Source: an uncultured Lachnospiraceae bacterium (GTDB lineage: Bacteria; Bacillota; Clostridia; Lachnospirales; Lachnospiraceae). Taken from it: a stretch of DNA of 56,417 bases. The stretch's first letter is position 1, and every line of letters begins with the position of its first letter. Of the stretch, positions 1 through 56,417 are shown piece by piece. The stretch spans positions 1 to 56,417 of the forward strand of contig CAMWFQ010000028.1 in assembly GCA_947173495.1 (NCBI GenBank), written 5' to 3'. Below the pieces are notes generated by a model. It ran no database searches. It was not told the DNA's origin and worked only from the letters and a program-made list of their open reading frames with translations. Made by a program: the position numbers and the translations under genes.

Positions 1-3
1 AGT

Positions 4-47
4 GCGGGCTTATAGCCCGCGTCCCGAGCCACCCGTTTTACGGGTGG
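4..47. repeat. Two back-to-back perfect hairpins at the window edge
   Basis: GCGGGCT (4-10) pairs with AGCCCGC (14-20), and CCACCCGT (29-36) pairs with ACGGGTGG (40-47); both have 3-base loops. They lie just past the stop of the HD gene that reads toward them. There is no T-tract on either side, so an ordinary terminator is not supported. Paired GC-rich hairpins like these occur at ends of IS200/IS605-type elements, but the rest would lie outside the window, so that is only a guess. Confidence 0.4.
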
Positions 48-60
48 GGGCGACTTACTC

Positions 61-702
61 TCATTCACCGTCTCTATGCTGTTTTCCTGAGGACTGCTGT
101 CCACCGGAAGAGTCTGCCAGCCTGCCGTTCTCAACATTGGGCCGGATGAAGTTTTCGTATGCATATTCCCACAGCACGTTTGACCCCTCTGCCGTATGCT
201 GATTTCTTTCCAGTACCTGACTTAACTGAACATTATGCTCTGCCCAGCTCTTTCCCTCTGTGGCCGCATTCAGCATCAGAGGCTGAATGTGATCCATAGT
301 GTGGGCAAACTTTGCTTCCGCAGAAGCTTCTTCTTCGAATTCGTCCCACAGAGCCCGCAGCCGCCGGCCCTGATCCTCCGGAAGAAGCCCAAATATCCGC
401 TCCGCCGCAGCAACTTCCCGCGTCCGCTTGGTCTTCTTTCCTTCCTCGTCATAGGCATAGGTATCACCCGCATCAATCTCCACCAGATCATGGATCAAGA
501 GCATTGTTACGGTTTTTAACACATCGATCGGCTCATTGGAATAATCGCTCAGGAGAATTGCCATAATCGCCATATGCCATGCATGCTCCGCGTCATTCTC
601 CTTTCGCAGGGCGCCTGACAGATAGGTCTGCCGCCCTATGAACTTTTCCTGATCAATCTCCAGAAAGAAATCAAACAATTTTTTCAGTCTGTTTTTTTCC
701 AT
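61..702 (-). CDS. HD-domain phosphohydrolase, YfbR/HDDC2-like
   Basis: This 213-residue cytoplasmic protein is of the HD superfamily, in the group that includes 5'-deoxynucleotidases (YfbR, human HDDC2). Members remove phosphate from deoxynucleoside monophosphates using a divalent metal. The metal ligands are visible: H40 in the AEHAWH motif, the H71-D72 doublet followed by VEIDAGD, and a later Asp in HTMDHIQP near residue 137. The length matches the family. The last 25 or so residues are polar and low in complexity and probably disordered. The start is preceded by AAAGGATG in a weak context. It has no operon partner here. The family is sure; the exact substrate is inferred. Confidence 0.85.
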   Translation of the reverse strand: MEKNRLKKLFDFFLEIDQEKFIGRQTYLSGALRKENDAEHAWHMAIMAILLSDYSNEPIDVLKTVTMLLIHDLVEIDAGDTYAYDEEGKKTKRTREVAAAERIFGLLPEDQGRRLRALWDEFEEEASAEAKFAHTMDHIQPLMLNAATEGKSWAEHNVQLSQVLERNQHTAEGSNVLWEYAYENFIRPNVENGRLADSSGGQQSSGKQHRDGE

Positions 703-805
703 CCCAACGCATCCTTTCCGCTTTATTTATTTCGTTCAGATTTTGTTGATTTTTCCCGCGAGGTATCTGACTTTCACGGTTTCCATGCAAAATTTTCCCT
801 GAATT

Positions 806-1117
806 TTAGTGACACAAAAATAATTCCAGTAAAAATACGATCACACAGCAGGAGACAGACACCTGGAACAGGCTGGCGCCGAACCAGGCCGCAAGCATGC
901 CGATGATAAGTGCCAGTGCGCCTGCAGCCGGGCTCTGAGTGGCATCCATAATGGCCGGAAAGGTCATAACGGCAAGGGTGACATAGGGCACATAATAAAG
1001 GAAGGATTTAAGAAACTGATTTTGGATCTGTTTTCGAATGAGGGTTATGGGCAGTACGCGGATCAGATAAGTAACGCCGGCCATAACTGCCAGATAGATA
1101 TAAATATTATGCGACAT
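806..1117 (-). CDS. azlD: AzlD-type branched-chain amino acid exporter, small subunit
   Basis: A 103-residue, very hydrophobic protein with about four membrane segments, matching AzlD. In the LIV-E family AzlC is the large and AzlD the small subunit of a branched-chain amino acid exporter in the cytoplasmic membrane. The N-terminal pattern (a segment ending in TYLIRVLPI) is typical of AzlD. Its start codon lies inside the end of azlC (11-base overlap), with a GGAGG site 8 bases upstream within azlC, so the two are translationally coupled. The export substrate is taken from the family and cannot be read from the sequence. Confidence 0.88.
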   Translation of the reverse strand: MSHNIYIYLAVMAGVTYLIRVLPITLIRKQIQNQFLKSFLYYVPYVTLAVMTFPAIMDATQSPAAGALALIIGMLAAWFGASLFQVSVSCCVIVFLLELFLCH

Positions 1118-1850
1118 TTCCGGTATCCTCCTTTTCCGGCTTTATAGGAAACAAAAGCGCTGCAGCGACGGAAATTGCAATGGTAAGAATGATGGTACGG
1201 CTGCCGCCTGACAACGAAGAAATGACCGGCAGGCGGGCCGCGCAGTAGCTTGCGGCAAAGCTAATCACAACAAGCATGGCAATGATCCTGCTTTTCCGGG
1301 CAGGGGGAATGATGATAGCCAAAAACATTCCGTACAGGGCAACGCTCAGTGCGCTGACCACTCGCAAGGGCAGCAGATTCCCGGCCATGATACCCAGGGC
1401 AGTGCCTACAGCCCAGCAGGGAGCAGCCACAATGATTGCACCGTAGGTATAGCAGGGATTCAGATATCCGGGGCGGGCTATGGTAATACCGAATAATTCG
1501 TCGGTAATGTCATAGCCGATTAGCAGCCGGTGAAAAAACGGGGTATCCGGAGCAAACCGCTGACTGAGAGCGCAGCTCATCAGCAGATACCTGGCGTTGG
1601 CGATGAGCGTGATGAGAGCCATCTCCAGGTAAGGCGCATCTGCGGCAATTAAAGTAAAAGCGGCATATTCCCCGGCGGAAGCATTGTTGAGGATGCTGGC
1701 AAGAAAACCCTGAAACGCGTTAAGCCCTGCATTCCGGGCGGTGATTCCCAGAGAAAAGGAAACCGCCAGATATCCCAGCCCTATGGGAATCCCGTCTCTC
1801 ATGCCTTCTATCCATACAGAACGTTGATTTGTACCCATGATCCATTCCAT
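1107..1850 (-). CDS. azlC: AzlC-type branched-chain amino acid exporter, large subunit
   Basis: A 247-residue integral membrane protein of the AzlC/LIV-E family. Family features are the opening GMRDGIPIGLGYLAVSFSLG segment, the NASAGEYAAF motif in the next helix, and the LLIGYDITDELFGI region; about seven hydrophobic segments are visible. It should form an exporter with the overlapping azlD. It starts four bases after the HIT gene on the same strand, so HIT, azlC and azlD read as one operon. A Met four codons downstream is an alternative start, since the first ATG has its purine-rich site too close. Confidence 0.88.
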   Translation of the reverse strand: MEWIMGTNQRSVWIEGMRDGIPIGLGYLAVSFSLGITARNAGLNAFQGFLASILNNASAGEYAAFTLIAADAPYLEMALITLIANARYLLMSCALSQRFAPDTPFFHRLLIGYDITDELFGITIARPGYLNPCYTYGAIIVAAPCWAVGTALGIMAGNLLPLRVVSALSVALYGMFLAIIIPPARKSRIIAMLVVISFAASYCAARLPVISSLSGGSRTIILTIAISVAAALLFPIKPEKEDTGNVA

Positions 1851-1853
1851 CCT

Positions 1854-2252
1854 TTATCTTTTCAGTAATTCCCAGACCTTTGCAGGATCCTCTTTTGCGC
1901 CCTCAAACCCGGGCCAGGCATCGATCCCATCGTCTTTTCGTCTCGGTATGATATGAATATGAAAATGAGGCACAGACTGTCCGGCGCTTGTGCCGCTGGC
2001 GTTCAGGAGATTGATCCCGTCATAGCCGCATGTTTGAACACAATGATCGGAGACCTCTTTCACCGCGGACATGAGACGATGAAGGCATTCTCTGTCACAG
2101 TCAAGAATATTTTCAACATGTTTTTTGGGAACAGCAACCATATGCCCATCCACATCTCCTACAATGTCCATGAATACCAGCGCATGCTCGTCTTCATATA
2201 CTTTCATACAGGGTAATTGCCCTGATATGATTTTGCAAAATATACAGTCCAT
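1854..2252 (-). CDS. HIT family nucleotide hydrolase/transferase
   Basis: This 132-residue protein carries the histidine-triad signature H96-F-H98-I-H100 near its C-terminus. HIT proteins (HINT, Fhit-like) hydrolyse or transfer nucleotide monophosphates, with the middle His of the triad as nucleophile. The opening DCIFCKIISG is the standard start of bacterial HIT proteins, with Cys residues that often bind zinc. I chose the ATG at 2252 because GGAG sits 6 bases upstream; the in-frame ATG six codons earlier has no such site. It is the first gene of the HIT-azlC-azlD run. Family assignment is firm, substrate unknown. Confidence 0.93.
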   Translation of the reverse strand: MDCIFCKIISGQLPCMKVYEDEHALVFMDIVGDVDGHMVAVPKKHVENILDCDRECLHRLMSAVKEVSDHCVQTCGYDGINLLNASGTSAGQSVPHFHIHIIPRRKDDGIDAWPGFEGAKEDPAKVWELLKR

Positions 2253-2371
2253 AAGCTTCTCCTTTCGCATCGTTCTATTATATAGTAAAATAAAAAAGAA
2301 AGCAATTTGAACGGGGGCTTTTTTAAAGTTGAATATTTATGGCGGAGGATTACTATTAAGGAGGAAAAAAT

Positions 2372-3307
2372 ATGGAAGTGAAAGAGTGGAGCTATGAAGA
2401 TTTTCCGGAGTTTATGGAAAGACCTGAGGGCGTGGAGGTAATAGAGACCACGGGGGATGAGACAGGAGTCTGCTATCTCCATGACGTAGAGTACGTCAGA
2501 ATAGATGGGAAACCTCTGTATTTGCAGATCTTGATACCGACTTCCCGGAATGGCGGGTTTGACCAGGCTGCAGAAAAGCAGCTCTTTGCGGCCCCGTGTT
2601 TTGTGTTTGTGCAGGGGTCAGCCTGGAGGGAGCAGAATGTTTACGGCCAGCTGGCGCAGGTAGCGAAGCTGGCGGCGAAGGGCTATGTCTGTGCTATTGT
2701 GGAATACCGCCACTCGGGGATTGCCGGTTTCCCGGCACAGGCCAGGGATACCAGAAATGCCATCCGGTATCTGAGACAGAATGCCGGAAGATATGGAATT
2801 GATCCGGAACGCATGGTCGTTGCAGGAGATTCCTCCGGCGGGCATACCGCCATGTGGGCGGCAATGCTGCAGGATGACGGGAGCACAGATAATCATTTTC
2901 CAGGCGTTCACGCAGGGGTGAAGGGGATTGTAAATTTTTATGGTTCCACATCTGTCATGGCAGCCGACTCCAATCCCATGACGACCAATCATGGTCTGCC
3001 CGACAGTCCGGAGGGGATGGTCATGGGGGGACAGAATCTGTTGGAGCATCCTGAGCTTGCAAGGGCGCTGTCCGTGGAGTGCAACATCCACGGGGATACG
3101 CAGCTGCCGCCGGTGCTGATCTTTCACGGCACCAAGGACCGGGTGGTAAACTGTGAGGGAAGCGCAATTTTGTACAGAAGACTGAGAGAAACCGGGCACA
3201 GGGCAAGGCTCTGCCTCGTCACAGGAGCAGACCATGGCGGCCCGGAATTCTGGACGGAGGCAGTGCTGGAGAAAGTGGATGAATTCTGTAACAGCTGCTT
3301 TGGGTGA
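2372..3307 (+). CDS. Alpha/beta hydrolase, carboxylesterase-like
   Basis: A 311-residue alpha/beta hydrolase of the BD-FAE/esterase type. The nucleophile elbow is G-D-S154-S-G-G, the acid is probably D256 in HGTKDRV, and the base H288 in GADHGG. The oxyanion region near residue 81 reads QGSAW, where the family usually has HGGAW, a small deviation. No signal peptide is seen, so it acts in the cytoplasm, perhaps on acetyl or feruloyl esters of imported glycans. An AAGGAGG site precedes the ATG. It is monocistronic, divergent from the HIT operon and convergent with clpP. Fold and triad are clear; the substrate is not. Confidence 0.85.
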   Translation: MEVKEWSYEDFPEFMERPEGVEVIETTGDETGVCYLHDVEYVRIDGKPLYLQILIPTSRNGGFDQAAEKQLFAAPCFVFVQGSAWREQNVYGQLAQVAKLAAKGYVCAIVEYRHSGIAGFPAQARDTRNAIRYLRQNAGRYGIDPERMVVAGDSSGGHTAMWAAMLQDDGSTDNHFPGVHAGVKGIVNFYGSTSVMAADSNPMTTNHGLPDSPEGMVMGGQNLLEHPELARALSVECNIHGDTQLPPVLIFHGTKDRVVNCEGSAILYRRLRETGHRARLCLVTGADHGGPEFWTEAVLEKVDEFCNSCFG

Positions 3308-3383
3308 TGGCTGGGCATATGAGAGAAGAGGACTCATGAATCATAATAGGAAAACGGGAAGAACGGAATAAGGTGGCGGCCTG

Positions 3384-3965
3384 TCAAAGCACGGTATCGA
3401 TCAGCCCGTATGCCAGCGCCTCTTTGGCGCTCATATAATGATCCCTGTCGGTATCCTTTTCAATTTCTGCAATAGTATGCCCGGTATTTTCCGCCAAAAT
3501 ACGGTTCAGCTTTTGTTTGCTTTTCTGTATATGCTCCGACATGATCCTGATATCGCTGGCCTGACCCTGAATACCGCTGCCGTGTACGGCCGGCTGATGG
3601 ATCATGATTTCGGAATTGGCCAATGCTCTGCGCTTTCCGTGTGTGCCGCCGGCCAGAAGGAAAGCGCCAAAGCTTGCCGCCAGTCCTACACATATGGTGG
3701 AAACATCGCAGCTGATGTACTGCATGGTATCATAGATGGCAAATCCTGCCGTTACCGATCCGCCGGGACTGTTAATATACAGTTGAATATCCCGGTCAGG
3801 GTCCTCCGCCTCCAGAAAGAGCATCTGTGCGATAATCAGACTGGCGGAAGCATCGCTGACCTCTTCTCCCAGAAAAATAATCCGGTCAGACAAAAGCCGG
3901 GAAAAGATATCGTAGCTTCTCTCTCCTCTGCCTGTCTGTTCAATGACATAAGGAATGGTACTCAT
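3384..3965 (-). CDS. clpP: ClpP serine protease subunit (orphan paralogue)
   Basis: ATP-dependent Clp protease proteolytic subunit, 193 residues from the chosen start. The triad is S98 (in GLAASFGA), H123 (in MIHQP) and D171 (in [11 protein letters not shown]), and the substrate-groove motif INSPGGSV is intact. The usual Ser context is AASMGA; here the Met is Phe. I chose the start at 3965 because AGGAGG lies directly upstream and the codon overlaps the preceding regulator's stop as ATGA. Normal clpP sits beside tig and clpX, so this is probably a second, specialised ClpP that needs an unfoldase from elsewhere. No pro-peptide is obvious. Confidence 0.93.
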
Positions 3966-4381
3966 GCGGCGGCCTCCTGAAGGAGCAGTGTGAACAGATC
4001 GCACTTTCGGGTGAAGAAACTGCTCATGGAAATTTTGTCCTGCCTGGGGATGAAGACACCCAGATTTCTGTAAACCCTGGGCGGACTCAGATACAGCTGC
4101 TTAAAGGCAAAGGAGAAAGCCTGTTGCGTATCGTATCCCGCTTCACAGGCAATCTGCGAAATCGGCGTATCGGTCCGGACCAGCTTTTCGGCAGCGACGG
4201 TGAGCCGGCGGTTTGACAGGTATCTGTAAATGGTAACTCCTGTATGCTCCGCAAAAATCCGGTTCAGATGAAATTTGGAATAACCGCTCTCCCGGGCAAT
4301 GTCCTCCAGGCTGATTTTTTCCTCCAGATTTTTTTCGATATAGTCTATGACATTTTTAACAACATCTTTTTGATCGTTCAT
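3962..4381 (-). CDS. Small AraC-family transcriptional regulator coupled to clpP
   Basis: A 139-residue protein that is mostly an AraC DNA-binding domain: two helix-turn-helix motifs around residues 20-45 ([19 protein letters not shown]) and 68-95 ([21 protein letters not shown]), like MarA/SoxS. There is no ligand-binding domain; a 30-residue Cys-containing tail replaces it. The start at 4381 has AGGAGGGACC upstream. Its stop overlaps the clpP start (ATGA), so the two proteins are made together. A MarA-like activator whose partner is a protease suggests a stress response, possibly with turnover of the regulator itself; that is inference. Confidence 0.85.
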
Positions 4382-4506
4382 GATGGTCCCTCCTGTATAT
4401 CCATGTATGGAAAACGACATCAGTTGTTTCCTGTAAATATTATAGCAGGAACAGAGGAAGTCTGTCTTACGAAAAAATGCGGAAAACGCTATTTTGGTAT
4501 GTAGCC

Positions 4507-4710
4507 GGCTGTTACTTTTTTTTGTCAGTTTGCCAAAACGTAGCGGGGACAGGGGTAAATTTCTGAAGGAGCCTGTTAAAAAGCGTCAGTTCCTGGCGAG
4601 GCTCTTTCGAGCCTGGTACTGCTACGCTTTTTATTAAGCGAAAGCGGGGCGACGCAGAAATTTACCCCTGTCCCCGCGGCGCTTTAGCCGACTTCTGAAA
4701 ACTAACAGCC
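4507..4710. repeat. Long imperfect palindrome, MITE-like element
   Basis: About 204 bp that folds end to end. The ends are GGCTGTTA (4507-4514) and TAACAGCC (4703-4710). Inside is a perfect 23-bp inverted repeat (4543-4565 with 4655-4677) rich in GGGGACAGGGG. Further in, AAAAAGCGT (4578-4586) pairs with ACGCTTTTT (4624-4632), and the apex AGGCTC (4599-4604) pairs with GAGCCT (4609-4614). It has no coding capacity. It fills most of the 545-base gap between the AraC gene and the Rpn nuclease. A non-autonomous mobile element (MITE) is the simplest reading. Confidence 0.75.
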
Positions 4711-4926
4711 AGAACTGCCTCCTGCCTTTAAGGCGAAAAAGGTATTGACATTTTACAGGCAAACCTTTATGATGGAAATATCAGAAAATCATTATCAGTG
4801 TGCAGTCTACACATTCAGGCAGTTTCTGCCGGTATTTTTCACAGTATTTATGAACAGGGCAGGAGCCAGCCGGATATTTCGGGCACAGTGACAGCTGTCC
4901 TGCCGCAAGACAAGGGAGGACAATGG

Positions 4927-5886
4927 ATGAAAAAGAAGATCAGCAATATTTTTGTGCAGAGAGTTTTAAGGTATGGAAAGAGGAAGGTGAACCGTCAGAC
5001 CAAGGACAGGCTCTTCCGGTTTCTGTTTGAGAAAGACAGGCAGGCACTACTGGAGCTGTATAATGCGCTGAACGGGACGGAATACAGAGATCCGGCCATG
5101 CTTGAGGTGGTGACCATAGAAAGCGCAGTCTATATTGTGATGAAAAATGACCTTGCCTTTGTGGTAGCAGGTGTTTTAAACTTGTATGAGCACCAGAGCA
5201 GCTGCAATCCCAATATGCCGGTAAGGTTTTTGATCTATCTGGCCCAGGAGTATCAGAAGCTGATTGAGAAGTCGGACAGGAGCCTGTACGGAACAAAGAG
5301 GATCTGCCTTCCGGTACCCCGGTGCATCGTGTTTTACAACGGAACAAAAGATATGCCGGAGGAAGAGGAAATGCGGCTTTCAGATGCCTTCGAGAACAGG
5401 GAGATGGAAGGAGCTGCAGAGCTGAAGGTAAAAGTGTTGAACATAAATTACGGCTGTAATGAAGAGCTGATGAGCAGGTGCAGAATTCTGGAGGAGTATG
5501 CGAGGTTTGTGGAGGTAAGCCGGGCATATGCGTCTCAGGGAAAGAGCATGAAGACGGCGCTGAGCGAAGCCATCGATTATTGTATTGAGAACAATATATT
5601 AGGAGAGTTTCTGAAAAAATACCGGGCGGAGGTGTTGGGAATGCTGCTGGAAGAGTTTGATGCGGATAAGTATGAGAGAAGCATAAGAGAAGAGGGGCGC
5701 GAGGAGGGCTATTCGGCGGGACAGCAGGAGGGTTATCATACAGGAGACGCGGAGAGAATGATCATAAGCGTGGAGCAGATCATGAAAAACCTGCAGACCG
5801 ATATACCGGAGGCCTGCAGGCTGATCGGAGTGAGTGTGGAGGAGTATCAGAAAGCAAAAGCAAACATTATGATGCAGAAAGCGTAA
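4927..5886 (+). CDS. Rpn/YhgA-type PD-(D/E)XK nuclease
   Basis: A 319-residue member of the Rpn (recombination-promoting nuclease, YhgA/transposase_31-related) group common in Clostridia. The N-terminal part has the family segments KDRLFRFLFEKDRQALLELYNALNGTEY and NLYEHQSS followed by the PVRFLIYLAQEY helix; the usual acidic catalytic residues lie in MLEVVTIESAVYI and LYEHQ. The C-terminus is charged, with the RSIREEGREEGYSAGQQEGY-type low-complexity stretch typical of these proteins. I chose 4927 because AGGGAGG lies just upstream; the open frame extends 43 codons further without a ribosome site. It ends 8 bases before the DUF3781 gene. Its cellular role is unknown. Confidence 0.8.
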   Translation: MKKKISNIFVQRVLRYGKRKVNRQTKDRLFRFLFEKDRQALLELYNALNGTEYRDPAMLEVVTIESAVYIVMKNDLAFVVAGVLNLYEHQSSCNPNMPVRFLIYLAQEYQKLIEKSDRSLYGTKRICLPVPRCIVFYNGTKDMPEEEEMRLSDAFENREMEGAAELKVKVLNINYGCNEELMSRCRILEEYARFVEVSRAYASQGKSMKTALSEAIDYCIENNILGEFLKKYRAEVLGMLLEEFDADKYERSIREEGREEGYSAGQQEGYHTGDAERMIISVEQIMKNLQTDIPEACRLIGVSVEEYQKAKANIMMQKA

Positions 5887-5894
5887 TCCGGAAA

Positions 5895-6143
5895 ATGGAA
5901 GATAAAAAAGTACTACTTGATCACATTGATAAAATCCATACAACTGAAATGGGAATCGCAAGAATTAAGAAAAATCTGAAACTGGACACGGAGGATGTGG
6001 TTGCCTATTGTAAGGACAGGGTAATGGACAATAACTGTAGTATTTACCGGCGGGGCAAAAACTGGTATTGCGAAGTGGATCATATGCGAATCACCATCAA
6101 TGCATACAGCTATACCATCATTACGGCTCATATTGTGGAATGA
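5895..6143 (+). CDS. DUF3781 family small protein
   Basis: An 82-residue protein that I recognise as DUF3781, a family of unknown function. Typical stretches are IHTTEMGIARIKKNL near the start and the C-terminal half GKNWYCEVDHMRITINAYSYTIITAH. It is predicted to be soluble, with an alpha-helical N-terminus and a small beta-rich C-terminus. There is no good ribosome site of its own; it starts 8 bases after the Rpn nuclease stop and may depend on translational coupling with it. No function can be assigned, and the pairing with Rpn may be chance. Confidence 0.75.
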   Translation: MEDKKVLLDHIDKIHTTEMGIARIKKNLKLDTEDVVAYCKDRVMDNNCSIYRRGKNWYCEVDHMRITINAYSYTIITAHIVE

Positions 6144-6302
6144 CCTGGACAAGGAGCAGCAGAGTTAACCTGAATCGGCAGGCTCTGGCACTCTCTGAAA
6201 ACCAGTTAAGTCCCCGATATAAAACGGGATAAAACCAATCCGTCAAAGTTGACTTCTCCTCCCCAATATGCTACAATCCCCTAAACAATTGAATAGCAGA
6301 AA

Positions 6303-6446
6303 TGTCTTCAGGGCAGGGTGACTCTTCTTACACATCAGAAGTTTAAGAAGCAAGAATTCCCGATCGGCGGTGACAGTCCGCGGGCGCGAAAGCGCGGGGT
6401 TCGGTGAAATTCCGGAACCGACGGTATAGTCCGGATTAAAGAAGGT
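6303..6446 (+). ncRNA. FMN riboswitch (RFN element)
   Basis: The conserved FMN-aptamer blocks occur in order: TCTTCAGGGCAGGGTG at 6305, AATTCCCGATCGGCGGT around 6355, CAGTCCGCG at 6375, TTCGGTGAAATTCCGGAACC around 6400, and the closing ACGGTATAGTCCGGAT up to GAAG at 6441-6444, which pairs with the opening CTTC. The first arm is longer than usual, with an extra hairpin (CTTCTTA pairing with TAAGAAG). It sits 150 bases before a riboflavin transporter, the expected target: FMN binding should favour the terminator at 6541. Confidence 0.96.
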
Positions 6447-6540
6447 GTATTGAGATTGTCAGGATAAACAAATCTGACTATGATTTTGCACACTCTTTTA
6501 TCAGATGCTCTGTTGGCATTTTCAATATACCTTAAATTTT

Positions 6541-6584
6541 AACACCTGAAAGGCATTCAGCATCTTTCAAGTGTTAATTTTTTT
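6541..6584 (+). terminator. Riboswitch expression-platform terminator
   Basis: AACACCTGAAAG (6541-6552) pairs with CTTTCAAGTGTT (6564-6575), with one wobble, followed by AATTTTTTT. The T-tract runs directly into the AAGGAGG ribosome site of ribU, so this hairpin is the intrinsic terminator controlled by the FMN aptamer upstream. Confidence 0.88.
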
Positions 6585-6598
6585 AAGGAGGTATTCAC

Positions 6599-7180
6599 AT
6601 GAATATCAAAAGGACAAAGAAACTTGCAACCATTGGCATGCTCTGCACGTTGGCCTATGCAGCGGTGTTTTTCGGGCGAATCCCGCTCATCCTGTTTTTG
6701 AAGTATGATCCCAAGGACGTGATCATTGTGGTGGGCGGTTTTCTGTTCGGACCGCCGGTCGCATTTGCGGTAACCATGTTGGTTTCCCTGGTGCAGATGT
6801 TTACCATTAGCGGAACGGGAATTCTGGGCTGTATCATGAATATCATTTCCAGCTGCTCCTTTGCCTGTACCGCAGCCTTCATCCACAAAAGAAGGCAGAA
6901 CTTCTCCGGAGCCCTGCTGGGGCTTTTGGGCGGGAGCGTTTGCCAGGTGGCGGTGATGATGCTTTGGAACTATCTGATTGCGCCCGTCTATATGGGCTAT
7001 CCCAGGGAGGCGGTTGTCCAACTGTTGCTTCCGGCATTTCTGCCCTTTAATGTAATCAAGGGCGGGCTGAATGCAGCGATATCATTGTTTCTATATAAGC
7101 CGGTGGTCACTGCTCTGCGCCGCTCGAACCTGATCGGTTCCGGGAGTGATCCGGACAACACAACTGAGCAAAAAATCTAA
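6599..7180 (+). CDS. ribU: Riboflavin ECF transporter S component RibU
   Basis: A 193-residue, six-helix membrane protein that binds riboflavin as the S component of an energy-coupling-factor transporter. RibU-like features are the first helix LATIGMLCTLAYAAV, the segment LKYDPKDVIIVVGGFLFGP, and the LPFNVIKGGLNA motif in the last helices. The AAGGAGG site is 7 bases from the ATG. The FMN riboswitch and terminator immediately upstream give independent support for the substrate. The A/A'/T energising module is not in this window and is expected elsewhere, as usual for group II ECF systems. The hydrophilic tail after residue 180 is probably disordered. Confidence 0.96.
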   Translation: MNIKRTKKLATIGMLCTLAYAAVFFGRIPLILFLKYDPKDVIIVVGGFLFGPPVAFAVTMLVSLVQMFTISGTGILGCIMNIISSCSFACTAAFIHKRRQNFSGALLGLLGGSVCQVAVMMLWNYLIAPVYMGYPREAVVQLLLPAFLPFNVIKGGLNAAISLFLYKPVVTALRRSNLIGSGSDPDNTTEQKI

Positions 7181-7239
7181 ACGATTTCGCAGGAAGTGAT
7201 AATGATTTTTTGGCGGACACACGCTATGATATTCTCAGA

Positions 7240-7281
7240 GCGTATCTGAAAAAACATTCCGAGAGCATTTTTCAGATACGC
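7240..7281. repeat. Perfect 14-bp inverted repeat between ribU and the DUF5107 gene
   Basis: GCGTATCTGAAAAA (7240-7253) is repeated in reverse complement at 7268-7281 with a 14-base spacer. The arm itself holds an A5/T5 run, so the hairpin could end transcription from ribU (T5 inside the 3' arm), or it could be a palindromic operator for the gene starting at 7320. No T-tract follows it. Confidence 0.6.
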
Positions 7282-7319
7282 AGGAAGCAGAAAACAAAAA
7301 ATCAGGTATGGAGGAGCAT

Positions 7320-10300
7320 ATGAGCAGTGTAAGGGTCTGGAAGGAAAAAACAACGATTCCCACCTATGAGATCGGGGAGGCTGAAAAAAATCCCATTTTC
7401 CTTGACAAGCGTGTGTATCAGGGAAGCTCGGGAAAGGTCTATCCCTACCCTACCGTGGAAAAGATCAGCAGTGAGAAAAGGGATAAGGAATATGAGGCGG
7501 TTTATCTGGAAAACGAATATTTGAAGGTGATGATTCTGCCGGAACTGGGGGGCAGGATCCAGCGGGCATATGACAAGACCAACGGCTATGATTTTGTCTA
7601 TTATAATCAGGTGATCAAGCCGGCTCTGGTGGGACTGACAGGTCCCTGGATTTCCGGAGGCATTGAGTTTAACTGGCCGCAGCATCACAGGCCGACCACC
7701 TTCCTTCCGGTAGATGTGGAGATTCTGGAAAATGAGGATGGAAGTAGATCGGTGCTCTGTCATGATGTGGATCAGATGTACGGGACCAAGGGGATTGCGA
7801 AATTTACCCTGTATCCGGGCCGGGCCTATATTGAGGTGGAGGGACAGCTTTACAACCGCACCGCTCTTCCCCAGACGTTTCTGTGGTGGGCCAACCCGGC
7901 GGTGCCCGTCAACGAGAATACTCAGTCTGTGTTTCCGCCGGATGTGCACGCGGTGATGGATCACGGCAAGCGAGATGTGTCCCGGTTCCCCATTGCTACA
8001 GGGGTGTACTACAAAAAGGATTACAGCGATGGGGTGGATATTTCCCGGTACAAAAATATCCCGGTACCCACATCTTACATGGCGGAGAAGTCAAAGTATG
8101 ATTTTGTGGGAGGCTATGATTACGGAAAAGAAGCGGGAATTCTCCATGTGGCCGATCATCATATTTCCCCCGGCAAGAAGCAGTGGACGTGGGGATGTGG
8201 GGATTTCGGAAAGGCATGGGATCGAAATCTCACGGATGAGGATGGTCCCTATGTGGAGCTGATGACCGGTGTTTATACGGATAATCAGCCGGACTTCACC
8301 TGGCTCAAGCCCTTTGAGGAAAAAACATTCAAACAGTATTTCATGCCCTATAAGGCAGCCGGGCAGGTCAAAAATGCAACCACCGAGGCGGCTGTCCATC
8401 TTTCCCTGGAAGAGGGAAAAGCAAAGGTGATCGTCTATGCCACAGGGGTTTATGAAGATGCGGATATTGTGCTGACAGCAGGGGGTGAAACACTTCTGGA
8501 TATGAAGACAAAGCTTTCGCCGGTGGATATTTTTAAGGCGGAAGTGCCTGTAGATACAGGAGTGAAAAGCAGGAAAGCGTCGGGCGGGCAGGAATTGCCG
8601 ACAAAAGAGACGAAGCCGGAATCAAAAGAAATCCGGGAAGAGGATCTGCATCTGGCAGTCTATGCAGGCGGCAGGTGTCTGGTGGAATACCGGCCTGATC
8701 CACAGGAGATTCCTCAGCTGCCGGAGCCTGCAAGGGCGGCTCAGGAGCCGGAGGAGATCCGCACCTGTGAGGAGCTTTACCTTACCGGACAGCATATAGA
8801 GCAGTATCGTCACGCCACTTATCTGCCGGATCCCTATTATCTGGAAGGGTTAAAGCGCGATCCCGGCGATATCCGGCTGAACAATGCCTACGGGCAGCTT
8901 TTGATGAGAAGAGGGCAGTTTGTCGCGGCGGAGAAGTATTTTCGAAAGGCGATTGAAAGACTGACCTTCAGAAACCCCAATCCTTATAACAGCGAATCCT
9001 ATTACCTTCTGGGGCTGTCTCTTTTTTATCAGAGAAGGAACGAAGAAGCCTATGATGCGTTCTATAAGGCCACATGGAGCAACGAGCAGCAGGAGATGTC
9101 CTTCTATTACCTTGCGGCGATTGATGCTGCAGCCGGAAGATGGGCAAAAGCACTTGCTCACGTGGAGAAAGCGCTGGTCAAAAATACCCACAACATCAAG
9201 GCCAGAGGACTGAAGGCATATCTGCTCAGAAAGACAGGCCAGAAGAGACAGGCCGCAGACTGGATCAAAGAGAACCTGAAGCTGGATCCATTTGACTTTT
9301 TGTCCGGCAATGAGCAGGTACTTCTGAGTATGGAAGAGGGGCCGGAGGGCAGCAGAAAAAGTGCAGAGCTGCGTGAAAACCTGAACGGCAGAATGCGTAT
9401 GTTCCATGAGAATTATCTGATGACTGCAAGGGATTACGGGGAAATGGGAGCCTGGGAGGAGGCCCTGGATCTGCTTGCGGAATGTGCCGGCCAGTTTCCG
9501 GGAAGGTTTCCCATGCTTTCTTATTACAAAGCTTACTACAGGTATCTGGCGGATCAAAAACTCTCAGGTGTATCGGAAAAGGCTGTCCTTCCGGTGCAAA
9601 ACCTGTCGGAAGAGGTGAAAGCATCTCTGGAAGAAGCGGAAAGTTGCGTGCCGGATTATTGCTTCCCCAACAAGTTGGAGGACATTGCAGTATTATCCTT
9701 TGCCGTCCGGAACGGGTGCCATGGGAGAGCGGCTTATTATCTGGGAAATCTTTATTATGACAAACTCCAGTGGCAGGAGGCGCTAAAACTCTGGGAGATG
9801 TCTGCCCAGGCGAAACCGGATTTCTCTACCGTACACAGGAATCTGTCTCTTGTCTATTACAATAAATGCGGGGATAAAAAGAAAGCACAGGAAGCTATGG
9901 AGAGAGCCTTTGTGCTGAATCCGCAGGATGCCAGAGTATTCCTGGAGCTGGATCAGCTCTACAAAAAGCTGGGATGGAGCTTTGAGAGCCGCCTGGAAAA
10001 CTATGAGAAGCACAGAGAGCTGGCACAGTCCAGAGACGATCTTTTCATTGAATATATTACGCTGGTGAATCTCACGGGAAATCATGAAGGAGCCTATGCG
10101 CTTATGAGAGAACACCATTTTCATCCCTGGGAAGGCGGCGAAGGCAAGATCACCACGCAGTATACTCTTGCGCTGCTGACTCTGGCCCGGAAGGCGCAGG
10201 CCTGTGGAAATCATGCAGAGGCGGAGAAGCTGCTGAGAGGGGCTCTTGTATATCCGGAGAATCTGGGCGAAGGCAAGCTGGAGGGCACCACGGATAACCA

Positions 10301-10763
10301 CCTTTATTATCACCTGGGACTTTCTCTTGCAGCCCAGGGAAGAGAAGCGGAGGCAAAGGAGTGCTTCGAGAGAGCAACCCTGGGAACCGACGAGCCTGCC
10401 GGTGCTATGTACTATAACGATCAGCCGGTGGATATGATCCTGTATCAGGGCCTTGCCTTCCTGAAGCTGGGAAAAAGCAGAGAGGCAAAATCCCGCTTCT
10501 ACCGCCTTCTGGACTACGGCGAGCGGCATATAAACGACAAAGTAAAGATCGAATATTTTGCAGTTTCCCTGCCGGATTTTCTGATCTTTGACGAAGACTA
10601 CACCCTGAAAAACAGAGCCCACTGTTGTTACCTCATGGCCCTGGGCAATCTGGGACTGGGAATCAAAGAAAAGGCGGAGGATTTCCTGAATCAGACCCTG
10701 GAAATCGAGCCCTCTCACATGATGGCCAATATTTACAGCACAATCATTGCAGAACTGGAATAA
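7320..10763 (+). CDS. DUF5107 domain protein with C-terminal TPR array
   Basis: A very large (1147-residue) cytoplasmic protein. Residues 1-350 match DUF5107, a beta-rich domain related to aldose-epimerase-like folds in glycan loci; PELGGRIQRAYDK and GPWISGGIEFNWPQHHRP are typical. From about residue 500 to the end come helix-turn-helix tetratricopeptide units (for example RRGQFVAAEKYFRKAIERL and KQAYLGN-like pairs with conserved small and aromatic positions). I chose the ATG at 7320, 5 bases after GGAGG, over the in-frame ATG at 7308 that overlaps that site. It is followed by repeats and a GH2 gene on the same strand, so a role in sensing or processing glycans is inferred. The biochemical function is unknown. 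Confidence 0.82.
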   Translation: MSSVRVWKEKTTIPTYEIGEAEKNPIFLDKRVYQGSSGKVYPYPTVEKISSEKRDKEYEAVYLENEYLKVMILPELGGRIQRAYDKTNGYDFVYYNQVIKPALVGLTGPWISGGIEFNWPQHHRPTTFLPVDVEILENEDGSRSVLCHDVDQMYGTKGIAKFTLYPGRAYIEVEGQLYNRTALPQTFLWWANPAVPVNENTQSVFPPDVHAVMDHGKRDVSRFPIATGVYYKKDYSDGVDISRYKNIPVPTSYMAEKSKYDFVGGYDYGKEAGILHVADHHISPGKKQWTWGCGDFGKAWDRNLTDEDGPYVELMTGVYTDNQPDFTWLKPFEEKTFKQYFMPYKAAGQVKNATTEAAVHLSLEEGKAKVIVYATGVYEDADIVLTAGGETLLDMKTKLSPVDIFKAEVPVDTGVKSRKASGGQELPTKETKPESKEIREEDLHLAVYAGGRCLVEYRPDPQEIPQLPEPARAAQEPEEIRTCEELYLTGQHIEQYRHATYLPDPYYLEGLKRDPGDIRLNNAYGQLLMRRGQFVAAEKYFRKAIERLTFRNPNPYNSESYYLLGLSLFYQRRNEEAYDAFYKATWSNEQQEMSFYYLAAIDAAAGRWAKALAHVEKALVKNTHNIKARGLKAYLLRKTGQKRQAADWIKENLKLDPFDFLSGNEQVLLSMEEGPEGSRKSAELRENLNGRMRMFHENYLMTARDYGEMGAWEEALDLLAECAGQFPGRFPMLSYYKAYYRYLADQKLSGVSEKAVLPVQNLSEEVKASLEEAESCVPDYCFPNKLEDIAVLSFAVRNGCHGRAAYYLGNLYYDKLQWQEALKLWEMSAQAKPDFSTVHRNLSLVYYNKCGDKKKAQEAMERAFVLNPQDARVFLELDQLYKKLGWSFESRLENYEKHRELAQSRDDLFIEYITLVNLTGNHEGAYALMREHHFHPWEGGEGKITTQYTLALLTLARKAQACGNHAEAEKLLRGALVYPENLGEGKLEGTTDNHLYYHLGLSLAAQGREAEAKECFERATLGTDEPAGAMYYNDQPVDMILYQGLAFLKLGKSREAKSRFYRLLDYGERHINDKVKIEYFAVSLPDFLIFDEDYTLKNRAHCCYLMALGNLGLGIKEKAEDFLNQTLEIEPSHMMANIYSTIIAELE

Positions 10764-10985
10764 AAATCAGCAGCGAAGCAGAGGGAGGCGGCACAATTTC
10801 CAGTCACGAAAGTGAATGGAAATTCGTGCCAGACAAAGGCGTCCCGAAGCGCAGCTGCGGAACTGGAATAAAAATCAGCAGCGAAACGGAAGCGCCCGGC
10901 TCAATTTGCGGATGTCGAAGGCAGCTGCAAATCTGAGCCAGACAAAGGGGGGCTGGAGAGGAGCTGCGGAACTGGAATAGGAGGT
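10752..10985 (+). repeat. Family A hairpin-repeat array, two units
   Basis: Two units, delimited by the linker GAACTGGAA at 10752, 10860 and 10969 (periods 108 and 109). Each unit folds into one long hairpin: unit 1 pairs 10790-10807 with 10812-10830 around a GAAA loop; unit 2 pairs 10898-10916 with 10920-10939 around GAA. Both keep a bulged C (10825, 10933) and a purine-purine mismatch under the apex, although most paired bases differ. The first linker encodes the last codons and stop of the DUF5107 gene, and the last runs into AGGAGG of the GH2 gene. No ORF is conserved. Confidence 0.85.
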
Positions 10986-10989
10986 TATG

Positions 10990-13716
10990 ATGCTAATAGG
11001 TTTAGAAGGTCTCTGGCAGGCGGACATCGGAGACGGAAAGGTTTATCCCATGAATCTGCCAGGGACATTGGACGAGAACGGGATCGGACACAGGGATGCG
11101 GCGGGGGATCAGTGTCATCCCGAAGAAAATCTGGGAACGATTCAGCAGGAGAAGGAAGCAGACGCGCCCATATCTACAAGATTTACGCGAAAATATACGT
11201 ATGAAGGGCCGGCACGGTTTATCCGCCGGTTTGATCCTGGCGCAACGGATGCTGGCAGAGAGGTGTTTGCCGGGAAACGAATTTTCCTGGAGGCGGAGAG
11301 AGCGAGGGCGTTAAGGCTTTTTATAAATGGCAGTGAGGTCCCGGAATTTAAGCCTTCCTCTTTGAGCACGCCACATGTATTTGAGGTGACGGGGCTTCTG
11401 GAGGAAGAATGCGAGATTATGCTGGAATCCGACAACAGTTATCCGGAGATGCCCCGGAAGGACATTGTATATTCCTCGGCGGCAACGGACGAGACTCAGA
11501 CCAACTGGAACGGCATAGTGGGGTATCTCAGGCTGCGGACGGAAGATTCGGTATTTGTGGATGAGCTGCGGGTGTATCCCAAAGAAAATACCCTTACGGT
11601 GGAAGCGGATGTGTGCGCATCCGAGTGGTGGAAAGGGGAGATGGCACTTCATTCGCCTGCACTGAAGGCGGCGGCTTTCAGGGAGATCTCAGTGAAAGAG
11701 GGAAGGGAGACTATCACCTTTGACGCACTTCCGCTTAAGGAGGATATAAAGAGATGGGATGAATATGAGGGAAATCTGTATGAGCTGAGCGCCTCTTTGT
11801 CAGGATTTGACATTAAGACGGTAACCTTTGGGGTACGGGATTTCGGGAAGGATCCAAAAGGAAGACTGGCGTTAAATGGAAGAGCCATTTTCCTGCGCAG
11901 CGAGGCAAACTGCTGTGTTTTTCCGGAAACAGGATATGAGCCGGCAACCACAGAGGAGTGGATGGAGGTTTTAAAGACCTATCAGTCTTACGGGGTAAAC
12001 TGCATGCGCTTCCATTCTCATTGTCCCCCGGAGGCGGCTTTTGCGGCGGCGGATCGGATGGGGATCCTGATGCAGCCGGAGCTGTCCCATTGGAATCCGA
12101 AGGATGTCTTTGAATCGGAGGAGAGCGTTATCTATTATCGCAGGGAGCTTGCGGCTGTGATCCGCAGTCTTGCCAATCATCCCTCCTTTGTGATGCTGAC
12201 CCTGGGAAATGAGCTTCAGGGGACTGAAACGGGCCGCAGGAGGATGAGTGAGCTGGTAAAGCTTGCGCAGGAGCAGGACAGTACCAGAATGTATGCAAAC
12301 GGCTCCAACAATGCCTATAACAGGACAGAAGGCTGTGATCCGGACAGTGACTTTTTCACCTCTATGCGCTCCTATGGAGAAGACCTACGGGGAACCTTTG
12401 ACGGCATGAAGGGCTATATCAACCACCGGTATCCCAATACAGAGAATAACTTTGACCAGGCTATGGCACATATCAGACAATCTTACCAGGGGCCGGTATT
12501 TGGCTTTGAGGTGGGGCAGTTTGAAATTCTGCCTGATTTTGAGGAGTTGAAGGATTTTAAGGGGGTCACCAGTCCTGCCAACCTGGAGCTGATTCAGGAG
12601 CGCGTAAAGGAGCGGGGGCTTGAGGGAATATGGAAAAAATATGTGGAGGCCACAGGAGAGCTTTCGCTTCTGGGCTATCGGGAAGAGGTGGAGGCAGCCA
12701 TGCGCACGGAGCAGTTTTCCGGTCTTTCCCTTCTGGGACTGCAGGACTTCCCGGGACAGGGAACGGCGCTGGTGGGGATGCTGAATTCTCATTTAAAGCC
12801 AAAGCCCTATGACTTTGCCAGACCGGAGCGGTTCCGGGCATTTTTCAGACAACAGCAGCTTCTTGCCCTGATGCCGAAATACACCTACGAAAATACAGAG
12901 GAAATAAAGTGTGAAGTAAGAGTTGCCAATTTTGGGAAAAAAGAGATGACAGGACATATTGTCTGCGAACTGCGCGGAGAAAATTTCCGTGCGGAAAAAG
13001 GTACGGAAAGCACCGTAATCTGCCCTGTGGGAGAGCTGACAAAAGCAGGAACCTTTGCCTTTGACCTGAAGGAAATTAACAGACCCTGTCGTCTGGAGCT
13101 GGTCCTGTCTCTGGAGAAAGATTTTGTCAGCGAACTGTCTCATTCCTATCCGGTATGGGTGTACCCGGCCGGAACAGAGCACGTTCCTGTAGGTGTATTT
13201 GAGACGGAGCATTTTGGCAGGGAGGCAAAACAGGCGCTGGAGGAAGGCAAAACGGTATATCTCACACCGCCCTCAACCAGAGAAGCGATGCCGCAGTCCA
13301 TTCAGGCACAGTTCACTACGGACTTCTGGTCGGTAGGAACCTTTCACTGGCAGGAAGGGGGAATGGGGCAGCTGATTGATAATAAACACCCGCTTTTTGA
13401 GAATTTTCCTACGGAATTCCATACCAACTGGCAGTGGTGGCCCATGGCCGTTCAGAGAGCGGTAATCTTGCCGGAGAAATACGAAGCCATTGTCACGGAG
13501 ATGGACAGCTATGCCTATTTAAGGCCCATGGCACAGCTTCTGGAGTGCCGCTGCGGCGGAGGAAAGCTTCTGTTTTCTACTATGGGACTGCAGAACCTGC
13601 AACAGTATCCGGAGGCCAGAGCGCTTCTAAATGCCATTTACAGGTATCTGGATTCGGAAAAATTTGCGCCGGCACAGGAAATTTCGCCGGAGGTGTTTGA
13701 GAAACAATGCCCTTAA
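10990..13716 (+). CDS. Glycoside hydrolase family 2 enzyme
   Basis: A 908-residue retaining glycosidase with GH2 architecture: an N-terminal jelly-roll sugar-binding domain (about 1-180), an immunoglobulin-like domain (about 180-290), and a TIM barrel (about 290-620), followed by about 290 residues of beta-rich accessory domains. The acid/base is probably E408 in MLTLGNELQG; the nucleophile is likely E507 in FGFEVGQFE. There is no signal peptide, so it acts on imported oligosaccharides. The ATG at 10990 is 5 bases from AGGAGG; the ATG three bases earlier is too close. It follows the DUF5107 gene through family A repeats, and its stop overlaps the stop of the convergent AraC gene. The sugar specificity cannot be told. 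Confidence 0.85.
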   Translation: MLIGLEGLWQADIGDGKVYPMNLPGTLDENGIGHRDAAGDQCHPEENLGTIQQEKEADAPISTRFTRKYTYEGPARFIRRFDPGATDAGREVFAGKRIFLEAERARALRLFINGSEVPEFKPSSLSTPHVFEVTGLLEEECEIMLESDNSYPEMPRKDIVYSSAATDETQTNWNGIVGYLRLRTEDSVFVDELRVYPKENTLTVEADVCASEWWKGEMALHSPALKAAAFREISVKEGRETITFDALPLKEDIKRWDEYEGNLYELSASLSGFDIKTVTFGVRDFGKDPKGRLALNGRAIFLRSEANCCVFPETGYEPATTEEWMEVLKTYQSYGVNCMRFHSHCPPEAAFAAADRMGILMQPELSHWNPKDVFESEESVIYYRRELAAVIRSLANHPSFVMLTLGNELQGTETGRRRMSELVKLAQEQDSTRMYANGSNNAYNRTEGCDPDSDFFTSMRSYGEDLRGTFDGMKGYINHRYPNTENNFDQAMAHIRQSYQGPVFGFEVGQFEILPDFEELKDFKGVTSPANLELIQERVKERGLEGIWKKYVEATGELSLLGYREEVEAAMRTEQFSGLSLLGLQDFPGQGTALVGMLNSHLKPKPYDFARPERFRAFFRQQQLLALMPKYTYENTEEIKCEVRVANFGKKEMTGHIVCELRGENFRAEKGTESTVICPVGELTKAGTFAFDLKEINRPCRLELVLSLEKDFVSELSHSYPVWVYPAGTEHVPVGVFETEHFGREAKQALEEGKTVYLTPPSTREAMPQSIQAQFTTDFWSVGTFHWQEGGMGQLIDNKHPLFENFPTEFHTNWQWWPMAVQRAVILPEKYEAIVTEMDSYAYLRPMAQLLECRCGGGKLLFSTMGLQNLQQYPEARALLNAIYRYLDSEKFAPAQEISPEVFEKQCP

Positions 13717-14570
13717 TCCGCAAACGCCTGTTTCCTGTACTTCGCAGGGCTCATCTGGTAATAGTTACGAAAAGCAGAGGAAAAATGTTCCGCACTGGAG
13801 TAGCCGAGATCTTCCGCAATGGAGGTGATGCTCCGGGAGCTGTCGGAGAGAAGAATGACAGCTGCGGACATTCTGGCCTCTGTTTTTTTCTGCTGGAAGG
13901 ATTTCCCGTAGTATTCTATCAGAAGCCTCTGGGTCTGACGGGGACTTAGATTTAACCGTCCGGCCAGAGTCTGCAGAGAGAGGGACTGATACTCATAAAG
14001 AAAATATTCTTCAATGATAATGGATTTGGAATTGGTCAGATTGTCCCTGGCAAAGGCATCCTGGGAGCTTTTGCCCTGTTCATAATTGCGGATCACACCG
14101 ATCAGAAGCTGGGATAAAAGAAGCTCCACCTGGGTCTGAAATCCGATATAGCGGTGCTCTAACTCGTCAAAAAGCAGATTCATGATCCGATGGATACTCT
14201 GTGTATCCCGCCCCATCCAGAAGGGAACGGAGGTGAAGGCGCTGACCAGAGGAGAGGATTTTGTCCGGAGCGGATCCGGGAGCTTTAAGTAGACACAGAA
14301 TTCCTGCATGGGATCCGACTGTATGGGAGTCTGTGCGTGCTCCACATGAGGACCTGTAACATAGAGCGTATCGGGAACAATGTCGTAGTACTGTTCGCCG
14401 ATCCTTAACTTCCCATGGCCGAAGGGGATGTAGTGAATTTCGTAGCAGCCGTTTCCGTGACTGTGGGAGGGAATGGTACGGGTAAAGCGTTCAAACACAA
14501 TGTTCAGCACACGGATAGAGATACCTTCTATAGAAAAATGGATGTCCAGGTTAGTGTAATTGGTTTTCAT
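13713..14570 (-). CDS. AraC-family regulator with cupin-like sensor domain
   Basis: A 285-residue transcription factor. Residues 30-130 form a cupin-like AraC sensing domain (HSHGNGCYEIHYIPFGHGKLRIG, then GPHVEHAQTP). Residues 185-280 hold two AraC helix-turn-helix motifs (LSLQTLAGRLNLSPRQTQRLL and RSITSIAEDLGYSSAEHFSSAFRNYY). Such proteins usually activate glycoside-use genes when a sugar binds the cupin. It is convergent with the GH2 gene, and their TAA stops interlock in a TTAA at 13713-13716. The likely target is the DUF5107-GH2 unit, though no matching operator was recognised. AAAGG precedes the start. Confidence 0.92.
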   Translation of the reverse strand: MKTNYTNLDIHFSIEGISIRVLNIVFERFTRTIPSHSHGNGCYEIHYIPFGHGKLRIGEQYYDIVPDTLYVTGPHVEHAQTPIQSDPMQEFCVYLKLPDPLRTKSSPLVSAFTSVPFWMGRDTQSIHRIMNLLFDELEHRYIGFQTQVELLLSQLLIGVIRNYEQGKSSQDAFARDNLTNSKSIIIEEYFLYEYQSLSLQTLAGRLNLSPRQTQRLLIEYYGKSFQQKKTEARMSAAVILLSDSSRSITSIAEDLGYSSAEHFSSAFRNYYQMSPAKYRKQAFAD

Positions 14571-14655
14571 GAAAAATAACCTTTCTCAGAGCTGCCGTTT
14601 TGAAAAAGCGGCAGTACCATTTCTTTCCTTTTTTCCTTACGGAACCTTTTGCCAC
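14551..14655 (-). pseudogene. Remnant of a tyrosine-integrase N-terminus
   Basis: Reading from a GTG at 14655, with AAAGG nine bases upstream, the first codons give VAKGSVRKKGKKWYCRF. This matches the arm-type DNA-binding start of many clostridial tyrosine recombinases (KGSIRKRGKKWYYRF-like). The similarity stops after about 18 codons and the frame closes at 14551, inside the start of the AraC gene. This is best read as the stump left by deletion of an integrative element; chance similarity is the alternative. The rest of the 350-base gap up to 14920 holds a 9-bp palindrome (CTTACGGAC near 14717) and the promoter of the next gene. Confidence 0.5.
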
Positions 14656-14844
14656 AATCGTTTTCCTTTCGATAAAAGGCAATCGGAACTGATGAAATGC
14701 TTTTCTGCGGGCAAGTATCTTACGGACAGGTCCGTAAGCCGATTCGTCGCTCGCCAAGAGTGAGTAAACTTCCGCTGGCTCGCCTGCACCCATTGTATCA
14801 TAACTCCGGTTGCCAATCTATACCGATTCCTTGGAAAAGTGTAC

Positions 14845-14872
14845 TTGAACGGTTCAAAAAATATGCTATGAT
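14845..14872 (+). promoter_or_regulatory. Putative sigma-A promoter of the Nudix gene
   Basis: TTGAAC (14845-14850), a 16-base spacer and TATGAT (14867-14872), about 50 bases before the Nudix start codon. TTGAACGGTTCAA here is also an inverted repeat and could be an operator. Confidence 0.5.
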
Positions 14873-14920
14873 AGATTTTGCGGCAGATAGCTTATAGGAC
14901 TCGGAGGAATACATAAAAAT

Positions 14921-15778
14921 ATGGAAAAATGGGACTTATACACAAAATACAGAGAGAAGACAGGGAAAGAACTGATTCGGGGAGAAAAGATTCCAAAAGA
15001 TTTCTACCATTTGGTGGTGCATGTATGGATACGAAACTGCAAAGGAGAATATCTTATTTCCCAACGTTCAGGTAACAGGCCAACATTTCCTCTTATGTGG
15101 GAGTGCGTGGGAGGTTCCGTTTTGAAGGGAGAAAGCAGTATTGACGGAGCGCTGAGAGAAGTAAAAGAAGAAGTGGGATTGGATTTAAAACCCGAAGCCG
15201 GAAAGCTGCTTTTTACAAAACTCCGAGGAACCGATGTTAAATATGAATGCAAACAATTTAATGATTTTATGGATGTATGGCTTTTTGAATACGATGGAGA
15301 CCTGCATCTGGATAATGCAACAACGGATGAAGTGGCTGACTGCAGATGGATGACAGTTTCTGAAATCAGAAAATTATATGAGGATAACAGGCTTGTGCAG
15401 ACATTGGATTATTTTTTCTGTGTTATGGAAGCAGATGAGCCGGATTACAGCCATATTATCGGGAAAATGGTAAGCGGAACTGTTGACAGACCATTAGGCA
15501 CCGCTCATCCTCGTCATCCGGAGATGATTTATCCAATCAATTATGGATATGTAAATCATGTACTTGCCGGTGATGGTGCAGAACAGGATGTTTATTTATT
15601 TGGAACAAATAAGCCTCTGAAAAGTTTTCGGGGGAAAGTAATCGCAGTATGGCATCGTTTTGACGATGTGGAGGATAAGTGGATTGTGTCTTTGAATGGA
15701 GAAGATATTGCAGAAGAAAAAATATTAGGCGACATTTCATTTCAAGAGCAGTTTTTCTATGGGAAATTGTATAAATAA
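14921..15778 (+). CDS. Nudix hydrolase fused to a pyrophosphatase-like domain
   Basis: A 285-residue two-domain protein. Residues 1-165 are a Nudix hydrolase with the full box: a Gly of GGSVLKG, then E and REVKEEVGLDL, giving the GX5EX7REVXEEVG pattern; Nudix enzymes cleave nucleoside-diphosphate-linked compounds. Residues 180-285 match a small domain annotated as inorganic-pyrophosphatase-like in Clostridia, with VDRPLGTAHPRHPEMIYPINYGYV and a C-terminal VIAVWHRFDDVEDKWIV stretch. The domain is usually a separate protein, so the fusion is unusual. The gene looks more AT-rich than its neighbours and lies between two mobile-element remnants, which suggests horizontal transfer. The GGAGG site is rather far (13 bases) from the ATG. 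Confidence 0.82.
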   Translation: MEKWDLYTKYREKTGKELIRGEKIPKDFYHLVVHVWIRNCKGEYLISQRSGNRPTFPLMWECVGGSVLKGESSIDGALREVKEEVGLDLKPEAGKLLFTKLRGTDVKYECKQFNDFMDVWLFEYDGDLHLDNATTDEVADCRWMTVSEIRKLYEDNRLVQTLDYFFCVMEADEPDYSHIIGKMVSGTVDRPLGTAHPRHPEMIYPINYGYVNHVLAGDGAEQDVYLFGTNKPLKSFRGKVIAVWHRFDDVEDKWIVSLNGEDIAEEKILGDISFQEQFFYGKLYK

Positions 15779-15830
15779 TATCAAATTACAATCGGTATTT
15801 GCAGGAGAGTATACGATGCAGATACAGACT

Positions 15831-15935
15831 CTCGGAATATACGCATATAAAGATACTGCGTTTGCAAGGCGGGTATCTCCGCAATTCAAATTATATCTTG
15901 TCAGGAAATTTGAACGGTCAAAGAAAGAAGAACAG
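15831..15935 (+). pseudogene. Remnant of a KilA-N domain protein
   Basis: About 35 codons read LGIYAYKDTAFARRVSPQF and onward to KLYLVRKFERSKKEEQ. This matches the core of KilA-N domains (GTYAHKDIAFEFASWISPQFKLYLIKEF-like) with a short internal deletion at FEFASWI. Neither a start nor an end of the gene is present. KilA-N proteins belong to phages and other mobile elements. The rest of the 319-base gap up to 16097 holds a TATAAT box near 16007 that may serve the fucosidase. Confidence 0.62.
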
Positions 15936-16097
15936 GATATGTATAAAAACACGACATTCCTTTCTAAAAAATGACATAAAGTAACCTTAAAATATTTTCT
16001 CCATCGGATATAATGGAATAAATACATATAGTAGACGAATGGTTTGTCTGAACCATTACGAAAATGCAGCCGCAGGAGCTGAAAACGGAGGAAATTT

Positions 16098-17573
16098 ATG
16101 TACGATATGAAGCAGTATCTCAAGACAATTGAAGAAGTGGTTGAAGGCGGCCCTTATGAGGCTTCCTGGGAATCTCTTTCAGCGTATCAGGTGCCTAAAT
16201 GGTACCGGGAGGCCAGATTCGGCATTTTTATTCACTGGGGTGTTTACAGTGTGCCGGCTTTTGGAAATGAATGGTATCCGCGGAACATGTATATGCAGGG
16301 TTCACCGGAGTTTGCGCATCATGTAAAGACTTATGGCAGCCATAAGGATTTCGGGTATAAGGATTTTATTCCCATGTTCAGAGCAGAGAACTTTGACGCG
16401 GAAGAATGGGCGGAGCTGTTCCGAAAGGCGGGGGCGAAGTATGTGGTACCGGTGGCGGAACATCATGACGGATTTCAGATGTACCGCAGTGACATCTCTC
16501 ACTGGAATTCTTATGAAATGGGACCGAAAAGAGATGTTCTGGGGGAGCTGAAGGAAAGCTGTGAGAAAAGAGGAATGAAGACGGGGGCTTCTTCCCACCG
16601 GATTGAACACTGGTTTTTCATGGGGCATGGAAAAGAGTTTGACAGTGATATCAGGGAGCCGTTAGAGAGAGGAGATCTTTACTGGCCGTCTATGCCGGAG
16701 CCTGAAGATCATCATGATCTGTTCAGCAGGCCGGAGCCGACAGAAGAATACCTGCAGGACTGGCTGGTGCGAACCTGTGAGATCATAGACCGTTACCAGC
16801 CGCGGATCCTTTATTTTGACTGGTGGATCCAGCATAGTGCCTGTAAGCCCTATCTGAAAAAGCTGGCGGCCTATTATTATAACAGGGCTGCTCAGTGGGG
16901 AAAGGAAGTTGCCATTAATTATAAGCATGATGCGTTTCAGTTCGGTTGCGCGGTACCGGATATTGAAAGAGGACAGTTTGCAGATGTGAAGCCCTATTTC
17001 TGGCAGACGGATACGGCGGTTGCCCTGAATTCCTGGGGCTATACAGAAAATAATCAGTTCCGTCCGGCCGAGGACCTTATCTGTGATCTGGTAGATATCG
17101 TCAGCAAGAACGGCGCGCTGTTGCTCAATGTGGGACCTAAGGCGGATGGCACCATTTCCGATGAGGACAAGGAGATTCTTCTTCGGATTGGAGAATGGTT
17201 GAAGATAAACGGCGAGGCCATTTACGGAGCGGAAACCTGGAGAAAGTATGGAGAAGGGCCTACCCGGATCGTAGAAGGACAGTTTTCCGATGGCATTAAA
17301 AAGAACTTTACCTCCAAGGATTTCAGGTTTACCACAAAGGGAGGTTATCTGTACGCAGCGGCTTTAAAGTGTAGCGATACGGGCGAATACTGTATCACCT
17401 CGCTGGGAGAGAAGGACGCCTCCAAACAGGCCAATTTCCACGGAATCATCAGAAAGGTGGAGGTGCTGGGAGAGAAGGAACCGCCTGTATGGAGCAGAGA
17501 TGAAAAAGGCCTGCATATCAAAAGCGGATTCAAGAGTTCTAACCCGGTTGTCTTTAAGATAACAGTGGACTGA
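16098..17573 (+). CDS. Alpha-L-fucosidase, GH29
   Basis: A 491-residue retaining alpha-L-fucosidase. GH29 hallmarks are KWYREARFGIFIHWGVYSVPAF near the N-terminus, the AEHHDGFQMY motif that binds fucose, and the nucleophile D241 in ILYFDWW, followed by LLNVGPKADGTI near residue 340. A C-terminal beta-sandwich domain follows from about residue 380. There is no signal peptide, so it removes fucose from imported oligosaccharides such as host glycans. GGAGG precedes the ATG. It appears monocistronic and ends in a hairpin shared with convergent mntP. No fucose pathway gene adjoins it. Confidence 0.95.
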   Translation: MYDMKQYLKTIEEVVEGGPYEASWESLSAYQVPKWYREARFGIFIHWGVYSVPAFGNEWYPRNMYMQGSPEFAHHVKTYGSHKDFGYKDFIPMFRAENFDAEEWAELFRKAGAKYVVPVAEHHDGFQMYRSDISHWNSYEMGPKRDVLGELKESCEKRGMKTGASSHRIEHWFFMGHGKEFDSDIREPLERGDLYWPSMPEPEDHHDLFSRPEPTEEYLQDWLVRTCEIIDRYQPRILYFDWWIQHSACKPYLKKLAAYYYNRAAQWGKEVAINYKHDAFQFGCAVPDIERGQFADVKPYFWQTDTAVALNSWGYTENNQFRPAEDLICDLVDIVSKNGALLLNVGPKADGTISDEDKEILLRIGEWLKINGEAIYGAETWRKYGEGPTRIVEGQFSDGIKKNFTSKDFRFTTKGGYLYAAALKCSDTGEYCITSLGEKDASKQANFHGIIRKVEVLGEKEPPVWSRDEKGLHIKSGFKSSNPVVFKITVD

Positions 17574-17581
17574 GGAACATC

Positions 17582-17613
17582 CGGGCTGCAGGATGACGAT
17601 CATCTGCTGCCCG
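17582..17613. terminator. Bidirectional hairpin between GH29 and mntP
   Basis: CGGGC-GCAG-ATGA (from 17582) pairs with TCAT-TGC-GCCCG (to 17613), with single mismatches. It fills almost the whole space between the two convergent stop codons. No T-tract follows on either side, so termination is likely but not certain. Confidence 0.55.
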
Positions 17614-18213
17614 TTACGAAAACCACATGTTAATGAAGATCTCCAGTCCGATCACGATCAGAATCACACCGCCCCAAAGGGTGGCTTTGCCGGACAGGCG
17701 GGTGCCGAAGCGCCTGCCGATGAGAAGACCTGCAATACAGATGAAGAAAGTTACCGCGGCAATAATGAGAGCACAGACACAAGCCATGCCAAAGTCATAT
17801 CCGGCAATGGTAAAACCTACGGAGAGAGCGTCTATGGAAGTGGCGATCCCCTGGATCAAAATGGCTGACAGGCTGGCGCCCGGCTTTTCGGCTTCAGCAT
17901 TATATCCGGTTTTGGATTCCCGGATGCCTTCCGCCAGCATTTTCCCGCCAATGTAAAGAAGCAGGATCAGGGCGATCCAGGGAATCAGCTTTTCGAATGC
18001 CTGAAAGTACCGGATGATGGTGTGCACGCACACCCATCCGGCAAGGGGCATGAAGGCCTGGAAAAATCCGAAGACGCCAGCGATCAGACACATCCTTTTT
18101 CGTTTCATTTTCGGTTCATGCAGACCGTTCGCCAGAGAAACCGAGAAAGCGTCCATGGCAAGACCGATTCCCAAAAGGACACTGTTAAAGAAAAATAATA
18201 AGCTCCATTCCAT
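17614..18213 (-). CDS. mntP: Manganese efflux pump MntP
   Basis: A 199-residue, six-helix membrane protein of the MntP family, which exports Mn2+. The two repeated motifs with membrane-embedded Asp are present: LGIGLAMDAFSVSLANG near the start and GIATSIDALSVGF in the second half. I chose the ATG at 18213, with GGAGGAGAAC upstream; the open frame extends much further through repeats but without a start signal. The leader of about 430 bases carries a yybP-ykoY Mn2+ riboswitch, a terminator and family B repeats, and begins at a good promoter. Riboswitch and protein identity support each other. Confidence 0.96.
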   Translation of the reverse strand: MEWSLLFFFNSVLLGIGLAMDAFSVSLANGLHEPKMKRKRMCLIAGVFGFFQAFMPLAGWVCVHTIIRYFQAFEKLIPWIALILLLYIGGKMLAEGIRESKTGYNAEAEKPGASLSAILIQGIATSIDALSVGFTIAGYDFGMACVCALIIAAVTFFICIAGLLIGRRFGTRLSGKATLWGGVILIVIGLEIFINMWFS

Positions 18214-18251
18214 CTTTTGTTCTCCTCCATATAAAAATACCTTATACAGGC

Positions 18252-18470
18252 CTGCATGCTGCGTCAGCAGCAAATTCCCTTGCGCGTGCCTGTACAATCG
18301 AGCAGGGAAGGCTTTTCTCCCAGCTCGCTGCGCGGCCCGCATGTTGCGCCAGCAGCAAATTCCCTTATGCGTGCCTGTACAATCGAGCAGGGAAGGCTTT
18401 TCGCCCTGCTCGCCGCGCGCCCCATGCGCCGCATTAGCGGCATACTTCCTCTGCATGGGGTTGCGCATAA
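18252..18470 (-). repeat. Family B hairpin-repeat array in the mntP leader
   Basis: On the minus strand, three units lie between the riboswitch terminator and mntP. Each has a variable two-storey hairpin: the first has outer stem CCCCATGC/GCATGGGG, inner GCCGC/GCGGC and a purine-rich AGAGGAAGTAT bulge; the last has inner GCTGC/GCAGC. Each of the first two is followed by a constant hairpin, GAGCAGGG pairing with CCCTGCTC around GAAAAGC, and by the linker GATTGTACAGG. The period is 85 bases. The array ends 39 bases before the mntP start codon. Confidence 0.82.
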
Positions 18471-18473
18471 AAG

Positions 18474-18505
18474 AATCAGGTACAGCCATAAAGCTGTACC
18501 TGATT
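18474..18505 (-). terminator. Terminator of the Mn2+ riboswitch
   Basis: On the minus strand, AATCAGGTACAGC pairs perfectly with GCTGTACCTGATT around a 6-base loop, followed by CTTTTATG. It lies directly after the aptamer and an intermediate hairpin, and just before the first repeat unit, so it is the likely regulated stop of mntP transcription. Confidence 0.8.
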
Positions 18506-18522
18506 TGATTTCAAAAACATAC

Positions 18523-18640
18523 ACTCATGCACAGCTTTGCCGTTATGCATGAGTCTCGCAATTTAAAGCAAGCCAGGCCGGAAAGACCAGTATGTTGACT
18601 TGCTGCGCAGCGCGCTTGCTACTCCCTCATGGGGTCAGTG
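18523..18640 (-). ncRNA. yybP-ykoY manganese riboswitch
   Basis: On the minus strand the conserved yybP-ykoY blocks occur in order: CATGAGGGAGTAGC (from 18631), GTCAACATAC, a GC-rich middle arm, and TTGCGAGACTCATG (ending 18548). P1 is CATGAG/CTCATG. The 3' strand of P1 can instead join a second hairpin, ACTCATGCA (18523-18531) with TGCATGAGT (18546-18554), a plausible switch into the downstream terminator. This family binds Mn2+ and commonly controls mntP, which is the gene that follows. Confidence 0.88.
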
Positions 18641-18645
18641 AATAC

Positions 18646-18674
18646 ATCTTATCACTGGAGGGCAAATGTGTCAA
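18646..18674 (-). promoter_or_regulatory. Sigma-A promoter of the mntP leader
   Basis: TTGACA (18674-18669), a 17-base spacer and TAAGAT (18651-18646) on the minus strand. The start site would fall near 18639, just before the riboswitch, which supports both calls. Confidence 0.82.
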
Positions 18675-18766
18675 ATAGAAAAAAGAAATACCAGCAATCC
18701 CATTCCTTTTGCCGGTCAAATGCTATATAATGAAGCAGATAAAAAGTATATAAAGAGGAAAAAAGC

Positions 18767-19798
18767 ATGGACCTGTCATATCTGTATCACGAAATAAAAA
18801 ATCGAATTGAGAAGGTGGATTTTACAACGCTCTGGAAAGGATTTCAGCCATTTAAATTTGCGCTTTATACGGATAAAGAATGCTGTTTTGAAGGAGAGTA
18901 TATTGAGAAAACGGATATTTTTTGTGCGAATACGGCCATACAATTCCAGGATGAATATATTGCCATATGGAATGTGGAGCAGGAGCCGGAAGACATGGAC
19001 TGCCTTGCCGCTTCTATAATCCATGAGATGTTTCATGCCTTCCAGATTGTTTCCGGGGAAAGCCGGTTTGCAGACGAAAAAGAGGCGCTTTTGAAATATC
19101 GCTATCTGGCGGATAACCTGTGTGTAAGGCGCAGGGAGGCGGACTATATCAGAGCAATCCTTGAGCAGGATGACAAAAGCGCGTACGGAAAGCTTCTGGA
19201 GCTTCGAAAAATGAGAGCGGAGCATTATCCTTACGAATACAGATATGAGGCGAATATTGAACAAATCGAAGGGGCGGCGAAATTTGTTGAAGTCAGTGCA
19301 CTGGCTCAGCTTGCGCCCTGGAAGGGGAAACAGGAATGGCAGAAGATACTGGAGAGGATTTCCAGAGAGGAAAACTATTTCCCGGCCCGGATCCTTCCTT
19401 ATGATACCGGCGCGGCAGTCATTGCCTGTATCAAGAAGTGTACAGTTATGGACTGCGAGACGTTTACGGATCAGCCTTTTGCCTGCGAAATGATTGCCGA
19501 TGTTGCCGGCTGTAATGTGAGTGTGCCGGAAAATGCTGAAATGAAAGTATGCCTGGACCGCTATCTGACGCAGACGCATGAGATAATCGAGAGAGCAGTA
19601 AAGAAAAATGACTGTGTTCTTAAGGGGAAATTTCCTCTTGCCAGTGTAAACATAGGGGATGCCCGGAGGGAGGAAAATTACCTCACATCCAACTTTTTCC
19701 TGATGTATCGGGATAACGGGGAGCTCAGAACCATCCGCGGGAATTTTGTGATCGAGGTGGATAAGGATTATAATGTGCTGACGGTGTGGAATCAGTAA
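18767..19798 (+). CDS. Putative HExxH zinc metallopeptidase-like protein
   Basis: A 343-residue soluble protein that I cannot place in a named family. A zinc-peptidase signature is clear: H86-E87-M-F-H90 in SIIHEMFHAFQ. Further along, E168 in EQIEGAAKFVE has the EGxAxxxE pattern that supplies the third zinc ligand in several gluzincins. There is no signal peptide or membrane segment, so a cytoplasmic role is expected. TATAAT (18726-18731) and AGAGGAA precede the start. It shares a regulatory region with divergent mntP and lies 50 bases before the LspA-like gene on the same strand. The substrate is unknown. Confidence 0.7.
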   Translation: MDLSYLYHEIKNRIEKVDFTTLWKGFQPFKFALYTDKECCFEGEYIEKTDIFCANTAIQFQDEYIAIWNVEQEPEDMDCLAASIIHEMFHAFQIVSGESRFADEKEALLKYRYLADNLCVRRREADYIRAILEQDDKSAYGKLLELRKMRAEHYPYEYRYEANIEQIEGAAKFVEVSALAQLAPWKGKQEWQKILERISREENYFPARILPYDTGAAVIACIKKCTVMDCETFTDQPFACEMIADVAGCNVSVPENAEMKVCLDRYLTQTHEIIERAVKKNDCVLKGKFPLASVNIGDARREENYLTSNFFLMYRDNGELRTIRGNFVIEVDKDYNVLTVWNQ

Positions 19799-19849
19799 GG
19801 AAAGGCGGCAGGTGGAAAATAGCAGGCGAAAAATGACAGGAGAGGGAAT

Positions 19850-20311
19850 ATGAAGCATAATCTGAAATATCTTGCGGTGATTTTGGGGATATTTGGCCTG
19901 GAACAGAAGCTGAAGGGCTATATAGAAAAAAACGGGGCAGAAGGAGAGAGCCGGGAAAAATGCGGAGGTTTTGTTCTGGTCAGGAAACATCATAACCGGG
20001 GGGCGTTTTTAAATATGGGACAGAACAGACAGAAGACAGTGATGATGCTTTCTGTCATGCTGACGGCAGTACTTACTGTAATTTTCATTCTGACACTGGG
20101 ACAGGCCGGAAAAAGAACGCTGAAATGGGGGCTGACTTTTCTGCTGGGCGGTGCCTACAGCAATACCTATGACCGTCTTGTACGGAAATATGTGGTGGAT
20201 TACGTGAGCTTTAACCTTCCCCTGGGAATAAAACGGGTGATTTTTAATATAGGCGATTTTTGTATCATGGCAGGAGCCATGCTCAGTACCATCGGTTCAC
20301 TGCCGGAGTAG
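19850..20311 (+). CDS. LspA-like signal peptidase II
   Basis: A 153-residue membrane protein related to lipoprotein signal peptidase, an aspartic protease that cleaves before the lipid-modified Cys. The two catalytic aspartates are D117 in YVVDYVSFN and D136 in FNIGDFCI; their 19-residue spacing equals that of canonical LspA (124 and 143 in Pseudomonas). HNRGAFLNMG and GGAYSNTYDR match the other conserved blocks. It is divergent: there is a charged insert at residues 22-40 before the HNRGAF block and SNTYDR where GNxxDR is usual. It is therefore more likely a specialised paralogue than the housekeeping enzyme. AGGAGAGGG precedes the ATG. Confidence 0.82.
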   Translation: MKHNLKYLAVILGIFGLEQKLKGYIEKNGAEGESREKCGGFVLVRKHHNRGAFLNMGQNRQKTVMMLSVMLTAVLTVIFILTLGQAGKRTLKWGLTFLLGGAYSNTYDRLVRKYVVDYVSFNLPLGIKRVIFNIGDFCIMAGAMLSTIGSLPE

Positions 20312-20357
20312 AAGACAGCGGCCGGTTGATCCGGTGAAAATATTCTCACGATCTGTC

Positions 20358-20405
20358 TTGACATCCTTTCAGTAAAGTGATATTGTATTAATAACATAGT
20401 ACAAT
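20358..20405 (+). promoter_or_regulatory. Promoter and probable GntR operator of the gntR-ABC operon
   Basis: TTGACA (20358-20363), a 17-base spacer and TATTGT (20381-20386). Overlapping the -10 box is an inverted repeat, ATTGTATTA (20382-20390) with TAGTACAAT (20397-20405), one mismatch in nine, 6-base gap. This position fits autorepression by the YtrA-type regulator encoded next. Confidence 0.75.
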
Positions 20406-20428
20406 AATACAAAGAAAGGGAGATGCAA

Positions 20429-20800
20429 ATGGCATGGAATTTAGATTCAGACCGTCCTATTTATGCTCAGATCTTTGAAGTAATACAGCTTCGGATCATC
20501 TCAGGGGCGTATAAGCCGGGAGAAAAGATACCCAGTGTACGGGAACTGGCGGCAGAGGCAGGGGTTAATCCTAACACAATGCAGAAGGCGCTGTCGGAGC
20601 TGGAGAGAAGCGGGCTTGTGATGGCACAGAGAACAAGCGGCAGGATCGTGACGGAGGATATGGATATGATAAGAGAAAACCGTAATAAGCTCGCCAGGCA
20701 GCAGATACGCGAGTTTATTGAAAGGATGAACAGACTGGGATTCAGTAAACAAGAAATTATTGAGCTGCTGGAGCAGCCGGAAAAATGTGAGGAGAGGTAG
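20429..20800 (+). CDS. GntR-family (YtrA-type) repressor
   Basis: A 123-residue regulator with an N-terminal winged helix (RPIYAQIFEVIQLRIISGAYKPGEKIPSVRELA, then VNPNTMQKALSELERSGLV) and only a short helical C-terminus of about 45 residues. That is the YtrA subgroup of GntR, which represses adjacent ABC transporter genes. I chose the ATG at 20429, 6 bases after AAAGGGAG; the ATG at 20423 touches that site. It is the first gene of a three-gene operon with an ATPase (4-base gap) and a permease (overlapping), and it probably binds the inverted repeat across its own promoter. Inducers of this class are often cell-wall-active compounds; here it is unknown. Confidence 0.92.
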   Translation: MAWNLDSDRPIYAQIFEVIQLRIISGAYKPGEKIPSVRELAAEAGVNPNTMQKALSELERSGLVMAQRTSGRIVTEDMDMIRENRNKLARQQIREFIERMNRLGFSKQEIIELLEQPEKCEER

Positions 20801-20804
20801 AGAT

Positions 20805-21506
20805 ATGAATGAACTGGTAGAAGTGATAGGTCTTACCAAGGTTTATGAAAAAAAGAAGCTGGCGCTGGATCACATCAATCTTACCATACCAAGAGGGAAA
20901 ATTATCGGCCTGCTGGGACCCAACGGAAGCGGAAAATCCACGCTGATCAAGCTGATTAACGGTCTGCTGGTGACTACAGAAGGAGAAATCCTGATCAATG
21001 GAAAAAGGCCCGGACCCGAGAGCAAAAGCTGTGTTTCCTATCTGCCTGAGAGAACCTATTTTCAGGGCGGTATGAAGGTAAGCGAGCTGATCAGTTATTT
21101 TGCAGATTTTTATGCGGATTTCCGTCCGGACAGGGCGAGACAGATGCTGGCCAATCTTCAGATCGAGGAAACGGCACGCTTAAAGACCCTTTCCAAGGGA
21201 ACCAAGGAGAAGGTGCAGCTGATCATGGTTATGAGCAGAGATGCTCAGCTTTATATCCTGGATGAGCCCATAGCAGGTGTGGACCCGGCGGCCAGGGACT
21301 ATATTTTAAGAACGATTATCAGTAATTATAATGAGAACGCTACGGTGCTGATATCCACGCATCTGATCACAGATATCGAAAAAGTGCTGGATGAAGTAAT
21401 CTTCATCCGCGGCGGAAGAGTGGTTCTTCAGGATACGGTAGAACATATCCGGGAAAGCAGAGGAAAGTCAGTAGATGCTTATTTCAGGGAGGTATTTGCA
21501 TGCTAG
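20805..21506 (+). CDS. ABC transporter ATP-binding protein (YtrB-like)
   Basis: A 233-residue ABC ATPase. Walker A is GPNGSGKST starting at residue 38, the signature is the variant LSKGTKEKVQL, and Walker B is LYILDEPIAGVDP followed by a switch His in STHLI. The variant signature (LSKGxKEKV) is common in YtrB-type exporter ATPases paired with GntR regulators. It starts 4 bases after gntR and overlaps the permease start by 7 bases. I chose the ATG at 20805 with GAGGAGAGG upstream over the longer frame that overlaps gntR. The substrate is unknown; export or membrane-stress defence is the usual role. Confidence 0.92.
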   Translation: MNELVEVIGLTKVYEKKKLALDHINLTIPRGKIIGLLGPNGSGKSTLIKLINGLLVTTEGEILINGKRPGPESKSCVSYLPERTYFQGGMKVSELISYFADFYADFRPDRARQMLANLQIEETARLKTLSKGTKEKVQLIMVMSRDAQLYILDEPIAGVDPAARDYILRTIISNYNENATVLISTHLITDIEKVLDEVIFIRGGRVVLQDTVEHIRESRGKSVDAYFREVFAC

Positions 21507-22327
21507 GGAAATTATTAAAACATGAATGGAGAGCGGTCTGGAAAGTGCCGGTACTCCTGATCGGGATTCTGATGATTACGGCAGTGATTGCCGGAGGAAC
21601 CTTTGCACTGCCGATATGGAACAGTGAATGGGTAGGACTTCCCCTTTCCGGCGTTATGCTGATCATGACCTTCTATTTTGCCATGATTGCAGTCAGCATC
21701 GGTATTATGATTTATTTTGCAGTGCGTTTTTATAAAAATGTATTTACAGACGAAGGGTATCTTACGAATACGCTTCCGGTGAGCGCCAGAGAGCTTCTGA
21801 TCAATAAGGTGATTACCATGAGTGCATGGAATCTGATAGGCGGCATTGCCATAGTTCTCAGTATAGTGGTATTCGTAATTATTATGATTCTGTCTCTGAT
21901 GCCCAAGACCAGCAGCTTTGCAAGGGACCTGTTCAGAGAGATGGCACATATCCCGGAGCTTTTTGATTCACCCTATATGGAAGGGTTCCAGGGCTTTTGC
22001 GCCAGCCTGCTGATTATGGTACTGGTCGGAGCTTTCAATAGTACAATGATGGTGATCGGTTCCATTACTCTTGGGCAGCAGGTCAGAGGACACAGAGTGC
22101 TTGGGGCTGTGGGCGCATATTTTGCCATTTCGGCTGTGGTGCAGGTGATCAACACTGTGGTAATGATGCCGATGATGTTCACCATGTTCGAGAATGCGCG
22201 CATGGATTCGCCGTTTCCCATACTGACAATATTTTATCTGATATCGTCAGCCATTTCACTGTTGATTGCAGTCGGACTGTATTTCCTGTGCGAGTATCTG
22301 ATCGGGAAGAGGCTGGAGCTGGAATAG
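21500..22327 (+). CDS. ABC transporter permease of the GntR operon
   Basis: A 275-residue membrane protein with about six hydrophobic segments and no homologous enzymatic motif, as in YtrC/YtrD-type permeases. Two segments near the N-terminus (VPVLLIGILMITAVIAGG and MLIMTFYFAMIAVSIGIMIYF) are followed by a loop and four more helices after residue 110. Its ATG overlaps the end of the ATPase gene, giving tight coupling. The operon ends in a strong terminator at 22383. Together with the ATPase it should form a homodimeric or heterodimeric exporter. Confidence 0.85.
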   Translation: MLGKLLKHEWRAVWKVPVLLIGILMITAVIAGGTFALPIWNSEWVGLPLSGVMLIMTFYFAMIAVSIGIMIYFAVRFYKNVFTDEGYLTNTLPVSARELLINKVITMSAWNLIGGIAIVLSIVVFVIIMILSLMPKTSSFARDLFREMAHIPELFDSPYMEGFQGFCASLLIMVLVGAFNSTMMVIGSITLGQQVRGHRVLGAVGAYFAISAVVQVINTVVMMPMMFTMFENARMDSPFPILTIFYLISSAISLLIAVGLYFLCEYLIGKRLELE

Positions 22328-22382
22328 CATGCAGGGCAGGCGGCTGGTTTTATAACAGTTTTTAATAGATGATCTAAAACAG

Positions 22383-22427
22383 GGGAGTCCGCGGCGGATG
22401 CAAGCCGACGGACTCCCTTGCAGTTTT
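22383..22427 (+). terminator. Terminator of the gntR-ABC operon
   Basis: GGGAGTCCG (22383-22391) pairs with CGGACTCCC (22409-22417), with an inner GGC/GCC, followed by TTGCAGTTTT. It lies 56 bases after the permease stop. Confidence 0.8.
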
Positions 22428-22493
22428 GATCGTGAAAACGGTCTGTCAGTACAGACGCGGAGGGCGGGAACATAATGACAGCTGCGGCTGGCC

Positions 22494-24359
22494 TCAGAGC
22501 ATTGATTCCATGGGAATCGTTACGGTAACCCTGACCTGGCAATCCGAGCTGTTTTCGATCCATAATCCAAAGGAATCTCCATAAAAAAGCTTAATTCGCT
22601 GATTGACATTGGCAAGACCGATGCTGGATGATCTGCCTGCAGGGGCAGAGGAGGGATCTTTCAGACTGTCCTGGATATTCAGCAGCTTGTCGGGTGCAAT
22701 AGCAGTTCCGGTACTGAGCACGGCAATGCAAAGGGTCTCTTCCCGGGCTGTCATAAGAATTTCGATTTGTACGCTGTTTGTCTCTTTATTTACACCGTGG
22801 AAAACTGCATTTTCCAGCAGAGGCTGGAGAATGAACCGTGGAATCTTATAGGTGTATAACTCTTCCGGAACCTCTAACTTCATATGAATCGTATTTCCAT
22901 AGCTGTAATTCATGATGGTCACATAGTTCTGCAGATAAGTCAGTTCCTCTTTTATTGTATAAAAATCTGTCTGCTGTTTCAGCAAGGGCTCTAACAGTTT
23001 TCCAAAGGTGGTCAGGCATTCGCTGATATTGGGGGCATGATTCAGAATGGCCATCCATTTAATGGTGTTGATGGTGTTTAGTATAAAATGCGGATTGATC
23101 TGCGCCTGCAGAGCGGCAATTTCCTGGAGCCGCTTTTGTTCCTCCGCCTGTTCTTTTTCAAGCATGATGGTCTGTATGCTTTGTGACATTTGATTGAAAT
23201 TTTTGGCCAGAATACCAATCTCGTCTTTGCTTTTCTCCTGGACATGAATGGTATAGCCGAGATTTCCGCTGCCCACGTAGGCGACGGCCTGCGTTAACTC
23301 GTGAATGGGCCTTAGTTTGCGGATAACGACCCGGAAAACAATAAACAATAAAACAGAAATCGTGCAAACCGTCAGCAAAACGGACATATTTCGGATGGAA
23401 ATAATGTCGGAAGCATAAGTGCTGGCAGGTATCTCGTATAAAATAAACAAATCCGTGTTGTCCAGCGACTGATAAAATATATTATGTCTCTCTCCGTGAT
23501 GGTTTTCCGTAAAAGAAACAAAAGAACCGGTTTGCGTGAGATGACCGGCATAAGGGGAAAGGGAGCCGATCAGTTCTTTTTGATTGGAAAAATGAATTTT
23601 TCCGGAAGAATCCAACAGAAATACAGAACCGACATCACCTGCAATCGGAAAAGTGTAATAAATGTCGTGAATCGTATCCAGGCGTACATTAAAAATAAGA
23701 AAGGCATCCGTTCCGCTTTTGTGGTTGACTACTCTGCGGATCCCCGTAAACACACGGACCGGATTTTGGCTGAAATGATTCTGAGAAGACCCCAGTACAA
23801 AATCATGAATGTTATAGCTTCCAAGCCATATAAAGGATGTGTTCTGTTCGTCAAAGTTCGGAATAACCGAATCAATGATAAAATCACTGGATTCTGAACA
23901 CATAATCTGCGTCTTTGTGTGTTTTCCTGTGCTGGAGATGACGGTACCGTTTCTGGCATACAGAAAGATAGAATCAAGCATCGGATAGTTTGAGATATAA
24001 AAATCCAGTGTATTCAAAGTATAGCTGGCGAATTGAATGGATTCTGTATCATGGAGGCTGGTGATCTCATTCAGCTTTGAAATATAACTGAGCGGGTATG
24101 ACGTATCATACTGATACAGATCATTCAGCAGATTATCAGAGATCATGCTCAATGTTTCAAAGGATTCCGCCATGTGCAGATTATTTAATAGAAGCTGGGA
24201 ACGGGTCTGCTTTGCCAGGAGGTTCTCAAGGATGCGGAAGGTATTGTAGTAATACAGAGCGTAACAAAAAATGCTGATGACGGTGCAGGCAACAGACAGA
24301 GAAAGAAGAATATTTTTTGCGAGGCTTTTTCGGGTAAAAAAAGTGACTATTTTATTCAT
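22494..24359 (-). CDS. YesM-type sensor histidine kinase
   Basis: A 621-residue membrane kinase. A transmembrane helix at residues 17-38 is followed by an extracytoplasmic sensor domain, a second helix near 325-345, a HAMP linker (IRKLRPIHELTQAVAYVGSGNLGY) and a His_kinase (LytS/YesM-type) domain. The phospho-acceptor is H424 in QINPHFILN; the ATPase region has LQPLLENAVFHGV and SSIGLANVNQRIKLFYG. Such kinases sense extracellular sugars. The gene overlaps the response-regulator stop by 4 bases. The divergent DUF5703-transporter operon is the likely target of the pair. Confidence 0.94.
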   Translation of the reverse strand: MNKIVTFFTRKSLAKNILLSLSVACTVISIFCYALYYYNTFRILENLLAKQTRSQLLLNNLHMAESFETLSMISDNLLNDLYQYDTSYPLSYISKLNEITSLHDTESIQFASYTLNTLDFYISNYPMLDSIFLYARNGTVISSTGKHTKTQIMCSESSDFIIDSVIPNFDEQNTSFIWLGSYNIHDFVLGSSQNHFSQNPVRVFTGIRRVVNHKSGTDAFLIFNVRLDTIHDIYYTFPIAGDVGSVFLLDSSGKIHFSNQKELIGSLSPYAGHLTQTGSFVSFTENHHGERHNIFYQSLDNTDLFILYEIPASTYASDIISIRNMSVLLTVCTISVLLFIVFRVVIRKLRPIHELTQAVAYVGSGNLGYTIHVQEKSKDEIGILAKNFNQMSQSIQTIMLEKEQAEEQKRLQEIAALQAQINPHFILNTINTIKWMAILNHAPNISECLTTFGKLLEPLLKQQTDFYTIKEELTYLQNYVTIMNYSYGNTIHMKLEVPEELYTYKIPRFILQPLLENAVFHGVNKETNSVQIEILMTAREETLCIAVLSTGTAIAPDKLLNIQDSLKDPSSAPAGRSSSIGLANVNQRIKLFYGDSFGLWIENSSDCQVRVTVTIPMESML

Positions 24360-25936
24360 TCTGCATCCTCCTGCGTATCAACACTCTGGTGGTTCTGATA
24401 TTCCTGAGGAGAAAATCCGGTGACCTTTTTGAAGGTCCGGGCAAAGTGGCTGTAGTCATAAAATCCGGTCTGTTCCGCAATTTCATACAACCGGAGAAAA
24501 CTGGAAGTCAGGAGCTGCTTGGCATGAGAAATACGCACCTTTGTCAGGTAATTACCGAAAGAAGTATTCAGCTCCCGGCGGAAGATGCTGCACAAATATC
24601 CTCTGGAGTAATTGACATGGGTGGAAAGGATATCCAGAGTAAGATTTTCCATGTAATGTTGTTCGATGTACCGGATGATTTCCGCCATCTCCTTGGACAG
24701 AGTCGTGATGGTATCTGTGAGAGAAAGCAGTTTATGTAGCAGGCGTTCAAAAATATAGTAAATACTTTCGATATTGGAAGCTTCAAATATATAACGATGA
24801 TAGTTATAAACACAGTTATCAGCAGGCTCACAGTTATGATTCAGGGCCAGCCGGTCCAGAAGATAATCTGCCAGATAATAGAACAGCTTTCTGATATGCT
24901 CGCAATCCACAGGAGAGTCGGACAAAAACTTCCTGATATGGTCTGCATATTCTGACCATAGCTGCCTGATGCAGGGATAAGAATCAGAGAAGCTCAGAAA
25001 AATTTTGTTGATACGAGCCGGAATATCTGCTTTCAGAACATCAGGCTTCAGATGCGCGTCTGCGCGGAATAAATATTCCTGGGGATAAAAGAAATATTGG
25101 GAGAGGCAGGCCTGGGCACATTGCCCGGCCTTACCGAGTTCATCGGGATGAGGCACAGAAGGACTGATGCCGCAGATGGGACGGGCATTGAAATAGTTTC
25201 GGGTCAATGTAATGACGGAGTCAAAATCCCCAAGGAAGGAACTCTCGTTATGAAAAAGGAAAAAGTAATCGCCGGGGGCTTTCTCGATCAGTATCCCATG
25301 GTCGTGCTCTAACTGACGCTGCAGAAGCTGATACAATGACTTGTCCGTACAAATCCTGTCCGGTTTGTATTCTTCCGGTACATTCTGCCGCATCAGGAGA
25401 ATCCTGATAAAAGCAACCTGAAAGCTGTCTGAAAAAAAGGGGAACCTGTTAAAGGAAAAATGGGAGCGATATCCGCAAAGACAGTCATAGAGCTCCGTCA
25501 GAAGAGAGGTATCGCGGGCTGCTTCCGGAAGAGAGTCGGCCTTCCGGACAAGGTGAGATTCGTCCAGAGCTGTGCGTACTTTAGAGAGAATAGTCTCAAT
25601 TTCACTCATATCCATGGTAAGCTTCAGAATATAATCCTCTACCTGATAAGAAATCGCCTGTCTGGCATATTCAAATTCCTCTACACAGGTAATAATGATA
25701 ATTTTGCAGGAAGCATCGGTTTCACGTATTTTGCGGATCAGCTCCATTCCATCCATAAGCGGCATACGGATATCAGTGATAATCACGTCAGGGTGCTCTG
25801 AAAGAAACAGCTCGTAAGCCTGCATCCCATTGGAAGCCTGAGCAGTAAGAACCATACCCAGCTGTTCCCATGGAATCGAATTGGCAAGACCAAGCCTGAC
25901 CAATATTTCATCTTCCGCAATCAGTACTTTATACAT
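24356..25936 (-). CDS. YesN-type response regulator with AraC output domain
   Basis: A 526-residue response regulator. Residues 1-120 are a receiver domain with the acidic pocket AEDE near residue 8 and phospho-acceptor D55 in VIITDIRMPLMDG. A middle region of about 280 residues follows, and residues 420-520 carry two AraC helix-turn-helix motifs (LTLDILSTHVNYSRGYLCSIFR and RLYEIAEQTGFYDYSHFARTFK). It pairs with the overlapping YesM-type kinase. The gene is divergent from the sugar operon at 26223; three direct repeats in the shared 286-base spacer are candidate binding sites. Confidence 0.94.
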   Translation of the reverse strand: MYKVLIAEDEILVRLGLANSIPWEQLGMVLTAQASNGMQAYELFLSEHPDVIITDIRMPLMDGMELIRKIRETDASCKIIIITCVEEFEYARQAISYQVEDYILKLTMDMSEIETILSKVRTALDESHLVRKADSLPEAARDTSLLTELYDCLCGYRSHFSFNRFPFFSDSFQVAFIRILLMRQNVPEEYKPDRICTDKSLYQLLQRQLEHDHGILIEKAPGDYFFLFHNESSFLGDFDSVITLTRNYFNARPICGISPSVPHPDELGKAGQCAQACLSQYFFYPQEYLFRADAHLKPDVLKADIPARINKIFLSFSDSYPCIRQLWSEYADHIRKFLSDSPVDCEHIRKLFYYLADYLLDRLALNHNCEPADNCVYNYHRYIFEASNIESIYYIFERLLHKLLSLTDTITTLSKEMAEIIRYIEQHYMENLTLDILSTHVNYSRGYLCSIFRRELNTSFGNYLTKVRISHAKQLLTSSFLRLYEIAEQTGFYDYSHFARTFKKVTGFSPQEYQNHQSVDTQEDAE

Positions 25937-25973
25937 GTATTACCTCTTCCAAAAAATCAAGATACTTTCTTTC

Positions 25974-26002
25974 AGTTTAGCATACGGGATTTATGAAGTA
26001 AA
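25974..26002 (-). promoter_or_regulatory. Putative promoter of the two-component operon
   Basis: TTTACT (26002-25997), a 17-base spacer and TAAACT (25979-25974) on the minus strand, about 38 bases before the response-regulator start codon. Both boxes differ from consensus. Confidence 0.45.
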
Positions 26003-26034
26003 TATTCAGTACCCTGAAAAGGAAGATGGAAGAA

Positions 26035-26153
26035 TCTGATACATGATTTCTGAAACTGGTACATGTTTCACAGAGCGTGCAGGAAAAGAAAGAAAGCCTG
26101 CGTATAAAAGGTTAATCTGGTACATGGAAGAAGGGTACCTATCTGTATATACT
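26035..26153 (+). promoter_or_regulatory. Three direct repeats and an activator-dependent promoter
   Basis: TCTGATACATG (26035-26045), ACTGGTACATG (26055-26065) and TCTGGTACATG (26116-26126) are direct repeats 20 and 61 bases apart, close to two and six helical turns. The third ends at the expected -35 position of a promoter whose -10 is TATACT (26148-26153) but whose -35 (TGGAAG) is poor. This is the layout expected for activation by an AraC-type protein; the divergent response regulator is the obvious candidate. Confidence 0.6.
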
Positions 26154-26222
26154 CTTTAAAAACCGGAGAAAAGACAACAGTTCAGATTATGGCAGCTGTT
26201 ACGGAAGAAAGGGGGCTGAGAT

Positions 26223-28460
26223 ATGGAGAGAAAAAGCATACTGGAAAAAGTAAGCTCCTGTGACATTATGTATCATATTTTGGGAAAGACAGACAGAAGC
26301 GCGATGCCCATAGGAAACGGAGAGCTTGCGGCCAGCGTATGGGTGAATAAAGAAGGAGAAATCTGCTTTTATCTGTCCCGGAGCGATGCGCTGACAGAGT
26401 TGGACAGAACAGTGAAACTGGGCATGTTTGTGATTCGGATAACGCCGGGACAGTTTACGGATAAATCCTTTTCACAGAGGCTGCTTCTGGCGGAAGGCAG
26501 GGTCAGAATAACCGGGCAGGAAGGGTGGGTGGATTTATGGATAGACAGTGAAAGAGACATTTTTTATATAAAAGGACATTTTCCGGAAGGCGTGAAAGCG
26601 GAAATGGAATATGTCAATTGGCGGACAGAACGTAACACGCTGGCAGCAGAGGCGCTGGGATATTCTGCGGCAGCCGAATCGGCAGATATTATTGTACGGC
26701 AAGAAAGCCGCATATTGTTCTATCACAAAAATGAAGGCTCTGTTATCAGGGAAGCGGCGCAGCTTCAGGGGCTGGAGGACTGTATGGATGTGATCCCGGA
26801 TCTTCTCACCGGAAGAATATTTGGCGGAATGGCGGTCCTATCTCCTGCAAACGGAAACTTTTGCGTAAAAATTGCGACGCAAAGCGGGCAAATGGAAGAA
26901 GACCGGTTTATCAACAGACTCGAAGAGATGCTGGATCAGTGTGGAGGCGATGAGCAGAGCAGGGAGAGAACCGGAAAGCATTGGAATGATTATTGGTGCA
27001 AAAGTTATATTTTCGTGGAAAACGATGAGGAAAACCCCGGTCATTACAGAAAAGAGCTGGAAGAATATATAGAGGAACCCATGGAATACCAGTGCGCAAT
27101 GAAATCACCAGTTACCAGGGCATATCTGCTCACAAAGTATATGCACGCCTGCTGTAACAGCGGAGCGTTCCCGGTATTGTACAACGGCATGCTGCTTTCC
27201 TTATGCGCGGCCAAAAATCAGCATTTTACAGTAGACAATTTTGGAGTGGCATATACCGGAGTGCCGGGAGAATTTTCCCTGGAGTACAATCCTGACGAAC
27301 GCAGCTGGTGTGTAGAGCAGCTCTGGCAGAATATCAGACATCCGTATTATTCCCTGTTGGAACGCGGGGAGGGGGAAAAGCTTAAAATTTTGTTTCGATA
27401 TTACCGGAGATTCTGGGAGCTTAACAGGATCCGGGCCAAACGTTATTATGAAGCGTCAGGGCAGCACAATACGGAAATGACTTTGAGCTGCGGTTTACAG
27501 TCCCCGGGGATTTATGGGAGGGAGCGTGCGGGTAAACCTCCGGGCTATGCGGCAAACCGCTGGGGCGGTGCGGTGGATATTTCGCCCGGGCTTGAATTAT
27601 CCTGTCTGATGCTGGACTATTATGACTTTTACAGGGACGAAGAATTTCTGAAAGAAAGTCTTATTTTTATCAGGGATTTACTCCTGTATATTGAGACAAG
27701 ATTTCCGTTCTTGCAGGATGGGAAAATGCAGATCGGCCCCATCAATGCAGTTGAGACTTACCGGGATACGGTGAATCCTGTTCCTGTTGTTGCCGGCCTG
27801 CGTTATGTGATTCGAAGAATTCTGAAAATCGGAAGAAAAGGTATCCTGGACCTGGATTATTTTAAAAACTATATGGAAAAATTACCGCAGCTGTCTTTCA
27901 GCGCCGGGACGGCCCCGGTTCTTCTGCCGGCTGAGCAGTATTTGGAAACCAGATATAATGTGGAGGTTGTGGAACTGTATGCATGCTACCCTTTCCGGGA
28001 ATATACTTTTTATAAGAAGGATCTGCAGACAGCAAGGCGGACTTACTTTCACAGAACTGCGGAATATGGAATTCGCAGATGCTTTGTGATCGGAGAGACT
28101 CCCAGCTCGCCAAGCTATTCAGGGTGGCAGAACATTGGAACAGTGGCGGCAGTCCTCGGATTGGAGCAGGAAGCGGCGCAGATTCTGATGAACAATTGCT
28201 CTCTGCAGAATCCGGGGACTCGTTTTCCGGCCATGTGGGGGCCGGTTTATGACGCAGTACCGGACACGGATCATGGAGCCAATATTCTGAATCAGCTTCA
28301 GAAGATGGTGATGCAGACAGAGGACGGTGAAATCTATCTGGCACCGGCCCTTCCAAAGGAATGGAAGGTGGAGTTCAGGCTCTATGCAGACGCGAATACC
28401 TGTGTGGAAGGCGTATATGCCGATGGCAGGATAGAGCAGAAAACAATAAGTTCCATATAG
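26223..28460 (+). CDS. DUF5703 domain glycosidase-like protein
   Basis: A 745-residue cytoplasmic protein. The N-terminal 200 residues match DUF5703, a beta-sandwich related to the first domain of GH95-type enzymes (SAMPIGNGELAASVWVNKEGEICFYLSRSDAL). The centre, about residues 290-600, is helical and rich in aromatic and acidic residues, like an (alpha/alpha)6 barrel; acidic candidates lie in NTEMTLSCG and ETPSSPSYSGW, but I cannot fix the catalytic pair. AAGGGGG precedes the ATG. It is the first gene of an operon with two permeases and a binding protein, so it probably hydrolyses the imported oligosaccharide. GH95-like alpha-L-fucosidase or galactosidase activity is possible. Confidence 0.72.
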   Translation: MERKSILEKVSSCDIMYHILGKTDRSAMPIGNGELAASVWVNKEGEICFYLSRSDALTELDRTVKLGMFVIRITPGQFTDKSFSQRLLLAEGRVRITGQEGWVDLWIDSERDIFYIKGHFPEGVKAEMEYVNWRTERNTLAAEALGYSAAAESADIIVRQESRILFYHKNEGSVIREAAQLQGLEDCMDVIPDLLTGRIFGGMAVLSPANGNFCVKIATQSGQMEEDRFINRLEEMLDQCGGDEQSRERTGKHWNDYWCKSYIFVENDEENPGHYRKELEEYIEEPMEYQCAMKSPVTRAYLLTKYMHACCNSGAFPVLYNGMLLSLCAAKNQHFTVDNFGVAYTGVPGEFSLEYNPDERSWCVEQLWQNIRHPYYSLLERGEGEKLKILFRYYRRFWELNRIRAKRYYEASGQHNTEMTLSCGLQSPGIYGRERAGKPPGYAANRWGGAVDISPGLELSCLMLDYYDFYRDEEFLKESLIFIRDLLLYIETRFPFLQDGKMQIGPINAVETYRDTVNPVPVVAGLRYVIRRILKIGRKGILDLDYFKNYMEKLPQLSFSAGTAPVLLPAEQYLETRYNVEVVELYACYPFREYTFYKKDLQTARRTYFHRTAEYGIRRCFVIGETPSSPSYSGWQNIGTVAAVLGLEQEAAQILMNNCSLQNPGTRFPAMWGPVYDAVPDTDHGANILNQLQKMVMQTEDGEIYLAPALPKEWKVEFRLYADANTCVEGVYADGRIEQKTISSI

Positions 28461-28504
28461 GATTTCTTTTATAGCTGGCTAAAAAGAAAGGGGTGAAACT
28501 ACAG

Positions 28505-29410
28505 ATGAAGAAAAAAAAATTAGACAGAAGAGGCCTGTATCCGTTTTTGCTGTCACTACCGTTTGTTATCTTTGTTTTTATTTTTTCTTATGTACCGCTG
28601 GCTGGCTGGGCTTATGCATTTTTCGACTATAAGCCCGGTCTGGACTTCAGTCGGATGGACTTTGTGGGATTTAAATATTTTACCTACATGTTCCAGACCT
28701 GGAATCAGACAAAGATGGTGCTGACAAATACGCTGGTACTGAGTTTTTTGGGGCTGCTTTGCTCTCCTCTGCCTGTGCTGTTTGCTATTATGCTGACGGA
28801 AGTAAAGTCGAAGTGGTTTAAAAAGATCGTACAGACTACCACAACGCTTCCGAATTTTATCAGCTGGATTATTGTATACGGACTGGCATTTGCTATTTTT
28901 TCCGCAGAAGGTATGGTAAATACAGTACTGAGAAATATCGGAATAATAAAAGAAAGCCTGGATATTCTTGGCGACCCGGATAAGTTGTGGATTTTAATGA
29001 CACTGCTGGGTATCTGGAAATCATTAGGGTGGAACGCCATTATCTATCTGGCGGCCATTGCGGGAATCGATCAGGAGCTATATGACGCTGCCAGTGTAGA
29101 TGGCGCGAATCGCTGGCAGAAAATCAGGCATGTAACGATACCGCAGCTGAGCGCCACGTATTTTGTGCTGCTGCTGCTTTCTATCAGTAATCTTTTGTCA
29201 AACGGTATAGATCAGTATTTTGCCTTTCAGAATCCGCTGGTGGCAGATAAAATACGGGTACTGGATCTGTACATATACCAAATGGGAGTTCTGGGCAGGC
29301 AATATTCCTTTTCTATTGCAATGGGAATCTGGAAGACAGTTATCGGTATTATTCTTCTGATGTCGGCCAATCAATTATCAAAAAAGGTACGTGGTGTGAG
29401 TCTGATCTAG
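28505..29410 (+). CDS. Sugar ABC transporter permease, LplB-type
   Basis: A 301-residue permease with six membrane helices, of the LplB/polysaccharide CUT1 branch. The coupling motif that docks the ATPase is DAASVDGANRWQKIRHVTIPQL at about residue 195-217. I prefer the ATG at 28505; a GTG four codons upstream in frame overlaps the purine-rich site. It is the second gene of the DUF5703 operon, 44 bases after it. It works with the next permease and the lipoprotein at 30331. No ATPase gene is present, so a shared MsmX-like ATPase is expected. Confidence 0.93.
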   Translation: MKKKKLDRRGLYPFLLSLPFVIFVFIFSYVPLAGWAYAFFDYKPGLDFSRMDFVGFKYFTYMFQTWNQTKMVLTNTLVLSFLGLLCSPLPVLFAIMLTEVKSKWFKKIVQTTTTLPNFISWIIVYGLAFAIFSAEGMVNTVLRNIGIIKESLDILGDPDKLWILMTLLGIWKSLGWNAIIYLAAIAGIDQELYDAASVDGANRWQKIRHVTIPQLSATYFVLLLLSISNLLSNGIDQYFAFQNPLVADKIRVLDLYIYQMGVLGRQYSFSIAMGIWKTVIGIILLMSANQLSKKVRGVSLI

Positions 29411-29424
29411 CAGGGAGGATTATG

Positions 29425-30300
29425 ATGAAAAACAGACATTTATTATTCCGATGTATAAACGGATTGATTTTCCTGATATTGATGCTGATCTGCATATATC
29501 CGTTTTATTATGTGTTTATTTATTCTTTCAGCGACCCGGGGCAGGCGGCCAGGGGTATTACCTTCTGGCCCAGAGGATTTTCTCTGATTAACTATAAAAC
29601 ACTGTTTAAGCTCAATGATATAGGCAATGCGTTTCTGATTTCGACTTTAAGGACAATATTGGGCACGGTAATCACGGTAATATGCTGTACGTTTTTTGCC
29701 TATCTGATGACAAACCGGTATATCTGGGGGAAAAAGATTATTTATCGTTTTGTGATTTTTACCATGTATATAAGTGCAGGGATCATTCCATGGTACTTGT
29801 TGATGGGCAGGCTGCATCTGCAGAATTCGTTTCTGCTGTATATCATTCCGACGGCGTTGTCTGCCTACTATGTTATCCTGATCAAAACCTATCTGGAATC
29901 TCTGCCGGAATCCTTGATAGAAGCGGCAGAGGTGGAGGGAGCAGGGCTGATCAAAATCTTTTGCCAGATTATTCTGCCCCTGTCTAAGCCGATTCTTGCA
30001 ACCATTGCGGTTTTCTCAGCCGTAGGGCAGTGGAACAGCTATTTTGATAATCTGATGCTGGTAACAAATCCGAAGCTTCAGACACTGCAGCTGATTCTTT
30101 ATAATTATCTGAATCAGGCACAGGTGCTGGCGACCATGAGCCAGCGGGATCTGTCCAGAGGTGCTGCAGTGCAGCTGGCGACACCCCGTTCCATACAGGT
30201 AACAATTACTATTATTACTACGCTTCCGATTATGCTGGTATATCCGTTTATGCAGAAATATTTTGTAAAGGGTATCATGATCGGTGCTGTAAAAGGTTAA
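29425..30300 (+). CDS. Sugar ABC transporter permease, YtcP/LplC-type
   Basis: A 291-residue permease with six membrane helices. The ATPase-docking motif is EAAEVEGAGLIKIFCQIILPLSKP at about residue 170-193, and the ending FVKGIMIGAVKG is the standard C-terminus of this class. I chose the second of two adjacent ATGs because GGGAGG is 6 bases from it. It pairs with LplB-type permease 14 bases upstream and the binding lipoprotein 30 bases downstream to form an importer for complex sugars. Confidence 0.93.
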   Translation: MKNRHLLFRCINGLIFLILMLICIYPFYYVFIYSFSDPGQAARGITFWPRGFSLINYKTLFKLNDIGNAFLISTLRTILGTVITVICCTFFAYLMTNRYIWGKKIIYRFVIFTMYISAGIIPWYLLMGRLHLQNSFLLYIIPTALSAYYVILIKTYLESLPESLIEAAEVEGAGLIKIFCQIILPLSKPILATIAVFSAVGQWNSYFDNLMLVTNPKLQTLQLILYNYLNQAQVLATMSQRDLSRGAAVQLATPRSIQVTITIITTLPIMLVYPFMQKYFVKGIMIGAVKG

Positions 30301-30330
30301 CATTTCATTTACCAAAGGAGGGAATTCAAA

Positions 30331-32103
30331 ATGAAGATGAAACAATTGATGAGTACGATCCTGTGTATCTGCCTGAGTGTCGGGCTGACTGCCTGCGGAG
30401 GGAATGGCAATCTTGCCGGCAAGATTGCCGACAATTCTGCCGGAGAAACTGTGGGAGACAATTCAAGTGTGCAGGAAGGCTCTGCTTCTGCGGAGGAAGT
30501 TTCCGAAGAGGAGCCGGTAGAACTTACGTATTGCGGGGCAGACAGTGTTGTCGGTATGGAGGATACGGAGATCATCGATTATATTGAAAAAAAGCTCAAC
30601 ATTAAGCTGACTTTTGTACAATACACACCTGATCAGTGGGCGGCAGGTATGGCGTCCGGGGATCTGCCTGATATTTTCCAGACAAGGGCAAAAAGGGATG
30701 CGATAGCGGTAACGATTGAAGAGGCAATTGACGCGGGCGTCATCCTGGAACTGACGGATCTGGTAGAGGAATATGGGCCGAATATCAAGCAAAACATTCC
30801 AAACGTACTGGATTATATGAGAACCTACAGGAGCAATGGAACAGGGGGCCTCTATGGGATCAACACAAACGTCCCCACAAATAATAGGGAGGGCGAGGAT
30901 ACCGTCAGTGATTATGGCGTCGGGTTCTGTGTGCGCTGGGATTATTATAAGGAGATGGGATACCCTGAGATTACCAATGAGGATGAATTGCTGGATATGC
31001 TCAAACAGATGCAGGAGGCTCATCCTGTTACAGAGGATGGAAAGCCGGTATATTCATTTGGCGGATTTTCCGACTGGGGATTGTGGTCTTATTTTGTTCC
31101 CTATGCATTTCAGCATGGCTGGATGAATGGCGAAGGCTGTCTGTTTGGACCGAACTGCGAGGTACAGCCGATGTTTGGGGAGGGTGCCGATATCTTTAAG
31201 AAGGCCATGAAGTTCATGAATAAGGCAAATCGTATGGGGCTTTGCGATCCGGAAATGTTTACCATGAAGAACGCCGACTTTGTGGGAAAGCATGCAAATC
31301 TGCAGTATTTATCAGTGCCCTGCACATGGTACAATTCAGATGCCATAGCCACCCAGAGAGAACAGGGAGTTGCTGAAACAGATCTGGGCTGGCGTATGAT
31401 CCCGGGAGCATTTCCGGAGATGTACGGCGGATATCCTTCTATCTTTGGATCAAGCGACAGACCTACCGTAATCTCCAAGAACTGCAAGAATCCGGAAGCG
31501 GCCATGAGATTTCTGGATTATATGAGTTCTTTTGAAGGATCCAGAATCCTGATGAGCGGGGTCGAAGGGGTGCACTGGGAGATCATAGACGGAAAGAAGG
31601 AATTTACAGAAGAAATAATGCAGAGAAGGCTGGATGATTTTGCCGAATTCAGAAAGGAGACGGGTATCGGACTTTTCTGGAACATGCAGGGACTGGCAAA
31701 CAATGCCCGGGATGAGGAGGGGCAGTATCTGGATCTTGGCAAAACAGACAAGGCTGTCGTAGCAGGTCTCTCCGAAGCGGATAAGGATTTTTCAGAGCAT
31801 TATGGTGTAGAATATCCGGCACAGGCATATCAGGCAAGAGGAAATATCACATATTTTAACCTCGAACCTTCAAATATGGCAAAGGCTCTGGACAATGATA
31901 TGCAGATGATAGAGACACAGTGCGAGAACTACTATATGACACTGGTTGCAAAACTGATCAATTCTTCCAGTGATGAAGAATTTGAAAAGAACTGGGAAGC
32001 CGGGTGCGCAGAACTGGATGCCATGGGATATAATAAGATGATGGAAGCCTATACTGCAAATGTGGAGGAAGCCAGAGAAGAACTGGAAAGACTGGGAAAC
32101 TGA
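30331..32103 (+). CDS. Sugar-binding lipoprotein, LplA-type
   Basis: A 590-residue solute-binding lipoprotein anchored outside the membrane. The signal peptide ends in the lipobox LTAC with C22, followed by a low-complexity Gly/Ser/Glu linker to about residue 65. The mature part has the type I solute-binding fold of the LplA/extracellular binding family (LKLTFVQYTPDQWAAGMASGDLPDIF near residue 90). AAAGGAGGG lies just before the ATG. It is last in the operon with its permeases and is followed by a strong terminator. The ligand is unknown; LplA-type proteins of this length usually take oligosaccharides. Confidence 0.94.
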   Translation: MKMKQLMSTILCICLSVGLTACGGNGNLAGKIADNSAGETVGDNSSVQEGSASAEEVSEEEPVELTYCGADSVVGMEDTEIIDYIEKKLNIKLTFVQYTPDQWAAGMASGDLPDIFQTRAKRDAIAVTIEEAIDAGVILELTDLVEEYGPNIKQNIPNVLDYMRTYRSNGTGGLYGINTNVPTNNREGEDTVSDYGVGFCVRWDYYKEMGYPEITNEDELLDMLKQMQEAHPVTEDGKPVYSFGGFSDWGLWSYFVPYAFQHGWMNGEGCLFGPNCEVQPMFGEGADIFKKAMKFMNKANRMGLCDPEMFTMKNADFVGKHANLQYLSVPCTWYNSDAIATQREQGVAETDLGWRMIPGAFPEMYGGYPSIFGSSDRPTVISKNCKNPEAAMRFLDYMSSFEGSRILMSGVEGVHWEIIDGKKEFTEEIMQRRLDDFAEFRKETGIGLFWNMQGLANNARDEEGQYLDLGKTDKAVVAGLSEADKDFSEHYGVEYPAQAYQARGNITYFNLEPSNMAKALDNDMQMIETQCENYYMTLVAKLINSSSDEEFEKNWEAGCAELDAMGYNKMMEAYTANVEEAREELERLGN

Positions 32104-32129
32104 CAGGCGAAGAATAAAGTTTCAAATAA

Positions 32130-32165
32130 GGGGATGCTGTCTGACGGCAGCATCCCCTGTTAAAA
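32130..32165 (+). terminator. Terminator after the DUF5703-transporter operon
   Basis: GGGGATGCTG (32130-32139) pairs with CAGCATCCCC (32148-32157) around 8 bases, followed by TGTTAAAAT. The reverse strand shows TTATTT after the hairpin, so it can also serve the convergent carbamate kinase gene. Confidence 0.82.
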
Positions 32166-32208
32166 TACGCAGGCCCGCGCAAAATTTCATACTTCCTTAA
32201 ACTGCCTG

Positions 32209-33144
32209 TCAGGCTGTAATTACAGTCCCGGCCTTCCCTTTCAGAGCTTCGGACACGGATTCCAGAGAGGTAATCAGCACGCTTCCTTCCGGGTTGGCGG
32301 TGAGATAGGTGATGGCGGCTTCAATCTTGGGCAGCATGGTACCTTTTCCGAACTCGCCGGCGCGGATTAGCTTTTCGGCGCTCTCTATTGTAAGCGAGGC
32401 AATGGGCTTCTGATTCCCGGTACCGAAGTTCTGATAAACATTGGGAACAGAGGTCAGAATGATCAGGCGGTCTGTCTTCAGATCAGCGGCAAGCTTTCCG
32501 GCGATTGCATCTTTTTCGATGACGGCGGATGCCCCCTTGAGGGCGTGCTTCTGCTCGATCACAGGGATGCCGCCTCCCCCGCAGGCGATGACGATCTGAC
32601 CGGCATCGGCCAGGGTGCGGATGGCTTCGATCTCCACAATATCAATGGGCCTGGGAGCCGCAACGATCCTGCGGAAACCCTTCCCGGGCTCTTCCTGGAC
32701 ATAATTCCCCTTTTTTTCTTCTATCTGGGCATCGTCGGCGGACATATGGCGTCCGATCAGCTTGGTGGGCTCATAAAATGCCTCGTCATAAGGATCCACT
32801 GTTACCTGTGTCAGGATGGTGGAAACGGTCTTGCTGATGCCGCGGCTCAAGAGCTCCGCCTTTAAGGAGTTCTGGATATCATAGCCTACATAACCCTGGC
32901 TCATGGCGCTGCACACGCACATGGGAGCGGGGGTATAGTCAATATAAAGACGGCGCAATTCTGTCATGGCCTTGTGGATCATACTGATCTGGGGGCCGTT
33001 GCTGTGAGTGATGGTCAGCTGATAACCGGCCTCCACCAGATCCGCCAGAGCTCTGGCAGTGATTTTTACGGCATCCCACTGCTCTGTGGTGGTATAACCC
33101 AGGGCATTATGCCCCAGTGAAACGACTGCTTTCTTTTTATTCAT
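32209..33144 (-). CDS. arcC: Carbamate kinase
   Basis: A 311-residue amino-acid-kinase-fold enzyme that interconverts carbamoyl phosphate plus ADP with carbamate plus ATP. Family features are VVSLGHNAL at the N-terminus (usually GGNAL), THSNGPQ, the MSQGYVGY block, the central IACGGGGIPV, and the C-terminal GKGTMLPKIEAA region. I chose the ATG at 33144 with AAAGG upstream; the open frame extends 27 codons further without support. No arginine deiminase or ornithine carbamoyltransferase gene adjoins it, so it may serve purine or agmatine breakdown. The GHNAL variant in place of GGNAL is worth noting. Confidence 0.92.
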   Translation of the reverse strand: MNKKKAVVSLGHNALGYTTTEQWDAVKITARALADLVEAGYQLTITHSNGPQISMIHKAMTELRRLYIDYTPAPMCVCSAMSQGYVGYDIQNSLKAELLSRGISKTVSTILTQVTVDPYDEAFYEPTKLIGRHMSADDAQIEEKKGNYVQEEPGKGFRRIVAAPRPIDIVEIEAIRTLADAGQIVIACGGGGIPVIEQKHALKGASAVIEKDAIAGKLAADLKTDRLIILTSVPNVYQNFGTGNQKPIASLTIESAEKLIRAGEFGKGTMLPKIEAAITYLTANPEGSVLITSLESVSEALKGKAGTVITA

Positions 33145-33245
33145 AGATTTTGGACCTTTCCCTGTGATAGGAAACGGCAAATATTTTTGTCGTTTCCTAT
33201 ATGTTTCAAAAATGATGTTATACAAAAACAGTACCTGCAGCAGGA

Positions 33246-33788
33246 TCAGTAATTTTCCGCATGCACTTCGAAATAGCTCTGTGGATGATTACAGGTGGGA
33301 CAAACCTCCGGTGCCTTTGTACCTACAACGATATGACCGCAGTTACGGCATTCCCAGACCTTTACCTCGCTTTTCTCAAATACGGCGGCGCTCTCCACAT
33401 TCTTAAGCAGAGCACGGTACCGCTCCTCATGATGCTTTTCGATTTCGCCTACAAGCCTGAACTTCGCGGCCAGTTCAGCAAACCCTTCTTCCTCGGCTGT
33501 TTTGGCGAAATTCTCATACATATCTGTCCATTCAAAGTTTTCGCCGTCTGCGGCAGCAGCGAGATTTTGTTTTGTATCGCCGATTCCATTCAGCTCTTTA
33601 AGCCACATCTTTGCATGCTCTTTTTCATTGTCGGCGGTTTTCAAAAACAGGGCCGAGATCTGTTCATAACCCTCCTTTTTGGCGGCAGAGGCAAAATAGG
33701 TGTATTTATTTCTTGCCTGTGATTCCCCGGCGAATGCCGCCTGGAGATTTTTTTCTGTCTGTGTTCCTGCGTACTTTGTTGTGCTCAT
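33246..33788 (-). CDS. rbr: Rubrerythrin
   Basis: A 180-residue peroxidase of anaerobes that reduces hydrogen peroxide using a di-iron site and a rubredoxin-type iron. The N-terminal ferritin-like four-helix bundle has the paired ligands ([12 protein letters not shown], then [11 protein letters not shown], and [10 protein letters not shown]). The C-terminal rubredoxin domain has two CxxC pairs, in WECRNCGHI and [11 protein letters not shown] chose the start at 33788, where GAGGAGGAAAAG lies upstream. It is monocistronic and fits a strict anaerobe. Confidence 0.97.
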
Positions 33789-33934
33789 GTTCTTTTCCTC
33801 CTCTTTGCTGAATGCTGCACCTGCTGAAGGCATGCACTGCATATAAGATGATCATGCCAATTGTAATAGTTTTTTCATCTTTTGTCGAGGGGTGCGTATA
33901 AAATTTTGAATGTCCGGCGAATGCCGCGGGGTTG

Positions 33935-33963
33935 TTGACTCCCCCTTAAAAAAACGGTACAAT
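33935..33963 (+). promoter_or_regulatory. Sigma-A promoter of the AAA-ATPase gene
   Basis: TTGACT (33935-33940), a 17-base spacer and TACAAT (33958-33963), about 85 bases before the start codon at 34049. The rest of the 260-base gap shows no other structure. Confidence 0.75.
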
Positions 33964-34048
33964 GAAGAAAAATTTAAGGGAAAAGCAGAACGGCAGCAAA
34001 AGAAAAATGAAAGGGATGTTAAGGGTGTGAGAGAAGGGGATATGAAAT

Positions 34049-35677
34049 ATGGGAATTTATCTGAATACAACAGCAGCTTATGATGCCTATCTGAAGGAAT
34101 TTAACAGCCCTTATTTTGTTGATAAGTCCGCAATGCTGGAAGAACTGATTCCGAGAATTGATACGGGTACAAACTGCATCTGCATTACCAGACCGCGCCG
34201 GTTTGGAAAATCAGTTATGGCCAATATGATAGCATCCTTTTTTTCACGGGAGTGTAAAGCGGGAGAGATTTTTGACAGGCTCAGGATAGCGGATTCAGGG
34301 CTTTACAGAGAACATAGAGGAATGTACGATGTGATTTTCATTTCCTTTAATGAATTGCCAAGAAAATGCCAAAGCTATGAGCAGTATATCGGCAGGATCG
34401 AGGACAGGCTTCTGAAGGACTTGAGAAAAGTGTATCCGGAGGCTGAGATCAGTGAGGAGGACGCAGTCTGGGATGCTCTTGGAGCAGTATATCATGTTTA
34501 TGATGCAAAGAAATTTATTTTTGTCCTGGACGAATGGGACTATATTTTTCACAGAGATTTTGTGACAGAACAGGATAAAAAGAGGTATATCGATTTTCTA
34601 AGCAACTGTTTTAAGGGGAAGGCTTATGTTTCGCTGGCATATATGACAGGAATCCTGCCCATTGCAAAATATTCCAGCGGTTCGGAGCTGAATATGTTTC
34701 TGGAATATACCATGGCAACGGAAGAAATGTTCGGAGGGTATTTCGGCTTTACAGATTCGGAGGTTGATGAACTGTATGCGAGATTTACAGCCAGGCAGAA
34801 AGATGCGGCAGTTACAAGGAAGGGACTCAGAATCTGGTATGACGGCTATCATACAAAGCAGGGGGGGAGAGTGTATAATCCGCGTTCTGTTGTGGCATCA
34901 CTGACCAATAATAATCTTGGAAATTACTGGACCAGCGCAGGTCCTTATGATGAAATTTTTTACTATATTGAACATAATATCGGGGAGGTAAGGGATGACC
35001 TTGCACTTATGGTTTCCGGGATTCCGGTTCCGGCAAAGGTATGTGAATATGCCGCAACTTCCATGAATCTTATGACAAAGGATGAAATTTTTTCTGCAAT
35101 GGTGGTTTATGGATTCCTCAGTTATGAGAATGGATTTGTGAGTATTCCCAATAAAGAGCTTATGAATAAGTTCAGCGATATGCTGATGAAAGAGCCTTCT
35201 CTTGGGTATGTAAACAGTCTCGCGCGTATGTCATCTCAAATGCTGAAAGCTACGCTGGAGGCCGATACGGCTAAAATGTGTGAGATATTGGAGTTTGCGC
35301 ATAATTCGGAAACACCCCTTATGAACTATAACCGTGAGAGTGAGCTTGCAGCAATTGTTAACCTGGTCTATCTTTCCGCACGGGATTTTTATCGGATAGA
35401 GCGTGAAGACAGGGCAGGGACAGGTTATGTGGATTTCATCTTTTATCCCGAGACTGACCGCAAGGCTGATGGAATTATTTTGGAGCTGAAGGTTGATCAT
35501 ACCCCGGAGGAAGCTCTCCGGCAGATTAAGGAAAAGAAATACGCCATGAAATTTGAGGGAAAAGCAGGAGAGAATCCGAAGTATTCCGGGCGTGTATTGG
35601 GAGTTGGCATCGCTTATGACAGGAAAACAAAGGCGCATACCTGCCGGGTGGAAATTTTGCGGAAGGCAGGAGGCTGA
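34049..35677 (+). CDS. AAA-ATPase-like protein with C-terminal PD-(D/E)XK nuclease domain
   Basis: A 542-residue protein of the AAA-ATPase-like/DUF1703 group found in many copies in Lachnospiraceae. The nucleotide-binding part has the atypical Walker A RPRRFGKS (about residue 49-56) and Walker B FIFVLDEWDYIF (about 157-168). The last 120 residues form a restriction-type nuclease fold, with D of YVDFIFY and the E-x-K of IILELKV. No partner or signal peptide is present. Roles proposed for relatives include DNA mobility and defence, without firm evidence. The gene has a clear promoter and GGGG ribosome site and appears intact. Function remains unknown. Confidence 0.85.
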   Translation: MGIYLNTTAAYDAYLKEFNSPYFVDKSAMLEELIPRIDTGTNCICITRPRRFGKSVMANMIASFFSRECKAGEIFDRLRIADSGLYREHRGMYDVIFISFNELPRKCQSYEQYIGRIEDRLLKDLRKVYPEAEISEEDAVWDALGAVYHVYDAKKFIFVLDEWDYIFHRDFVTEQDKKRYIDFLSNCFKGKAYVSLAYMTGILPIAKYSSGSELNMFLEYTMATEEMFGGYFGFTDSEVDELYARFTARQKDAAVTRKGLRIWYDGYHTKQGGRVYNPRSVVASLTNNNLGNYWTSAGPYDEIFYYIEHNIGEVRDDLALMVSGIPVPAKVCEYAATSMNLMTKDEIFSAMVVYGFLSYENGFVSIPNKELMNKFSDMLMKEPSLGYVNSLARMSSQMLKATLEADTAKMCEILEFAHNSETPLMNYNRESELAAIVNLVYLSARDFYRIEREDRAGTGYVDFIFYPETDRKADGIILELKVDHTPEEALRQIKEKKYAMKFEGKAGENPKYSGRVLGVGIAYDRKTKAHTCRVEILRKAGG

Positions 35678-35726
35678 GCCTATAGCTGGCAACAGAAAAT
35701 CGGTTGTAACAAAATATTCCCGTTCG

Positions 35727-35755
35727 TTGCAAGAAAAAGAGCTTTGTGCTAAGAT
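35727..35755 (+). promoter_or_regulatory. Sigma-A promoter of metNI
   Basis: TTGCAA (35727-35732), a 17-base spacer and TAAGAT (35750-35755), about 95 bases before metN. No SAM riboswitch or T-box lies between it and the start codon. Confidence 0.6.
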
Positions 35756-35849
35756 GAAACGGGTATGATTTACAAAAGTGGGAATGAATCTGCCTTTTTT
35801 ACCGCAGTTATCAAAACCGCAGCAAAGAAAACGAGGTTATGGAAAGCAT

Positions 35850-36863
35850 ATGGAGACTATCATTCAGATAAAGGATGTCACGAAAACCTTTGTGGGCAAG
35901 GACAATCAGGTGGAAGCCCTCAAAGGAATCAATCTTGACATACATAAGGGCGAGATTTATGGAATCATTGGCATGAGCGGAGCGGGCAAGTCCACGCTGG
36001 TGCGGTGCCTGAATTTTCTGGAGCGGCCCACCAGCGGCACGGTTTTTATAGAGGGGAAGGATCTCTCCGGCTTAAGTGACGGCGAGCTTCGGATGGTCCG
36101 TACCCAGGTGGCCATGATTTTTCAGCATTTTAATCTTCTGATGCAGAGAACCGTTCTTGATAACGTGTGTTTCCCTCTGGAAATCACCAAAGTTTCCAGA
36201 AAGGACGCGGTCGCAAGAGCCAGAGAGCTTCTTGCTATTGTGGGACTTTCGGAGAAGGAGCTTGCTTATCCGGCGCAGCTCTCCGGCGGGCAGAAGCAGC
36301 GGGTGGCTATTGCAAGGGCGCTTGCAACCAACCCCAAGATTCTTCTCTGCGACGAGGCTACCAGCGCCCTTGATCCCACTACGACCAAGGCGATTCTGGC
36401 GCTTCTGAAGGAGATCAATGAGAAATACGGGATTACCATTGTGATCATTACCCACGAGATGACGGTGGTGCAGGAGATCTGCAGCCATGTGGCAATCATA
36501 GATGAAGGAACCCTCGCAGAGACGGGGAGAGTGGAGGAGGTATTCCAGAAACCGAAGAGCAGGGCAGCCAGAAAGCTTGTTTTCCTGGGGGAGAACAATC
36601 AATACGCGGAAATGAAAGGAAAACGCTGTATCCGCATCGTGTTTACCAGCAATTCTTCCTTTGAACCGGTGATCGCCAATATGGTGCTTACATGTAAGAC
36701 GCCGGTGAATATTCTTCTGGCGGATACCAGAGATATCGGGGGCGTAGCCCACGGGCAGATGATTCTTCAGCTTCCAGAGGAGGAGGCCGTTGCGGAAAAG
36801 ATGATAGAGTACCTGAAGTCAAGAAACCTGGAAGTGGAGGAGCTTACGAATTATGTGGGATAA
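35850..36863 (+). CDS. metN: Methionine ABC transporter ATP-binding protein MetN
   Basis: A 337-residue ABC ATPase of the methionine uptake transporter. Walker A is GMSGAGKST from residue 41, the signature LSGGQKQRVAIARAL, and Walker B ILLCDEATSALDP. The last 75 residues form the NIL domain (about 265-337), which binds methionine and inhibits transport when the cell is full; VFTSNSSFEPVIANMVL is its start. I chose the ATG at 35850 where homology begins; the open frame upstream does not resemble the family. It overlaps metI by 11 bases. No metQ lies in the window. Confidence 0.95.
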   Translation: METIIQIKDVTKTFVGKDNQVEALKGINLDIHKGEIYGIIGMSGAGKSTLVRCLNFLERPTSGTVFIEGKDLSGLSDGELRMVRTQVAMIFQHFNLLMQRTVLDNVCFPLEITKVSRKDAVARARELLAIVGLSEKELAYPAQLSGGQKQRVAIARALATNPKILLCDEATSALDPTTTKAILALLKEINEKYGITIVIITHEMTVVQEICSHVAIIDEGTLAETGRVEEVFQKPKSRAARKLVFLGENNQYAEMKGKRCIRIVFTSNSSFEPVIANMVLTCKTPVNILLADTRDIGGVAHGQMILQLPEEEAVAEKMIEYLKSRNLEVEELTNYVG

Positions 36864-37518
36864 ACAGATTATTCTGATGATAGCAGAGGGAACCGGGGTG
36901 ACCTTGTATATGACCCTTGTATCTACGTTGATCGCCTATCTACTGGGGCTTCCCATGGGAATCACACTGGTAGTGGCAGCACCGGGAGGCTTAAAGCCCA
37001 ACAGGATCCTTTATAAAATACTGGATGTGGCGGTGAATATTGTAAGGAGTATTCCGTTTCTGATCTTGTTGATGCTGATCATACCTTTTACCCGGATTAT
37101 TGTGGGGAAAAGTTATGGAGCCACGGCAACCATTGTGCCCCTGGCCCTTGCAGCGGCACCCTTTGTGGCAAGGCTGGTGGAATCTTCCCTGCTGGAGGTG
37201 GATCACGGGGTGATCGAGGCCGCTCAGAGTATGGGTGCCAGCCTGTGGACCATCATCTGGAAGGTGCTCCTGGCGGAAGCGAGGACATCTCTGATCGTGG
37301 GATGTACTATCGCGCTTGGGACCATTTTGGGATATTCCGCCATGGCAGGCGTGGTAGGCGGCGGTGGTCTGGGAGACATTGCTATCCGTTACGGGTATTA
37401 CAGATGGCAGGCGGATATCATGATTGTGACGGTAGTGCTTCTGGTGGCGCTGGTGCAGATCCTGCAGATGATCGGCACGAAGCTTTCCAGGAAGCTGGAC
37501 AGAAGGATCACAGGCTGA
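36853..37518 (+). CDS. metI: Methionine ABC transporter permease MetI
   Basis: A 221-residue permease with five membrane helices. MetI features are the N-terminal GTGVTLYMTLVSTLIAYLLGLPMG, the RSIPFLILLMLIIPFTR segment, and the ATPase-docking loop EAAQSMGASLWTIIWKVLLAEA. It overlaps metN and is followed by a terminator at 37542. The usual third gene, the binding lipoprotein metQ, is missing here, so the transporter needs a MetQ encoded elsewhere. Confidence 0.95.
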   Translation: MWDKQIILMIAEGTGVTLYMTLVSTLIAYLLGLPMGITLVVAAPGGLKPNRILYKILDVAVNIVRSIPFLILLMLIIPFTRIIVGKSYGATATIVPLALAAAPFVARLVESSLLEVDHGVIEAAQSMGASLWTIIWKVLLAEARTSLIVGCTIALGTILGYSAMAGVVGGGGLGDIAIRYGYYRWQADIMIVTVVLLVALVQILQMIGTKLSRKLDRRITG

Positions 37519-37541
37519 AGAAGGAAAAAACAGTAAGAGTG

Positions 37542-37579
37542 ACGGGGGCCGGTTATTCTGTGACAGGCTCTCGTTTTTT
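37542..37579 (+). terminator. Terminator of metNI
   Basis: ACGGGGGCC (37542-37550) pairs with GGCTCTCGT (37566-37574), with two wobbles, and T6 follows (37574-37579). The first family B array starts at the next base. Confidence 0.72.
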
Positions 37580-37733
37580 ATGCACAGGTCCGCTTGGGGA
37601 AGTCAGCTGCTGAAGCAGCATGCGGCCCGCGCGCGAGCAGGGAGAAAATCTTCCCTGCTCGATTGCACAGGTCCGCCCGGGGAAGTTAGCTGCTGAAGCA
37701 GCATGCGGCCCGCGCGAGCAGGGAATCTGCTGC
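37580..37733 (+). repeat. Family B hairpin-repeat array after metI
   Basis: One full unit and most of a second, starting TTATGCACAGG directly at the metI terminator T-tract; the period is 83 bases. Each begins with the linker TGCACAGG and a variable hairpin (outer CCGC/GCGG, inner GCTGC/GCAGC around TGAA, purine-rich GGGGAAG bulge). The first has the full constant hairpin, GAGCAGGGA with TCCCTGCTC around GAAAATCT; the second is cut after its 5' arm. The stretch between the two arrays (37734-37952) contains a promoter and otherwise nothing recognised. Confidence 0.82.
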
Positions 37734-37851
37734 CGGAATATGGATGAGACCAGTACAGGGCATTTTGCCCAGAATGCAAATGTGAAAGATGTGGTTTTAT
37801 TTATTAGATTTGTGCATTATGTTTAATTTCGTTTGAATCTGTTTTGGTTTG

Positions 37852-37880
37852 TTGACAAAATAGTGAAACAGGTATAAACT
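37852..37880 (+). promoter_or_regulatory. Putative promoter between two family B arrays
   Basis: TTGACA (37852-37857), a 17-base spacer and TAAACT (37875-37880); TATAAA two bases earlier is an alternative -10. It would transcribe the second family B array as the 5' leader of the GH88 gene. Confidence 0.6.
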
Positions 37881-37952
37881 TAGAGAAGCGAGAAGCAATA
37901 CTGGTATTTTATGGATGGAAGGGAGATGCGCTGTGCGTGATGTCCCTTGTAT

Positions 37953-38160
37953 TATGCACAGGGGCACCCAGAGGAAAAATGTCAGCAAAAGCTGATGGGT
38001 GCCCGGCGCGCGAGCAGGGAGAAAAAGCCTCCCCCTACTCGATTGCACAGGGGTGCACAGATGAAATTGTTGCCTGTGTAACGTGCACCGCGCGCGAGCA
38101 GGGAAGGAATTGCCCCTGCTTGATTTACAGGGGTATATGGACACGCACCGTGTGACGGCA
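37953..38160 (+). repeat. Family B hairpin-repeat array in the GH88 leader
   Basis: Two full units and part of a third (linker copies at 37955, 38044 and 38125). The outer stems of the variable hairpins differ completely: GGGCACCCA/TGGGTGCCC (37962-37970 with 37996-38004) in the first and GGTGCAC/GTGCACC in the second, while the constant GAGCAGGG hairpin is kept in both. Inner stem in the first is TCAGC/GCTGA around AAAA. The array ends about 23 bases before the GH88 start codon. Confidence 0.82.
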
Positions 38161-38182
38161 GAAAACAAAAAGGGGGGATGCT

Positions 38183-39322
38183 ATGATGAACCTGACAGAG
38201 CATGATAAGAAGTGGGTGGAACAGACGACAGGAAAGCTGAAGTCCAAGCTGCATGCAGTGACGGAGAGAACTTCCGGCAAGATTCCCTATACGACAGAGG
38301 ACGGCGTGTTTGATGACCGTTCCGGCAAAAGTGAGATCGCATGGTGGACCAACGGCTTCTGGGGAGGGATGATGTGGCAGATGTACTCCCTGACCAAAGA
38401 GGATTTGTACAGGAAGGCTGCGGTTGATTCGGAGGAGAAGCTGGATGCGGTGTTGCTGGATGCGGCCGGATTGGATCATGACAATGGTTTCAGATGGCTC
38501 CCCACTGCGGTGGCCAATTTCCGTCTCACGAAGGATCAGCAATCCTATAACCGCGGAATCATCGCCGCCAATAACCTGGCCGGACGTTTTAATCTGGCGG
38601 GACGTTTTATCCGCGCCTGGAATGACTGGGGCGAAGATGATCACAGAGGCTGGGCAATCATTGACTGTATGATGAATCTTCCGCTTCTTTACTGGGCAAG
38701 CGAAGTGACAGGAGATCCCCGTTTCCGGCAGATCGCTGTGGCGCATGCGGATACGGCCCGGAAATATTTTGTCCGGGGAGATGGGTCGGTTAATCATATT
38801 GTGGAGTTTGACCCCTTCAGCGGTGAGATGATCCGTAGCTATGGGGGACAGGGATGTGGGGTCGGCTCTTCCTGGACCAGAGGACAGAGCTGGGGACTAT
38901 ACGGATTTGTACTCAGCTATATCCATACAAAGGACGAGCGGTACCTTGACACTTCACGCAGGATCGCTCACTATTTCATTTCCAATATTCCTGAGAGCGG
39001 CTTGATCCCGGTGGATTTCCGGCAGCCCATTGACTGCAGCTGGGAGGACTCTACGGCGGCCGCCATTGCAGCATGCGGACTTCTGGAGCTGGCGAAGTAT
39101 ACAGAGGGGAGAGACAGCAGGCTTTATCTGGATACAGCCTTAAAGCTCCTGAAAGCGCTGGACGAAAAACGTTGTTGCTGGGATATGAACATCGATAATC
39201 TGCTGGAGAAGTGTACGGCGGCTTATCATGATAAAGAGCATGAATTTTCCATAATTTATGGCGATTATTATTTTATAGAAGCTGTTTTAAAGTTGTCAGG
39301 TGAGGAGTTGTTTATCTGGTAG
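38183..39322 (+). CDS. GH88 unsaturated glucuronyl hydrolase
   Basis: A 379-residue enzyme with the (alpha/alpha)6 barrel of GH88, which removes 4,5-unsaturated uronic acids from the ends of oligosaccharides made by polysaccharide lyases. The catalytic aspartates are probably D100 in LDHDNGFRW and D161 in AIIDCMMN; their spacing of 61 equals that of D88 and D149 in the Bacillus GL1 enzyme. Other family stretches are WWTNGFWGGMMW and the SSWTRGQSWGLYGF motif. There is no signal peptide. It opens a carbohydrate locus running to about 50 kb, 110 bases before the binding lipoprotein. A leader of family B repeats precedes it. Confidence 0.92.
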   Translation: MMNLTEHDKKWVEQTTGKLKSKLHAVTERTSGKIPYTTEDGVFDDRSGKSEIAWWTNGFWGGMMWQMYSLTKEDLYRKAAVDSEEKLDAVLLDAAGLDHDNGFRWLPTAVANFRLTKDQQSYNRGIIAANNLAGRFNLAGRFIRAWNDWGEDDHRGWAIIDCMMNLPLLYWASEVTGDPRFRQIAVAHADTARKYFVRGDGSVNHIVEFDPFSGEMIRSYGGQGCGVGSSWTRGQSWGLYGFVLSYIHTKDERYLDTSRRIAHYFISNIPESGLIPVDFRQPIDCSWEDSTAAAIAACGLLELAKYTEGRDSRLYLDTALKLLKALDEKRCCWDMNIDNLLEKCTAAYHDKEHEFSIIYGDYYFIEAVLKLSGEELFIW

Positions 39323-39431
39323 CAGGATTTTTCATAAGGAGGGCTGATACTTCTCAGGGGATACTTTGCTGTGGAAGTGTTCCGGTGGGAAGTTGAAGTA
39401 ATAAAATCTATGTGAGAAAGAGAGGAAGAAA

Positions 39432-40817
39432 ATGAAAAAGAAATTAGTAGCAAGCATTATGGCCGTTGTTCTGGCAGCAGGATTACTGGCAGGATGCGGC
39501 GGCGGAAACGCTGACAGTTCAACAGGAAGTGATACTTCCGCAACAGAGGAGAGCTCCTCAGAGGAGGAGAGCGCTCCGGCGGAGCCTCAGCAGGCAGAAG
39601 TTGCAGAGGCAACAACAGAAGACGTTACAATCAAAGTAGCACTGTGGGATTATTCCAACACAGAGTATTACAAGACAATGTTTGACGCTTTTCAGCAGCA
39701 GTTCCCGAATATTTCGATTGATGTTGTAGAGTTTACGGCAGACGAGTATGAGGACGTTGTAACCACACAGCTTGGCGGAAAACAGGACTTTGATGTTGTA
39801 TTCATGAAAGGGGCTCCCAAGCTGGCAGGCTTGATTAAGCAGGGTCATATTTATGCAATTGACGATTTGATTGCCAATGATGCAGATTTCAATAAGGACG
39901 CTTATGCAGGTCTGGTTGACGAGTTGAGCCTTGATGGCCATACTTACGCACTTCCTTTCCGCTATGACAATAACCTGTTATATTATAATAAGGATTTGTT
40001 TGATGCGGCAGGTGTTGCTTATCCCGAAGATGGAATGAGCATGGAGGATTACCATGAGCTGGCAAAGCAGCTGACAAGCGGCGAAGGCAATGACAAGGTA
40101 TATGGAGCTCATATCCATACATGGCCCAGCAATGTGTATATGTTCCCCGCAAGAACAGAAGCTTTCAAGTTTGACGATCCGACTACTTATGAAAACCTGA
40201 TTCCTTACTACAATGAAATTCTTGCAATGCAGGATGAAGGGCTGGTTCAGGATTACGGTATGCTGAAGTCCTCCAATATTCATTATTCAGGTGTATTCTA
40301 CAACCAGCAGGTTGCTATGATGCAGATGGGCACATGGTATATCAACATGCTGTTTGAAAACGTAGGCGAAGGCAAGGAAAACAACTTCAACTGGGGCGTA
40401 TGCTCGATTCCTAACAATGACAGCATGGCGCTTGGAAACTGTATCGGAGGCGTAACACCTGTATGTATCGGCGCATACGCAACACATCCGGCAGAAGCAT
40501 GGCAGTTTATTAAATATATCTGTGGTGAAGAAGGCGCTAAGGTTCTGGCATCCTGTGGTATCATCCCCGGATACAGTTCACCGGCTGTAGGCGAGATTTT
40601 TGATGCGGCTCCTCAGACTTACCCGAATGCTCCCGAAGGACTTTCCAAATACATGAACTGCGAGAAGAATCTGCCTGAGCAGCCTATGAACGCAAAGGGC
40701 GGAGAAATTGATACAGTTTTCCAGGAAGAGCACAGTGCAATCATGACAAAGAGCATTACGGCTGAAGAAGGTGTGCAGAATATGATCGACAGAGTTACAG
40801 CCGCATTGGCCGAGTAA
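39432..40817 (+). CDS. Sugar-binding lipoprotein of a CUT1 ABC importer
   Basis: A 461-residue solute-binding lipoprotein. The signal peptide ends at the lipobox LAGC with C22, followed by a Ser/Glu-rich linker to about residue 60. The mature domain has the family 1 (MalE-like) fold, with KVALWDYSNTEYYKTMFDAFQQQFPNI at its start. GAGGAAG precedes the ATG. It is followed by a hairpin at 40903 and then the two permeases; this lets binding protein be made in excess. Ligand unknown, but neighbours suggest a uronic-acid-containing or pentose-containing oligosaccharide. Confidence 0.94.
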   Translation: MKKKLVASIMAVVLAAGLLAGCGGGNADSSTGSDTSATEESSSEEESAPAEPQQAEVAEATTEDVTIKVALWDYSNTEYYKTMFDAFQQQFPNISIDVVEFTADEYEDVVTTQLGGKQDFDVVFMKGAPKLAGLIKQGHIYAIDDLIANDADFNKDAYAGLVDELSLDGHTYALPFRYDNNLLYYNKDLFDAAGVAYPEDGMSMEDYHELAKQLTSGEGNDKVYGAHIHTWPSNVYMFPARTEAFKFDDPTTYENLIPYYNEILAMQDEGLVQDYGMLKSSNIHYSGVFYNQQVAMMQMGTWYINMLFENVGEGKENNFNWGVCSIPNNDSMALGNCIGGVTPVCIGAYATHPAEAWQFIKYICGEEGAKVLASCGIIPGYSSPAVGEIFDAAPQTYPNAPEGLSKYMNCEKNLPEQPMNAKGGEIDTVFQEEHSAIMTKSITAEEGVQNMIDRVTAALAE

Positions 40818-40902
40818 TTCGAAGATTCTTACAGTGAGACAGATCAGTTCTTTGGATACGAGCTGATGTTTCCCCGGCAGGGGGCTTTGAATGAAGGAAT
40901 TC

Positions 40903-40937
40903 ACAGCCGTCCGAAGCATTTTATTTCGGACGGCTGT
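40903..40937 (+). terminator. Hairpin between binding protein and permeases
   Basis: ACAGCCGTCCGAA (40903-40915) pairs perfectly with TTCGGACGGCTGT (40925-40937), followed by only ATTTAT. It probably acts as a leaky terminator or as a 3' stabiliser that raises the lipoprotein level over the permeases. Confidence 0.7.
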
Positions 40938-41002
40938 ATTTATCACAGATGAAATTTGCGGGGGCATATTTTTGTCTGTATAAGAAAGGAGGATTCTATC
41001 CT

Positions 41003-41920
41003 ATGGGTAAGGCTAACAATACAGACGGGCAGGTGAAATCATCTACCTTAAGAAGAAGAAAAACGCTGGTTGCGTATTCCTTTATTATGCCGAATCTGAT
41101 CGGTTTCTTTATATTTACATTTGTACCGATCGTATTTTCACTGTTTTTGAGCTTTTGCGAGTGGGATTCCGGTAATCCGCTTAAATTTGTGGGGTTAAAA
41201 AACTTTATTACCATGTTTACCAAGGATAAGAGTTTTTGGATCTCATTAACGAATACGATTTATTATACTGTAGTGACAACACCGCTTACACTGGGGCTGG
41301 CTTTGTTCCTTGCGGTCCTGATGAATAAGCCGCTGAAGGGGCGTGTATTTTTCCGTTCCGTATTGTTTTTCCCGTATGTGGCGTCACTGGTTGCCATAGC
41401 GGTGGTCTGGATGGCTCTGTTTAATCCTGAAAAGGGCCCTGTGAACGGCATCCTGATGGCACTTGGAATTGCAAATCCGCCCAGATGGGCAGCGTCCACT
41501 ACATGGGCAATGCCCACCATTATTGGCCTGACCGTATGGAAAGGCATGGGTTATTATATGATTGTTTATCTGGCAGCTCTTCAGGGAATTTCCAGAGAAC
41601 TGTACGAAGCGGCCTCATTGGATGGAGCCAATGGCTGGCAGAAATTCTGGAATGTGACCTGGCCGGGGATTCTGCCGACTACCTTCTACATATTAATGAT
41701 GCTGCTGGTGGCAACCTTTAAATCCTATGATACGATGTATATTACTACGCAGGGCGGTCCCGGTGAGGCCACGAAGGTTCTGGCTTATCATATTTATAAT
41801 CAGGCCTTTAAGAATGCGAAGTTTGGCTACGCCAGTGCAGTTGCCATGGTTCTTCTTGCCATTATCCTGGTCGTTACGCTGATTCAGTTTAAATATGAGA
41901 AGAAGTTTTCAAATGATTAG
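41003..41920 (+). CDS. Sugar ABC transporter permease, MalF-type
   Basis: A 305-residue permease with six membrane helices. The ATPase-docking motif is EAASLDGANGWQKFWNVTWPGI at about residue 195-216. I chose the ATG at 41003, since AAAGGAGG lies 10 bases upstream; the longer open frame lacks a site. It is followed by the MalG-type permease after 17 bases. It forms the channel with that protein; the ATPase is absent here. Confidence 0.94.
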   Translation: MGKANNTDGQVKSSTLRRRKTLVAYSFIMPNLIGFFIFTFVPIVFSLFLSFCEWDSGNPLKFVGLKNFITMFTKDKSFWISLTNTIYYTVVTTPLTLGLALFLAVLMNKPLKGRVFFRSVLFFPYVASLVAIAVVWMALFNPEKGPVNGILMALGIANPPRWAASTTWAMPTIIGLTVWKGMGYYMIVYLAALQGISRELYEAASLDGANGWQKFWNVTWPGILPTTFYILMMLLVATFKSYDTMYITTQGGPGEATKVLAYHIYNQAFKNAKFGYASAVAMVLLAIILVVTLIQFKYEKKFSND

Positions 41921-41937
41921 AGGGGAGGGGAGAAATT

Positions 41938-42783
41938 ATGACGAGTAGTGATAAATTAACGGCAGGTGAGATCGTCAGGAAGGTGCTTTTGTATGTGGCT
42001 CTGATTATTATGGCGTTTATTATGTTGGTTCCTTTTGCATGGATGATTTCAGCCTCATTGAAATTTGAAAAAGATGTATTTTCTTTCCCGATCGTCTGGA
42101 TCCCTGAGAATCCCCAGTGGAGTAATTACAGTGAGATCTGGCAGAAGGTTCCGTTGCTTACCGGATTTTTTAACAGTGTTAAGCTGACGGTATGTGTTAC
42201 AATTTTACAGCTTGCGACCTCTTCTCTGGCAGCATACGCTTTTGCGAAGCTGGAGTTCAAAGGCCGGGACACCATTTTTATGCTGTATATCATGACCATC
42301 GCTATCCCATGGCAGGTTTACATGGTTCCTCAGTACAAAATGATGACACTCTTTGGCCTGACAGACAGTCATCTGGGGATTGTGCTTATGCATGCATTTA
42401 CGGCAACAGGCGTATTTCTGATGAGACAGTTTTTTATGGGAATCCCCACGGAACTTCTGGAAGCGGCCAGGATTGACGGCTTGAGCGAATACGGTATCTG
42501 GGCAAAGCTGATGCTTCCCCTGTCCAAACCCGTTATCGCGACCCTGTGCCTTACTTCATTTACCTTCGAGTGGAATGACTTCATGGGTCCGTTGATCTAC
42601 TTATCAACTACCGAGAAGAAAACTCTGCAGGTAATGCTGCGAATGTTTAACACCCAGTACTCATCCAATTATGCCCTGATCATGGCGGCAGCGACGGTGG
42701 CCCTGATTCCGGTGCTGATCCTGTTTGTATTCCTGCAGAGATACTTTGTAGAAGGTGTTGCAACATCCGGTCTGAAAGGGTAG
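41938..42783 (+). CDS. Sugar ABC transporter permease, MalG-type
   Basis: A 281-residue permease with six membrane helices. The docking motif is EAARIDGLSEYGIWAKLMLPLSKP at about residue 177-200, and the ending RYFVEGVATSGLKG is the standard MalG-type C-terminus. GGGGAGGGGAG precedes the ATG. It closes the transporter operon, which ends in a terminator at 42858 before the family A repeats and the GH2 gene. Confidence 0.94.
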   Translation: MTSSDKLTAGEIVRKVLLYVALIIMAFIMLVPFAWMISASLKFEKDVFSFPIVWIPENPQWSNYSEIWQKVPLLTGFFNSVKLTVCVTILQLATSSLAAYAFAKLEFKGRDTIFMLYIMTIAIPWQVYMVPQYKMMTLFGLTDSHLGIVLMHAFTATGVFLMRQFFMGIPTELLEAARIDGLSEYGIWAKLMLPLSKPVIATLCLTSFTFEWNDFMGPLIYLSTTEKKTLQVMLRMFNTQYSSNYALIMAAATVALIPVLILFVFLQRYFVEGVATSGLKG

Positions 42784-42857
42784 TACCGTCCACCGTATAA
42801 ACGTTTCGGAATGGAGATTAAAATGACAGAAAATAAGTGTGAGTGATTATACACAGG

Positions 42858-42885
42858 AAAAATGCCCATTAGGGCATTTTTCTTT
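42858..42885 (+). terminator. Terminator after the MalFG-type permeases
   Basis: AAAAATGCCC (42858-42867) pairs with the reverse complement from 42871 around ATT, then T5 and CTTT. A degenerate family A fragment starts within a few bases of the T-tract. Confidence 0.85.
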
Positions 42886-42918
42886 CACAAAAACAGCAGG
42901 TGCATGAAAGACATTTGC

Positions 42919-43241
42919 GGAACAGGAAACAGCAGCCATTCGAAAGAACACGGCAAAATTTATGGGCGCGGAAGCGTCCGGAAAATATGCCAGGTGAAAG
43001 TGCACTGAAGAAATGGCTACGGAACAGGAAACAGCAGCCATTCGAAAGAGCACGGCAAAGTTTACGACCACGGAAGTGGACGGAAATTTTGCCAGGTGAA
43101 AGTGCACTGAAGGAATGGCTGCGGAACAGGAAACAGCAGCCATTCGAAAGAGCACGGCAAAGTTTACGACCACGGAAGTGGACGGAAATTTTGCCAGGTG
43201 AAAGTGCACTGAAGGAATGGCTGCGGAACTGGAAATAGGAG
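42919..43241 (+). repeat. Family A hairpin-repeat array, three 102-bp units
   Basis: Units at 42919, 43021 and 43123 are each exactly 102 bp and start with GGAACAGGAAAC. The second and third are identical; the first differs at many bases. Each folds into one hairpin: GCAGCCATTC (43034-43043) with GAATGGCTGC (43113-43122), then 43054-43066 with 43081-43093, then CCAC/GTGG around a GGAA loop. In unit 1 the apical stem is GGGCGC/GCGTCC, still paired and still closed by GGAA. A decayed copy precedes the array. The last linker, GGAACTGGAAATAGGAG, supplies the ribosome site of the GH2 gene. Confidence 0.9.
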
Positions 43242-43253
43242 AAAACAAATCAA

Positions 43254-44939
43254 ATGATCAGAACATTTAGAACAAACAATATCAGAAAAGTAACGGAGCT
43301 AAGTGACAGTCTGTGGAGATTTTCCCCCTGTGATGGAGAATTCGCAGGACGTATCTATCCGGTTACAGTCCCCTGCTGCTGGGAAAGTCTGCCTGATTTT
43401 TCTGCATATCGGGGAGTGGGCGTATTTCAAAAGGAGTTTCAGGCGGAAGGGAATATCCGGCTGGTGTTTAAGGGAGTCAGCCACACTGCAAGAATCTGCG
43501 TGGATGGCAGAGAAGCAGGAACGCATTATAACGCCTATACCCCGTTTGCTGTTGAGCTGAAGAATCTGGAGCAGGGGATTCACCGGCTGGAGGTCTATGC
43601 GGATAACCGCTTCAGCGAAGAAAGCGCTCTGCATGTACCTAACGATTATATGAGCTACGGAGGAATTTCAAGGGGAGTAGTGTTGGAGGAATTAGGAGAT
43701 GCATATATCGAATATCTTCATGCTGTTCCGGTAAAAGAGGAGGATGGCTGGTATGTTCTCATGTCAGTGAAGCTTCATTCTCTGGCAGAGAGAGATCTGA
43801 CCTGCCGTCTGGATGTGAGGCTGGAGGAGAAAGGGACGGTATCAGAAAAACTGACCTTAAAGGCAGGAGAAGAAAAGGTTATTGAGAAAAGGCTTGCGGC
43901 CGGAGACGTAGAGGTATGGGATATGGAAACAGCCAGACTTTACGCTGTCTCCGCAGAGCTTTTTACAGAGGATTCGCAGCAGGCACCGGTAGATGATCTG
44001 ATAGAGCGATTGGGTTTTCGTCAGATCAGAACGGAAGGAAAAGACATTCTTTTGAATGGAAGGAAGATAAGGATTAAAGGGTTCTGCCGCCATGAGGATC
44101 ATCCTATGTTTGGATGTGCTCTGCCTTTTGCCGCTATTGAGCAGGATCTTCAGATTGCAGGGGATCTGGGAGCCAATGCAATACGGACTTCACACTATCC
44201 CAATGACGAGCTGTTCCTTGATTTGTGTGATGAGCAGGGAATCCTGGTGTGGGAAGAAAATCATGCGAGAGGCCTTTCCCTTGAGCAGATGGAAAATCCT
44301 AATTTTGAAAGACAGGCTGAGGAATGTATCAGAGAAATGATCACAGCCCATATCAATCATCCTTCCATTATTATCTGGGGGATTTTAAATGAATGTGCAA
44401 GCGATACTGAATATGGATATGAATGTTATAAAAAGCAGTATGAGCTGATCCGCCGGATGGACACATCCAGACCGAGATCTTCTTCCAGCTGTAAATTTAA
44501 GACCGATATCTGCTTCGGGCTTCCGGAGATTGTTTCTTATAATCTGTATCCGGAATGGTATCATGATACACCTGCTGCCGAGTATGTGAAGGATATCTAT
44601 AACTGGGTGCAGGAGGAAAGTGAGGGAAGCGGTAAACCTTTTCTGGTGACAGAGATCGGCGCCGGTGCTATTTATGGATACAGGACGCCTGCGCTGTGTA
44701 AGTGGTCTGAGGAGTATCAGGCACAGGCCCTGGAACATCAGATCAAAGCGGTACTGGAACAGGAGGGATGCAGCGGTATCTTCATCTGGCAGTTCTGTGA
44801 TGTGAGAATCAGTGCCGAATGGTTCGCCAATCGTCCCCGTACTTTAAATAATAAAGGAATCGTGGATGAATACAGGCGCAGAAAGCTCTCCTATGACGTA
44901 GTAAAGAGACTTTATCATTCCTATTCAGATTACCGATAG
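43254..44939 (+). CDS. GH2 beta-glucuronidase candidate
   Basis: A 561-residue GH2 enzyme in the compact three-domain form: sugar-binding domain (about 1-145), immunoglobulin-like domain (145-255) and TIM barrel (255-561). The acid/base is E380 in GILNECASD and the nucleophile E467 in FLVTEIGAGA. N532-N533-K534-G fits the N-x-K motif that holds the glucuronate carboxylate in beta-glucuronidases (N566 and K568 in the E. coli enzyme), and FCRHEDHPMFG fits too. Glucuronidase is therefore favoured over galactosidase, in line with the nearby GH88. The length is slightly short. Family A repeats precede it. Confidence 0.85.
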   Translation: MIRTFRTNNIRKVTELSDSLWRFSPCDGEFAGRIYPVTVPCCWESLPDFSAYRGVGVFQKEFQAEGNIRLVFKGVSHTARICVDGREAGTHYNAYTPFAVELKNLEQGIHRLEVYADNRFSEESALHVPNDYMSYGGISRGVVLEELGDAYIEYLHAVPVKEEDGWYVLMSVKLHSLAERDLTCRLDVRLEEKGTVSEKLTLKAGEEKVIEKRLAAGDVEVWDMETARLYAVSAELFTEDSQQAPVDDLIERLGFRQIRTEGKDILLNGRKIRIKGFCRHEDHPMFGCALPFAAIEQDLQIAGDLGANAIRTSHYPNDELFLDLCDEQGILVWEENHARGLSLEQMENPNFERQAEECIREMITAHINHPSIIIWGILNECASDTEYGYECYKKQYELIRRMDTSRPRSSSSCKFKTDICFGLPEIVSYNLYPEWYHDTPAAEYVKDIYNWVQEESEGSGKPFLVTEIGAGAIYGYRTPALCKWSEEYQAQALEHQIKAVLEQEGCSGIFIWQFCDVRISAEWFANRPRTLNNKGIVDEYRRRKLSYDVVKRLYHSYSDYR

Positions 44940-44947
44940 AATTCAAA

Positions 44948-44994
44948 TTGACAGAGTGAGGCGATGGTGTTACTATGAAATTAACACGTGTTAA
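44948..44994 (+). promoter_or_regulatory. Promoter and palindromic operator of the lacI gene
   Basis: TTGACA (44948-44953), a 17-base spacer and TACTAT (44971-44976). Five bases on lies a perfect 14-bp palindrome, TTAACACGTGTTAA (44981-44994), with the central CG typical of LacI-family operators. It covers the expected transcription start, so the regulator probably represses itself and the genes read through from it. No second exact copy was seen in the window. Confidence 0.82.
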
Positions 44995-45024
44995 CTAAGC
45001 GGGAATACAGCAGGAGAGCATGAG

Positions 45025-46083
45025 ATGGAGAAGATTGCACGGATGACCCTGGAAGGAATTGCCCAGGAGATTGGTATTTCCCGAACCACAATTTATAAAG
45101 TTCTCAAGGATAAAGGGAATGTCAGCGAAAAGACACGTACCGCCGTGATGGAAGCTCTGGAAAAATATCATTATGTACAAAACAGAAATGCCAGGAACCT
45201 TGCATTGAACAGGCAATACCGGATTGGTTATGTGGGATTCCGCTCAAGAAGTGCCAGTTACTTTTCTCCAAAGGTCAGAAAGGGCATTGAGAGAGCAGTG
45301 AGAGAGTTCGGAGACGATGGCTTAAGTATGCTTGTATCCGAATTTAATCTGGAAGAGCCGGAAGAGCAGCAAAAAGAAGTGCAGCGTATGTTAGAGCAGG
45401 GAGTGAGGAGCTTTGTGCTGGCCTTTTCGGACGAGCAGGTGATCCGGAGGATCCTGGAAAAGATGAAGGAGCAGAACTGTCGTGTGGTGCTTCTGAGCCG
45501 CGACTGTCCACATAATTATGAAAATTATTATGTGGGGGTGGACTATTATCGCAGCGGCCTTCTGGCGGCAGAGCTGCTTGGGAAGATGCTTCCCCAAGGC
45601 GGCAGTATTTTTATCCCGGTGACAGCGGAATATGGGAATAACAGGGATATTCAGGCCAGACTGCAGGGATTTAAGGAAAAGTTGCGGGAATTTCCGGCCT
45701 GCAGGATTCTTCCGGAGGTTCATGAACTGGTGGAAGGAAAAACGGTGTACCGGGAGGTCTGCGCCTGTCTGAAAAGAGAACCACAGCTGTCCGGGATTTT
45801 TGATTTATCCTATCGGCTTGACATGACGGCAAAAGCGCTTCGCGGCTGCGGCCGGGAAAAGATCCGGCTGGTAGGCTTTGATCTGTTTCAGGAGATGGAA
45901 AATGATATTGCAGACTCTGTTATTGACGCAGTGGTGTACCAGGATCTGAGCAGACAGGCCTATATGGGAATCAGAATTTTGTTTGAGGAGATGTGTTACG
46001 GAATCTCATATGGGCAGAGAAAGCTGTATGCCAAGCTGGAAATTATTACCAGCGGAAACCTCTGCTATTTTCGCGATGAATAA
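45025..46083 (+). CDS. LacI-family transcriptional regulator
   Basis: A 352-residue repressor. Residues 5-55 form the LacI helix-turn-helix and hinge (LEGIAQEIGISRTTIYKVLKDKGNVSEKTR), and residues 65-345 the periplasmic-binding-type sensing domain (RIGYVGFRSR at the start, VGVDYYRSGLLAAELL in the middle). This class usually senses a sugar or sugar phosphate. AGGAG precedes the ATG, and a perfect operator palindrome overlaps its promoter. It is followed, through a truncated family A repeat, by the kinase gene, so the regulator heads the kinase-DUF4867-isomerase operon. Confidence 0.95.
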   Translation: MEKIARMTLEGIAQEIGISRTTIYKVLKDKGNVSEKTRTAVMEALEKYHYVQNRNARNLALNRQYRIGYVGFRSRSASYFSPKVRKGIERAVREFGDDGLSMLVSEFNLEEPEEQQKEVQRMLEQGVRSFVLAFSDEQVIRRILEKMKEQNCRVVLLSRDCPHNYENYYVGVDYYRSGLLAAELLGKMLPQGGSIFIPVTAEYGNNRDIQARLQGFKEKLREFPACRILPEVHELVEGKTVYREVCACLKREPQLSGIFDLSYRLDMTAKALRGCGREKIRLVGFDLFQEMENDIADSVIDAVVYQDLSRQAYMGIRILFEEMCYGISYGQRKLYAKLEIITSGNLCYFRDE

Positions 46084-46088
46084 AGAAT

Positions 46089-46145
46089 GGAAACTGGAAT
46101 CAGCAGGTGCCGGAAGGGCACGGCACAATTTACAGGAACAGGAGG
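46089..46145 (+). repeat. Truncated family A repeat before the kinase gene
   Basis: GGAAACTGGAATCAGCAG (46089-46106) is the family A linker, followed by a short hairpin, GTGCC with GGCAC around GGAAG, then GGCACAATTT and GGAACAGGAGG, which is the terminal linker with the ribosome site. The unit is about half normal length. It begins six bases after the lacI stop. Confidence 0.7.
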
Positions 46146-46154
46146 TTGAATGTT

Positions 46155-47627
46155 ATGCTGTACATAGGGATTGATCTGGGCACCAGTGCGGTAAAGCTTC
46201 TTCTCATGGATGGAGAAGGCAGGATTCAGAAGATTGTATCACGAAGCTATCCCATCTTCTATCCTCATCCGGGATGGTCACAGCAGAATCCGGAGGACTG
46301 GTTTGAACAGACGATGGAGGGAATCAAAGAGCTGATCGAGGACGTAGATAAAAGCCAGGTGGCAGGGATCAGTTTTGGAGGTCAGATGCATGGGCTTGTA
46401 ATTCTGGATGAGGAAGATCAAGTGATACGTCCGGCTATTTTGTGGAATGATGGGCGGACCTCTGAAGAAAATGACTATTTGAACAATGTCATTGGAAAGG
46501 AGAAGCTGTCTGAATACACAGCAAATATATCCTTTACCGGCTTTACGGCACCCAAACTCCTGTGGGTAAAAAATAAGGAACCGGAAAACTTTGCACGAAT
46601 CTCCAAAATTATGCTGCCCAAGGACTATATTGCCTATAAGCTTACCGGAGTGCACTGCACTGATATGTCAGACGCTTCCGGGATGCTGCTTCTGGATGTG
46701 AAAAACCGCAGATGGTCAAAAGAAATGTGCGGGATCTGCCAAATTAATGAGAGCATGCTGCCAAAGCTGTTCGAGAGTTATGAATGCGTGGGTACAGTGA
46801 AAGAAGAGATTGCTGCAAAGCTGGGAATCTCACCTTCTGTTAAAGTGGCGGCAGGAGCAGGAGACAATGCGGCAGCGGCAGTTGGAACCGGAACGGTAGG
46901 GGAAGGGATGTGTAATATTTCTCTGGGGACCAGCGGAACCATTTTCATTTCGTCCGGGAAATTTGGAGTGGATAAGTTTAATGCGCTTCATGCATTTGCA
47001 CATGCAGACGGGAATTATCATCTGATGGGATGTATGCTGAGTGCTGCTTCCTGTAACAAATGGTGGCTGGAGGATATCATCGGGACCGGTGATTATTCAG
47101 CGGAACAGGAGAAGATTGATGGTCTTGGTGAAAATCATGTCTTTTTTCTGCCATATTTGATGGGGGAGCGTTCTCCACACAATGATCCCAATGCCAGAGG
47201 AACCTTTATCGGTATGAGTATGGACACTACAAGAGCGGATATGACGCAGGCGGTTCTGGAAGGAGTTGCTTTTGCGCTCAGAGATTCTCTGGAGGTTGCC
47301 AGAAGTCTTGGCATTTGTCTGGAAAGAACGAAAATCTGCGGCGGAGGAGCCAAAAGCCATCTCTGGAGAAAGATGATTGCCAATATCCTGAATCTGAAGG
47401 TAGATGTGATTGAAAGTGAAGAAGGGCCTGCACTGGGAGGCGCAATGCTGGCGGCAGTGGCCTGTGGAGAATATAAAGATGTAAAGCAGGCGGCTGAGAA
47501 AATTGTCAAAATTATCGATACAATAGAACCGGATCCGGAGCTGGCAGCAAAATATGAAAAAAAATATCAGAAATTTAGAGAAATATATCCTGCATGCCGG
47601 TCATTATTTGATATAATATCCACATAG
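46155..47627 (+). CDS. xylB: FGGY carbohydrate kinase, xylulokinase-like
   Basis: A 490-residue sugar kinase of the FGGY family. Phosphate-binding DLGTSAVK opens the N-domain, GGQMHGLV and PAILWNDGRT are typical of xylulokinases, the catalytic base is D237 in AGAGDNAAAA, and CGGGAKS is the second ATP-binding motif. The enzyme should phosphorylate a ketopentose such as D-xylulose. I chose the ATG at 46155, after AGGAGG at the end of the truncated repeat; an open frame upstream overlaps lacI. DUF4867 and isomerase genes follow, but no xylose isomerase of the XylA type, so the true ketose may differ. Confidence 0.9.
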   Translation: MLYIGIDLGTSAVKLLLMDGEGRIQKIVSRSYPIFYPHPGWSQQNPEDWFEQTMEGIKELIEDVDKSQVAGISFGGQMHGLVILDEEDQVIRPAILWNDGRTSEENDYLNNVIGKEKLSEYTANISFTGFTAPKLLWVKNKEPENFARISKIMLPKDYIAYKLTGVHCTDMSDASGMLLLDVKNRRWSKEMCGICQINESMLPKLFESYECVGTVKEEIAAKLGISPSVKVAAGAGDNAAAAVGTGTVGEGMCNISLGTSGTIFISSGKFGVDKFNALHAFAHADGNYHLMGCMLSAASCNKWWLEDIIGTGDYSAEQEKIDGLGENHVFFLPYLMGERSPHNDPNARGTFIGMSMDTTRADMTQAVLEGVAFALRDSLEVARSLGICLERTKICGGGAKSHLWRKMIANILNLKVDVIESEEGPALGGAMLAAVACGEYKDVKQAAEKIVKIIDTIEPDPELAAKYEKKYQKFREIYPACRSLFDIIST

Positions 47628-47769
47628 GCAGCTAAGAAAAGGGAACAGACAGATGGGAAGAAGATTGAAAGTTGAAAGTTAAAAATTCTCAATTCCGGAA
47701 TTTGTGTCTGCGCGCTGCCTGACACAAAGCTGATATGCACAGGATGCAGCGCAGAAATGGGGTAAAGAA

Positions 47770-48396
47770 ATGAAAATTTACAGTGTAACGGATAAGCGCT
47801 TTGGCCAGTACGGAAAGATCGTAAAAGATATTGACTTTTCAGAAATCGTCAGAGTGCTGAAAGAAAGCACGCCGCTGCCTGAGGGAGTGGCGTATGTACC
47901 GGGGCTCAAAGAGTTGGAAGAACTCCCGGTAAAGGAGGAGCTGACGAACAAAATGTATGGAGAGATGCCCATTCAGATCGGCTATTGTAACGGACATAAT
48001 TCCATGCTGAATGCGCTGGAGTATCACCGGAGTTCTGAGATTAACGTGATGGCGACAGATGCGATTCTGTTGTTGGGAAGAGAGCAGGATATCACAGAGG
48101 AGTTCACCTATGATACTTCGCTGGTCGAGGCATTTCTGGTACCGGAGGGGACAGCCGTGGAGATGTATGCGACCACACTTCATTATGCACCCTGCGGAGT
48201 AAAGGACGCCGGATTTAAGGTGGCGATTATTCTGCCTGAGGGAACTAATCTGGATGTGGAAAAAAGCCATGGGACAGAGGGGGAGGACGCTCGCCTGACA
48301 GCGAAGAATAAGTGGCTTCTGGGACATCCGGAGGGAGGGCTGCCGGAGGGAAGTCCCATGGGACTGACCGGTAAGAATCTGAATGTAAATGACTGA
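47770..48396 (+). CDS. DUF4867 family protein
   Basis: A 208-residue soluble protein that I assign to DUF4867, a family without known function that recurs in clostridial sugar loci. The start MKIYSVTDKRFGQYGKIV and the middle PIQIGYCNGHNSMLNALEYH are characteristic. The pattern of short beta strands, with EYHRSSEINVMATDAILLLG and the following VPEGTAVEMY, resembles a cupin, which would fit a sugar epimerase or mutarotase. It lies between an FGGY kinase and an aldose-isomerase-like gene, so it probably acts on the same sugar. No catalytic residues can be named. Confidence 0.68.
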   Translation: MKIYSVTDKRFGQYGKIVKDIDFSEIVRVLKESTPLPEGVAYVPGLKELEELPVKEELTNKMYGEMPIQIGYCNGHNSMLNALEYHRSSEINVMATDAILLLGREQDITEEFTYDTSLVEAFLVPEGTAVEMYATTLHYAPCGVKDAGFKVAIILPEGTNLDVEKSHGTEGEDARLTAKNKWLLGHPEGGLPEGSPMGLTGKNLNVND

Positions 48397-48470
48397 GTAC
48401 TTACAGGCAGCATCAGGGAAAGAGAAAGGCATTTAACTAAAAAATATAAATCAAACCAGGAGGAACTGAT

Positions 48471-49955
48471 ATGAAAAATTTACCCAAAGTAAAAATCGGA
48501 ATTGTGGCGGTAAGCCGTGACTGCTTCCCGGAGGCGCTTTCTGTTAACAGGAGAAAAGCGCTGGTGGAAGCTTATGAAAAGAAGTATGGCACTGCCGATA
48601 TTTATGAATGTCCCATCTGTATAGTGGAAAGCGAAATTCATATGGTACAGGCTCTGGAGGATATCAAAAAAGCAGGGTGTAATGCGCTGTGCGTCTATCT
48701 CGGAAATTTCGGTCCCGAGATTTCTGAGACGCTGCTGGCAAAGCATTTTGACGGTCCTTCTATGTTTGTTGCGGCTGCAGAGGAAACTCAGAATGATCTG
48801 ATAGGCGGGCGTGGAGATGCATACTGCGGTATGCTGAATGCAAGCTATAATTTAAAACTTCGTAATATTAAGGCATATATTCCGGAATATCCTGTGGGAA
48901 CTGCAGAGGAATGTGCGGATATGATCAGAGAATTTGTCCCCATTGCAAGAGCTGTTGTGGGATTAAAGAGCCTGAAGATTATCAGCTTTGGCCCCAGACC
49001 GCTTAACTTCCTGGCATGTAATGCGCCCATTAAGCAGTTGTACAATCTTGGAATTGAAATTGAGGAAAACTCTGAGCTGGATCTGTTTGAAGCATTTAAT
49101 AAGCATGCAGGAGATGAGAGGATTCCGGCTAAGGTAAAGGAAATGGAAGAGGAGCTTGGTGAAGGAAATCAGAAGCCGGAGATCTTAAGTAAGCTGGCCC
49201 AGTATGAGCTGACACTGCTTGACTGGATCGAAGAACATAAGGGATACCGTGAGTATGTTGCTATTGCCGGCAAGTGCTGGCCGGCATTCCAGACCCAGTT
49301 CGGATTCGTACCCTGTTATGTGAACAGCCGTCTGACCGGTATGGGAATCCCGGTATCCTGCGAGGTGGATATTTACGGATGCTTAAGCGAGTTCATTGGA
49401 GCAGCTGTCAGCGAGGATGTGGTTACACTGCTTGATATCAATAACACTGTTCCTGCAGATATGTATGAGGAATCTATCAAAGGTAAATTTGACTATACCC
49501 ATAAGGATACCTTCATGGGCTTCCATTGTGGGAATACCTGTTCCAGAAAGCTTGCATTCTGTAGCATGAAGTATCAGATGATCATGGCAAGATCTCTGCC
49601 GGTGGAGGTGACCAACGGTACGTTAGAAGGAGATATCATGCCTGGTGAAATTACCTTCTACCGTCTGCAGTCCACTGCCGACTGCAAGCTCAGAGGCTAC
49701 ATTGCCCAGGGCGAGATTCTGCCCGTCGCTACCAGATCGTTTGGCGGAATCGGCGTATTTGCCATTCCTGAAATGGGAAGATTCTACCGTCATGTGCTGA
49801 TCGAAGGAAATTATCCTCACCATGGTGCCGTGGCATTCGGTCATTACGGGAAGGCGTTGTTCGAGGTATTCAAATACATTGGAGTAGAGATGGACGAGAT
49901 CGGCTATAATCAGCCAAAGGGAGTGCGTTATCCGTCAGAGAACCCTTTTGCCTGA
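48471..49955 (+). CDS. L-fucose/L-arabinose isomerase family protein
   Basis: A 494-residue member of the FucI/AraA superfamily, Mn2+-dependent enzymes that convert aldoses to ketoses. The N-terminal domain has the Rossmann-like KIGIVAVSRDCF start, and KKAGCNALCVYLGNFGPE follows. Likely metal ligands are the E of SCEVDIYG near residue 303, the D of TLLDINN, and a His near the C-terminus. It is shorter than canonical FucI (about 590 residues) and close to AraA in length, so the substrate is open; a pentose or deoxyhexose whose ketose suits the adjacent FGGY kinase is expected. AGGAGG precedes the ATG. Confidence 0.85.
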   Translation: MKNLPKVKIGIVAVSRDCFPEALSVNRRKALVEAYEKKYGTADIYECPICIVESEIHMVQALEDIKKAGCNALCVYLGNFGPEISETLLAKHFDGPSMFVAAAEETQNDLIGGRGDAYCGMLNASYNLKLRNIKAYIPEYPVGTAEECADMIREFVPIARAVVGLKSLKIISFGPRPLNFLACNAPIKQLYNLGIEIEENSELDLFEAFNKHAGDERIPAKVKEMEEELGEGNQKPEILSKLAQYELTLLDWIEEHKGYREYVAIAGKCWPAFQTQFGFVPCYVNSRLTGMGIPVSCEVDIYGCLSEFIGAAVSEDVVTLLDINNTVPADMYEESIKGKFDYTHKDTFMGFHCGNTCSRKLAFCSMKYQMIMARSLPVEVTNGTLEGDIMPGEITFYRLQSTADCKLRGYIAQGEILPVATRSFGGIGVFAIPEMGRFYRHVLIEGNYPHHGAVAFGHYGKALFEVFKYIGVEMDEIGYNQPKGVRYPSENPFA

Positions 49956-50004
49956 CAGATATATAAGAAAAATTTCATAGTAAACCTCCATTATGCCCAG
50001 CCTG

Positions 50005-50059
50005 CCGCTTTCGCGGGCCGCATGGCCATCCATGCTATGAAAGTCAAGGACTTTCATAG
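50005..50059 (+). repeat. Three consecutive small hairpins after the isomerase gene
   Basis: CCGC/GCGG around TTTC (50005-50016), GCATGG/CCATGC (50020-50035) and CTATGAAAGT/ACTTTCATAG (50035-50059) follow one another. TTTCATAGTAA also occurs near 49973. No T-tract follows. They lie in the 250-base gap before the MATE gene; origin unknown. Confidence 0.5.
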
Positions 50060-50114
50060 TAATAATGATCTGAAAAGGTATCTTTTTTTTCTACTTTTTA
50101 GGTAAATTTAATGC

Positions 50115-50143
50115 TTGTATTTTACAGCCTGTGTGATTATACT
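50115..50143 (+). promoter_or_regulatory. Putative promoter of the MATE gene inside a terminator
   Basis: TTGTAT (50115-50120), a 17-base spacer and TATACT (50138-50143). The spacer and -10 box lie within the hairpin at 50124-50168. Confidence 0.55.
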
Positions 50144-50172
50144 CTTATATGATTTTCACACAGGCTGTTTTC
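50124..50172 (+). terminator. Terminator of the kinase-isomerase operon
   Basis: ACAGCCTGTGTGA (50124-50136) pairs perfectly with TCACACAGGCTGT (50156-50168), followed by TTTT. It ends the operon upstream, 170 bases after the isomerase stop. Confidence 0.82.
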
Positions 50173-50208
50173 CATGGATAATCAGCCTGATGATACAGGG
50201 AGGACGAA

Positions 50209-51603
50209 ATGGCTAAGGATTCTACCAGAGATATGACAGTGGGAAGCCCTATGAAACTGATTCTGGAATTTTCGATTCCCCTTTTACTGGGGGCATTGTT
50301 TCAGCAGTTTTACAGTGTGATGGATACCATCATTGTAGGACGTTTTCTGGGAGTACATGCGTTGGCGGGAGTGGGCTCCACCGGTTCTTTGAACTTCATG
50401 ATCGTTGGCTTCTGTATGGGGGTATGCAGCGGATTTGCCATACCCGTCGCCCACAGATTCGGCGCAAAGGATTATTCAGGGATGCGCCAGTTTGTCGCTA
50501 ACTGTGCCTGGCTTGCACTGTTTTTTTCAGTGGTGATGACAGTGACGGTGGTATTGATGTGCAGAAATATTCTGATGTGGATGAAGACGCCCGAGGATAT
50601 TTTTGAAAATGCTTATTCTTATATAGTGATTATTTTTATGGGGATACCGGCTACATACCTTTATAACATTCTGTCAGGGGTGATCCGCTCTATGGGTGAC
50701 AGCAGAACACCTGTGTTTTTCCTGACGCTGTCTTCCTTTTTGAACATCGGTCTGGATCTTTTGTGCATTCTTGTATTTCATATGGGAGTTGCCGGTGCGG
50801 CTCTGGCAACTGTGGTATCCCAGCTGATTTCCGGACTGCTGTGTCTTTTTTATATGATTAAAAAATTTGAGATTCTGCATATTTCCGGACAGGAATGGAG
50901 GATGAATCCCAGACTTATGAAAACGCTGTGCGGCATGGGGATTCCCATGGGACTGCAATTTTCCATAACTGCCGTTGGCTCTGTTATCCTGCAGACGGCA
51001 GTAAATACGCTGGGAGCTGTTGCAGTTGCTTCTGTGACGGCGGCCGGCAGGGTAAATATGTTTATTTCATGTCCTTTTGAGGCTATGGGATCTACCATGG
51101 CAACGTACGGAGGACAGAATGTAGGCGCCGGAAAGCTGGAGCGTCTGGGAATGGGAATTAAGAACTGTATTTGGCTGGGAGCAGCCTATTCCGTAATCGC
51201 ATTTGCGGTTATGTATTTTTTTGGCGATAATCTGGCCGCTCTGTTTGTGGATTCCGGAGAAAGTGAAATTCTGGCAAATGCCCGGCAGTTTCTACTGATC
51301 AACGGTTTTTTCTATTTCAGTCTTGCATTGATTTATGACATCCGCCTGATGATACAGGGGATGGGATACAGTTATTTTGCCATACTGGCAGGCGTATTCG
51401 AGATGGTGGCAAGAGCAGTGGTTGCGCTGCTTCTGGTTCCCCGGCTGGGATTTATGGGAGTCTGCTTTGCAAATCCGCTTGCATGGGTAGCGGCGGATGT
51501 GTTTTTGATACCGGCTTATTTCCATGTACGGCGGAAGCTGGAAAGAACACACAGGCCGATGAATACAGAGACGGCGCCTCTCTCCGATACCGGAAAAGTC
51601 TGA
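50209..51603 (+). CDS. MATE family efflux transporter
   Basis: A 464-residue multidrug and toxin extrusion transporter with twelve membrane helices in two homologous halves. The N-terminal TVGSPMKLILEFSIPLLLGALFQQFYSVMDTIIVGRFLG is characteristic, and the second half begins near residue 240 (GIPMGLQFSITAVGSVILQ). Such proteins exchange Na+ or H+ for cationic drugs and metabolites. GGGAGG precedes the ATG. It is convergent with the GH2 gene at 51611; only 7 bases separate the stops. It appears unrelated to the sugar locus before it. Confidence 0.94.
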   Translation: MAKDSTRDMTVGSPMKLILEFSIPLLLGALFQQFYSVMDTIIVGRFLGVHALAGVGSTGSLNFMIVGFCMGVCSGFAIPVAHRFGAKDYSGMRQFVANCAWLALFFSVVMTVTVVLMCRNILMWMKTPEDIFENAYSYIVIIFMGIPATYLYNILSGVIRSMGDSRTPVFFLTLSSFLNIGLDLLCILVFHMGVAGAALATVVSQLISGLLCLFYMIKKFEILHISGQEWRMNPRLMKTLCGMGIPMGLQFSITAVGSVILQTAVNTLGAVAVASVTAAGRVNMFISCPFEAMGSTMATYGGQNVGAGKLERLGMGIKNCIWLGAAYSVIAFAVMYFFGDNLAALFVDSGESEILANARQFLLINGFFYFSLALIYDIRLMIQGMGYSYFAILAGVFEMVARAVVALLLVPRLGFMGVCFANPLAWVAADVFLIPAYFHVRRKLERTHRPMNTETAPLSDTGKV

Positions 51604-51610
51604 GGAGAGA

Positions 51611-53473
51611 TCATTGCAGTTTGTTGATCCTGCGGTCATAAGTCAAAATCCCGTTGACTTCTTCCTCCACATCGGAGAGCTGCGTATATACGGCACCGCA
51701 CAATCCCTGTGTCTTAAGCGGCAGCAGGGATTTTTCGATCAGTTCATGATAGCAGCTCTGAAACTGCGCAAGGCACTCATAACGTTTATATCCAAATACT
51801 CTTTCCACGCTGGAATGATTTTTGATATGGCAGGCAAATCCTCCGTATTCAGAGAGGAAAAAAGCCCGTTTTCCCCATTTTTTCACAGGAACGGAGAGAG
51901 GACGGAAATAGTTATGGATACTGATAAAATCACCACATCCCTGGTCAAACCATCCGCTGGCGGAATCAACCAGACGATGGGAGTCTCTGGTCTTGATCAG
52001 AGAGGTGATCCGGGCAGCATCAAACTGTCCCCATCCTTCATTGAAGGGAACCCAGATGGCAATGGAAGGGAAAAAGCGCAGATAATCGATGGTCTCCAGA
52101 CATTCCTGTTCCCACTGCCTGCGAGCCTGTTCATCTCTGCGGGAAAACAGGGTATAATGGGAATCCTTCAGATGCAGGGAAAGCTTTGGAAACAGAGTGG
52201 GAAGATAGTTGATGAAAGGCATGCGGTAACGACTGCCGCCGTTCACCATATCCTGACACACGATCATGCCAAGACGGTCGCAGTGATAGTACCATCTGGC
52301 ATTTTCCACTTTGATGTGTTTGCGGAGCATGTTGAAACCAAGAGATTTCATTGTGGTAATATCATAAAGAAGCGCTTCATCGGAGGGAGCGGTATACAGA
52401 CTCTCAGGCCAATAACCCTGATCCAGCACACCCATGAGGAAGAACGGCTTATGGTTTAAGCAGAATACAGGGATTTCCCCGGAAGGAAAGGCACATGGTT
52501 CAACAGAATAAACCCGCATGGCGAAATAGCTTTGGACCTGATCATTGTCCAGAGTAAGACATACCCGGTATAAGAAGGGGGCATTGGGACTCCAGCTGTA
52601 AAAGAATGCGTCGGGAATGGTAAAAGAGAGAGAAGCGGAATAAGTCTGAGCACTTTTTCCGGTGGATGCAGAGTCTTTTTTCCAGTGAGAAGGTTGGACA
52701 GGGGAAAGCAGATGGCCGGAAATATCCTGTTCCTTACAACGGACGGAGAATGTGGTCCGTGGAATCTGCCTGTCTCCATTCTCCAGGACAGCAGTGATAT
52801 GGATGGTCACTTTGCGGGAGTCGTAGTCAGTCTCAAACCGGATAGCTTCAAGGTGGGTGGGCGGAACCTGCTCCAGCCACACACTTTGCCAGATGCCGCT
52901 CTGTGCAGTATAGAAAATACCGCCCCGGCGGAGGGTTTGCTTCCCGCGGGATTGACTTCCCTGGTCAGAAGGATCCTGGACTTTTACAAGAAGTTCATTG
53001 CCGCTTTCTTCAAGCAGATCCGTAATATCAGCATAAAAAGGAAGATAACCTCCTTCATGGAAGGCTGCCTGATGACCGTTGACATAGACCACGGCAGTGT
53101 GGTCTACAGCACCAAAGTGCAGAATGGTGCGCATATGGGAGGCATCCAGGGCAGCAGCCGGGGGAAGAAAGGTGCGGTACCAGAGGAATTCTCCAGGCTG
53201 CAGCTGTCTGTCAATCCCGGAAAGAAGGCATTCCGGAGAGAAAGGAACAAGAATCTTCTCTTCAAAAAGGGTGGGAGGAATTGCAGTGTCTGTGAAAGCG
53301 CAGTCCCAGTATCCGTTCAGGGAGAGAAAGGAATCTCTCTGCATCTGGGGACGGGGATATTCGGGCAAAACATGGTCTGGATCAAGATTTTCTCCCCACA
53401 GGGTGGAAAGAGGAGTAAGAGGGTCTTTATCATGGGGCTTGATTATACTTTTCAGCGCATCGAAAAGATTCAT
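51611..53473 (-). CDS. Glycoside hydrolase family 2 enzyme (third GH2)
   Basis: A 620-residue GH2 enzyme. Residues 40-200 form the sugar-binding domain (RDSFLSLNGYWDCAFTD at its start and GGYLPFYADITDLLEE later), then an immunoglobulin-like domain to about 330 and a TIM barrel to the end. The acid/base is E479 in WVPFNEGWGQFD and the nucleophile the E of FFLSEYGGFAC. The barrel motifs (GFNMLRKHIKVENARWYYHCDRLG) match a GH2 subgroup often annotated as beta-galactosidase or glycoside hydrolase of unknown specificity. No signal peptide. AAAGGAG precedes the ATG. It is monocistronic. Confidence 0.9.
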   Translation of the reverse strand: MNLFDALKSIIKPHDKDPLTPLSTLWGENLDPDHVLPEYPRPQMQRDSFLSLNGYWDCAFTDTAIPPTLFEEKILVPFSPECLLSGIDRQLQPGEFLWYRTFLPPAAALDASHMRTILHFGAVDHTAVVYVNGHQAAFHEGGYLPFYADITDLLEESGNELLVKVQDPSDQGSQSRGKQTLRRGGIFYTAQSGIWQSVWLEQVPPTHLEAIRFETDYDSRKVTIHITAVLENGDRQIPRTTFSVRCKEQDISGHLLSPVQPSHWKKDSASTGKSAQTYSASLSFTIPDAFFYSWSPNAPFLYRVCLTLDNDQVQSYFAMRVYSVEPCAFPSGEIPVFCLNHKPFFLMGVLDQGYWPESLYTAPSDEALLYDITTMKSLGFNMLRKHIKVENARWYYHCDRLGMIVCQDMVNGGSRYRMPFINYLPTLFPKLSLHLKDSHYTLFSRRDEQARRQWEQECLETIDYLRFFPSIAIWVPFNEGWGQFDAARITSLIKTRDSHRLVDSASGWFDQGCGDFISIHNYFRPLSVPVKKWGKRAFFLSEYGGFACHIKNHSSVERVFGYKRYECLAQFQSCYHELIEKSLLPLKTQGLCGAVYTQLSDVEEEVNGILTYDRRINKLQ

Positions 53474-53652
53474 AACAGTTTCTCCTTTAAGGGCAGGGCA
53501 AAAGCTGTCCGGATAAATTCTGAGGTTTTACTTATTTTAACATATTCAGGAAAGGCAGTGTAACAATTTGAAAGTTTTTGAGGGCAAAAGGACGAGTATA
53601 TGGTATGATAAAAAGAAAGTTTCAGGATATTCGAATTATGAGAGGATAAAGT

Positions 53653-54414
53653 ATGGAGTCAGAAGAGCTTCTGAAAAAACGTTTCCGGGAACTGGCCCGG
53701 AAGAGCTATCAGAACAATCAATATACCTTTACAGATTTTCTGGGTATGGCAGAGCTGGCATGCTTTTATGAGATAGAGACAGAACTTTCTTACATTTCTC
53801 ATGAAATGTGGGGTGGGAGTGATCTGAGCGAGAGGATGATAGTCCGGTTCGGAAGTGAAGAGGAGCTTGGCTATGGGGAAGACTTTCCGATTGCCTGCCT
53901 TTTGGTAAAGCCGCTGGCGGAAAAGTTCGCAGACAATCTGACGCACAGAGACTTTCTGGGAGCTCTCATGAATCTTGGAATCGAGAGGAGTACGCTGGGA
54001 GATATTGTGCCAGCGGGCATGGGAGCATATATTTTCTGCGTGGAGACCATGGCGGATTATATTATGGAAAATCTTTGTAAGGTTAAACATACGCCCGTTT
54101 TGTGTAAAAGAGCGGAGCAGGTACCGGTTATTTCGGAATCGGACAGGCAGGAGATCAGAATTCAGGTTCCTTCTATGCGGATTGATGCAGTGCTGGCGAA
54201 GATATACCGACTTTCAAGGGGAGATGCCGCTGCGCTTTTTCGACAGAAGAAAGTATTTGTAAACGGAAGGCTGTGTGAAAATAACAGTCTGACAATGAAA
54301 AGCGGCGATATCGTAAGCGTCAGAGGATATGGAAAATTTGAGTATTTGAAAGAAGAAGGGGTCAGCAAAAAGGGAAAGATCAATGCGGACGTTTTGTGTT
54401 ATGGGAAAAAATAA
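53653..54414 (+). CDS. ylmH: YlmH-family S4 RNA-binding protein
   Basis: A 253-residue protein with the YlmH architecture: an N-terminal domain (RELARKSYQNNQYTFTDFLGMAEL), a central domain with GALMNLGIERSTLGDI, and a C-terminal S4 RNA-binding domain (about 178-240; RIDAVLAKIYRLSRGDAAALF, then KVFVNGRLCENNS). Homologues from Bacillus and Staphylococcus have been tied to cell-division loci and to ribosome rescue or tRNA-bound ribosome binding. Here it lies alone, without sepF, ylmG or divIVA beside it. AGAGGATAAAG precedes the ATG. Confidence 0.9.
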   Translation: MESEELLKKRFRELARKSYQNNQYTFTDFLGMAELACFYEIETELSYISHEMWGGSDLSERMIVRFGSEEELGYGEDFPIACLLVKPLAEKFADNLTHRDFLGALMNLGIERSTLGDIVPAGMGAYIFCVETMADYIMENLCKVKHTPVLCKRAEQVPVISESDRQEIRIQVPSMRIDAVLAKIYRLSRGDAAALFRQKKVFVNGRLCENNSLTMKSGDIVSVRGYGKFEYLKEEGVSKKGKINADVLCYGKK

Positions 54415-54453
54415 GTCCGAAATATGGTTCTGAAGGATTATGGAGGGTAAAAG

Positions 54454-55374
54454 ATGTTGTTGCTGCAACAGATGATTGTGCTGTTTCTCTTGATGGGAAT
54501 CGGATTTTTCTGTTATAAAAAATCTATTATTACCGACGAAGTAAGTAAAAAAATTTCGTCTATTGTAGTCAACATAGCAAATCCTGCGCTGGTGCTTTCA
54601 GGAGGCATGGGGGAAGAGCGGATTCAGGGAGAAGAGCTTTTGCTTACTGCGGCAGTCGCTTTTTTTATGTATGCGGCGCTGCTTTTGCTGGCGGCAGTTC
54701 TGCCCGGCCTTTTGCATATTGAGAAAAAGAGCCGGGGAACCTTCCGGGCCATGACAGTATTTTCTAATATTGGGTTTATGGGATTTCCTGTGATCAATGC
54801 TCTGTATGGAAGCGGCGCACTGCTTTATGCCGCTGTTTTTGTCATTCCATACAATGTGCTGATTTATACTTATGGAGTATCGGCTATGACAGCTCAGAGA
54901 GAACATCCGAAGGAAGGAAAGTCATTTTCTCCGGGCAGAATGTTCAATGCAGGCACAATTGCCTGCGTGGCAGCTATCATCATTTATCTGTGGGGAGTGC
55001 CGGTTCCCGAGTTTGTGAAGGCCACCATAACGAATCTGAGCAATCTCACAGCTCCCTTAAGCATGATGGTAATAGGGGCATCTCTTGCCGCCATTGATCT
55101 GAAAGGATTGTTTACAGATGGAAAGCTGCTTTTATTTTCAGGGATCAAGCTGGTGCTTCTGCCTGTGGCGGGAATATGGATTATCAGGCAGTTTGTGCAG
55201 ACTGAGAGTATGCTCGGAGTATGTATGGTGATGCTGGCTACACCGGTAGGAAGCATGACTGCCATGCTTTCCCAGCAGTATGATGGAGATTATGAAACGG
55301 CCTCGAAGGGGGTGGCACTTACTACGATCCTGTCAGTTGTGACGATGCCCCTGGTGTCATGGATTGCTCTGTGA
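54454..55374 (+). CDS. AEC family transporter (auxin efflux carrier-like)
   Basis: A 306-residue membrane protein with about ten helices in two halves, of the auxin efflux carrier family, whose bacterial members export malate, malonate or amino acids. The N-terminal IVLFLLMGIGFFCYKKSIITDEVSKKISSIVVNIANPALVLSG is typical, and the second half starts near residue 165. GGAGGG precedes the ATG. It lies 39 bases after ylmH on the same strand and could be cotranscribed. The substrate is unknown. Confidence 0.9.
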   Translation: MLLLQQMIVLFLLMGIGFFCYKKSIITDEVSKKISSIVVNIANPALVLSGGMGEERIQGEELLLTAAVAFFMYAALLLLAAVLPGLLHIEKKSRGTFRAMTVFSNIGFMGFPVINALYGSGALLYAAVFVIPYNVLIYTYGVSAMTAQREHPKEGKSFSPGRMFNAGTIACVAAIIIYLWGVPVPEFVKATITNLSNLTAPLSMMVIGASLAAIDLKGLFTDGKLLLFSGIKLVLLPVAGIWIIRQFVQTESMLGVCMVMLATPVGSMTAMLSQQYDGDYETASKGVALTTILSVVTMPLVSWIAL

Positions 55375-55605
55375 GGAATGCCCGGCTTTGAAGGGAGAAA
55401 TGCGGGAAAAATAAAAAAGATATGATCATTTTATAATGCGGATGGAAGAAAAACAGCACTTGCAAGACGCCATTCGGCGGAAGAATTCGCTGATGTGTTA
55501 ATACAGAGGCCCAGGGATCCCGCATGAAAGGGATAGAAATTCGGAAAGGTCCGGACATATTGAATGATTGAAATGATTGATAGTATAAACCATGATTTCG
55601 GATGA

Positions 55606-56087
55606 TCAGCCTGCAATCAGCCCGTTCGCTTTTAAAATTTCCTCTACAGTGTCCATCCCATCCTGTAGTTTGGCCATTTTTTCCGGATGCTGGCTTCAAA
55701 TATCTTTTGTGAGATCTGCAGTTCCGTTAATTGTTCCGAGAATTTACGCTGTCTGACCTCGATGATATTCAGACGGTCCCAGATCTTTTCATGTTGATTT
55801 TCAACGTTCTCAAGGCGATTTTCGATGATATCAAGCCTATTTTCAATTTTGTCCAGCCGGGTATCGATTTTGTCCAGCCGGGTATCGATCTTGTTCAGAC
55901 GCTGATCAATCTGTGCCAGTTTTTCGTTAATAGGTTTCAGCCTGGCGTCAAATTTGGCATCCAGTTTTGAGTCGATCATATCAGATAGTTTCGACTCGAT
56001 CATGTCAGGCAGCTTTGATTCGATTAAGTCGGATAGTTTCGACTCGATCATGTCCGACAAAGCAAGTAGTAGTTGGTTATTATCCAT
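55606..56087 (-). pseudogene. Repetitive coiled-coil protein, frameshifted near its 3' end
   Basis: The open frame from 56087 (AAGGAGG upstream) encodes 147 residues. It starts with four short repeats of the form DMIESKLS and continues as heptads (RLDKIDTRLDKIENRLDIIENRL), predicted as one long parallel coiled coil without membrane segment. The frame stops at 55644. If one base is changed in the A6 run at 55677-55682, the reading continues KMAKLQDGMDTVEEILKANG and ends at 55606, a natural-looking end. So the gene is either broken there, or the run holds a sequencing error. I do not know its function; such proteins are often described only as coiled-coil hypotheticals. Confidence 0.68.
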
Positions 56088-56109
56088 TCAGTGTACCTCC
56101 TTTTTTATG

Positions 56110-56138
56110 ATTGTATCATGGACAAACGGGAGACACAA
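56110..56138 (-). promoter_or_regulatory. Putative promoter of the coiled-coil gene
   Basis: TTGTGT (56138-56133), a 17-base spacer and TACAAT (56115-56110) on the minus strand, 23 bases before the start codon. From here to the window end (56139-56417) no gene or structure could be supported. Confidence 0.62.
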
Positions 56139-56417
56139 ACGTTTTTGAAATGCAAATTTGTAGAAAAAAGGGAAGCTTTGTATGTGTCAGATACATCAGA
56201 AAACGTAAATATGGTATAAAAATCAAAATGTTTTATTATGTGAATACAAGATGATGTATTGTGCAAGTTTACCTTTTGCATGTTGGTTCTGCACAGACCT
56301 GGCCGAATAGTTATTTGCATTACCATTCAAAAGGAATTCTTGACTTTTTTCTCCTTGTATGTTACCTGACTTCCGTCGTTTCTCCCAAAACCTAGTACTC
56401 AGGAGCCAAGCAGTATA

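Follow-up and report, generated by a model that had tools for sequence, protein, structure and literature searches.

Tandem hairpin repeats of Lachnospiraceae with a covarying structure lie in sense directly before Shine-Dalgarno sites

The closest described systems to the hairpin repeats reported here are the BOX repeats of Streptococcus pneumoniae, the REPINs, the TAACTGA direct repeats of Beggiatoaceae, and the ERIC and NEMIS/Correia repeats. BOX elements are dispersed intergenic repeats with predicted RNA folds and tandem boxB modules of variable copy number; they are transcribed, extending operons at the 5′ and 3′ ends, and their lengths vary between strains. They are described as composites of boxA-boxB(n)-boxC, and the title of Table 1 in that source has repeats overrepresented between convergently transcribed genes (PMC3049150). 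ERIC and NEMIS/Correia are given in the same source as transcribed operon repeats able to trigger mRNA cleavage, which we count as a likeness (PMC3049150). REPINs are extragenic hairpin-forming repeats, some of them in tandem arrays, and are described as inverted REP doublets linked to RAYT and randomly distributed in extragenic space (PMC3116915). For the TAACTGA repeats, whose presence varies across genomes, a translational role has been proposed; as described, these heptamers have no predicted RNA structure and overlap the expected ribosome-binding site, Shine-Dalgarno (SD) sequences being rare (PMC4679880).

The present hairpin family was noticed in a 56,417-nt stretch of DNA from an uncultured Lachnospiraceae bacterium, which was analyzed as a whole and is called the window. 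In contrast to the composite BOX, it consists of one module type, with its hairpins placed in sense before SDs, and no constant flanking modules of a composite architecture were seen by eye at the arrays. In contrast to the REPIN doublets, each unit is a single sense-oriented hairpin of ~100 nt, and in contrast to the TAACTGA heptamers, these hairpins covary and stand upstream of a retained SD. To our knowledge, ERIC and NEMIS/Correia occur in both orientations, with neither an SD-lock nor tandem modular arrays.

When the whole window was searched against Rfam 15, only FMN scored above the gathering threshold, and no family was returned for the hairpin units. Among 20 array loci only a tRNA matched, and a permissive scan of 42800-43300 gave three matches, the best at E 0.52 and each far below its gathering score; membership in an Rfam 15 family was therefore rejected, since none reached the gathering threshold. 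The FMN riboswitch lies at 6300-6450 of the window (RF00050, 83.6 bits). No paper describing the hairpin family was found by title or abstract start, broad queries being covered in their top matches only. An earlier note, made from the letters of the window, had known of no named family that fits, and this agrees with the searches. The hairpins make up a genuine RNA family with no counterpart in Rfam 15, and the SD-lock sets it apart from BOX, REPIN and TAACTGA as those are described in their sources.

Array B of the window comprises three head-to-tail 102-nt units (42919-43224, plus strand), as claimed in the earlier note and borne out by folding and by TRF (42916-43235, period 102, 3.1 copies); the sequence of unit 1 differs from that of the identical units 2 and 3, and the GH2 gene downstream has its start codon at 43254. 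Array A stands 5′ of a beta-galactosidase-like ORF (with similarity below the NCBIfam cut-offs), and the end of the upstream ORF, 7308-10763, overlaps the first bases of its unit 1. When the five window units were aligned, 51 of the 110 columns were invariant. A further stretch, 46090-46145 (E 0.0094 in the window with filters off, 0.76 in the whole genome), is a truncated copy and a relic of the family, and precedes a sugar-kinase-like ORF (both the name and the start codon at 46155 assigned by eye). The window also holds another GC-rich repeat at 18249-18427 (85-bp unit, 2.1 copies) and, at 37581-38125, GC-rich palindromic GCGAGCAGGGA...CCTGCTCG blocks with a spacing of ~83 nt in some.

Following the proposal of the earlier note, a covariance model, R1, was built from the five window units and searched against the host genome (G000; 4.58 Mb, 97% complete), which gave 51 matches at E ≤ 4.2e-4. 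With a second model, R2, whose 58 input units came from G000 and G005, 54 units were found at E ≤ 1.2e-8 in 26 arrays: 25 arrays with 1-5 units each hold 53 of them, and the remaining one lies at C11:7165. The copy numbers are lower bounds where the draft contigs break beside arrays, at C1:46-250, C3:25-126 and C18:82001-82201. The C3 unit is nearly identical to one C18 unit, and the two may belong to one split array. Homologous units occur in related genomes as well, in 8 of the 36 other genomes of the genus (9/37 with the host itself; 1 to 58 matches each), in 7 of the 396 other genomes of a family sample (8/397) and, in a class sample, in one of 393 genomes, which is the host; for the family and class samples only 10 candidates per genome were scored, so that genomes with few copies may have been overlooked.

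When named genomes were scanned with a linker pattern, 40 loci were obtained, 29 of them with units, whose records are labelled Lachnospiraceae, Lachnoclostridium, Acetatifactor muris, [Clostridium] symbiosum (MAG), Clostridia and uncultured bacterium. Among the 11 loci without units are Siminovitchia, Treponema, Gimesia, Anaerolineales, Planctomycetota, Chakrabartyella and Clostridium sp. MCC353, the others being L094, L106, L112 and L119, three labelled Lachnospiraceae/Lachnoclostridium and one 'Bacterium 1XD21-13'. By eye, L112 has a truncated unit, and L106 and L119 have a related-looking repeat. Such repeats were seen at 2265, 2393, 3689 and 3816 of L093, at 2580 and 2696 (minus strand) of L106, and at 4980 and 5152 of L119; each has a small GTCGC-GCA-GCGAC hairpin at its end, several continue into sequence of the ACTGGAATAGGAGG type or similar to it ahead of an SD, and R2 weakly matches two stretches beside those of L093. 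Perhaps they are a sister subfamily. By blastn, the 323-nt array matched none of 50,697 phage and 72,556 plasmid records, and a phage or plasmid origin was rejected on the ground of these collections.

Table 1. Hairpin units and adjoining features of the window (TRF, tandem repeat call; R2, covariance model score)
Feature	Position	Strand	Basis
Hairpin unit 1, array A	10757..10858	+	R2 89.5 bits
Hairpin unit 2, array A	10865..10967	+	R2 77.8 bits
Array A tail GGAACTGGAATAGGAG: spacer and SD of the ORF starting at 10987	10968..10983	+	
Hairpin unit 1, array B	42919..43020	+	TRF; fold z -3.0; R2 88.4 bits
Hairpin unit 2, array B	43021..43122	+	fold z -8.0; R2 101.6 bits
Hairpin unit 3, array B, same sequence as unit 2	43123..43224	+	TRF, fold, R2 match
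Array B tail GGAACTGGAAATAGGAG: GGAACU spacer and SD of the GH2 gene	43225..43241	+	sequence
Truncated unit, with only the 5′ half of the hairpin, joined to GAACAGGAGG	46090..46145	+	identified by eye; R2 20.4 bits

Each of the five window units forms one long hairpin that is more stable than its dinucleotide shuffles (z -3.0 to -8.0), with fold energies of -28.3, -43.5 and -43.5 kcal/mol (z -3.0, -8.0 and -8.0) for units 1, 2 and 3 of array B. The earlier reading of each unit as a single long hairpin with a GGAA loop holds for the long hairpin, but the stem is broken by internal loops and by an 8-nt 3′ bulge. Its further observations, that the apical stem of unit 1 is unlike that of units 2 and 3 yet both pair, and that a similar design recurs near 10752, were confirmed, the latter by fold z-scores of -6.1 and -3.6 for the stretches 10752-10860 and 10861-10970 besides the two model units. 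In the general layout, the unit of ~100 nt has a 5′ AAW-CAG, the long hairpin with internal loops and a 3′ GGAACU, and the 3′ bulge is conserved, with 8 nt in 119 of the 150 rows and 7 nt in 26. The supposed conservation of a GNRA loop class did not survive, as a strict GNRA tetraloop occurs at the model's apical pair in only 22 of the 145 distinct units, wherein the apical loop has 3 nt in 49, 4 nt in 40 and 5 nt in 32. Thus the structure, the common design and the want of a named family stand from the earlier reading, and the loop class does not. As GGA recurs, CsrA-like GGA sites were considered as a candidate.

The hairpin pairing is conserved beyond chance. In alignment A2 (56 distinct rows), standard pairs make up 89.1% of the pair cells versus 71.8% after shuffling, with a covariation score of 0.482 versus at most 0.075 for slid structures; in alignment A5 (145 distinct rows; the best 150 of 171 matches, from 100 loci, G040 loci left out) they make up 89.3% versus 67.6% after shuffling and at most 45.3% in slid structures, with a score of 0.588 versus at most 0.090. 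These figures come from units aligned with a same-strand RNA model, which favors the structure and G·U. All nine significantly covarying column pairs of A2 are among its 32 stem pairs, and so are all 20 of the 4,851 column pairs of A5 (129 rows) that covary above a tree-preserving null, as computed by our own R-scape-like implementation and not by R-scape itself (G-test with APC, a Fitch tree and 60 null alignments, which resolve E to about 0.017). The findings support a hairpin structure under selection with compensatory changes, as the earlier note had suggested, and place the covariation above background. Neither of the two outcomes that the note had named as refuting its reading came about, given this covariation and the further copies in related genomes.

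The mismatches in the stems distinguish the two strands. Among the stem cells of 188 distinct units, each 90 nt or longer, G·U occurs 246 times versus 93 for A·C, and A·G plus G·A 352 times versus 46 for C·T plus T·C; relative to composition, an expectation computed for A2 only, G·U was seen 49 times with 176 expected and A·C 23 times with 151 expected. Since a palindrome in dsDNA with strand-symmetric mutation should not distinguish strands, this asymmetry suggests that the sense strand is selected. The selected molecule appears to be that strand, most simply as RNA, or possibly as ssDNA of the sense strand. The RNA model behind the alignment has a bias of its own toward G·U, and purine-rich sense strands may contribute to the purine mismatches. 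As a counterpoint to the RNA reading, the complementary strand of three of the five window units folds about as well as the sense strand (z -4.0, -8.2 and -5.4).

What is absent from the first reading is the sense placement at SDs, together with the genome-wide dispersal, the RNA-favoring mismatch asymmetry and the turnover between species. A GGAACU-like sequence directly follows the last unit in 83 of 88 arrays; an SD-like motif stands 8-40 nt beyond that unit in 83, and in 80 a start codon is reached at a distance of 19-30 nt. For this count, the start codon is that of the longest ORF beginning 12-90 nt past the array, arrays with <55 nt beyond them or with a repeated downstream stretch were left out, and part of the pattern-found loci had been picked by a pattern including the inter-unit linker. 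The G000 set was not so picked, and the tail 3′ of the last unit was used in building neither covariance model. Each of the 24 arrays fetched from G000 that have sequence beyond them stands in sense to the next ORF, and so does the unit at C11:7165. The arrays lie mostly just 3′ of the stop codon of the preceding cistron and sometimes near promoter-like sequence, such as the TTGACA seen by eye directly upstream of the array at L060, a locus left out of the upstream-gene comparison because its upstream genes point away.

The genes that follow are unrelated. A scan of 20 of the 23 proteins encoded downstream of arrays in G000 gave a Pfam match for 16, comprising GH2, NifU, PP2C, protein kinase, solute-binding proteins, deaminase, the flavin partner of glutamate synthase, GH20, ABC transporter, ANTAR, cupin, SpoVAEB, AraC-type regulator and others, while the labels Crt, Hbd, Ptb, Buk, Rnf and sugar kinase were given by eye, without a library match. 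The predicted accessibility of the SD is unchanged by the element, with a mean unpaired probability of 0.559 with it, 0.570 without it and 0.563 after shuffling; masking or exposure of the SD through folding was thus ruled out for these 78 arrays.

Related genomes differ in their arrays. At the buk-like locus (30 loci read of 35 genomes with a match) the stop-to-start gap is 350 nt in G000, with three units, but 20 of the 29 other genomes have a gap of no more than 30 nt. At the hbd-like locus (28 of 35) the gap measures 292 nt in G000 and ranges over 15-195 nt in 27 other genomes, two of which keep a full or degenerate unit, and these spacers elsewhere mean that long gaps are not special to the element; here G024 is clean and its relative G040 filled. 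Among the arrays listed, matched by downstream protein, the close relatives G024 (at least 17) and G040 (at least 35) share at least 11 loci, at 4 of which the tandem copy number differs; by downstream protein, with two arrays lacking usable downstream sequence dropped, G000 (24 arrays) has at least two loci in common with G040 (at least 35) and none with G024, again among the arrays listed. In two stretches of G040 with six arrays, one array is present in both genomes and five are missing or cut in G024. These deletions spare the SD, which is kept at all five sites, and element residues remain at four of them: one unit was lost between two 16-nt direct repeats, two sites have a linker or short stub, and one keeps a truncated unit, while the fifth site is clean. 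The residues point to loss in G024, and from these losses the hairpins look dispensable. Gain of units we infer only from the differing locus sets; recent insertion, as opposed to loss, was seen at no compared locus.

Within an array of G000 the units are 84% identical on average, versus 58% between arrays. Paired units of G024 and G040 differ by 0 to about 20% (two alternative pairings by 25% and 34%), with flanks 92-99% identical. In 11 such pairs, 4 of 15 pairings having been dropped as alternatives in multi-unit arrays, 351 pair cells show 9 double and 18 single changes that keep pairing and 21 changes between pairing and non-pairing, which suggests, short of proof, that the units are under selection in place.

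Several weaker hairpins were noted by eye or by score. A match at C6:173631-173689 of G000 (L264, E 0.33), by eye a shortened hairpin before an SD, is possibly another relic. The buk-like loci of G033 (L168, 32.9 bits) and G024 (L161, 30.4 bits) have weak diverged hairpins with the outline of the family before the SD, and the hbd-like locus of G043 (L202, 23.7 bits) has another, also before the SD; all three are possibly decayed or distant members. In L051, downstream of 3460 (sense), GCGGAACTGGAATCAAA is repeated in mini-units, which seem to be linkers with the hairpins shrunk to a few bases.

Three other explanations were weighed. Selfish miniature mobile DNA of the REPIN/MITE kind, in which the hairpin would be an ssDNA transposase substrate and the SD proximity a by-product of target choice, is conceivable and in our judgment rather unlikely. 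The patchy high copy number, the differing loci, the truncated relics, the loss of hairpins and the nearly equal folding of the antisense strand would all suit it, but the sense placement, the narrow start-codon distance and the excess of G·U over A·C would not, and no consistent target-site duplication was seen by eye at single-unit arrays. A RAYT/IS200-type mobilizer was rejected for the host's own genome, as PF01797 (Y1 transposase) has no match in G000, 97% complete and the carrier of 54 units; within the genus this family was matched in 21 of 37 genomes, 7 of the 9 with units and 14 of the 28 without. Neither this search of G000 nor the phage and plasmid collections yielded a mobilizer.

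A cis-regulatory switch or repressor site, wherein the bulge and GGAACU would bind a ligand or protein controlling initiation and tandem copies would act cooperatively, we regard as improbable. The near-constant bulge length, the narrow start-codon spacing and the tandem architecture speak for it, and the units do form a covarying structured leader just 5′ of a coding region, as riboswitches do; against it, the downstream genes are metabolically unrelated and do not make up one pathway among the 20 of 23 G000 proteins scanned, few loci are common to species of the genus, units get lost, and the predicted SD accessibility is unaffected. Least credible by far is a repeat-encoded peptide or chance repeat, for which 102 equals 3 x 34, a 112-aa ORF spans array B, and the ORFs 42900-43238 (+) and 42847-43248 (-) are open. 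The start-to-start spacing of units runs from 96 (L062) to 111 (L046) and reaches 127 in L056, so that the reading frame is not kept and a peptide is ruled out; moreover, the variation follows base pairing, and the arrays are located after one gene's stop codon and before another gene's SD.

Therefore, the reading that we hold, on balance, to be the probable one from the compared sequences is that the units are a dispersed, probably mobile-type, family of structured RNA leader elements, with both function and mobility predicted. Patchy presence, high copy number, few common loci and relics fit a dispersed mobile-type element, and the mixed set of downstream genes makes ligand sensing unlikely. 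The family would spread as a non-autonomous element whose entry or retention is confined to translation-initiation sites. Its hairpins would fold independently in the mRNA and hold the upstream stop codon and the downstream SD apart, and the expected effect would be to uncouple translation, to protect mRNA ends against nucleases, or both, and not to sense a ligand. Translational coupling is reported to work best when the gap is short, and it showed a negative correlation with structure immediately 3′ of the stop codon (PMC12548453). Shielding of mRNA ends has been proposed for hairpin repeats (PMC3049150).

The sense placement before the SD may stem from target choice or from selection. It is a tentative and, we think, unlikely possibility that a mobile element homes to translation-initiation sites in sense, directly 5′ of SDs, and then grows in tandem. 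Such homing could proceed through an RNA or single-stranded intermediate; autonomous hairpins would leave the host SD usable, and the units themselves, whose AAW-CAGCAG start resembles AGGAGG, might also serve as targets. If true, the SD would be an integration target and operon gaps a niche for RNA-structured parasites or modules.

In conclusion, the leader-element reading concerns a covarying RNA family that is present in dozens of copies in several genomes and sense-locked to the ribosome-binding sites of unrelated genes. The same gene pairs with and without arrays in related species, such as crotonase-like/Hbd-like and Ptb-like/Buk-like, offer a natural experiment on structured spacers and translational coupling, and the family may reveal a new way for repeats to target gene starts.
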